A stretch of 43,697 bases of DNA from Glaciihabitans sp. Its GTDB lineage: Bacteria > Actinomycetota > Actinomycetes > Actinomycetales > Microbacteriaceae. The notes beneath the pieces were generated by a model. That model was given only the letters and a program-made list of their open reading frames with translations. It had not been told where the DNA came from and searched no databases. Positions 1 through 43,697 of this stretch are shown piece after piece. A program made the position numbers and the translations under genes. How positions within the stretch are numbered: position 1 is the first letter of the stretch; each line of letters begins with the position of its first letter. The stretch is taken from NCBI GenBank assembly GCA_017882805.1, contig JADGOT010000059.1, positions 1-43,697 on the forward strand, written 5' to 3'.

Positions 1-2
1 AC

Positions 3-146
3 AAGCACGAGTGTGACCTGCTCATCCACGGCCGGGTCTGGGTCGCGATCACCGACCGCAACACGAGCGTCGAAGGCTACACAATGCAGACGGCGTCGTA
101 CACGCTGTACGACCTTGAGCCCTGGATCTTCACGGGCGGCTTCTAG
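3..146 (+). CDS. C-terminal fragment of a secreted-type protein paralogous to the one at 1601..2176 (truncated by window edge)
   Basis: Frame 3 reads ...CDLLIHGRVWVAITDRNTSVEGYTMQTASYTLYDLEPWIFTGGF*, collinear with LDVLMHGRVWISITERGTQVEGYTMQAATATIDDLDTWILSGSE* of the downstream ORF. Confidence 0.65.
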   Translation, partial: KHECDLLIHGRVWVAITDRNTSVEGYTMQTASYTLYDLEPWIFTGGF

Positions 147-250
147 GAGCGCATCAACAAAAGTATGGCCGCACCCAACCGGATACGACCGTGGCGCCAC
201 CACGGCCATCCCAGTGACCGGCTGATCCGCAACTCAGTGAGGTCTCCGAA

Positions 251-313
251 AAACTCAGGCCCCACGGGTCGCCAACCCCGTGTGCACTTCGGTGGCGCGT
301 AAGGCCTGAGTTT
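251..313. repeat. Intergenic inverted repeat: 11-bp perfect arms AAACTCAGGCC / GGCCTGAGTTT, 41-nt spacer with an inner CACGGG/CCCGTG hairpin
   Basis: Arms read directly at 251-261 and 303-313. Confidence 0.6.
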
Positions 314-463
314 TGAGACTGAGACGGGACCAGTTATTGGCATCCTCTTCGACCAAGAAATCTTGAGCCGGAGGTTAGCTCGGCGGCGCGGCTTGCCGTA
401 TCCGTATGACAGTCACTTCGCGATGTTCCGCACGGCAGAATTGACCTAACAGAGGGAGCGGGC

Positions 464-1495
464 ATGAGCGGCGAATTGGTTTTGGTTACGGGCGGTTCGG
501 GCTTTGTCGGCTCGCACTGCATCCTGCAGTTATTGGCTGCGGGTTACCGCGTTCGCACGACGGTGAGATCGCTCACTCGCGAGCCGGATGTGCGCGCGAT
601 GCTGAAGGTCGGGGGAGCGGAGCCGGGCAACAAACTCGAATTCTTTGCTGCCGATCTAATGTCGGACGACGGCTGGGCAGCAGCCGTCTCGAGTGTTGAC
701 TTCGTCTTGCACGTTGCGTCGCCGTTTCCCTCGACGCAACCGAAGAACGAGGATGACCTGATCCTTCCGGCGCGCGAGGGTGCGATGCGCGTGCTACGCG
801 CCTCGCGCGACGCCAAGGTCAAGCGAGTAGTACTGACGTCGTCGTTTGCCGCTATTGGCTACAGCGCGCCGCCAGCCGGCCGTCCGTTCGATGAAACCGA
901 CTGGACCAACCCGAACGACAACGTCACCCCGTACGTGAAGTCGAAGGCGATTGCCGAGCGCGCGGCATGGGATTTCATCGAGGCCGAGGGCGGCGGGCTC
1001 GAACTCGCAGTTATCAACCCGGTCGGAATTCTCGGACCGGCGCTGAGCAAAGACGTGTCGACCTCGATTGATCTCGCCGTTCGACTAATGAACGGTGACA
1101 TGCCCGGAATCCCGCAGATCGCGTTCGGCATTGTCGATGTGCGCGACGTGGCGAGCATCCATCTGCTCGCGATGACCAGTCCGAAGGCCAAGGGCGAGCG
1201 ATTCCTCGCGATTGCCGGCAAGGCGATGTTCATCGCCGAGGTTGCTGAGGTGCTCCGCAATCGAATGGGCGACGCCGCCCAGAAGGTACCGACCCGGATT
1301 CTGCCGAACTGGCTCGTACGTGCCTTCGCTCTGGTCACTCCGCCGTTGCGCGAACTCGTGCCGCAACTCGGCAAGGTCAAAGAGGCCAGCAACGAGAAGG
1401 CCAAGACTGTTCTCGGCTGGAAGCCTCGTTCGAACGAGGAGGCCATCCTTGCTACCGCACAGAGCCTGATCGACCTGCACCTCCTGAAGCCCTAG
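464..1495 (+). CDS. NAD(P)-dependent SDR / dihydroflavonol-4-reductase-like epimerase
   Basis: N-terminal VLVTGGSGFVGSHCILQLLAAGYRVRTTVRS Rossmann motif; YVKSKAIAE active-site motif. Confidence 0.88.
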   Translation: MSGELVLVTGGSGFVGSHCILQLLAAGYRVRTTVRSLTREPDVRAMLKVGGAEPGNKLEFFAADLMSDDGWAAAVSSVDFVLHVASPFPSTQPKNEDDLILPAREGAMRVLRASRDAKVKRVVLTSSFAAIGYSAPPAGRPFDETDWTNPNDNVTPYVKSKAIAERAAWDFIEAEGGGLELAVINPVGILGPALSKDVSTSIDLAVRLMNGDMPGIPQIAFGIVDVRDVASIHLLAMTSPKAKGERFLAIAGKAMFIAEVAEVLRNRMGDAAQKVPTRILPNWLVRAFALVTPPLRELVPQLGKVKEASNEKAKTVLGWKPRSNEEAILATAQSLIDLHLLKP

Positions 1496-1600
1496 TCGGC
1501 CTGGCGGGACGACATTATCGCTTCCCGTCAACCTCGCGAGGCGGGGTGTGCGTCGTGGTTGTAAGCGGCCAGGTTGGCCACATACAACCAAAGGAATCTC

Positions 1601-2176
1601 ATGAATATCCGTCGCGCTCTCGCTGCGACCGCCGCGGCCGTGGCCGTTTTCGGTGCATTGTCGGTCGGCCTGTCCGCACCGGCGTCAGCGGAACCAGAGC
1701 TCATAATCCCGACCTGCGCTCACATGTTCGATCACTATCCCAGCCAGTGGAACGACTTCGCCGCAGAAAACGGGCAACCCGCCGTCGCGTATCGACCGGT
1801 GCCGCGTCTCTACGGATCGGATAACCCCACTCTGAAGAGGTTCCTCCGAGCGTGGGATGCCACCACGTGCAGCTGGCATCTGGCCAAGGCGGGAACATCG
1901 CGCAACTTCACGATCTCTGAAGTGCACATGAACTCGTACAGTGATCGGATCCTGCGCGCCTACTTCCGCTCTCATGGAGTCGCCGGTGTCGACGAGGACG
2001 TGACCTTGAGCGGTATCGTCTACCGTCCGACCCCGTATGAACTCGATGTGCTCATGCACGGCCGTGTATGGATTTCAATCACCGAACGCGGCACGCAGGT
2101 CGAGGGCTACACAATGCAGGCAGCAACGGCAACTATCGACGATCTCGATACCTGGATTCTGAGCGGATCGGAGTAG
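1601..2176 (+). CDS. Secreted hypothetical protein with N-terminal signal peptide
   Basis: MNIRRALAATAAAVAVFGALSVGLSAPASAEPE signal-peptide pattern; AAAGGA ribosome-binding site before ATG 1601. Confidence 0.8.
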   Translation: MNIRRALAATAAAVAVFGALSVGLSAPASAEPELIIPTCAHMFDHYPSQWNDFAAENGQPAVAYRPVPRLYGSDNPTLKRFLRAWDATTCSWHLAKAGTSRNFTISEVHMNSYSDRILRAYFRSHGVAGVDEDVTLSGIVYRPTPYELDVLMHGRVWISITERGTQVEGYTMQAATATIDDLDTWILSGSE

Positions 2177-2203
2177 GTCACCCTCAATCAAATCCCGTGC
2201 AAA

Positions 2204-2240
2204 CTGAAGGGCCGCACCCGTAACGGACGCGGCCCTTCAG
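2204..2240. terminator. Bidirectional hairpin terminator between convergent genes
   Basis: Perfect 12-bp stem CTGAAGGGCCGC / GCGGCCCTTCAG with 13-nt loop, between convergent stop codons. Confidence 0.85.
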
Positions 2241-2252
2241 TGGTGCGACGAA

Positions 2253-3677
2253 CTACACCGAGAAGTACAGCTCGTACTCGAACGGGTGCGGACGCTGCGA
2301 CGACGGGATGATCTCCTTCTCGCGCTTGTACGCGATCCAGGTCTCGATCAGGTCCGGGGTGAACACGCCACCCGCGGTCAGGAAGTCGTTGTCGTTTTCC
2401 AGAGCGATCAGAACTTCGGCGAGGCTGCCGGGAACCTGCGGAATGTTCTTGGCCTCCTCTGGCGGAAGCTCGTAGAGGTCCTTGTCAACGGGCTCGTGCG
2501 GCTCGATCTTGTTCTTGATACCGTCGAGTCCCGCCATCAACTGCGCGGCGAATGCGAGGTACGGGTTGCCGGAGGCGTCAGGCGCGCGGAACTCGATGCG
2601 CTTGGCCTTCGGGTTGGTGCCCGTGATCGGGATACGGATGGACGCCGAGCGGTTGCCCGCCGAGTAGACCAGGTTGACCGGCGCCTCGAAGCCGGGCACG
2701 AGGCGACGGTACGAGTTCAGGGTCGGGTTGGTGAACGCGAGCACAGCCGGGGCGTGCTTCAGGAGACCACCGATGTACCAGCGCGCGATGTCCGACAGCC
2801 CGCCGTACCCGCTCTCGTCGTAGAAGAGCGGCTCGGAGCCGTTCCACAGCGACTGATGGGTGTGCATGCCTGAACCGTTGTCGCCGAAGAGCGGCTTCGG
2901 CATGAACGTTGCCGCCTTGCCCCACTCGAGCGCGGTGTTCTTGACGATGTACTTGAACTTGAGCAGGTCATCCGCCGCGTTCACCATGGTGTTGAAGCGG
3001 TAGTTGATTTCGGCCTGGCCGCCGGTGCCGACCTCGTGGTGGGCTCGCTCGAGGATCAGGCCGGCGTCGATCAGCTTGAGGCTGATGTCGTCGCGTAGAT
3101 CGGCCTGCTTGTCGATGGGGCTCACTGGGAAGTAGCCACCCTTGTACGGCGTCTTGTTGGCAAGGTTGCCGCCCTCTTCGATTCGGCCGGAGTTCCAGGC
3201 ACCCTCGTCGGAGTCGACAGTGTAGAAGCTGGTGTTCTGCTTCACCTCGTAGCGCACGTCGTCGAAGATGTAGAACTCAGCCTCGGGCGCGAAGAAGGCA
3301 GTGTCGGCGATGCCCGTCGAAGCCAGGTACTTTTCTGCCTTCTTGGCAACCTGGCGCGGGTCGCGGTGGTAGATCTCACCGTTACGCGGGTTGTAGATGT
3401 CGAAGAGCATGATGAGCGTCTTCTCAACGCGGAACGGGTCGACGTAGGCGGTCGTCACATCCGGGATCAGCTGCATGTCTGACTCGTGAATGTTCGCGAA
3501 TCCGCGAATGGACGAGCCGTCGAAGAGTTGTCCTACCGAGAAGAACTCCTCGTCAACCGTCGACGCGGGAATGTTGAAGTGCTGCTGCACACCGGGGAGG
3601 TCCGTGAAGCGGATGTCAAGGAACTTGATGTCTTCGTCCTTGAGAAACTTCAAAACCTCGGAGGAATCTTTGAACAT
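2253..3677 (-). CDS. glnA: Glutamine synthetase type I (adenylylation-type)
   Basis: [54 protein letters not shown] and C-terminal DLYELPPEE adenylylation motif; start placed at M14 of the supplied ORF. Confidence 0.98.
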
Positions 3678-3747
3678 TGGGGCGACTCCAAATGAGCTGA
3701 TACGGGCAGACTGCAATCGCAGCCTCAGTAGAGGCTACGGGGAGGGA

Positions 3748-3785
3748 GTTTCGCCATGGTGACGCCATTGTTTCGGCAATGTTAC
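3748..3785 (-). promoter_or_regulatory. GlnR box upstream of glnA
   Basis: Minus strand reads GTAAC-ATTGCC-GAAAC-AATGGC-GTCAC-CATGGC-GAAAC, an exact fit to gTnAC-n6-GaAAc-n6-GtnAC-n6-GaAAc. Confidence 0.88.
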
Positions 3786-3813
3786 GAAGAGGGCGCACCA
3801 GTAGAATTTTTGG

Positions 3814-4224
3814 GTGTCAGCAACTTCTGAGGTGTCAGCCGATTGGCCGGGGAAGCGCCTTGGTTTACCGGAGGCCGGACCGCGTTCGATTGGCCGGTTT
3901 GGGCGGAGGCTAGGCGCTCTCTGTCTTGACTGGGGGATGAGCTATGGGTTCGCCTTCCTGATTCTTGGCCCGAATCCGAACGAGTTCGCAATTCTGGGCA
4001 TCTTCGGTCTCTTGCAGGTTGTGGTGATGTTGATCACGAACGGGAGTATCGGCCATTTGCTGTTCGGCCTGCGGGTTGTGCCGCTGGTGCCCGGCTATCT
4101 TGGCGCCTGGCGTCCGCTCGTGCGAACGATTCTTGTGATGCTGTTCATCCCGGCCGTGATTTACGATCGGGACCAGCGCGGTCTGCACGACCGCTGGGCA
4201 GGAACGATCCTCGTCCGGCGATAG
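3814..4224 (+). CDS. RDD family membrane protein
   Basis: RFGRRLGALCLDWGMSYGFAFLIL, GHLLFGLRV and RGLHDRWAGTILVRR hallmarks; position next to glnA. Confidence 0.85.
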   Translation: MSATSEVSADWPGKRLGLPEAGPRSIGRFGRRLGALCLDWGMSYGFAFLILGPNPNEFAILGIFGLLQVVVMLITNGSIGHLLFGLRVVPLVPGYLGAWRPLVRTILVMLFIPAVIYDRDQRGLHDRWAGTILVRR

Positions 4225-4234
4225 CGCCGGCCTG

Positions 4235-6412
4235 CTACAGCATGAAGAGCATCTCCTGGTAGGTCGGGAGCGGCCACAGGTCGTCGGCGACGATCTCCTC
4301 GAGGGCATCCGCTGCCGCCCGTACCGCCGACATGGCAGGCAGCAGGGCATCGCGTGCGTGCTCACCCTCGGCGAGTGCGTCGTGGTCAGTATCGACTGCC
4401 AGGGCGTCCTTCAGCGTCGCCAGCGCCGATCGGAGGTCTGCGAGCGGCGCACTGACGGCCTCGAGCGACGCGGTGTCTGCCGCGACTCCCGCCGCCTTCA
4501 ACGCAGCAACGTTTGTCGCTAGCTCAGTCTGGTACCGAACCGCGGCGGGCAGGATGACGGTCGAACCGATTTCGAGCGACAGTCGAGCCTCGACTCCGAC
4601 GGTCAGCACGTACTGCTCGAGGCCGATCTCGTAGCGCGAGTGCATCTCGCGCTTGTTGAAAACGCCGTACTTCTCGAAGAGCGCGAGGGCGGGCTCGGTG
4701 ATGAGCTCTGGCAGGGCGTCGAGCGTGGTCTTGAGATTCTTCAGCCCGCGCTTCTCCGCCTCGATCGGCCAGGCGGCGGAGTATCCGTCGCCGTTGAACA
4801 CCACAGCGCCGTGCTCGGTGATGATCTTCGTGAGGAGGGTTTGCACCGCCTCGTCGAAGTCGGTGCCGGCGGCGACCGCGGCTTCGAGTTCGCCTGCGCA
4901 GTAGTCGAGCGAGTCGGCCATGATCGTGTTGATCGTGACCATTGGTGCGGCGACGGTCTGCAACGAGCCCGGTGCCCGGAACTCGAACCGATTGCCAGTG
5001 AATGCAAAGGGGCTCGTGCGGTTGCGGTCGCCGGGGTCAGTCGGCAGCACGGGAAGCGTGTCCACGCCGATGTGCATCGTGCCCTTGCCCTTCGACGAGG
5101 TCAGCGAGCCCTTGGCAATTTGGTCGAAGATGTCAGCGAGCTGGTCCCCGAGGAAGATTGAAATGATCGCGGGCGGCGCCTCGTTGGCGCCAAGCCGGTG
5201 ATCGTTCGACGCTGAGGCGACGGATGCCCGAAGCAGACCACCGAACAGGTGGACCGCACGGATGGTCGCCGCACAAAATACGAGGAACTGGGCGTTGTCG
5301 TGCGGGTTGTCGCCCGGCACGAACAAGCTGCCGAGCTCATTGTTACCGAGCGAGAAGTTAACGTGTTTGCCGGAGCCATTGACACCTTGAAACGGCTTCT
5401 CATGGAAGAGCACCTCCATGCCGTGCTTCTTCGCGATGGACTTGAAGGTCGTCATGAGTAGCTGCTGGTGGTCGGAAGCGATGTTGCTGCGCTCGAACAT
5501 GGGTGCAATTTCGAACTGGCCCGGCGCGACCTCGTTGTGACGAGTCTTGGCGGGAATGCCCAGTTTGAACAACTCCCGCTCAGTGTCCATCATGAAGCCG
5601 AGTACCCGCTCGGGGATGGCTCCGAAGTAGTGGTCGTCGAACTCCTGGCCCTTGGGCGGCTTGGCGCCGAACAGCGTGCGGCCGGCATTGAGCAAGTCGG
5701 GTCGTGCAAGGAAGAAGTGACGATCGACCAGGAAATACTCCTGCTCCGGACCACAGAACGAGACGACGTGATTGAGATTTTCGTGACCGAACAACGCCAG
5801 GATTCGCTCTGCCTGAACGCCCATGGCCTGCTGCGAGCGAAGGAGCGGCGTCTTGTGATCGAGCGCTTCACCCGTCATCGACACGAAGACGGTAGGGATA
5901 CAGAGCGTGTTTCCGTTTGGATTTTCAAGCACGTAGGCAGGGCTCGTTACGTCCCAGCCCGTGTACCCACGCGCCTCGAATGTGTTTCGCAGACCGCCGT
6001 TGGGGAAGCTGGATGCGTCGGGCTCGCCCTGCACGAGGGTCTTTCCGGCGAACTCGGCCAGTGCCGTGCCGTCCGATTCCGGTTCGAGGAAGCTGTCGTG
6101 CTTCTCGGCGGTGAGACCGGTCAGCGGGTAGAAGACGTGTGCATAGTGCGTCGCGCCTTTCTCGAGCGCCCAGTCCTTCATGGCTGACGCCACAGCGTCG
6201 GCCACCAGCGGGTCGAGGGTCTCGCCGCGTTCGATGGTTGCAATAACGGACTTGTACACCGATTTCGGCAAACGCTTCTGCATCACCGTCTTGTTGAAGA
6301 CGTTCTCGCCGAAGATCTCGCCAGGAGTCTCGGTTTCTGAGAAGGAGACGGCGGGAGGGACATACGCTTCAACGTCCCTTATCGCCTGAAGTCGGACCGT
6401 ATTTCCACTCAT
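4235..6412 (-). CDS. glnN: Glutamine synthetase type III
   Basis: [22 protein letters not shown]-terminal region, [35 protein letters not shown]; about 726 aa; start placed at [17 protein letters not shown]. Confidence 0.93.
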
Positions 6413-6494
6413 TTTTGCCCCTTCTACGCGGAGCTCACGCCCGCGGATGTCTGCTTCGGATGCGATCACCCTATGAAGCCCATAAACCGGGGAT

Positions 6495-6510
6495 GTTACG
6501 TCGCCGTGAC
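6495..6510 (-). promoter_or_regulatory. Possible partial GlnR site upstream of the type III glutamine synthetase
   Basis: Minus strand GTCAC-GGCGAC-GTAAC: gTnAC-n6-G(t)AAc spacing, one mismatch to GAAAC; second box not found. Confidence 0.4.
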
Positions 6511-6521
6511 AGTTGCAATAT

Positions 6522-7142
6522 CTAACCCGAAGGTCTGTTCCAGACCACGGAGTAGCGCCAGTACAGCCGACGTCGGAACGCGGCACCGGGCAGGATCTCG
6601 GCGACCGCCTCGCGTACCTCGCTCCAGCTATCCTGCGGGTCACGTTTCGGCGCACCGTGTTCGTGCCAGCCGCGTCCTGCGCGGGCGAGTCGCACAGGCA
6701 GGATGCTCAGGCCGCTAAGGATCCAGTCGAGTGGTGTGACGTTATTGGCCAGCCCGACAATCACGAGCGTGCCGCCGGGCGCGGTCAGGTCACGCAGTCG
6801 TGTGAGTCCGGCCCGCAGGTCGACGTGATGGATGGTCGCGCTGCACGCGACGAAGTCGAATGGCTCACCCGATACCCGCGTCGTGAGAAAGTCGCCCGCC
6901 TCGAACCTCAGCCTCGTGCGGTCAGGGTAGGTTCTGGCCGCGCCATCGACCTGTTCTCGATGAAGGTCGAGCCCCACAACCAGGGGGATGGCGGCGGAGA
7001 GTCTGGCTGCGAGCATCCCGTCGCCTGTCCCAACATCGAGCGCCGAACGACGGGGTCGAGAACTCGCCACTTTCTCAATGAACGAGAAATAAGCAATGTT
7101 GTGATTCCACGGTTCGACGAGCTCACCGTGTGCACCGGTCAT
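6522..7142 (-). CDS. Class I SAM-dependent methyltransferase
   Basis: [47 protein letters not shown]; start taken at internal Met ([15 protein letters not shown]), which avoids overlap with the upstream gene. Confidence 0.85.
7108..7130. repeat. REP-like hairpin in the 5' part of the methyltransferase gene
   Basis: CACGGT-tcgacgagctc-ACCGTG: perfect 6-bp stem, 11-nt loop identical (reverse complement) to the loop of the hairpin at 10385..10408. Confidence 0.55.
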
Positions 7143-7149
7143 CAGAGCA

Positions 7150-7860
7150 TTAGCGCGAACGCTGCGCCCGCACCCTGTTCGGGTCAATGCCCTTGGGGAT
7201 GCCGACCGGTGGCTTGCTCAGGGATGCCAGGCGGTTGCTCACCGCGAGCACCTCGGCTTTGCGCAGCGCGGGCTTGATTCGTTGCAGTCTCGCGGGCAGT
7301 TTGTAGAGGGGAGTCGAGTCGGCGTCGGGGCCGACGTAGACGTACGTCACCGGGACGTTCGGAAGCACACGCGCAACCGTGCGACGCTCATCGTCCAGCA
7401 TCCGCTGGGTGCGCGATTTCGGCCCCTCACCGATCAGGGCGATGCCGCCGCGACCGATCGCGCGGTACACGGCGTCCTGAGTGCGCGGGCTCACGTTGAT
7501 TGGCATTTCGCTCGTCTGCCATCCGCGGCGAACAGAATTCTTGAGCACGGCACCCACGGCACCGGCCTGGCCCTCGATCTGCGAGTACGCGGCGCGCTCG
7601 GCGCGGCGCCCGAGGATGATGAGTACCAACAGGAGACCAGCGAGCAAGCCGATGATCGGATACGAAATTCTGGTCAGAAGACTGGATCCGGGAAGCAGAA
7701 ACCCCAGCGCAAAGCCCACGAGAATAGGCGGGACGAAACCCAACAGCAGGTACGGCACAGCACGGTTGTCGTACTTGCGGGTCATCTGGAAGACGTCCCA
7801 CATCTGCTTGACGCGGTTCGGCTGTTTTACCTTTTTTGCGGGCTGTTCGATTCGTGCCAT
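7150..7860 (-). CDS. DUF4191 family membrane protein
   Basis: Two TM segments and GQAGAVGAVLKNSVRRGWQTSEMPINVSPRTQDAVYRAIGRGGIALIGEGP; adjacent to lipA as is usual in actinobacteria. Confidence 0.88.
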   Translation of the reverse strand: MARIEQPAKKVKQPNRVKQMWDVFQMTRKYDNRAVPYLLLGFVPPILVGFALGFLLPGSSLLTRISYPIIGLLAGLLLVLIILGRRAERAAYSQIEGQAGAVGAVLKNSVRRGWQTSEMPINVSPRTQDAVYRAIGRGGIALIGEGPKSRTQRMLDDERRTVARVLPNVPVTYVYVGPDADSTPLYKLPARLQRIKPALRKAEVLAVSNRLASLSKPPVGIPKGIDPNRVRAQRSR

Positions 7861-7864
7861 TTAC

Positions 7865-8854
7865 CTAAGATACCGCCTGCGCGAACCCCAGACTGGCGTC
7901 GGCGAGACCGGACATTTCGATTGGGATCTCGCGTCCCTTGGCGACCATCGACTGCGCCCACAGGCGACCGGCGCGGTAGCTCGAGCGCACCAGCGGTCCC
8001 GCGAGGACGCCGAGGAAGCCGATCTCTTCGGCTTCCTCCTTGATCTCGATGAACTCCTCGGGTCGAACCCACCGGTCCACCGGGAGGTGGCGCGGCGTTG
8101 GCCGCAGGTATTGGGTCACCGTGATGATGTCCGTGCCGGCGTCGTGCAGGTCTTGTAGCGCCTGGCTGATCTCCGCGCGCTCCTCGCCCATCCCCAGGAT
8201 CAGGTTGGACTTGGTGATGAGGCCATAGTCGCGGGCCTGGGTGAGAACATCCAGCGACCGCTCATAACGGAAAGCCGGTCGGATGCGCTTGAAGATGCGC
8301 GGGACCGTCTCGACGTTGTGCGCGAACACCTCGGGGCGCGAGTCGAAGACGACTCGCAGCAGGTCCGGATTGCCGGAGAAGTCGGTCGCGAGGATCTCGA
8401 CGCCTGTTCCGGGGTTCTGTACGTGGATCTGACGCACCGTCTCTGCATGCAGCCACGCGCCCTCATCGGGCAGGTCGTCACGCGCGACACCCGTAACGGT
8501 CGCATAGCGCAGGTTCATCGCGGTGACCGACTCGGCAACCCGGCGAGGCTCATCGGTGTCGTAGTCGGCGGGCTTGCCAGTATCGATCTGGCAGAAGTCG
8601 CAGCGACGCGTGCACTGTGATCCACCGATCAGGAACGTCGCCTCGCGGTCCTCCCAGCACTCATAAATGTTGGGACAGCCGGCCTCCTGGCAGACCGTGT
8701 GCAGCCCTTCGCCCTTTACCAGCGCCTGGAGCTGCTGGTACTCGGGTCCCATGCGGGCAGTGGTTTTGATCCATGCTGGCTTGCGCTCGATGGGCGTTTC
8801 GGCATTTCGAACTTCCAGACGAAGCAGCTTTCGGCCGTCGGTCGGGTGGGTCAT
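7865..8854 (-). CDS. lipA: Lipoyl synthase
   Basis: [41 protein letters not shown] radical-SAM/auxiliary cluster motifs. Confidence 0.98.
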
Positions 8855-9507
8855 GCGAGTACCTCGGTGTTTTCAAAGTCGAGTGCCCAGGCGAGTTGCT
8901 CTGAGACCAGCGGGATGATGTCTTCGGGCGTGACAGTTCTCCCCAGTTCGCGAGAGATGCTGGTCACACCGGCGTCGGCAATGCCGCACGCGACGATCGG
9001 CTCATAGGCCGCGAACGAGTTTGAACAGTTGAGCGCAAAGCCGTGCATTGTCACACCCTCGGCAACTCGGATGCCGATAGCTCCGATCTTGTCGCCCGGG
9101 CGCAGTTCGTCCGCCCGCAGCCAGACCCCCGACCTGCCCGGTACGCGTTCGGCCTCTATTCCGAGTTCCGCGAGGACAGCAAGCATTACGCCTTCGAGAC
9201 GACGCACATAGGCGACAACGTCGATGGGATCGGGAAGCCGCACGATGGGATACCCGACGAGTTGCCCCGGACCGTGCCAGGTGATCTTGCCACCGCGGTC
9301 AACGTCGATGACGGGTGTGCCGTCGGTCGGCCGTTCGTAGTCCTCGGTGCGTTTGCCTGCCGTATAGACGGCAGGGTGCTCGAGGAGAAGGACTGTGTTT
9401 GGCGCCCGCCCTGCCACAACATCAGCGTGTACTTTCCGCTGAAGGTCCAGAGCGTCGAGATACGGCACGGAGTTGGCGCTTAGCCCCGTGACGACAATGT
9501 CGACCAC
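8851..9507 (-). CDS. lipB: Octanoyltransferase
   Basis: [60 protein letters not shown]; overlaps lipA start by 4 nt. Confidence 0.97.
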
Positions 9508-9611
9508 GGTTCGAGTCTAGACACCTCCTCCACAAGACACGCGCAGGCGACGCAATTCACACCCAGTCACGAGTGCGCCGCTCGTTCGACTCGTGTTGAC
9601 AGCATGGGTCG

Positions 9612-11024
9612 ATGACCGCGGCTCCTGTTCCCGATCGAGTGCTCGCGGGCTACCGGCTGGTGCGAAAGCTCGCGGCAGGTTCGCGGGCGGACGTCTACTT
9701 GGGTATCGGCTCACAGGGCCCGGTCGCGCTTAAGGTCTTCGCCGCGAGAACCACGCGAGAGAGCGTTGGTGACGAGCTGGATGCGCTGGGTCGACTGGAT
9801 TCGCCCCACCTCGTGCGCCTGATCGACGTCTCCAGCGCCGATGGCGACCTCCCGATACTCGTGCTGGAGCGCGTCGCGAATGGGAGCGTCGCAGGGCTGC
9901 TCGGCCAGCGCGGAGATCTCGAGTGCGGCGAAGCCGTGACGCTCCTTGCGCCGATGGCGTCACTCGTAGCGCAATTGCACGACGCCGGTGTCGCGCACTG
10001 CAACATCGACGCACGATCCGTTCACCTGGGTTCTGACGCGAAGCCCGTGCTGCTCGGTGTCGGCCATTGCACATTATTCGCCCCGGGTGGCACGCTGGCT
10101 GCCATCGACACGGAGCCAGCGGCCGCGCTAGATCGGGATGCGCTTGCGGCGCTTTCGATCGGGATTTTGCACCGAGTACGGAACGTATCCGTTCGCACCC
10201 GAGATCTGCTGGAGTGGCTTGAGCGTGCTCCGCGGGCTTACGAGTTTCCCAAGGAACTTGAGGAGCGGTTGTTTTCCTGTGCAGAGCCGCTTCCAATCGG
10301 GTTGGCTGCAGACCGCAAGTTCGGATCTCCCGCTCCCGCCCGGTTAGTGCCGACGCAACAGATTCCGGTCCGTGGCCTCCCGCCGGTCCCTGAGCTCGTC
10401 GAAGGGCCATCCATTCGACCACTTCCACAGTGGGTTCCGGGCTGGTTGCCGGGGCTGCTGCTGGACAATCCCGTCGAGAATCTCAGGGCGCGCGCCTTGT
10501 CCGTCGCTCGTGGTGTTCGGCCGAGGTTCTGGCTAGCGGCGGGAGGTATCGTGGTCGCATTGCTGCTCGCGATTGCGCTCATTCCGTCCGGTGGTACATC
10601 GCCCACGAGCGCCGCGCCGCTCGAGACTGTGCCGCCAGAGCCGGTGCCGACAACTATTCAACCAACGCCTACTCCGCTTCCGGATGATCCGCTGCTCGCA
10701 TCAACGATTCTGCTGGCGGCTCGCGCCCGATGCATCCGAGACCTGTCGATCCTGTGTCTCGACAGCGTGGATGAGGCGTCCTCGGCCGCGTTCGCCAGCG
10801 ATGCCGCGCTCATCCAGCGGATTCAGAACGGTGGTGAGGTATCGAAGCCGTCGGATGCCTCGGGTGCACCGCTCACGCTGGTGGAACGACTCGGTGACAC
10901 AGCACTCATCGGTCTGGGTGGTAGCAGCAGCGGGGTGTCAATCTTGGTGATCAAGAGCAGAGCCGGCTGGCGAATCCGCGACGTTCTAAGCGGTGCACAG
11001 GCGACGTCAGCTCCGTCGGGCTAA
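9612..11024 (+). CDS. Transmembrane protein-kinase-like protein, predicted pseudokinase
   Basis: YRLVRKLAAGSRADVYLG...VALKVFAA kinase N-lobe; HRD-equivalent reads HCN, DFG-equivalent reads LGVGH; TM segment FWLAAGGIVVALLLAIALIP followed by an extracytoplasmic domain. Confidence 0.8.
   Translation: MTAAPVPDRVLAGYRLVRKLAAGSRADVYLGIGSQGPVALKVFAARTTRESVGDELDALGRLDSPHLVRLIDVSSADGDLPILVLERVANGSVAGLLGQRGDLECGEAVTLLAPMASLVAQLHDAGVAHCNIDARSVHLGSDAKPVLLGVGHCTLFAPGGTLAAIDTEPAAALDRDALAALSIGILHRVRNVSVRTRDLLEWLERAPRAYEFPKELEERLFSCAEPLPIGLAADRKFGSPAPARLVPTQQIPVRGLPPVPELVEGPSIRPLPQWVPGWLPGLLLDNPVENLRARALSVARGVRPRFWLAAGGIVVALLLAIALIPSGGTSPTSAAPLETVPPEPVPTTIQPTPTPLPDDPLLASTILLAARARCIRDLSILCLDSVDEASSAAFASDAALIQRIQNGGEVSKPSDASGAPLTLVERLGDTALIGLGGSSSGVSILVIKSRAGWRIRDVLSGAQATSAPSG
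10385..10408 (+). repeat. REP-like hairpin element inside the pseudokinase gene
   Basis: GGTCCCT-gagctcgtcga-AGGGCC; encodes PELVEGP in frame; opposite strand encodes GPSTSSGTG. Confidence 0.7.
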
Positions 11025-11851
11025 GCCCAATGAGCGGGTCGAACAGTGCCAGCGGGAACCCGCGTAGAAGGGTCTCCTCGTGCTGCGTTCAGCTGCATCT
11101 GGGTTACGAAGAGCGTCGTCGAGAGGTCGGCTTCGCACAGGTTCGCGTTTCTTAGGTCCGCGCCCAGAAGGTCAGACCCGCGCAGGTCCGCGTGCGACAG
11201 GTCGGCCGCGATCAGCAGGGCGCCGCGAAGGTCAGCGCCGCGAAGGTCCTGACCGGTCAGTACGGCGCCGATCAGGTCGGCACCCGCGTGGATCTTGGCG
11301 GGGAGTGATGATGGTCGATGCCGCCGCGCCTCTCGGCGCACCGACTCGCTCACCGTAAGGAGCTGTGGATTCACCAGGTTGCGCAGGTCGTCGAGATCGA
11401 GGGCGAGGATCTGGTCGCCCGGCAGAGCGCTCAGCTCGTCGACGCGAGCATAGGCCGCCTCGATACGAGCGCGATCCTGGGGGCTGGCAGATGCTCGCGC
11501 GGCATCTGCCAGGTACCAGAGCATCTCGTGGAGCTGGCGGACGACGCGAAACACACCAAACATAGCTTCGCCAATGTCGGGTGACTCCCTCCAGCTCGCG
11601 TTAGCGAAGTTGGTTTTCGTCACCCGCTGACCGGCACCGTGGCAGTCAAATACCGTGCAACCCCTGAGCCCGTCAGTGCGCAGCGTCGTGTGAACCCGGC
11701 AGCGGAAGTCGTCGGTCAGGTTGCGACATTCCTCGCTCGCTTCCTTGTCGAAGGCGAAATCTTCGGAGCGCGAGAACGCGAGTGCAACGCAGCAGAGTCC
11801 GACACAGTTCGCGCAGTCTGCGATCAGCGTCTCGGCGCGCTCGCTGATCAC
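11021..11851 (-). CDS. Pentapeptide-repeat protein with N-terminal Cys-rich segment
   Basis: ADLIGAVLTGQDLRGADLRGALLIAADLSHADLRGSDLLGADLRNANLCEADL repeats; N-terminal CANCVGLCC. Confidence 0.88.
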   Translation of the reverse strand: MISERAETLIADCANCVGLCCVALAFSRSEDFAFDKEASEECRNLTDDFRCRVHTTLRTDGLRGCTVFDCHGAGQRVTKTNFANASWRESPDIGEAMFGVFRVVRQLHEMLWYLADAARASASPQDRARIEAAYARVDELSALPGDQILALDLDDLRNLVNPQLLTVSESVRREARRHRPSSLPAKIHAGADLIGAVLTGQDLRGADLRGALLIAADLSHADLRGSDLLGADLRNANLCEADLSTTLFVTQMQLNAARGDPSTRVPAGTVRPAHWA

Positions 11852-11878
11852 GATCGCATCCCGCGTATTTCTCGGCGG

Positions 11879-13408
11879 CTAGATGCCGAGGTTGCCCTCG
11901 AAGCTGCTGTTCTCGAGACGGTCCTTGACGGCCACGAGGAAGCGAGCTGCGTCAGCGCCGTCGACGATGCGGTGATCGTAGGAGAGCGCCAGGTAAACGG
12001 TTGAGCGGATCGCGATCGCGTCGAGTCCGTTGTCGGAGACAACAACCGGTTTCTTGGCAACGATTCCTGTGCCGAGAATTGCGGACTGCGGTAGGAACAC
12101 GATCGGGGTATCAAACAGTGCACCGCGCGAACCGGTATTCGTCAGCGTGAACGTTCCGCCGGCGAGCTCGTCTGGCTTGAGCTTGTTTTCGCGAGTGCGA
12201 GTAGCGAGATCGGCGATCTGCGTCGCGAAGTCGGCCAGCGAGAGGCCAGCGGCGTTGCGGATGACCGGGGTGAGCAGTCCACGCTCGGTGTCGACCGCGA
12301 TGCTGATGTTCTCGTGGTCCGGGTACACGATCGCGTCGCCGTCGATGGTCGCGTTGACAATCGGGTAGGCACGGAGCGCTTCAGCGGCCGCAAGCGCAAA
12401 GAACGGCAGGAAGGAGAGCTTGACACCGGTCGCCCGAAGAAACTCGTCCTTTACGTCGTCGCGGTAGTGAGCCACGCGCGTCACATCGACCTCAACGACC
12501 GAGGTCAGCTGAGCCGAAGTTTGCAGCGAAATAACAGCGCGCTCCGCAATGACCTTACGCAAGCGGGACATCGGAACAGTGGTGCCGCGCAGCGGCGAGG
12601 TCGCGATCGGCTCGCGCTGCGGCGCGGGGGCGGGGGCGACCTTGCTGAGACTCGTGCCTGCGGCAAGAACATCCTGCTTGCGGATGCGGCCTCCCACGCC
12701 CGTGCCTGTGACGGTCGCCAGGTCGATGCCGCTGTCGTGAGCGAGCTTGCGAACGATCGGCGTGACGTATGCGGCATTGGACACGCCCGTGGGCTGCGGG
12801 GGAGCAGGCGCGGCAGTCGCGACCGGCGTGGATTCCGCGGGAGCAGGTTCTGCGACCGTGGCGGGCGCGGCTGGTGCCGGTGCGGCAGGAGCTGGCTCCT
12901 CGGTGTCGACGTCGGTGGATGGTACTTCGATTTCTGGTTCGGGAGCCGGGGCAGGCTGTTCGGCAACGGGCGCCTCAGCGACCGGCGCTTCGGCGACGGG
13001 TGCTTCGGCGACGGGAGCTGCAGCAACGGGTGCCTCGGCAACGGGTGCCTCGGCCACTGCTGTTTCCGCTGCCGGTGCCTCGGCGACTGGAACCTCTGCC
13101 GCAGGCTGTGGTGCCGCCGCCTCGGCCGAACCCTCGGCGGGCGCGGCTGGTGCAGCAGCGCCGCCACCGGATCCATCACCAATCGTTACGAGAGGCGTGC
13201 CGACCTCGACGGTGGCGTCCTCGGCAACCAGGATCGCCTCGATGATGCCAGCGATAGGCGAAGGGATCTCGGTGTCAACTTTGTCGGTCGAAACTTCGAG
13301 CAATGGCTCGTCAACCTCGACCCGGTCGCCGACGTTCTTGAGCCAGCGGGTTACCGTGCCCTCTGTGACACTCTCGCCGAGTGCCGGGAGGTTGACGGAT
13401 TCGCTCAT
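11879..13408 (-). CDS. sucB: 2-oxoglutarate dehydrogenase E2 component (dihydrolipoamide acyltransferase)
   Basis: One lipoyl domain (LLEVSTDKVDTEIPSP), Ala/Pro linker, E3/E1-binding region YVTPIVRKLAHDSGIDLATVTGTGVGGRIRKQDVL, catalytic SYDHRIVDGADAARFL. Confidence 0.95.
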   Translation of the reverse strand: MSESVNLPALGESVTEGTVTRWLKNVGDRVEVDEPLLEVSTDKVDTEIPSPIAGIIEAILVAEDATVEVGTPLVTIGDGSGGGAAAPAAPAEGSAEAAAPQPAAEVPVAEAPAAETAVAEAPVAEAPVAAAPVAEAPVAEAPVAEAPVAEQPAPAPEPEIEVPSTDVDTEEPAPAAPAPAAPATVAEPAPAESTPVATAAPAPPQPTGVSNAAYVTPIVRKLAHDSGIDLATVTGTGVGGRIRKQDVLAAGTSLSKVAPAPAPQREPIATSPLRGTTVPMSRLRKVIAERAVISLQTSAQLTSVVEVDVTRVAHYRDDVKDEFLRATGVKLSFLPFFALAAAEALRAYPIVNATIDGDAIVYPDHENISIAVDTERGLLTPVIRNAAGLSLADFATQIADLATRTRENKLKPDELAGGTFTLTNTGSRGALFDTPIVFLPQSAILGTGIVAKKPVVVSDNGLDAIAIRSTVYLALSYDHRIVDGADAARFLVAVKDRLENSSFEGNLGI

Positions 13409-13471
13409 CAGTGATGCTCCTTATTACCGAATGCTGCGGGTCTAGCTTAGTTCTGGGCTTGTCGCTGAGGC

Positions 13472-14845
13472 CTAAATGGCGTGCAGCGGCTTGCCGGCGA
13501 GTGCGAGGAAGGCCTCGCCCAACGCCTCGTTCTGAGTTGGGTGCGCGTGGACGAACGGGGCAATGTCTTCCGGGTACGCCTCCCAGTTGACTGCGAGCTG
13601 TGCTTCGCCAATGAGTTCGCCCACGCGAGCGCCGATCATGTGGACGCCAACGACGGGCCCATCGTTGACTCGAACGACCTTGATCGAGCCCGAGGTTCCG
13701 ATGATGTGGCTCTTGCCGTTGCCAGCCAGGTTGTAGTCATACGCGGTGATCTTGTCGGCGCCGAACTTCTCTGCCGCCTTAGCCTCCGAGTAGCCGATCG
13801 AGGCGACTTCTGGGTCGCTGTACGTGACCTTCGGGATGTTGATGTCGTCGACAACAATCGGGTTCAGCCCGGCAATTTCCTCGGCAACGAAGATGCCCTG
13901 CTGGAATCCGCGGTGCGCGAGTTGCAGTCCGGGGACGATGTCACCGACGGCGAAGACTCCGGGAACGGATGTCGCGAGGCGCTCGTTCGTGATGACGAAG
14001 CCACGGTCCATAGTGACGCCAGCCTCTTCGTAGCCGAGGTTCGCGGTGCGCGGTCCACGTCCGACAGCGACGAGTAGCAGCTCGCCGTCGAAGGTCTGCC
14101 CGTCTTCGAGCGTGACAACGACGCCCTTGTCATCCTGAGTGACACTCTGGAAGCGCACGCCGAGGCTGAAGTTGATGCCACGCTTGCGGAAGGCGCGTTC
14201 GAACTGCTTGCTGACCGACTCGTCCTCATTCGGTACAAGGTGCGGCAGAGCCTCGATGATCTGGACTTCGGCGCCCCACGACTTCCACACGCTCGAGAAT
14301 TCGACGCCGATGACGCCGCCACCCAGCACCAGGACCTTCTTCGGTACGAAGTCGAGTTCGAGTGCCTGCTCGGACGTGATGACACGGCCGCCGATTTCGA
14401 GACCAGGAAGCGACCGCGAATACGATCCGGTCGCGAGAATAATGTTCTTGCCGGTCAGAGTGTCTTCGCCGACCTGAACAGTCGTAGGCGAACTGAGCTT
14501 GCCTTCACCCTCGATGACGGTGATCCCGCGGGTCTTGATCAGTCCCTGCAGTCCCTTGTACTTGCTAGCAACGATGCCCTCGCGATAGGCGGTGACCGCG
14601 GCGATGTCGATTCCGCCGAACGTGTTCGTTACGCCGTACTTCGCGGACTCGCGGGACACGTCCGCAACCTCAGCCGAGTGAAGGAGGGCTTTGGTCGGAA
14701 TACAGCCGACATGGAGGCACGTGCCACCGAGCTTGTCTTTCTCGACGAGGGCTACGGAGAAGCCCAGCTCGCTCGCTCGCAGCGCGGCGGCGTAGCCACC
14801 GCTGCCTGCGCCGAGTACCACGATGTCAAAGTTCTGCTCAGACAC
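13472..14845 (-). CDS. lpdA: Dihydrolipoyl dehydrogenase
   Basis: VVLGAGSGGYAAALRA, LGGTCLHVGCIPTKALLHSAE, C-terminal HAHPTQNEALGEAF. Confidence 0.97.
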   Translation of the reverse strand: MSEQNFDIVVLGAGSGGYAAALRASELGFSVALVEKDKLGGTCLHVGCIPTKALLHSAEVADVSRESAKYGVTNTFGGIDIAAVTAYREGIVASKYKGLQGLIKTRGITVIEGEGKLSSPTTVQVGEDTLTGKNIILATGSYSRSLPGLEIGGRVITSEQALELDFVPKKVLVLGGGVIGVEFSSVWKSWGAEVQIIEALPHLVPNEDESVSKQFERAFRKRGINFSLGVRFQSVTQDDKGVVVTLEDGQTFDGELLLVAVGRGPRTANLGYEEAGVTMDRGFVITNERLATSVPGVFAVGDIVPGLQLAHRGFQQGIFVAEEIAGLNPIVVDDINIPKVTYSDPEVASIGYSEAKAAEKFGADKITAYDYNLAGNGKSHIIGTSGSIKVVRVNDGPVVGVHMIGARVGELIGEAQLAVNWEAYPEDIAPFVHAHPTQNEALGEAFLALAGKPLHAI

Positions 14846-14941
14846 GGAAAAAGCTCCTTGGTGCGCTCTCGAGTGCTCGCGGCCAACGGACAGGATGCGC
14901 CAGCGGCCGAATGGGCGGGTCTGCCCGCCTCAAAAACCTTA

Positions 14942-16438
14942 CTACGCGGCAGAAAATTCCCGGGCAAGCGCGAGCAGGGCGCGCACAGTTACGCCCGTCG
15001 GTCCTTTGCCTACGTATCCGTGGCCGCCACTCTTGTTGTCTGAGGGCCCCGCGATGTCGATGTGCGCCCACGGGATGGAGTGCTTGTCGTCGCCCTCGCC
15101 GTTGGTTCCCACGAATTCGGACAGAAAGACGCCACCGGCCAGCATTCCTGCCGCCGTATTACCGGGCTTGGAGTTTGCGATGTCCGCGACGTCTGACGAC
15201 AGGATTGTGCGAACCTCGGCGGGAAGCGGCATGGGCCAAAATGTCTCCCCGACCCGCTTGGCGGTCGCGACGACCTGCGCTACTAGGTCCTCGTCGCCCA
15301 TGACACCGCAATAGCGGTTGCCCAGGGCGACAACCTGAGCACCGGTGAGGGTCGCCACGTCGATGATGGCATCAGGATGCTCGTCGCTTGCCGCCACGAT
15401 GCCGTCTGCCAGTACGAGCCGTCCCTCGGCATCGGTGTTCAATACCTCGACCGTCTTGCCACCTTTCATGTGCAGCACGTCGTTGGGCTTGATGGCGTTG
15501 CCACCGGGCATGTTTTCGGCGATACACAGCCAGGCTGTGATGCGCAGCGGGATAGCGAGACTCGCCGCGGCAAGCGTGACGGCAAGAACCGTTGCAGCGC
15601 CGGTCATGTCGTATTTCATCCCCACCATCGATGCCGGTGGCTTGAGCGAGATGCCACCAGAGTCGAAGGTGATCCCCTTGCCGACGAGAGCGAGGTGCTT
15701 GGTCGCACCCTGTGGCGAATAGCTCACCTTGACGAGACATGGGCCGTGCGCAGAGCCCTTGCCCACGCCGAGGATGCCGCCAAAGTTGCCCGCCAGCAAC
15801 TCCTTTTCGCCCAGAATCTCGACCTTGACCGGAGCTCCGCTGGCGAGTTCGAGAGCCTCCTGCGCGAACGACTCGGGGAACAGGTGCGACGAGGGGGAAT
15901 TCACCAGGTCACGGACGGTATGCATCGCTCTCGCCACGATGGTCGCCTGCTCAGCGAGCTTCTTCGCGTTCTTGGCGGCTCCGAGCACGACGATCGCGGT
16001 CGCGGGCGTCTTAGCCGGCTCCGGGCCCGGCGAGCGGAAGGTGAGGTAGGAGTAAGCACCGATTCCGGCGCCCTCGAGAATCGCGAGCAGATCATCCGAA
16101 GTGTCAACGGGAAGAGCCAGTCCGAGCGAGGCAACGCCGCGAACCTGGCGCGCAACTGTTCCCGCCGCATAGCGCAGTTCATTTGTGCGCGGCGCTACGC
16201 CGAGTCCCACGAGCGCGATCGATCGAGCGGCGATGCCGTCGACGGCCGTCAGCCTTCGCACTTCATCCTGACTGCCGGTGATGCCGATGGCTGACAGGGA
16301 GTCGGCCAGAGTCACGAACCGAGGGTCGTCGCTCAGAAGCTTCGGTCCCGTATCTGTCTTCTGAACACCGAGCACGAGCACGTCCACGTCGACCTCCGTG
16401 GCGGATTGCGAGCTAACGGTCAGCACTGGCACTGTCAT
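14942..16438 (-). CDS. pepA: Leucyl aminopeptidase (M17)
   Basis: GKGITFDSGGISLKP, NTDAEGRLVLADG. Confidence 0.96.
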   Translation of the reverse strand: MTVPVLTVSSQSATEVDVDVLVLGVQKTDTGPKLLSDDPRFVTLADSLSAIGITGSQDEVRRLTAVDGIAARSIALVGLGVAPRTNELRYAAGTVARQVRGVASLGLALPVDTSDDLLAILEGAGIGAYSYLTFRSPGPEPAKTPATAIVVLGAAKNAKKLAEQATIVARAMHTVRDLVNSPSSHLFPESFAQEALELASGAPVKVEILGEKELLAGNFGGILGVGKGSAHGPCLVKVSYSPQGATKHLALVGKGITFDSGGISLKPPASMVGMKYDMTGAATVLAVTLAAASLAIPLRITAWLCIAENMPGGNAIKPNDVLHMKGGKTVEVLNTDAEGRLVLADGIVAASDEHPDAIIDVATLTGAQVVALGNRYCGVMGDEDLVAQVVATAKRVGETFWPMPLPAEVRTILSSDVADIANSKPGNTAAGMLAGGVFLSEFVGTNGEGDDKHSIPWAHIDIAGPSDNKSGGHGYVGKGPTGVTVRALLALAREFSAA

Positions 16439-16542
16439 TCGGCAATGGTAACCGCGCTGCCCTAGCCCTACAGTGCGCGTGTTCGCTGTGGGCGTGCCTA
16501 CGCCGCCGGGTGCCTGTCGAGGCCCGCGATTAGAGTTGGAAC

Positions 16543-17463
16543 GTGCACAATCCGGACCGTCTCTTCGAGCTTCTCACCGATCTCGCCGACGTGCCCGAAG
16601 GCCTGCCACTGGTTGGAGCGCTGACTGGATTTGCGGATGCCGGTGGTGCGGTGTCGCAGCTGAGTGAACATCTGCTCGACAGCCTCGACTACGCAACGAT
16701 TGCGGAGTTCGACAACGACGCGCTGCTCGACTACCGCGCTCGCCGACCCACCATCTACTTCGACGAAGACCACATCGCGGACTACACGCCGCTACGTCTC
16801 GGCCTCTACCTCGCGCACGACGAGATCGGCCAGCCGTTCCTTCTGCTGACCGGATATGAGCCCGACTTTAAGTGGGACGGCTTTACTGCCGCCGTTATCA
16901 AGTTCATCGAAGACCTAAAGGTCAAGTCGACGACCTGGGTCCACGCGATTCCAATGCCGGTTCCGCACACTCGACCGATCAGCGTCACCGTGAGCGGAAA
17001 CCGGGCCGAGTTGATCGAGACCATGTCGATCTGGAAGCCACGCACCCAGGCTCCCGCGAACGCGCTGCACCTCGTTGAGTACCGGCTCCAGGAACTCGGG
17101 CACCCGATCGCGGGTTTCGTGTTGCTGATTCCGCACTACCTGTCAGACACGGAGTTCCCGCTTGCTGCAGTTACCGCCCTCGAGAGCGTGAGTGCCGCAA
17201 CCGGACTGATTTTTCCAACGGATACGCTGCGAGAGGCGGGGCGCGACTTCCTGACCAAGATCGAGAGTCAGGTCGAGAGCAATCCGGAACTAGCCAAGCT
17301 TGTGGGCACGCTCGAGGAACGCCACGACAGCTACTTGCAGGACAACCCACTCCGTTCGCCGCTGACCGACATCGACGGCGAACTGCCGTCGGCGGATGCG
17401 ATAGCGGCGGAGCTGCAAAACTTTCTCGCGATGCGCCGAGACGACGAGAGTCCCTCGATCTAA
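16543..17463 (+). CDS. PAC2 family protein
   Basis: LVGALTGFADAGGAVSQLSEHLLD, FLLLTGYEPDFKWDGF, GIPMPVPHTRP-type motif (HAIPMPVPHTRP); GTG start. Confidence 0.92.
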   Translation: MHNPDRLFELLTDLADVPEGLPLVGALTGFADAGGAVSQLSEHLLDSLDYATIAEFDNDALLDYRARRPTIYFDEDHIADYTPLRLGLYLAHDEIGQPFLLLTGYEPDFKWDGFTAAVIKFIEDLKVKSTTWVHAIPMPVPHTRPISVTVSGNRAELIETMSIWKPRTQAPANALHLVEYRLQELGHPIAGFVLLIPHYLSDTEFPLAAVTALESVSAATGLIFPTDTLREAGRDFLTKIESQVESNPELAKLVGTLEERHDSYLQDNPLRSPLTDIDGELPSADAIAAELQNFLAMRRDDESPSI

Positions 17464-17487
17464 ACCCCCACTCGATAGGCTGACCGC

Positions 17488-18834
17488 GTGAATTCGCGGC
17501 GTGCCTGGGTGGTCTTCGGCTTCGCCGTTTTCGACTACATCATGGCGGTGCTCCAGCGCTCGTCGCTCGGAGTCGCGGGAGTCGAGGCCACCGATCGCTT
17601 TCACGTCTCGGCCGCAGTGCTGTCCAGCCTCGCGGTCATCCAACTGATCGTCTACGCGGGCCTCCAGATTCCCGTCGGCGTGATTCTCGACCGGGTTGGT
17701 CCGCGCATCCTGCTGGCGACCGGCGCCGGGCTCATGGTGCTTGGCCAGTCCACGCTTGCACTTGCCCCGTCGATCGGCTTTGCGATCGTGGGGAGGGTTC
17801 TACTCGGCGCGGGCGATGCCATGACGTTCATCTCTGTACTCCGGCTGCTGCCAAATTGGTTCTCCGGGCGTCGGCTTCCGATTGTTTCGCAGTGGGTGGG
17901 CACGCTCGGGCAAGTGGGCCAGATACTCTCCGCAGCGCCGCTCACCCTGCTGCTGGGCGCGGTCGCGTGGACCCCAACCTTCCTGATCCTGGCCGGCGCT
18001 TCGACCCTGGGGCTCATCGGAGTCCTGCTCTTTGTCGACAATGGCATTACCCCGGTCACTCGCTCGATGCCGGCCGTTGCGGGTCAGGGTGTTTCGCCGT
18101 TGCGACACATTCGGGACGCTCTGGCCCGCCCGGGCACCCGGCTCGGATTCTGGTCGCACTTCGTGACGCAATCGTCGGGCACGGTCTTCGCACTGCTGTG
18201 GGGATTCCCGTTCCTCTCGATTGCGCTGGGATATGGCCCATCGAATGCCTCGCTGCTACTTACGCTCATGGTCGTCTCAGCCATTGTCGTCGGGCCGATT
18301 CTCGGCCTCCTCACCGCGCGCTTTCCGCTGCGGCGAAGCAGCATCGTGCTCGGGATCGTGATCGGTATGGCAGTCGCGTGGGGGATCGTACTGGGATGGC
18401 CGGGACGTCCACCGGTGTGGAGCGTGGTCGTTCTGGTCGTGGTGATCGCCATCGGCGGTCCGGGCTCCCTGATTGGTTTTGATTTTGCCCGCACCTTTAA
18501 CCCGCTCCGCAGCCTCGGATCGGCGAATGGAATCGTCAACGTTGGGGGATTTCTCGCCTCATTCGTGATGATGTTCGTCATCGGTGTTGTGCTCGACTCG
18601 ATAAATCGCGCAACGGGGGGATCATCAAGCGCATCCAGCCTGTACTCGCTCGCCGGATTCCGAATCGCGTTCCTGGTGCAGTACGTGGTGGTTGGCACCG
18701 GGGTCGTCTTTCTGACCATCGCCCGTCGCCAAACCAGACGACGCCTGCACGAACAAGAAGGAATAGAAGTAGCTCCGCTCTGGGTTGCACTAATGCGGGC
18801 CTGGCGGCACCGCGGCATCCGAGGGACCCGATAG
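17488..18834 (+). CDS. MFS transporter
   Basis: About 12 hydrophobic helices; QLIVYAGLQIPVGVILDRVGPRILLATGAGLMVLG. Confidence 0.92.
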   Translation: MNSRRAWVVFGFAVFDYIMAVLQRSSLGVAGVEATDRFHVSAAVLSSLAVIQLIVYAGLQIPVGVILDRVGPRILLATGAGLMVLGQSTLALAPSIGFAIVGRVLLGAGDAMTFISVLRLLPNWFSGRRLPIVSQWVGTLGQVGQILSAAPLTLLLGAVAWTPTFLILAGASTLGLIGVLLFVDNGITPVTRSMPAVAGQGVSPLRHIRDALARPGTRLGFWSHFVTQSSGTVFALLWGFPFLSIALGYGPSNASLLLTLMVVSAIVVGPILGLLTARFPLRRSSIVLGIVIGMAVAWGIVLGWPGRPPVWSVVVLVVVIAIGGPGSLIGFDFARTFNPLRSLGSANGIVNVGGFLASFVMMFVIGVVLDSINRATGGSSSASSLYSLAGFRIAFLVQYVVVGTGVVFLTIARRQTRRRLHEQEGIEVAPLWVALMRAWRHRGIRGTR

Positions 18835-18976
18835 TCCATGAGCGACCCGATGGCAAGAGCCGGGTGGGAAACGTGCAATAATCGACGTTGTAGACCCTGT
18901 TAGGGCCTGTACGCACTGTTCACCTTTGTGGTGACCGGCGTCAGGACTTGACAAGGGTCTTAGTTGTGCCGCCGCA

Positions 18977-19023
18977 CGGCAACAACACAGCGCACGGAAA
19001 CAACACAGACGGTAACAACACAG
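18977..19023 (+). repeat. Three direct repeats CGG(C/A/T)AACAACACAG in the sigma-factor leader
   Basis: Copies at 18977-18990, 18995-19008 and 19010-19023; offsets 18 and 15 nt. Confidence 0.8.
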
Positions 19024-19119
19024 ATTTTTGCGCCGCGAAGCAGCGACCACGAACACGGTGTCTACGAAGTACTAAGCAACAGCAATCAATACCCCTAAAG
19101 ACGAAGGATGGGTGTTCGC

Positions 19120-20562
<1,443 letters not shown>

Positions 20563-20566
20563 GCCA

Positions 20567-21961
20567 GTGCGCGCACCGCGCCTGCTGCTCACACTGCGCT
20601 TGTTGATAGCGGTGGGGGTGGCCAAGCTCGCGGGTGTGGCTATTCGCGCGATCGGCCGGCAGGGAACTCACACCCCCGGCCTGATCGCGCGGAAGCTCTA
20701 CCCGGGAATCATCGGCGCGATCCGCCATCCGGCGCGCGTGGTGGTGGTAACGGGCACAAACGGTAAGACCACGGTGTCGAACCTGCTCACTGAGGCACTC
20801 CTGGGCGAGGGAATGCGCGTTGCGAGCAACCGCATCGGATCTAACCTTGCTGCCGGCATCGCAACGACGCTTGTTGGCGCCGTGAGCTGGACCGGCAAGC
20901 CGAGAGTCGATATCGCCGTCCTGGAGATGGATGAGCGGTCCGCAAAACTGGTGCTCCCGGGGCTCGCCCCCGATGTTCTGGTGTGCATGAACCTCACCCG
21001 CGACTCGATCAAGCGAAACGCCCATCCCGCGTACATTGCATGGATCGTGTCGTCGGCGCTGTCTGAATCCACCAGCCTCGTGCTCAACGCGGACGACCTG
21101 ATCGCCTCGTCGCTCGGGACTGAAGCCAATCCGCGCACCTACTTCGCTGTCGACCGCTTGCCAACGGACGGGACCACGCCGCGCGGCGCAGCGGTGGATG
21201 TCGCGATCTGTCCGGTGTGCGATTCTCGGCTCGAGTGGGACTACTGGCGGTTCAACCACATTGGCAAGGCACACTGCCCAACGGGCGACTTCCGTTCACC
21301 CGAGGCGACCTTTCGGGCGACTGAAATTGATGCTTCGGCCGGTCGGGTCACGCTCGAGCTCGACGGCGAGAGCCGCCAGGCTCGACTCATCAACGACAAC
21401 ATCGTCAACGTGTACAACGAGATTGCCGTCGCCGCGACGCTCGATCGTCTCGGGGTGACGAAAGATCGCATTGTGGCAGCCTTCGAGCACCTGGAGCCAC
21501 CGACGACACGGTTTGCGCTCGAGGTCGTCGGCCGGGTGCAACTCGTGCGGCTGCTGACGAAAGGGCTGGTCGGCGTCGCCTGTTCGCGGGCGTTCGAATA
21601 TCTGGCGACTTTTGCTGGTCGCAAGGCAATCGTGCTCAACATCGATGAGGTCAGCGAGCGCGTGACCGAGGTCGAGAACACCGCCTGGACTTACGACGCC
21701 GACTATGAATACCTAGCGAACGACTCGCTCGGTCAAGTTGTCGTCGGGGGAGTACGGCGGTACGACCAGGCGCTGCGGCTGGCAATCGCCGGCGTCGACC
21801 CCGCGCGCATCGTGACCGTCCAGTCGGAGATCGCGGGGGCGGATCAGGTTGAGCTCGAGGGAGTCGACGACGTCTTTAACCTTCACAGCGTGCACAACGC
21901 CGTAATCACTGGCACGCCGGTGCAGGAACGACTTCGAGCTCGACTGCAGGAGCGCCAGTGA
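20567..21961 (+). CDS. murT: Mur ligase family protein, MurT-like
   Basis: VTGTNGKTTVSNLL P-loop, CPVC...NHIGKAHC ribbon insertion, C-terminal DUF1727-like region; overlaps the GatD-like gene by 4 nt; GTG start. Confidence 0.9.
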   Translation: MRAPRLLLTLRLLIAVGVAKLAGVAIRAIGRQGTHTPGLIARKLYPGIIGAIRHPARVVVVTGTNGKTTVSNLLTEALLGEGMRVASNRIGSNLAAGIATTLVGAVSWTGKPRVDIAVLEMDERSAKLVLPGLAPDVLVCMNLTRDSIKRNAHPAYIAWIVSSALSESTSLVLNADDLIASSLGTEANPRTYFAVDRLPTDGTTPRGAAVDVAICPVCDSRLEWDYWRFNHIGKAHCPTGDFRSPEATFRATEIDASAGRVTLELDGESRQARLINDNIVNVYNEIAVAATLDRLGVTKDRIVAAFEHLEPPTTRFALEVVGRVQLVRLLTKGLVGVACSRAFEYLATFAGRKAIVLNIDEVSERVTEVENTAWTYDADYEYLANDSLGQVVVGGVRRYDQALRLAIAGVDPARIVTVQSEIAGADQVELEGVDDVFNLHSVHNAVITGTPVQERLRARLQERQ

Positions 21962-22722
21962 GTCGCGCGCTAACCATCGAGATGCTGTTCCCGGAGATCG
22001 CAAATCTTCATGGGGACAACTTCAACATCACGTACCTGTCGCAGTGTCGCCCTGACGCGCGGGTGATTCGCACCGGGCTCACCGACACGCCGGCCTTCGT
22101 CTCAGGTCCCGTCGATCTGATCTACCTCGGCCCTTTGACCGAGCAAGGACAACTCAAGGCTGTCGAACGGCTGACGCCGCACCGCGACCGGATCGAGGCG
22201 CTGATCGAGTCGGGAACGATGTTCCTGTTCACCCACAATGCGCTCGAAGTTCTGGGTACCCGCATTCGCAACGACGAGATGCACTACGACGTGCCCGGCG
22301 TTGGCATCTTCGAACTGGAGTCGACCCTCGCGATGTTCGGACGGTACAACGGCAAGGTCATTGGCACGGTGCCGGGGGTCGGGCCTGAGCATCCGGTCGT
22401 CGGCTACAAGTCGCAGTTTTCGATGGTTGCCGCGCCCGAGTCCCTGCCTGGGTTCTTCACCGCGGATCGCGGGATCGGTCGCAATTCGGCCACTGCAGTC
22501 GAGGGTGTTCGCAGAAACAACTTTCTGGGCACCTCGCTGCTTGGGCCGATTCTTGTTGACAACCCGCACTTCGCGCGGGCTCTACTCGCGCAGCTCGACC
22601 CGGACACCGAGCCGATGCTTGCTCATGAGGAATTTGCGCTGGCGGCCTACGATGCCCGACTCGCCGACTTTAGGGATGAGCGCCGCTGGCACCCCTTCGA
22701 GCGCATCCGATCATCTGCGTAG
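21958..22722 (+). CDS. GatD-like class I glutamine amidotransferase homologue lacking catalytic Cys and His
   Basis: MLFPEIANLHGDNFNI, FVSGPVDLIYLGPLTEQGQL and NFLGTSLLGPILVDNP align with GatD; nucleophile region reads FLFTHNALEVLG instead of (V/I)CGG(Y/F)Q. Confidence 0.85.
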   Translation: MSRALTIEMLFPEIANLHGDNFNITYLSQCRPDARVIRTGLTDTPAFVSGPVDLIYLGPLTEQGQLKAVERLTPHRDRIEALIESGTMFLFTHNALEVLGTRIRNDEMHYDVPGVGIFELESTLAMFGRYNGKVIGTVPGVGPEHPVVGYKSQFSMVAAPESLPGFFTADRGIGRNSATAVEGVRRNNFLGTSLLGPILVDNPHFARALLAQLDPDTEPMLAHEEFALAAYDARLADFRDERRWHPFERIRSSA

Positions 22723-22818
22723 ATCGCGGTGGCGTCGTCTGTGGCGAGTCATCCGCAGGATCGGGACCGGGCTATGTCGCTGCGCTCATGAGTCAGCAAA
22801 GCATCCACCAAGCCGCGG

Positions 22819-22838
22819 GAATCACCTATAGGTGATTC
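22819..22838. terminator. Perfect 20-bp palindrome between convergent genes; possible terminator or protein-binding site
   Basis: GAATCACCTATAGGTGATTC, own reverse complement. Confidence 0.5.
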
Positions 22839-22847
22839 GGCCCTAAG

Positions 22848-23075
22848 TTACGCGTTCTGCTCGTCGAGCAGGCGATAGGACTCGTCGTGCCACTCGAGTG
22901 CGGTGGTCGACAGCTTGTCTTTGAACTGGGCCGCGTGGTGTGCGCAGAAGAGAAGTTCGCCCGTGCTCATGGTCGCTCGTACGTAGGCCTGTGCACCGCA
23001 GCTGTCGCAGCGGTCGAGTCCGGAAAGCTGGTACGCGGAGTGAAGCTCGATCTCGTTCTCGGTGATCTGCGACAT
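22848..23075 (-). CDS. Small DUF7455-type zinc-binding protein
   Basis: LDRCDSCGAQAYVRATMSTGELLFCAHHAAQF. Confidence 0.85.
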   Translation of the reverse strand: MSQITENEIELHSAYQLSGLDRCDSCGAQAYVRATMSTGELLFCAHHAAQFKDKLSTTALEWHDESYRLLDEQNA

Positions 23076-23293
23076 TGGCTGCTCCTTCGGGTTCCAGTTT
23101 CTTATCGTTCCGTGACTCTATACAAACATGCTCGCGTTACAGACGTGGGTCATTCGCTCGGTATTTCCACGCTATTTCGCTCTGCGCGCAAAGTAGAGGG
23201 CCGAAGTACCCCAGTCCGGGTGTCGATCGCGCCGAGGTCGCACCCAGTAATTAGTCTTGAGAGGTTCCACGCCAAAGTTCATAAGGAGTTCTC

Positions 23294-25387
23294 GTGGCAA
23301 GTTCCGACTACTCCGCGAGGCACCTCTCGGTGCTCGAGGGGCTTGAGGCTGTCCGCAAGAGGCCCGGCATGTACATCGGGTCGACGGATGCCCGCGGCCT
23401 CATGCACTGTCTTTGGGAGATCATCGACAACTCGGTCGACGAGGCTCTCGCTGGCCACGGATCAACCATCGAGATTGTGCTGCACCCCGACAATTCCGTT
23501 GAGGTTCGCGATCGCGCCCGCGGCATCCCCGTCGACATCGAACCAAAGACCGGTCTCACCGGCGTCGAGGTCGTGTTCACGAAGCTGCACGCCGGCGGCA
23601 AGTTTGGCTCGGGCTCATACGCGGCGTCCGGAGGTTTGCACGGCGTCGGCGCCTCAGTCGTCAATGCGCTGTCCGAGCGCCTCGATGTCGAGGTCGATCG
23701 TGACGGCAAGACCTACGCAATGTCGTTTCACCGCGGCGAGCCCGGCACGTTCGCAGATACCGACCCAGCAGTCCCGACCCCGGATGCCCCATTTTCGCCG
23801 TTCCTTTCCGGCAGCGAGCTGCGCATCGTCGGCAAGGTTGCCAAGAACGTCACCGGCACGCGCATCCGCTACTGGGCCGACTCGCAGATCTTCACTCGTG
23901 GCGCGGATTTCCAAACCGATGAACTCATGGCACGTGCTCGACAGACGGCCTTTCTCGTGCCAGGAATCAGCCTCGACATCGAAGACCGTCGCGGCGCCGA
24001 GCCCATCTCGTCCTCGTTCAGTTTCGCCGGCGGCATCTCCGAGTTTGTCGAGTACCTGGCCCAGGACGCCCCGCTCACCGACACCTGGCGGATGCAGGGT
24101 GCCGGTACCTTCACCGAGACGGTCCCCGTGCTGCAGCCGACCGGCGCAATGATGCCAACCGAACTCACGCGTACCTGTGACGTTGACATCGCACTTCGCT
24201 GGGGAACCGGCTACGACACGGTTTTCAAGAGCTTCGTCAACATCATTGCGACGCCCAAGGGCGGCACTCATCAGGCCGGTTTTGAACAAGGCATGATGAA
24301 GTTTCTCCGGTCGCAGGTCGAACTGAACGCGCGTCGGCTCAAGGTGGGTACCGACAAGCTCGAGAAGGACGACATTCTCGCGGGACTGACCGCCGTGCTC
24401 ACGGTTCGGCTGCCCGAGCCGCAGTTTGAGGGCCAGACCAAGGAAGTTCTGGGAACGCCGGCCGTGCGCAACATCGTCGCCGCGGTCATCGCGAAGACCA
24501 TGGCAGAGAGGTTCGGTTCATCCAAGCGCGACGACAAGGCGCAGTCGGCGCTCGTGCTCGACAAGATCGTCGCGGAGATGAAGTCGCGCATCTCGGCACG
24601 CGCCCACAAAGAGACTCAACGACGTAAGAACGCCCTCGAGAGTTCGTCGCTGCCTGCGAAACTCGTCGACTGCCGATCGAATGACGTACTCAACACGGAG
24701 CTAATGATCGTCGAGGGTGACTCAGCGCTCGGCACCGCAAAGCTCGCCCGTGATAGCGAGTATCAGGCGCTTCTCCCCATCCGGGGCAAGATCCTCAACG
24801 TGCAGAAGGCATCCGTTTCCGACATGCTCGGCAACGCCGAGTGTGCCTCGATCATTCAGGTGGTGGGGGCGGGTTCTGGCCGCACCTTCGATATCTCGCA
24901 GGCGCGCTACGGCAAGATCATCATGATGAGCGACGCCGACGTCGATGGTGCCCACATCCGCACTCTGCTACTGACCCTGTTCTTCCGCTATATGCGGCCC
25001 ATGATCGAAGAGGGTCGAGTATTCGCCGCCGTGCCTCCGCTCCATCGCGTGATCGTGATGAATCCCGGCTCAAAACCCAACGAGACGATCTACACCTACT
25101 CGGAGGCCGAACTTGCCGGTGTGCTCGCAGGGCTTAAGCGATCAGGCAAGCGCTACCAGGACCCCATCCAGCGCTACAAGGGACTCGGCGAGATGGATGC
25201 CGACCAGCTCGCGACAACCACAATGGATCGCCGTCATCGCACCCTGCGGCGCGTCACAGTCAAGGATGCTGCTGCCGCCGAGGAGGCGACAAGGGTTTTT
25301 GAGCTTCTCATGGGCAATGAGGTGGCGCCCCGAAAAGAGTTCATCGTCGCGGGGGACGGATTCGATCGATCGCGAATTGACTCCTAG
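23294..25387 (+). CDS. parE: DNA topoisomerase IV subunit B
   Basis: LEGLEAVRKRPGMYIGSTDARGLMHCLWEIIDNSVDEALAG, MIVEGDSALGTAK, MMSDADVDGAHIRTLLLT. Confidence 0.95.
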   Translation: MASSDYSARHLSVLEGLEAVRKRPGMYIGSTDARGLMHCLWEIIDNSVDEALAGHGSTIEIVLHPDNSVEVRDRARGIPVDIEPKTGLTGVEVVFTKLHAGGKFGSGSYAASGGLHGVGASVVNALSERLDVEVDRDGKTYAMSFHRGEPGTFADTDPAVPTPDAPFSPFLSGSELRIVGKVAKNVTGTRIRYWADSQIFTRGADFQTDELMARARQTAFLVPGISLDIEDRRGAEPISSSFSFAGGISEFVEYLAQDAPLTDTWRMQGAGTFTETVPVLQPTGAMMPTELTRTCDVDIALRWGTGYDTVFKSFVNIIATPKGGTHQAGFEQGMMKFLRSQVELNARRLKVGTDKLEKDDILAGLTAVLTVRLPEPQFEGQTKEVLGTPAVRNIVAAVIAKTMAERFGSSKRDDKAQSALVLDKIVAEMKSRISARAHKETQRRKNALESSSLPAKLVDCRSNDVLNTELMIVEGDSALGTAKLARDSEYQALLPIRGKILNVQKASVSDMLGNAECASIIQVVGAGSGRTFDISQARYGKIIMMSDADVDGAHIRTLLLTLFFRYMRPMIEEGRVFAAVPPLHRVIVMNPGSKPNETIYTYSEAELAGVLAGLKRSGKRYQDPIQRYKGLGEMDADQLATTTMDRRHRTLRRVTVKDAAAAEEATRVFELLMGNEVAPRKEFIVAGDGFDRSRIDS

Positions 25388-25402
25388 CTAAACTCAGCAC
25401 AC

Positions 25403-26962
25403 ATGGGTCGTCGGCTGCTCTCGATCGCTGGTGCGACGATCCTGATTGCTGCGGTTACCGCGCTGATCTTTCTTATTCGGGCGGGCGATCCTTCCGGCTC
25501 CAACTGGCCGATCCACTTCGAACTGCGCTCGAGCGACAACGGAGTGCTCTTCCAATTTGCCCAGGACGTAGTCCGAGGCAGGCCACTCGACTGGAGTTTC
25601 TCGCCACAGGTCTTTGTCTTCCCCGAGATCCCGATCAGTCTCGTTGCGTACCTGGTGGCCGGTGGAGCCGTTCAGGTGTACTTCCTGATCGTCGCGGCGA
25701 TCAACAACGCGCTACTGTTCGTCGGGCTGTTCGCCGTGGTGCGGCACCTCTATCGAGGCGAGTCTCTCGCGCGTCGCCTTCTCCGCGCTGGTATTGCGAT
25801 GTTTCCGCTGCTCCTGTTGCCACTCCTCGGAAGCACCTGGTTGTTCGAATACCAGCTTGCGCCGACCTACTACTTCGGCATGTACCTGGTAATAGTTGTC
25901 GCGCCGATGCTGTTCCTGGGGTGCGCGCCGTGGGTAAAGATCGCAATCGCTACTGGGATCGCGCTGATCGCAGCGTCAAACCCGCTCACGCTGGTGTTCA
26001 CTGTGCCCGCACTCGCCTGCGTGCTGGTCGTGCGCGGCGTGGCCGACGGGATTCGCGGGGTGGCGCGACCGGCACTTTTCGCGGCCGGTGCAATTACCGG
26101 CGCGCTGATCATTCGACTCGTGTTCTTTGGCCGGCTGCAGGGAGCCTCGCCGCTTGCCTATGTATCGACGTCGATCTTCTCCGCGCGCGTGCAAGTCATC
26201 TTCGGCTACCTTCGGTCGCTTCTTGGCGCTCCCGCCACTGCGGCAGTCGTCGTGCTCGGCTGCTTCCTTACGCTGGCTGGCTTCGGCGTCGCGGTGTGGA
26301 TTGCGGTTCGCATACTTCGCGGACGGCAGCGCGCTCGCGGGGTTCCCGTGGTCGCGCTGTACTACGCGCTAGTACCGTTCACGGGTCTGGTGTGCACCGC
26401 CCTCCTGCTCATCACGGACTACCTGTACCTGTGGCCGGTTCTGATCCTGCCGATCGTGCTCGTGTTACTTCCCCTGCCGCGTAGTTGGGTGCCGTGGGGC
26501 GCGGTTGTGATGGCAGCGAGCCTTGTTGTGGCGGGATCGATCACGGGCGGCGTCGTAAACCTCGCGCGGGTATCGACCTACTTCACCTATCGCAGCGCGG
26601 AGGCCCGGTGCCTTGATGCGAAACTTCCGACCGGAATGACCGTCGGCTACGCGACCTTCTCGGATGCGCGCAGGATTGAACTCACATCGCAGCGCGGTAT
26701 TCGTTTGATCCAGCTGAAGAGCAGTGGCGTTCGCGCATACTGGCTGACGAACCGTGACTATGCGCGGGACAGTGTCGGGCAATTTTTCTATGTCAATGCG
26801 CACGGCGATGAAGCAGCAATCGACGTTGGGTACCTCGAACGTCACTTCGGTAAACCCGACGCCTCGTTCACCTGCGCACCGGGAGAAACCGTGCTGATCT
26901 ACACAGGGTCTAGCGCAGTGGCCAAAATAAAGGCTCGCTACGCGACGCTCCCGGCACCATAG
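25403..26962 (+). CDS. Polytopic integral membrane protein (GT-C-like, function unassigned)
   Basis: Many predicted TM helices, C-terminal soluble domain; first gene of a tight three-gene run. Confidence 0.75.
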   Translation: MGRRLLSIAGATILIAAVTALIFLIRAGDPSGSNWPIHFELRSSDNGVLFQFAQDVVRGRPLDWSFSPQVFVFPEIPISLVAYLVAGGAVQVYFLIVAAINNALLFVGLFAVVRHLYRGESLARRLLRAGIAMFPLLLLPLLGSTWLFEYQLAPTYYFGMYLVIVVAPMLFLGCAPWVKIAIATGIALIAASNPLTLVFTVPALACVLVVRGVADGIRGVARPALFAAGAITGALIIRLVFFGRLQGASPLAYVSTSIFSARVQVIFGYLRSLLGAPATAAVVVLGCFLTLAGFGVAVWIAVRILRGRQRARGVPVVALYYALVPFTGLVCTALLLITDYLYLWPVLILPIVLVLLPLPRSWVPWGAVVMAASLVVAGSITGGVVNLARVSTYFTYRSAEARCLDAKLPTGMTVGYATFSDARRIELTSQRGIRLIQLKSSGVRAYWLTNRDYARDSVGQFFYVNAHGDEAAIDVGYLERHFGKPDASFTCAPGETVLIYTGSSAVAKIKARYATLPAP

Positions 26963-26971
26963 GGTTGATTC

Positions 26972-27748
26972 ATGGCGCCCGGCTCCCACCCTTCCTCTGT
27001 GGTCTACACGGCACTGTTGGGTGGCTACGAAACGCTCAATGAGGAGCAGTACGTCGGGAACGGCGACGCGCGATTCATTTGTTACACGGATGACCCCCAC
27101 CTGGTAAGCGATGTCTGGGACATCCAAGTTGTCGAACCTCTTTTTCCTGACGATCTGGCGCGCAGCCAGCGTGACATCAAGATTCGGGGCACTCGAGAGC
27201 TCGATCGGTTCGACCGAACGCTGTACATCGACAATTCCGTTTCGCTCACCGGACCAGCGACTGTCATTCTCGATGGCTGGCTGAGTGCTCATGACCTCGC
27301 GGTGCCGCTTCACAGCTTTCATCCCACGGTTCTCGACGAGTTCCGTGCCGTGCTCACCCTTGGTTTCGACGATCCGGCCAGAGTGGGCGCTCAGCTGGAA
27401 GATTATGCAGAGACAGACCGAAACCTTCTCCGCGAACGTCCCTCCTGGAACGGGATGATCGCTCGCAGAAATACCCCGGAAGTGCAGCGCACTATGTCGC
27501 AGTGGTTCGATGAGATTGTCCGGTATTCACGTCGCGACCAACTCTCTGCGAATCGTGTTTTTGGCCGAACCGGAATCTCGGTGAATCGGGTGGAAATCGA
27601 CAACAACGTGTCCGAGGTGCATCGGTGGCCCGTCGACTTGGGGCGATCCGCATCGGCCCGAGACGTACGGGAGCAGTACGGCGTCGCGAATCTTGCACGC
27701 GTACACCAACTTCAGCTCGAACTCGCAGGCGTAGGAGGAATCGAATGA
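26972..27748 (+). CDS. DUF616-type glycosyltransferase-like protein
   Basis: VVYTALLGGYETLNEEQYVGNGDARFICYTDDP, SQRDIKIRGTRELDRFDRTLYIDNSVSL. Confidence 0.65.
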   Translation: MAPGSHPSSVVYTALLGGYETLNEEQYVGNGDARFICYTDDPHLVSDVWDIQVVEPLFPDDLARSQRDIKIRGTRELDRFDRTLYIDNSVSLTGPATVILDGWLSAHDLAVPLHSFHPTVLDEFRAVLTLGFDDPARVGAQLEDYAETDRNLLRERPSWNGMIARRNTPEVQRTMSQWFDEIVRYSRRDQLSANRVFGRTGISVNRVEIDNNVSEVHRWPVDLGRSASARDVREQYGVANLARVHQLQLELAGVGGIE

Positions 27749-28536
27749 GAATCGGTGTCATTGGGCGCGGGCACGTCGGTCAAAACGTCGTCGCTCAGTT
27801 CGAGTCGCGAGCGACCGTGGTGTCCTATGACCGAAACGACGATGTTCCCTATCCAGCCGATGAGCTGGCAGGTTGCTCGTTTGTCTTGATCTGTGTCGAC
27901 ACCCCGATGGACACCGACGGTTCCCTCAACGTCGACAATGTCGAAAGCGCAATTGCCCAGGTGCCGTGCGAGACGATTGTGATTCGTTCTACAGTCCCAC
28001 CGGGAACGACGGACAGGTTGGCCGCGAAACTGGGGAAGAACATCTGCTTCTGGCCCGAGTACGTCGGGGAGACCGATTTCGCTGGGGCCTCCTGGGAGAC
28101 CTTCTCTGCCGCGCGACCGTTCGTCATTCTCGGAGGCGAGCCTGAACTTCGCCGCTGGTTTATCGATCAGCTCGAACCCGTCCTTGGGCCGAACGTCACG
28201 TTCCATCAAACGACCGCGGCAGAGGCCGAATTGGTCAAGTTCATGGAGAACAGCTATTTCGCGGCAAAGGTCATCTTCGTGAACCAGTTCCGCGAGCTGA
28301 GCGAGAAGCTGGGTCTGGATTGGACGACCGTGCGCGAGGGGTGGCTTCTTGACCCGCGAATCGAACGCGATCACACCTCAGCGTTCGCCGACGCGAGAGG
28401 CTACGGCGGTAAGTGCCTTCCGAAGGATGTCTCGGGCATCCTGGCGTTTGCGAAGAGCGAGGGTGTCGACCTGAGCATGCTTGCGGCCGTTCAGGATGCG
28501 AACCAGCGCTATCTGTCGTCGCGGCCTGTGTCCTAG
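27745..28536 (+). CDS. Short UDP-glucose/GDP-mannose dehydrogenase family protein
   Basis: MRIGVIGRGHVGQNVV, IRSTVPPGTTDRLAA, catalytic GYGGKCLPKDV; starts with ATGA overlap of preceding stop; about 263 aa. Confidence 0.85.
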   Translation: MRIGVIGRGHVGQNVVAQFESRATVVSYDRNDDVPYPADELAGCSFVLICVDTPMDTDGSLNVDNVESAIAQVPCETIVIRSTVPPGTTDRLAAKLGKNICFWPEYVGETDFAGASWETFSAARPFVILGGEPELRRWFIDQLEPVLGPNVTFHQTTAAEAELVKFMENSYFAAKVIFVNQFRELSEKLGLDWTTVREGWLLDPRIERDHTSAFADARGYGGKCLPKDVSGILAFAKSEGVDLSMLAAVQDANQRYLSSRPVS

Positions 28537-28557
28537 CCGCTCGCAATTCGCTCCGCG

Positions 28558-29007
28558 TCAGGGGAGCGCACGGGACCACGCGGTCTCGTAGTACAGCTGG
28601 CCCGACGCGGCGAAAGCTCGGACCTGATGCGTTGCGGCGAGGGCGAGCGCAAGCTCGGAAATCTCGGCGGGAACGAAACCGATCTTCTGCCAAAACGGTC
28701 CTGATCGCCGGCTGAACAGCCATGCGCGAGTGGCCCCAAGGGACGCCGCCTGCTCGAGGGCGTACCGTGCGAGCTCTGTGCCACGGCCGGTGCCACGCAA
28801 CGACGCGTGCACGGCGACGCTCCGAAGTAACGCATCCGCCCCACTGAGTTCGAAGCCGGTGCTGCCGACGATGCGGCCGTCCACATCCAGATCGATCCAG
28901 AGGTAAACGTCAGGATCGCCGATGCCGCTCACGGTTAGTCCGGCAGCTCGAAGAAATTCGGTGATCTCGAAGGCGTCGCCGCGTGCCGCGGGAAACGGCG
29001 ATGGCAT
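28558..29007 (-). CDS. GNAT-family N-acetyltransferase (ArsN2-like)
   Basis: GADALLRSVAVHASLRGTGRGTELARYALEQAASLGATRAWLFSRRSGPFWQKIGF. Confidence 0.8.
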   Translation of the reverse strand: MPSPFPAARGDAFEITEFLRAAGLTVSGIGDPDVYLWIDLDVDGRIVGSTGFELSGADALLRSVAVHASLRGTGRGTELARYALEQAASLGATRAWLFSRRSGPFWQKIGFVPAEISELALALAATHQVRAFAASGQLYYETAWSRALP

Positions 29008-31497
29008 TTACAGCGAGGTCCCGATCGAGCCGACGACCGCGTCGAGCGGGGAACCGGAAGCGTCTCGCTTCGCGCCCGAGTCGGGGAGGGTTCTCGCAGA
29101 ACCATCAGCGCCAACGGCCGTCGCGGGCGCTGGACCAACCCAGGCGACGCTGAGCGCGTGTTCACCCTTGAGAAAACTGTGAGCGCGCACGCCACTGGTC
29201 GCGCGGCCTTTGCCCGGGAACTCGCCCAGCGCGGACACCTTTGCTCTACCCGGGTCCGTACCGGCCAGCACCTCAGACGAACCCGAGATCGTCACGACCA
29301 CGACTTCCTCGCCGGGTTCGACGGCGCCGAAGAAAATCGCGGTCGATTTCGCCGAGATATTCATGCCCGCCATTCCTGCTGCGGAGATCCCCTGAGGACG
29401 CACCGCAGCGGCGGCGAAATGCAGGAGTTGGGCATCCGCCGTCACAAATACAAGGTCGTCGCTCTCGGGGCCCTGCGAAACTCCGATCACCTCGTCACCG
29501 GTCTTCAGCGAAATGATCTCAAAGTCCGGTTTTGACGGGAGCCCGGGCGAGACCCGTTTGACGACGCCCTGCGCGGTTCCCAGGGCGATCGGTACGTCCG
29601 ACGAGAGTGAGACCAGGCCGAGCACGCGCTCCTTCTTGTTCGGGAGCGCCAGATAGTCGGCGATGCGAGCACCTGCGGCAAGTTGCACCGAGTTGGCGGG
29701 TACGGACGGCAGGTCGACGGCGGTGAAGCGGATCAGCCTACCTAGTGACGTCACGGCACCAATTTCGGCACGGCTGGTCGTATCGACGGTGGACCGAATC
29801 GCGTCATGCTTGCTGCGACGCTTTGCTGCAGGCAGCTCGGTACCGTCGTCGGGCAGGTCCACCCGTATCGCGCGGCCGGTCGTGGACAGGTAGACCCGAC
29901 AGGGCGTGTCGGCGATCTCGAGGTCTGGTGCCGCCGCCTTTGCCGATCGAGACGTCGTTGTGGCAATGGACGGTCGAGCCTCGGTCAGCAATGTGCGTCG
30001 CGGGGTTCCGAACTTCTCTGCCGTCGCCTCGAGCTCATCGGAGACAACCCTGCGAATGCGAGCCGGGTCGGACAGGATTGCCTCGAGCTCCTCGATCTCG
30101 CGATGTAGCTGGTCGCGTTCGGTCTCGAGCTCGATTCGGCTAAAGCGTGTGAGCCGTCGCAGTCGAAGTTCGAGGATGTACTCCGCCTGCACCACGCTGA
30201 GATCGAACACCTCAACGAGCCGGGCGCGGGCCGCCTCGCTGTCGTCAGACGTTCGGATGACCTGAATGACCTCGTCGATGTCGAGGATCGCCACCAGCAG
30301 TCCCTCAACGAGATGCAGGCGTTCCCGGCGGCGTTCAAGCCGGTACTGGCTGCGTCGCGTGACGACCGAGAGCCGATGTGCAACGTAGACCTGCAACAGT
30401 TCTTTGAGCCCGAGTGTGCGCGGACCGCCGTCGACGAGAGCCACGTTGTTGATATTGAAGCTGTCTTCGAGCGGTGTGAGGCTGAAGAGCTGCTCGAGGA
30501 CGGCATCGGGACTGAACCCGGTCTTGATGCCGATGACCAGTCGCAAGCCGTGCTTTCGATCAGTGAGGTCCGTGACATCCGAGATGCCGTTGATCTTCTT
30601 TGAGTTGACGCCATCTTTGATCTTCTCGATCACGCGCTCCGGGCCGACGAGATAGGGGAGCTCGGTGACAACCAGGCCGGTCTTGCGGGCGGAAATTGCT
30701 TCGACGGCGACCTTCGCGCGGGTCTTAAATGCTCCGCGTCCGGTCGAATACGCATCGCGGATGCCGGCCAGACCAATAATCGTGCCGCCCGTGGGCAGGT
30801 CGGGCCCAGGAACGAACTCCATGAGTTCGTCGAGCGACGCGTCGGGGTTGTCGAGCAGGTGCCGTGCTGCGCCAATGACTTCGATCAGGTTGTGGGGCGC
30901 CATGTTGGTCGCCATGCCGACGGCGATACCGCTTGCTCCATTGACCAGCAGGTTCGGGAACGCGGCCGGAAGCACCTCTGGCTGTGTGAACTGGTTGTCG
31001 TAGTTGGGTACGAAATTGACGACGTCTTCGTCGAGTCCTTCTGTCATGGCAAGAGCGGCGCCGTCCAGTCGAACTTCGGTATATCGGGGAGCTGCGGGGC
31101 CGTCGTCGAGCGAACCGAAGTTGCCGTGACCGTCGATCAGAGGCACGCGCAGCATGAAGTCCTGGGTGAGGCGCACCATCGCGTCATAGATCGAGGCGTC
31201 GCCGTGCGGGTGGAGCTTGCCCATCACATCGCCAACGACACGACTCGACTTCACATGGCCGCGATCGGGCCGCAGGCCCATCTCGGTCATTTGATACAGG
31301 ATGCGACGCTGGACCGGCTTCAAGCCGTCTCGCGCATCGGGGAGCGCGCGTGAGTAGATGACCGAATAGGCATATTCAAGGAACGAGCCCTGCATCTCGG
31401 CCGAGACATCGACATCCTCGATGCGCTCGCCCGGTGCCTCCGCGGTAACACCGCTCAAATTGGAACCGTCAGAAACAGGGGTAGGAGGAGTAGCCAT
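29008..31497 (-). CDS. parC: DNA topoisomerase IV subunit A
   Basis: SFLEYAYSVIYSRALPDARDGLKPVQRRILYQM, GDVMGKLHPHGDASIYDAMVRL, catalytic AAPRYTE. Confidence 0.95.
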   Translation of the reverse strand: MATPPTPVSDGSNLSGVTAEAPGERIEDVDVSAEMQGSFLEYAYSVIYSRALPDARDGLKPVQRRILYQMTEMGLRPDRGHVKSSRVVGDVMGKLHPHGDASIYDAMVRLTQDFMLRVPLIDGHGNFGSLDDGPAAPRYTEVRLDGAALAMTEGLDEDVVNFVPNYDNQFTQPEVLPAAFPNLLVNGASGIAVGMATNMAPHNLIEVIGAARHLLDNPDASLDELMEFVPGPDLPTGGTIIGLAGIRDAYSTGRGAFKTRAKVAVEAISARKTGLVVTELPYLVGPERVIEKIKDGVNSKKINGISDVTDLTDRKHGLRLVIGIKTGFSPDAVLEQLFSLTPLEDSFNINNVALVDGGPRTLGLKELLQVYVAHRLSVVTRRSQYRLERRRERLHLVEGLLVAILDIDEVIQVIRTSDDSEAARARLVEVFDLSVVQAEYILELRLRRLTRFSRIELETERDQLHREIEELEAILSDPARIRRVVSDELEATAEKFGTPRRTLLTEARPSIATTTSRSAKAAAPDLEIADTPCRVYLSTTGRAIRVDLPDDGTELPAAKRRSKHDAIRSTVDTTSRAEIGAVTSLGRLIRFTAVDLPSVPANSVQLAAGARIADYLALPNKKERVLGLVSLSSDVPIALGTAQGVVKRVSPGLPSKPDFEIISLKTGDEVIGVSQGPESDDLVFVTADAQLLHFAAAAVRPQGISAAGMAGMNISAKSTAIFFGAVEPGEEVVVVTISGSSEVLAGTDPGRAKVSALGEFPGKGRATSGVRAHSFLKGEHALSVAWVGPAPATAVGADGSARTLPDSGAKRDASGSPLDAVVGSIGTSL

Positions 31498-31509
31498 AAG
31501 ATTGCCCCC

Positions 31510-32640
31510 ATGTTACCGGCGCCCACTGTCGACCGGATTAGCCTTGCCGACGTTTTGCCGAGTTGCCTGCATAGCTTGCGCGCCGAGGACAATCGGTGTG
31601 GCCTTGCGCAGTCAAATCGCATCGTGCTCGTGCTCGTCGACGGTCTCGGAGCCGCCGCCTTGCGCGGCCGCGCGGGACACGCACGAGCGCTGAGCGCAGC
31701 ATCCGGATCGCCGATCGATACTGTGTTTCCGACTACCACCGCGGCAGCGTTGGCCTCGCTCACAACGGGCGAGTTGCCGGGGCAGCACGGCCTTGTGGGG
31801 TACTCGGTTCTCGACGCGGCGAATGACCGGATCGTCAACCAGCTGAGTGGGTGGGATGACCGCCTCGACCCGTTGACCTGGCAACGAGAACCAACGGTTT
31901 TCGAGCGCGCGGTGGCGGACGGGTTCTCTGCCGTCGTGGTGGGACCGGCGCGCTATGCGGGGAGCGGCTTCACGCGCGCCGTTCTGCGGGGCGCAGAATA
32001 TCGCTCCGCCGCATCCGTCGCCGATCGTTTCGCCGTCGCCGCATCATGGCTCCGCGAGTCGGGGCCGTCGGGCATCCTCTACCTCTACATACCCGAACTC
32101 GACTCGGTCGCGCACGCCCTGGGCTGGGAGTCGCCCGAGTGGACCGAGCGCCTCGAAGAGGTCGACAGCGAGGTGCGGAAGCTTGCCGCGAAACTAGCCG
32201 CCACCGACGGGATGCTGGTCACGGCCGACCACGGGATAGTGGATGTTCCGCCGCGCTCGCACGTTCTGATCGATACCGCGCCAGACCTTGTGGCGGGTAT
32301 CCGGTTCGTGGCGGGTGAACCGCGCTGCCTGCAGTTGCATTTCGAACCGGACCTGTCAGAGACGCATGCGGATGTGCTGGTCGCGCGGTGGCGAGAATCC
32401 GAGTCCGATCGCTCGTGGGTAGCTACTCGAGCCGAGGCGATTTCGGCGGGCTGGTTTGGTGAGGTTTCGCCTGAGGTGGCGCCGCGGATCGGCGACCTGC
32501 TGGTCGCGGCACGAAAGAACATCGCGTACTACGACGGTCGAACGGCGAAGTCGACGTCGCTGGCCATGATCGGCCAGCATGGCTCGTGGTCGCCCGCGGA
32601 GCTGCAGATCCCGCTGCTGCGCTTCGGAGCCTTGAACTAG
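31510..32640 (+). CDS. Alkaline phosphatase superfamily / nucleotide pyrophosphatase-phosphodiesterase
   Basis: IVLVLVDGLGAAALRGRAGH, DTVFPTTTAAALASLTTGELPGQHGLVGY, VTADHGIVDV. Confidence 0.9.
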   Translation: MLPAPTVDRISLADVLPSCLHSLRAEDNRCGLAQSNRIVLVLVDGLGAAALRGRAGHARALSAASGSPIDTVFPTTTAAALASLTTGELPGQHGLVGYSVLDAANDRIVNQLSGWDDRLDPLTWQREPTVFERAVADGFSAVVVGPARYAGSGFTRAVLRGAEYRSAASVADRFAVAASWLRESGPSGILYLYIPELDSVAHALGWESPEWTERLEEVDSEVRKLAAKLAATDGMLVTADHGIVDVPPRSHVLIDTAPDLVAGIRFVAGEPRCLQLHFEPDLSETHADVLVARWRESESDRSWVATRAEAISAGWFGEVSPEVAPRIGDLLVAARKNIAYYDGRTAKSTSLAMIGQHGSWSPAELQIPLLRFGALN

Positions 32641-32657
32641 CCAGCTACCTCAGCGAG

Positions 32658-33722
32658 CTATGCCAGGTCGTCGTCGGGGCGTGCGCCGAAGACGATCTCG
32701 TCCCAACTCGGCATGGCCTGGCGACCCTTTCGAACGCGGGGTTGACCGCCTGTGTTGCGTGCAGTCGGCTGACTACCGGTGTTCCGAGCCGCAGGAGCTT
32801 CCTCGGCCGGGGGCTCGACGGCAGTCTCGACGATCCGCATCGCGGGCGCGGGCTGGCCTTGATCACCGGCAACCGGTGGAGCAAAGGGGGAGATCGACTC
32901 GTCGAAGGGCTCGTCGTCATACGAAGCTGCTTCCCGCTCACCGCGGCGGCGGCGAAGGGCGTCGAGCAGATCGGCGGTCTGGTTCATCTCGGACCCGGTG
33001 TCGGGAAGCGGCTTCGTGACGTTACGGGTTGCGGCCTCAAGCTGAGCACGCGCCTCAGGCGCATCGGCTTCGCCGAGGTCAAACGCGCCGCTATCGAAGC
33101 GACTCGCATCCTGTGGGCGCTCCTCCTGGTGTACGGCGCGAAGGCGGGGAATGAGGGTGCCGGTGGCGTCACCCTGCTGTGACAGCGTGATCGCCTCGTT
33201 GTTCATGGGGTCGAGCGCCTGTTTCTTCGGATCGAAGTGCCAGCGCGCGTCGTGATCGATCTGCTGGGCGGCAAACGACAGTTTCACGATCCACCCGGAA
33301 GCCGCATCTTTCCAGCTCGCCCAACGCTCGCCGGTCGCTCCGAGGTCCTGCAGTCGAGAGCGAATGGCCATGCCGAAGGTCACCCCCTGCGCGAGCGGGT
33401 CGGTCTCGAGCGCGGTGTGGACGGGGACGCTGAGGGCGCTGGTCACGACGAATTCGCGCTCGGCGAGCACCGGTCCCTCGAATCGCTGGATGTGATCCAG
33501 CGGCGCCCCTGTAATGGCCGCGACGTCCTCGGCAGACATTCCGGATCGGATGTACGCCTGAATATCGCGGGGTGCGAGCCGTGCACCAATACTCGGATCG
33601 GGGGTCACCTGACGAAGCTTTAGTTGCAGTACATCGTCAACGGGTAGGCGGTACCTGGTGCCGTCGTCGTCAGAGACGAGGAGCGCGCCGTCTTCCGTTC
33701 CGATTACGCGTAGGTCTTGCAT
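32658..33722 (-). CDS. sepH: Septation protein SepH (DUF3071)
   Basis: MQDLRVIGTEDGALLVSDDDGTRYRLPVDD, LAPRDIQAYIRSGMSAEDVAAITG, ASWKDAASGWIVKLSF. Confidence 0.92.
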   Translation of the reverse strand: MQDLRVIGTEDGALLVSDDDGTRYRLPVDDVLQLKLRQVTPDPSIGARLAPRDIQAYIRSGMSAEDVAAITGAPLDHIQRFEGPVLAEREFVVTSALSVPVHTALETDPLAQGVTFGMAIRSRLQDLGATGERWASWKDAASGWIVKLSFAAQQIDHDARWHFDPKKQALDPMNNEAITLSQQGDATGTLIPRLRAVHQEERPQDASRFDSGAFDLGEADAPEARAQLEAATRNVTKPLPDTGSEMNQTADLLDALRRRRGEREAASYDDEPFDESISPFAPPVAGDQGQPAPAMRIVETAVEPPAEEAPAARNTGSQPTARNTGGQPRVRKGRQAMPSWDEIVFGARPDDDLA

Positions 33723-33827
33723 AGTGAAAAGCCCTCCGGCCGCCTGTGATTCTGGTCAAGAATGACACGCAATAGGCATGAATCCGGGGAATAGACCGGG
33801 CGTGCCGCGAGTTACATCAGCGCACAG

Positions 33828-33856
33828 ATAGCAACCCCCACCCTGCGGTTTGCTAT
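33828..33856. repeat. Inverted repeat between divergent sepH and DUF4193 genes
   Basis: ATAGCAA (33828-33834) and TTGCTAT (33850-33856). Confidence 0.5.
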
Positions 33857-33924
33857 TCGGTCGCCATTCATGCAAACTGTGGCCGCCGATTGGGAACATT
33901 TAGGCACAGAAGAAGTGGATGGGC

Positions 33925-34218
33925 ATGGCAACCGATTACGACGCACCTCGCAAGACCGACGATGATTCCGACAGCATCGAGGCCCTCAAGGAGCGCGTCC
34001 CGGACAAGATGTCCGGGCAGGTCGATGTAGACGACGCTGACAACCCCGGCAGCTTCGAGCTCGCGGGTCAGGATCTCTCCGACCTTGACCTCGATGTGGT
34101 AGTTCTCCCGCCACAGGCGGATGAGTTCACCTGCGTGAATTGCTTCCTCGTGAAGCACCGCTCACAGCTTGATCACGACACCAAGCTGGGCCCGATCTGC
34201 GCTGAGTGTGCGGCCTAG
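33925..34218 (+). CDS. DUF4193 family protein
   Basis: MATDYDAPRKTDDDSDSIEALKE...DEFTCVNCFLVKHRSQL...ICAECAA. Confidence 0.92.
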   Translation: MATDYDAPRKTDDDSDSIEALKERVPDKMSGQVDVDDADNPGSFELAGQDLSDLDLDVVVLPPQADEFTCVNCFLVKHRSQLDHDTKLGPICAECAA

Positions 34219-34661
34219 GCTTTCGATTTCGCTTGTTTTAGCGCCGCAATCAGGTCGTTTGGGTGTCTCGTCGAGACGAGCCAGTATGGCGTCGGATCGC
34301 TCGAGTCCAGCACGTCGACCCTGACGACCGGTGAGATCCAGCCGCGGATGACCAGCCAGGCGCGGGCATCCAGTTTGGGTCCGCGCTGCTGTGTTGCCTC
34401 GTTCCCGGCGAAACCCGTCGCGTCGCCGACGTTGGGCAGGGGCAGGCGCGCGCGCCCCGCAAGGAGTGCGGCATCCGTCACTTCGATCCATGGCGAGCTG
34501 ATGATGAGCAGTATCACGCACGCCGCGTAGAGCACCGCTGCGCAGACCACGCCCAGCGTGAAGTTGATCGGCAGGAATACCAGCAAGCTCGCGGGGATGA
34601 CCAGAGCGGTGATCACGAAGATCATGGGTCCGGGAAGTAACCGCTCGCGGTATATCGACAT
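34215..34661 (-). CDS. DUF3093 family membrane protein
   Basis: YRERLLPGPMIFVITALVIPASLLVFLPINF, RAWLVIRGWISPVVRVDVLDSSDPTPYWLVSTRHPNDLIAAL. Confidence 0.88.
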   Translation of the reverse strand: MSIYRERLLPGPMIFVITALVIPASLLVFLPINFTLGVVCAAVLYAACVILLIISSPWIEVTDAALLAGRARLPLPNVGDATGFAGNEATQQRGPKLDARAWLVIRGWISPVVRVDVLDSSDPTPYWLVSTRHPNDLIAALKQAKSKA

Positions 34662-34699
34662 GGCTCTATTTCATCATTCATCTGCACTAGCCTCGACAG

Positions 34700-35179
34700 G
34701 TGGCTGAAGTGATCGAAGTTCTGATCGGCTCTGGGCAGATCCCTGAGTATTCGCACCCCGGAGACGCTGGCGCCGACCTGCACTCGGCAGAGGCGGTTGA
34801 GCTCGCTCCGGGCGCTCGCGCGACCGTGGGGACCGGAGTGTCGATCGCTCTTCCCGACGGGTATGTCGGTTTTGTGGTTCCGCGCAGCGGACTCGCGTCC
34901 AAGCACGGCATCACGATCGTCAACAGCCCGGGAACAGTAGATGCCGGCTACCGAGGCGAGATTCGGGTGACACTGTTGAATACCGACCTGTCGGCGGGAT
35001 ACTCAATAGCGATCGGAGATCGAATCGCTCAGTTAATCGTTCAGCCCGTGACCCGAGCCCGTTTCATCCAGGTCGATCGACTGCCTGGGAGCGAACGGGG
35101 CGAATCGGGTTTTGGATCCACCGGATATTCGACACCGTCGAACGCAATTGGAGATGCGACAAATGGAGCGCAAGCGTGA
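34700..35179 (+). CDS. dut: dUTP diphosphatase
   Basis: HPGDAGADLHSAE, VPRSGLASKHGITIVNSPGTVDAGYRGEI, GESGFGSTGY; GTG start. Confidence 0.96.
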   Translation: MAEVIEVLIGSGQIPEYSHPGDAGADLHSAEAVELAPGARATVGTGVSIALPDGYVGFVVPRSGLASKHGITIVNSPGTVDAGYRGEIRVTLLNTDLSAGYSIAIGDRIAQLIVQPVTRARFIQVDRLPGSERGESGFGSTGYSTPSNAIGDATNGAQA

Positions 35180-35778
35180 GTGATGCCACCGGATACGATG
35201 CGACACCGGAGGAGCCCAAGTCGGCCCCGGCGGACCGCTCCACCCATGGCCCCCTCGATGAGAGTGAGGCCAACGCCGTCCGACCGTACGTAGACCTCGG
35301 CGGTGTGAAGATCGTGCCACGAGCCGACCTTCAGCTGCGGCTCGAGGTCGAGGATGGCACGCAGCGCATTGTCGCTGTCGCAATGGACTACTTCGGCTCC
35401 ACATTGCAGGTGCAGCCGTTCGCGGCGCCCCGAACGAGTGGACTGTGGGCGGAGATCCGCGGCCAGATCGTCGATCAGATTCAAAAGCAGGGCGGTACGA
35501 CACGCATTGCCGATGGTCCGTTCGGACCTGAGGTGCTCGCCCAGATCCCGGCAACGGTGGCAGGCGAGACCGGCGCCCGTCTGGTCCGCTTCGTCGGAGT
35601 GGATGGTCCGCGCTGGTTCCTTCGGGGCGTGATCTCCGGCGACGCTGCCGTCAACCCGGAGGCGGCTTCACACGTTGAGGATCTGTTCCGCAGTGTCGTT
35701 GTCGTGCGTGGCAATACCCCGATGCCGCCTCGCGACCTCATTCCACTAAACATGCCCGCCAACGCTGGGGATGTCTAA
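35176..35778 (+). CDS. DUF3710 family protein
   Basis: RPYVDLGGVKIVPRADLQLRLEVEDGTQRIVAV, QPFAAPRTSGLWAEIR. Confidence 0.9.
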   Translation: MSDATGYDATPEEPKSAPADRSTHGPLDESEANAVRPYVDLGGVKIVPRADLQLRLEVEDGTQRIVAVAMDYFGSTLQVQPFAAPRTSGLWAEIRGQIVDQIQKQGGTTRIADGPFGPEVLAQIPATVAGETGARLVRFVGVDGPRWFLRGVISGDAAVNPEAASHVEDLFRSVVVVRGNTPMPPRDLIPLNMPANAGDV

Positions 35779-36535
35779 GGTCATGCCGCCACAGAAGCCG
35801 GCCGCGGACGCCGGCGAGAATGAGCCAACACCAACTTTTTCCGAGTCACTTGCCGCAGCGGCCAAGCAGAGCGGTCTGGGCCAGCTCGCGCCGGGGGAGA
35901 CGCCGAGTGTCCGTGTGCTCTTGGGCGCCATCGGCGGCGTTCGCGGAATTATCGAGTCGATCATTCCGGGAATTGCCTTTCTCGCGATTTATCTGCCGAC
36001 ACACAACTTGCTGATTGCGGTTCTGGTCCCCGCTTTTATTGCCCTTCTGCTCGTCGTGATCCGGGCGGGCGCAAAGTCGTCAATGTCAAGCGCGGTCACC
36101 GGTGCTGTCCTGCTGGCGATCACGGCCGTCTTAACGCTGATCACTGGTCGAGCGGTGAACAACTTTGTTCCGGGCATCCTGATCAACGCCGTCGGCTTCG
36201 TGGTCATGCTCACCAGCATCCTCGTGCGCTGGCCCCTCGTAGGCGTAATTGTGGGGCTGCTCTTTGGTGACGTGGATGGGTGGCGAAAGGACGCCGCTAA
36301 GCGGCGAATTCTGACGATCGCGACCTGGCTGTGGGTCGGCTTGTTCGCGATTCGACTGGCGATCGAGGTCCCGCTCTATTTCGCCGACAATGTGACGGCT
36401 CTGGGCGTCGTGCGCCTCGTTACGAGTGTTCCGTTGTACGCCGTTTGTCTCTGGGGCACCTGGCTTCTGGTGCGCGGTGTCTACGCTGGAGATAGCACGA
36501 TGGACGACCCGTCCGCGGATTCCGAGACCGACTGA
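35771..36535 (+). CDS. DUF3159 family membrane protein
   Basis: LLGAIGGVRGIIESIIPGIAFLAIYLPT, RWPLVGVIVGLLFGDVDGWRKDAAKRRILTIATWLWVGLFAIRLAIEVPLYFA. Confidence 0.9.
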   Translation: MSKVMPPQKPAADAGENEPTPTFSESLAAAAKQSGLGQLAPGETPSVRVLLGAIGGVRGIIESIIPGIAFLAIYLPTHNLLIAVLVPAFIALLLVVIRAGAKSSMSSAVTGAVLLAITAVLTLITGRAVNNFVPGILINAVGFVVMLTSILVRWPLVGVIVGLLFGDVDGWRKDAAKRRILTIATWLWVGLFAIRLAIEVPLYFADNVTALGVVRLVTSVPLYAVCLWGTWLLVRGVYAGDSTMDDPSADSETD

Positions 36536-36572
36536 TTTGGGTCGTCTCGGCTGCTGCGAGTGGTGCTAGATT

Positions 36573-36590
36573 TATCTTGATATCAAGATA
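36573..36590. promoter_or_regulatory. Perfect 18-bp palindrome upstream of acnA, putative MarR-family (TamR-like) operator
   Basis: TATCTTGATATCAAGATA equals its own reverse complement; 53 nt before the acnA start codon. Confidence 0.7.
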
Positions 36591-36643
36591 CTTTTGTCAG
36601 TATCGAGTTCGGCCAATAGAAATAAGTACGGTGGGAGACGGCA

Positions 36644-39463
36644 ATGGCGGCAGTCAATAGCTTCGGCGCAAAAGACACTCTGACGGTGGGCTCGACGGAC
36701 TACGAGGTGTTCCGCGTCGACAAGGTCGCCGGTTACGCGAACCTTCCGTTCAGCCTGAAGGTGCTGCTGGAGAACCTGCTGCGCACTGAAGACGGCGCCA
36801 ACGTCACCAAATCGCAGATCGAAGCGATCGGTGCGTGGGTTCCCGAGGCCGAGCCGGATACGGAGATTCAGTTCACCCCTGCCCGAGTGATCATGCAGGA
36901 CTTTACGGGCGTCCCGTGCATCGTCGACCTCGCCACCATGCGTGAGGCCGTTGCCGAGCTCGGGGGAGACCCCACCAAGATCAACCCGCTCGCCCCCGCT
37001 GAATTGGTCATCGACCATTCGGTGATCGCCGACCTCTTCGGTACCCCGAACGCCTTCGAGCGCAACGTAGAGATCGAGTACGAGCGCAACGGCGAGCGAT
37101 ACCAGTTCCTGCGGTGGGGCCAGACTGCGTTTGAAGACTTCAAGGTTGTTCCGCCCGGAACGGGCATCGTGCACCAGGTCAACATCGAGTACCTCGCGCG
37201 TGTGACGTACACCCGCACCGTCGGCGGTGTACTGCAGGCCTATCCCGACACGCTCGTCGGAACCGACTCGCACACCACAATGGTGAACGGCCTGGGTGTG
37301 CTCGGCTGGGGTGTCGGTGGCATCGAGGCTGAGGCGGCCATGCTGGGTCAGCCCGTGTCGATGCTCATCCCCAAGGTGGTCGGCTTCAAGCTCTCTGGTT
37401 TGATCCCCACCGGTGTTACCGCGACCGACGTCGTTCTGACGATTACGCAGGCGCTGCGCAAGCACGGCGTGGTCGGCAAGTTTGTCGAGTTCTACGGGGA
37501 GGGCGTCGCGGCCGTGCCGCTCGCGAATCGCGCAACGATCGGAAACATGAGCCCAGAATTTGGTTCCACCGCGGCGATGTTCCCGATCGATGACGTCACA
37601 CTCGACTACCTGCGCCTCACGGGTCGCAGCGAGGAGCAGGTCAATCTCGTCGAGGCTTACGCCAAGCTGCAGACGCTCTGGCACGATGCCTCGCGGGAGC
37701 CGGTCTTTAGCGAATACCTCGAACTGGACCTCTCGACGGTTGTTCCGTCGATTGCGGGGCCGAAGCGCCCGCAGGACCGCGTCGAACTCAGCAACGCCAA
37801 GAGCCAGTTTGAGATCGACCTGGCTTCCTACGCGAGCGACGACGACCTGTCTCGGGTAGATGCCTCGCTTGAGGGTTCCTTCCCCGCGTCCGACCCGAGC
37901 GGCTTCACTTCACAGGATGAGTCGAGCGCCCATGAGCGTTCGTACACTCATTCAGCTAACGCCCCCAAGTCGGCATCCCACCCGACCGAGGTCGTGCTGG
38001 AGAGCGGCGAGGGGTTCATCCTCGACCACGGCGCCGTCGCGATCGCGGCAATCACGTCCTGCACGAACACGTCGAACCCGTCGGTCATGCTGGCGGCAGG
38101 CCTCCTGGCCCGCAACGCGAGCAAGAAGGGCCTTAAGTCGAAGCCGTGGGTCAAGACCACGCTGGCGCCCGGCTCGAAGGTCGTCACCGACTACTACGAG
38201 AAGGCGGGACTAACCGGCTATCTCGAGGATCTGGGCTTCTATACCGTCGGGTACGGCTGCACGACGTGCATCGGGAACTCCGGACCACTCATCGATGAGA
38301 TCTCAGCCGCGGTCAACCAGAACGACCTCGCAGTTACCGCTGTACTCTCGGGCAACCGCAACTTTGAGGGTCGAATCAACCCGGACGTGAAGATGAACTA
38401 CCTCGCGTCGCCGCCGCTGGTCATCGCCTACGCCTTGGCCGGTTCGATGAACTTCGACTTCGAGAACGACGCACTGGGCGTTGGCTCGGACGGCAATGAC
38501 GTATTCCTCGCGGACATCTGGCCAGACGCTGCGGAAGTGCAGGCCACGATTGACTCGTCCATCGACACGGGGATGTTCACGCACGAGTACGCGGGTGTTT
38601 TCGATGGGGACGAGCGCTGGCGCTCGCTCCCGACACCGACCGGTGCAACGTTCGAATGGGACGAGAAGTCGACCTACGTGCGCAAGCCCCCGTACTTCGA
38701 CGGCATGACCATCGAGACGACGCCCGTCGCAAGCATCACGGGCGCTCGCGTGCTCGCGAAGCTCGGCGACTCGGTGACAACCGACCACATCAGCCCCGCG
38801 GGCAACATCAAGGCGGACAGCCCGGCCGGCCACTACCTGGATGCGCACGGCGTCGACCGTAAGGACTACAACTCCTACGGGTCGCGCCGCGGCAATCACG
38901 AGGTCATGATTCGCGGAACGTTCGCGAACATCCGACTGAAGAACCAGCTGTTGGACGGTGTCGAGGGTGGTTACACTCGCGACTTCACCAGGGCGGATGG
39001 CCCGCAGTCGTTCATCTACGACGCCAGCGAGAATTACATCGCGGCGGGAATTCCACTCGTAATCTTCGGTGGCAAGGAGTACGGGTCCGGATCATCCCGC
39101 GACTGGGCAGCAAAGGGCACGAGCCTGCTGGGCGTCAAGGCGGTCATCAGCGAGAGCTTCGAGCGCATCCACCGCTCCAACCTCATCGGCATGGGCGTTC
39201 TACCACTGCAGTTCCCCGCTGGCGAGACGGCAGAGTCGCTTGGGCTGGACGGCACCGAGGTCGTCGATATTACGGGCGTTGAGGAACTCAACGAGGGCCG
39301 CACTCCGAAGACCCTCCACGTGGTGGCGAAGCCAAGCGAGAATTCGCCGGCGGGCAAGAAGGACGTCGAATTCGACGCCGTCCTGCGCATCGACACCCCC
39401 GGTGAGGCCGACTACTACCGCAACGGCGGAATCCTCCAGTACGTCCTCCGTTCCTTGGTATGA
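36644..39463 (+). CDS. acnA: Aconitate hydratase
   Basis: [77 protein letters not shown]. Confidence 0.98.
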
Positions 39464-39520
39464 GCTGTGACGCGCGTCAAGCCCCGCGGTTTAGCGCGCC
39501 CGAAAGCGTAGGCTGTTTTT

Positions 39521-41473
39521 GTGAGTCTGCTTGAGAACATCCACGATCCGAGCGATCTTGACGGCCTCTCGGATGCCCAGCTAAACCAGCTTGCGGGCGA
39601 GATCCGCGAGTTCCTCGTGACCGAGGTTTCGAAGACCGGCGGGCACCTTGGGCCGAACCTCGGTGTCGTCGAGCTGACCATAGCGATCCACGCGGTCTTC
39701 GACTCGCCCAAGGATGCGATCGTCTTCGATACGGGCCACCAGAGCTACGTCCACAAGCTCTTAACGGGCCGGCAGGACTTTAGTCGCCTTCGCGAACTCG
39801 GCGGCCTCGCCGGGTACCCGCAGCGCAGCGAATCGGTGCATGACATCGTCGAGAGTTCGCACGCATCGAGCTCGCTGTCGTGGGCTGATGGCATCTCGCG
39901 GGCGTTCGAGATGACGGGTCAGAAGGATCGGTTTGTTGTTGCCGTTGTCGGCGATGGCGCGCTCACCGGCGGCATGACCTGGGAGGCGCTGAACAACATC
40001 AGTGATGACAACGCCCGCAACCTTGTCATCGTGGTGAACGACAACGGTCGCTCGTATGCGCCGACCATCGGCGGGATGGCGCGGTTCCTGAACACGGTTC
40101 GAACGAGGCGCGCCTACCGTACCCTGCATGTCTCGAGCACAAGGGTTTTCAGCCACCTTGGCGGTCCGGCTCGAGCGTTCTATCGGGGTGTTCGCGGCGG
40201 TCTGCACGGCTTTCTGGCGCGCTTTACCAACAACGAAGCGCTGTACTCGAACCTCGACATCAAATACATCGGGCCGGTCGACGGTCACGACATTCGCGCG
40301 ATGGAGCACGCGCTGCGCCAGGCGAAGAACTATGGCGCCCCGGTTCTGGTTCATGCCATTACGCAAAAGGGTCGCGGCTACGAGCCCGCTCTGCATGACA
40401 CGGCAGACCAGTTCCACGCCGTCGGACACATAGACCCCGAGACTGGCGAGCCGATCGAGACGCCGAGCAGGCCATCGTTTACATCTGTTTTCGCCGATGA
40501 GATTCTGCAGATCGCGACCGAGAATCCGCGCATTGTTGGCATCACTGCGGCAATGCTTCGGCCCACTGGTCTCCACCGCTTCGCGGAGAAATTCCCCGAC
40601 CGCGTCTTCGACGTCGGGATAGCCGAACAACACGCGGTCACCTCGGCCGCCGGTCTCGCCTTCGGCGGGCTTCACCCCGTCGTGGCCCTGTACGCAACGT
40701 TCGTGAATCGCGCGTTCGATCAGGTGCTCATGGACGTTGCGCTCCACAAGGCGGGCGTGACTTTCGTGCTGGACCGTGCTGGAGTGACGGGTCCGGACGG
40801 CCCGAGCCACCACGGAATGTGGGATCTTGCGATCCTTCAGGTCATCCCGAACATCCGGCTAGCCGCACCGCGCGACGCGACGCGGTTGCGCGAGGAGCTG
40901 CGCGAGGCTGTGATCATCGAGGATGCACCGACGGTTGTCCGTTTTTCGAGAGGCTCGGTCGGCAACGAGTACGAGGCGAGTCGACGCACGGTCGACGGGG
41001 TCGACGTGCTTCGTGAGGCGGCCCACAAGGATGTTCTCATCGTCACTGTGGGCCCCATGGCCAACCTCGGCTTGCAGGTCGCCGAGCGGCTCGCAGCGCA
41101 GGGAATTGGCGCAACCGTCGTCGACCCGCGCTGGGTTGTCCCCGTGCCAGAGAGCGTGATCGCCATGGCGGCCGACTACCGCCTCCTCGTTTCAATCGAG
41201 GACGGGGTTCGCGTCGGAGGGATTGGCACGCGAATCCGTCAGGACCTCCGTGCGGCCGGTGTCGATACTGCCGTGACCGAGCTTGGTCTGCCCGACGAGT
41301 TCCTGCCCCACGGGTCGCGCGAGGAGATCCTCGACATCGTTGGCTTGAACCCACAAAAGATCGCCCGCGACCTGGTCGCCCAGGTGCTCGGAAGCCGCGT
41401 GCCAGTAGCCCGACCACTGCCCGACGACGAGAAGCGCGAAATCAACGCGAATGCGGAGAAGAACGACCACTAG
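39521..41473 (+). CDS. dxs: 1-deoxy-D-xylulose-5-phosphate synthase
   Basis: GGHLGPNLGVVELTIAIH, DTGHQSYVHKLLTGR, VVGDGALTGGMTWEALNN, DRAGVTGPDGPSHHGMWD. Confidence 0.97.
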   Translation: MSLLENIHDPSDLDGLSDAQLNQLAGEIREFLVTEVSKTGGHLGPNLGVVELTIAIHAVFDSPKDAIVFDTGHQSYVHKLLTGRQDFSRLRELGGLAGYPQRSESVHDIVESSHASSSLSWADGISRAFEMTGQKDRFVVAVVGDGALTGGMTWEALNNISDDNARNLVIVVNDNGRSYAPTIGGMARFLNTVRTRRAYRTLHVSSTRVFSHLGGPARAFYRGVRGGLHGFLARFTNNEALYSNLDIKYIGPVDGHDIRAMEHALRQAKNYGAPVLVHAITQKGRGYEPALHDTADQFHAVGHIDPETGEPIETPSRPSFTSVFADEILQIATENPRIVGITAAMLRPTGLHRFAEKFPDRVFDVGIAEQHAVTSAAGLAFGGLHPVVALYATFVNRAFDQVLMDVALHKAGVTFVLDRAGVTGPDGPSHHGMWDLAILQVIPNIRLAAPRDATRLREELREAVIIEDAPTVVRFSRGSVGNEYEASRRTVDGVDVLREAAHKDVLIVTVGPMANLGLQVAERLAAQGIGATVVDPRWVVPVPESVIAMAADYRLLVSIEDGVRVGGIGTRIRQDLRAAGVDTAVTELGLPDEFLPHGSREEILDIVGLNPQKIARDLVAQVLGSRVPVARPLPDDEKREINANAEKNDH

Positions 41474-41483
41474 GTCAGCGCGT

Positions 41484-41514
41484 TTGACTTAGAGTGCACT
41501 CTAAGTTCTAGCCT
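41484..41514 (+). promoter_or_regulatory. MerR-type promoter/operator: -35 TTGACT, 19-bp spacer, -10 TAGCCT, overlapping 20-bp palindrome
   Basis: ACTTAGAGTGCACTCTAAGT (41487-41506) is a perfect palindrome within an overlong 19-bp spacer. Confidence 0.82.
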
Positions 41515-41520
41515 GAAGTC

Positions 41521-42869
<1,349 letters not shown>

Positions 42870-42874
42870 CCGGG

Positions 42875-43399
42875 TTACTGGGCCTGCTTGACGATCGGGT
42901 TTATCGGCGTCAGGACGAAGTAGTGGGTGAGGATCAACACCGAGTAGACGACATTGCCCTTGGTGTAGGTCCCCACTCCGCCGTAGTTGTAATAGCTGTT
43001 GAGAAGGCTCGCGCCGGCGGGAACCTCGAGAGCGCTCGCCACGGCCGCGCCCTCCGCGTCGGTGTCCGGCAGACCCTTCCAGGCCGTTTTGGCAAAGAAC
43101 ACCGTCGTACCAGCGTTCCAGCCGGGAAGCTTCGGAGTTACGTAGAAGCATGTCCCGGTGCAGAGGGCGTACTGCTTTGCCAGTGCTGCGGCATCGGTGG
43201 TGATCGGGTCGGACTGCGAGAACAGCGGCGTCGTCTGGAACTGATAGTCGTAGAGGTGCCAGGTCGTCCAGAGGTAGAGCGGTGGGTTATCCGCCTGGGC
43301 GGTCCCGGCCATCGCGGGTGCCAGAACCAATGCTCCTGCAGTCAGCGCTGCGGCGGCAGCCAGCTTGATGCGACGAAGGGAAGAACGAGACTGCGACAT
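42875..43399 (-). CDS. Secreted hypothetical protein with signal peptide
   Basis: MSQSRSSLRRIKLAAAAALTAGALVLAPAMAGTAQADNPP signal peptide; mature part not recognised. Confidence 0.78.
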   Translation of the reverse strand: MSQSRSSLRRIKLAAAAALTAGALVLAPAMAGTAQADNPPLYLWTTWHLYDYQFQTTPLFSQSDPITTDAAALAKQYALCTGTCFYVTPKLPGWNAGTTVFFAKTAWKGLPDTDAEGAAVASALEVPAGASLLNSYYNYGGVGTYTKGNVVYSVLILTHYFVLTPINPIVKQAQ

Positions 43400-43492
43400 T
43401 GCTGATGCTCCTTTGCCACTGGGATAGCGGCTCAATTGCCGAGCGTAGGAGCGTCCCGAGTCACCGGAATATAGGTATCGACTGCTCAACTT

Positions 43493-43554
43493 CGTGAGAG
43501 GTCACGATCAACCCGCCGGACGGGGGATTGGGCGGTTATTCGCGACCTCTCACG
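43493..43554. repeat. Intergenic inverted repeat CGTGAGAGGTC / GACCTCTCACG with 40-nt spacer
   Basis: Perfect 11-bp arms at 43493-43503 and 43544-43554. Confidence 0.6.
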
Positions 43555-43560
43555 GGCTCA

Positions 43561-43697
43561 TTAGTTGGTTCCTCGGATGACAGGGTGGTGGAACGTGTCT
43601 TTGAAGACGCGCTCCGACGCTCCGACCCGGTCGAGGTACGGCGTGAGCCCGCCCATTTGGAACGGATAGCCGGCACCCAGGATGAGACAGAGGTCGA
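43561..43697 (-). CDS. 3-hydroxyacyl-CoA dehydrogenase / fatty acid oxidation alpha-subunit-like, C-terminal fragment (truncated by window edge)
   Basis: Minus strand reads DLCLILGAGYPFQMGGLTPYLDRVGASERVFKDTFHHPVIRGTN*. Confidence 0.7.
   Translation of the reverse strand, partial: DLCLILGAGYPFQMGGLTPYLDRVGASERVFKDTFHHPVIRGTN

Follow-up and report, generated by a model that had tools for sequence, protein, structure and literature searches.

A MurT/GatD-like gene pair without glutaminase residues in Glaciihabitans: a candidate ligase for the first bridge residue of type-B peptidoglycan

The gene pair at the locus and the loss of its glutaminase triad

We analyzed a stretch of 43,697 nucleotides from Glaciihabitans sp. 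(hereafter the window), in which two adjacent genes on the + strand encode a MurT/GatD-like pair. The upstream gene (20567..21961, GTG start) encodes a MurT-like Mur ligase subunit of 464 aa, of the class that we call window-type, with Pfam MurT_C and Mur_ligase_M matches above cut-off. The downstream gene (21958..22722, +, GTG start) overlaps the former by 4 bp and encodes a GatD-like subunit of 254 aa lacking the glutaminase residues, as assigned from homology and an AlphaFold model. By synteny, the slot is bordered on the left by a gene for a primary sigma factor of the RpoD type (19108..20562, +), and on the right by one for a DNA gyrase B/ParE-type topoisomerase subunit (23294..25387, +). 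Just upstream of the sigma factor gene lies a short tandem repeat (18973-19024, period 15-18; ACGGAAACAACACAG). The window genome (3.0 Mb, 84% complete) has a single MurT.

The window MurT is complete, as it has the Mur ligase middle domain, the MurT_C domain and a zinc ribbon with three of the four cysteines (Cys215, Cys218 and Cys237, 21209..21277, +), the fourth being replaced in this copy according to the alignment. It matched the MurT structures 7q8e/6gs2 in the PDB with E = 1e-46, and the best structural matches of its AF2 model (pLDDT 91.5) were MurT 6h5e/9sq9. The earlier note had described the partner as collinear with GatD, and this was borne out: phmmer matched residues 5-210 to S. 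aureus GatD (5n9m/6gs2; E about 1e-5), and the AF2 model (mean pLDDT 94.7) had GatD 6gs2_A as its best PDB match at TM 0.81. The Pfam GATase_3 match was below cut-off. The model indicates that the GatD fold is intact despite the lost glutaminase residues. Both the homologous folds and the nested position in the MurT tree place the pair within the MurT/GatD superfamily. Neither subunit reached the curated equivalog profiles NF045635/NF045636 and NF052463/NF052464 (22-26 bits versus 400-450 for GatD; 138-166 versus 800 for MurT), and the mean identity of the window GatD is 22% to canonical GatD versus 36% to its own class.

Next, we compared the glutaminase residues with those of the S. aureus enzyme. 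The position of the GatD nucleophile, Cys94, is occupied by His93 in the window (22234..22236, +; FLFTHNALEVLG), that of the catalytic His189 by Leu195 (22540..22542, +; within GTSLLGPIL), and the FENHGG segment reads GYKSQFS. The third residue of the triad, Asp349 of MurT, which the earlier note had missed, aligns with Asn371 (21677..21679, +). No Cys or His is invariant or near-invariant among 39 homologues (even Cys30 is Cys in only 22/39), and therefore a functional Cys/His dyad elsewhere in the fold, the finding that could have overturned the earlier claim of a catalytically dead GatD, is ruled out. Going by the alignments, the glutaminase is lost as a unit, with GatD Cys, GatD His and MurT Asp all gone. 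Of the features expected of an isoglutaminyl synthase, the window pair lacks the Cys/His, the Asp349 and the RDQxDRxxE loop of MurT.

The ligase half is preserved in the window. The MurT has its P-loop for ATP binding (GTNGKTT, Gly63-Thr69, 20753..20773, +), the Mg-binding acids, the acceptor Asn85 and the hinge Arg304. Asn85 is the residue in contact with the acceptor carboxylate, these roles in ATP binding, Mg binding and acceptor contact having been assigned earlier (PMC6085368).

A conserved subfamily with a rebuilt gate loop

We aligned 221 pairs, obtained from a scan of named genomes and from family and order samples, and sorted them into four classes: canonical (76), window-type (68), Microbacteriaceae type 1 (M1; 65) and a remainder of 12. 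The window-type class comprises Actinobacteria, many Clostridia, and MAGs labelled Erysipelothrix and Eubacteriaceae. Throughout its 68 pairs, neither Cys94 (0/68) nor His189 (0/68) is present, the nucleophile position being Gly in 32 and His in 7 of the 39 homologues. MurT Asp349, which is Asp in 76/76 canonical pairs, is so in 2/68 window-type ones, where it is mostly Asn. The MurT residues K59, T60, N85, E108, the DE pair, R304 and N267 are kept at 98-100%, and the T60 equivalent is Thr in 68/68.

The interface of the two subunits has changed as well. In S. pneumoniae MurT, the loop 135-143 faces GatD and probably acts as the gate of the ammonia channel (PMC6085368). We observed the loop RDQxDRxxE in 76/76 Cys-containing and 0/144 Cys-less pairs (220 pairs); the GatD Cys, the GatD His and this loop co-occur in all the 76 Cys pairs, whereas the loop is rebuilt in all the 144 others. 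In the window, this GatD-facing loop reads RDSIKRNAH (Arg145-His153, 20999..21025, +), and its window-type consensus is RDSxxRNAH, with Gln replaced by Ser in 68/68, Asn at the seventh position in 68/68 and Glu replaced by His in 90%.

The GatD subunit has changed along with it. The arginine that captures glutamine in GatD (R128; the R128A mutant is inactive, PMC5871853) is retained as Arg129 in the window (22342..22344, +), in 39/39 homologues and in 99% of the 68 pairs. Two fixed acidic residues have been gained: Glu62 (22141..22143, +), which is Glu in 39/39 window-type and Asp in 100% of canonical GatD, and Glu97 (22246..22248, +), which is Glu or Asp in 39/39 and Gln in 100% of canonical GatD. 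A pocket of this basic-plus-acidic character would be a fitting site for an amino acid, and for a diamino acid in particular.

In comparison with the canonical MurT/GatD of S. aureus, S. pneumoniae and M. tuberculosis, the window-type pairs have the same two adjacent genes, folds, MurT residues for ATP and acceptor, zinc ribbon, GatD Arg128 and GP interface segment, but differ in the absence of the GatD Cys/His and the MurT Asp349 and in having RDSxxRNAH in place of RDQxDRxxE. The M1 pairs resemble the window-type in their Cys-less GatD, in the rpoD-parE slot and in the family that carries them. However, they are of independent origin, have no zinc ribbon, keep Asp349 in 65/65 and His189 in 69%, and have a loop reading xDQ, the first Arg of which is lost in 65/65.

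The earlier note had allowed for a non-catalytic remnant. Against this, the dN/dS of GatD within the window clade is 0.10-0.33 (with partial saturation of the synonymous sites), and the residues specific to the class are conserved from phylum to phylum, at a mean identity of 36%. These values rule out a recent pseudogene and indicate that the window pair is no relic but belongs to a conserved subfamily under purifying selection.

In the MurT tree, calculated with the gate loop left out, M1 forms one clade inside the actinobacterial canonical MurT, while the window-type and the remainder together make up a separate clade placed among the MurT of Firmicute type, with a Propionibacteriaceae sequence as the sister of the window clade. 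A single loss of the Cys, with all the Cys-less pairs held together, was rejected (AU p = 3.7e-5). The tree and the AU test rule out one loss common to all Microbacteriaceae and indicate that the Cys was lost at least twice, independently. The notion of a single Microbacteriaceae invention did not survive, as the window pair falls in a widespread, mostly clostridial subfamily, whereas the slot is filled in most Microbacteriaceae by another pair that became Cys-less independently. Two very divergent Cys-less Microbacteriaceae pairs (L062 of G005 and L063 of G053) cluster with the Cys-less clade of Clostridia.

In the family sample, each of the eight window-type loci directly follows rpoD, as do most M1 loci; where the flank is long enough, parE comes next in many of them, among these an M1 genome of the same genus (L082). 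No rpoD or parE adjoins the canonical Microbacteriaceae pairs. Since both Cys-less types share the rpoD-parE slot, the simplest reading is that one replaced the other in place as its functional equivalent. Both types occur in one Glaciihabitans MAG (G217), possibly through contamination.

Wall types and gene neighbours of the Cys-less pairs

Microbacteriaceae are known for their type-B walls. In this family, 74 of the 88 sampled pairs were without the GatD Cys, with two further ones besides, whereas all 26 pairs of the order's other families were canonical, with Cys, His and loop kept. At the level of the family, the Cys/His state matched the wall type, and the glutaminase loss is real, selected and typical of this type-B family. 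The mapping was less clean within the family: 23 of the 120 sampled Microbacteriaceae genomes (about 20%) have no MurT and 12 have a canonical pair only, and wall types were assigned through the labels of genus and family. A search of 25 Microbacteriaceae with the MurT_C profile found none, and thus a missed divergent MurT was rejected as the explanation of the MurT-less genomes; G001, G019 and G020 are among these 25. If the 23 genomes are of type B, another enzyme therefore serves them.

Published wall types are available for several of the labels. Glaciihabitans walls contain diaminobutyrate (DAB) and are of type B10 (PMC7033078), D-DAB is the residue that connects D-Glu with D-Ala in Clavibacter (PMC9603630), and the Rhodoluna wall is B2beta (PMC4156110). 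Erysipelothrix rhusiopathiae has a B1delta wall with D-Glu-Gly-L-Lys (PMC4062643), Eubacterium includes B2alpha, and Staphylococcus is A3alpha (PMC11382707). Window-type pairs occur in MAGs labelled Erysipelothrix and Eubacteriaceae, and the Staphylococcus pairs are canonical; the sample of the family that contains Erysipelothrix is mixed, having both canonical and Cys-less pairs, the canonical ones including those of the 3.6-3.9 Mb genomes G243 and G261. Among the carriers are numerous MAGs from clostridial lineages for which no wall type is described.

We then inspected the genes adjoining the window-type pairs. A gene for diaminobutyrate--2-oxoglutarate transaminase (ectB) lies within about 130 bp of a window-type pair in 5 genomes. 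It directly adjoins the pair at L186/L188/L189 (one lineage), L209 (with fused MurT-GatD), L210 and L218, and a window-type-like pair at L286. At L286:3949-7136, in a Propionibacteriaceae MAG (G218), ectB, MurT and the Cys-less GatD form one apparent operon; the same genome carries another pair, of the window-type (L174), with lysC upstream and MurJ downstream. For the 14 genomes having both genes, the chance expectation of such adjacency is, by a crude estimate, about 0.03. Outside Microbacteriaceae, the transaminase gene was present in only 14/51 window-type genomes, versus 1/28 canonical Firmicute genomes (Fisher p = 0.014, kinship ignored). Neither the window genome (84% complete) nor any other window-type Microbacteriaceae genome has a member of the transaminase family; as 21 of the 120 Microbacteriaceae genomes have it and none of them is window-type, it was rejected as a marker of the window-type pair in this family. 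Elsewhere, an alanine-racemase-family gene follows L175 and MurC follows L204. Genes for ATPgrasp_ST (PF14397) ligases lie at or near six window-type loci (L199, L201, L214, L221, L223 and L174), and these ligases might add a second bridge residue.

A candidate bridge ligase and its rivals

We propose, with a probability of roughly 60%, that the pair is a glutaminase-free amino acid ligase, derived from the lipid II amidotransferase MurT/GatD, which starts the type-B bridge. Like the canonical enzyme, MurT would use ATP to convert the alpha-carboxyl of the stem-peptide D-Glu to an acyl phosphate. The attacking amine would then be that of an amino acid (a diaminobutyrate-like diamino acid or glycine, by lineage) instead of glutamine-derived ammonia, and the product would carry the first residue of the type-B cross-bridge. 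GatD, no longer catalytic, would complete the active site as a partner subunit, and its former glutamine pocket may bind the incoming amino acid. That the acceptor is lipid-linked D-Glu is inferred, as are the identity of the donor amino acid and the new role of the pocket; the donor is probably lineage-dependent, DAB where ectB adjoins and others elsewhere. The idea of the earlier note, MurT activation combined with another nucleophile, gains backing from the conserved MurT residues, the rebuilt loop and the neighbouring genes for diaminobutyrate synthesis.

Known systems offer points of comparison. When free NH3 is supplied at pH 8.5, S. aureus MurT together with GatD-C94G can amidate lipid II, while this mutant pair is inactive with NH3 at pH 7.5, and MurT alone is inactive, GatD being still needed (PMC3266927); a dead GatD is therefore a workable partner. 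MurC-MurF and pMurC of pseudomurein synthesis share the middle and C-terminal domains and are likewise ATP-dependent carboxylate-amine ligases; they couple amino acids, as is proposed here for the window pair. The archaeal MurT-like proteins are MurT-type ligases without a glutaminase, but in them the GatD gene is altogether absent, whereas the window-type keeps a conserved dead GatD (PMC11915815).

The activity of the C94G pair at pH 8.5 and the conserved MurT chemistry also fit a pair that still makes D-isoGln, having dispensed with the glutaminase and using free ammonia or ammonia from another protein. We consider this improbable, though it is the foremost of the rivals: the same mutant failed at pH 7.5, the gate loop, instead of being kept, has been rebuilt around new fixed residues, genes for diaminobutyrate synthesis lie next to the pair, and an amidated D-Glu could not bear the bridge in type-B walls. 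Somewhat less probable still is a ligase acting on an acceptor other than a peptidoglycan precursor, for instance in making a DAB-containing metabolite. Only some of the neighbours are wall genes, the window flanks being rpoD and parE, and where ectB is adjacent, the window-type genes could act in the synthesis of a different DAB product; yet the chromosomal slot is stable across the family without secondary-metabolism genes, MurJ, MurC and racemase genes adjoin the pair elsewhere, the acceptor-carboxylate Asn85 is invariant, and the family in which the Cys losses cluster is one defined by its wall chemistry. That the pair is a decaying remnant, with GatD as a non-catalytic regulator or assembly factor and MurT without a ligase role, would agree with the disappearance of all glutaminase residues and with the absence of the genes from 23/120 relatives, but is very unlikely in view of the low dN/dS, the ATP and acceptor residues kept almost throughout and the new class-specific invariant residues across phyla.

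On a broader scale, we would give even odds to MurT/GatD having been converted at least twice, independently, from an amidotransferase delivering ammonia to an amino acid ligase founding the type-B bridge, the window-type, spread in gut Clostridia, having passed from a lineage of this kind to Microbacteriaceae and replaced M1 there in place. If this is true, uncultured gut bacteria would have type-B-like walls much more often than the records show.

To our knowledge, no enzyme has been assigned to the first step of type-B bridge formation, the addition of a residue to D-Glu, and the open literature that we searched, with most subscription journals outside it, yielded no paper linking MurT/GatD to type-B walls. 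The window-type pair is a concrete two-gene candidate for this step. If our preferred reading, an amino acid ligase, is right, the annotation of such pairs as isoglutaminyl synthase/cobyric acid synthase would be wrong, wall type would become predictable from genomes, and the signature of Cys, His and RDQxDRxxE would sort amidating from non-amidating pairs.

MurT and a Cys-less GatD are fused in one ORF at three loci (L209:4977-7196, L205:4935-7169 and L220:227-2581), and ectB follows the fused gene at L209. A fused MurT-GatD next to ectB is also the arrangement in Lachnospiraceae C6A11, a cultured carrier, for which DAB on D-Glu would be predicted. Further Cys-less grades with other loops, such as RDQIVRNCC, KDQVQRNGE and RDQLTRNGH, were found at L229, L230, L234, L240, L246, L260, L263, L266 and L283, and these possibly use other donors.
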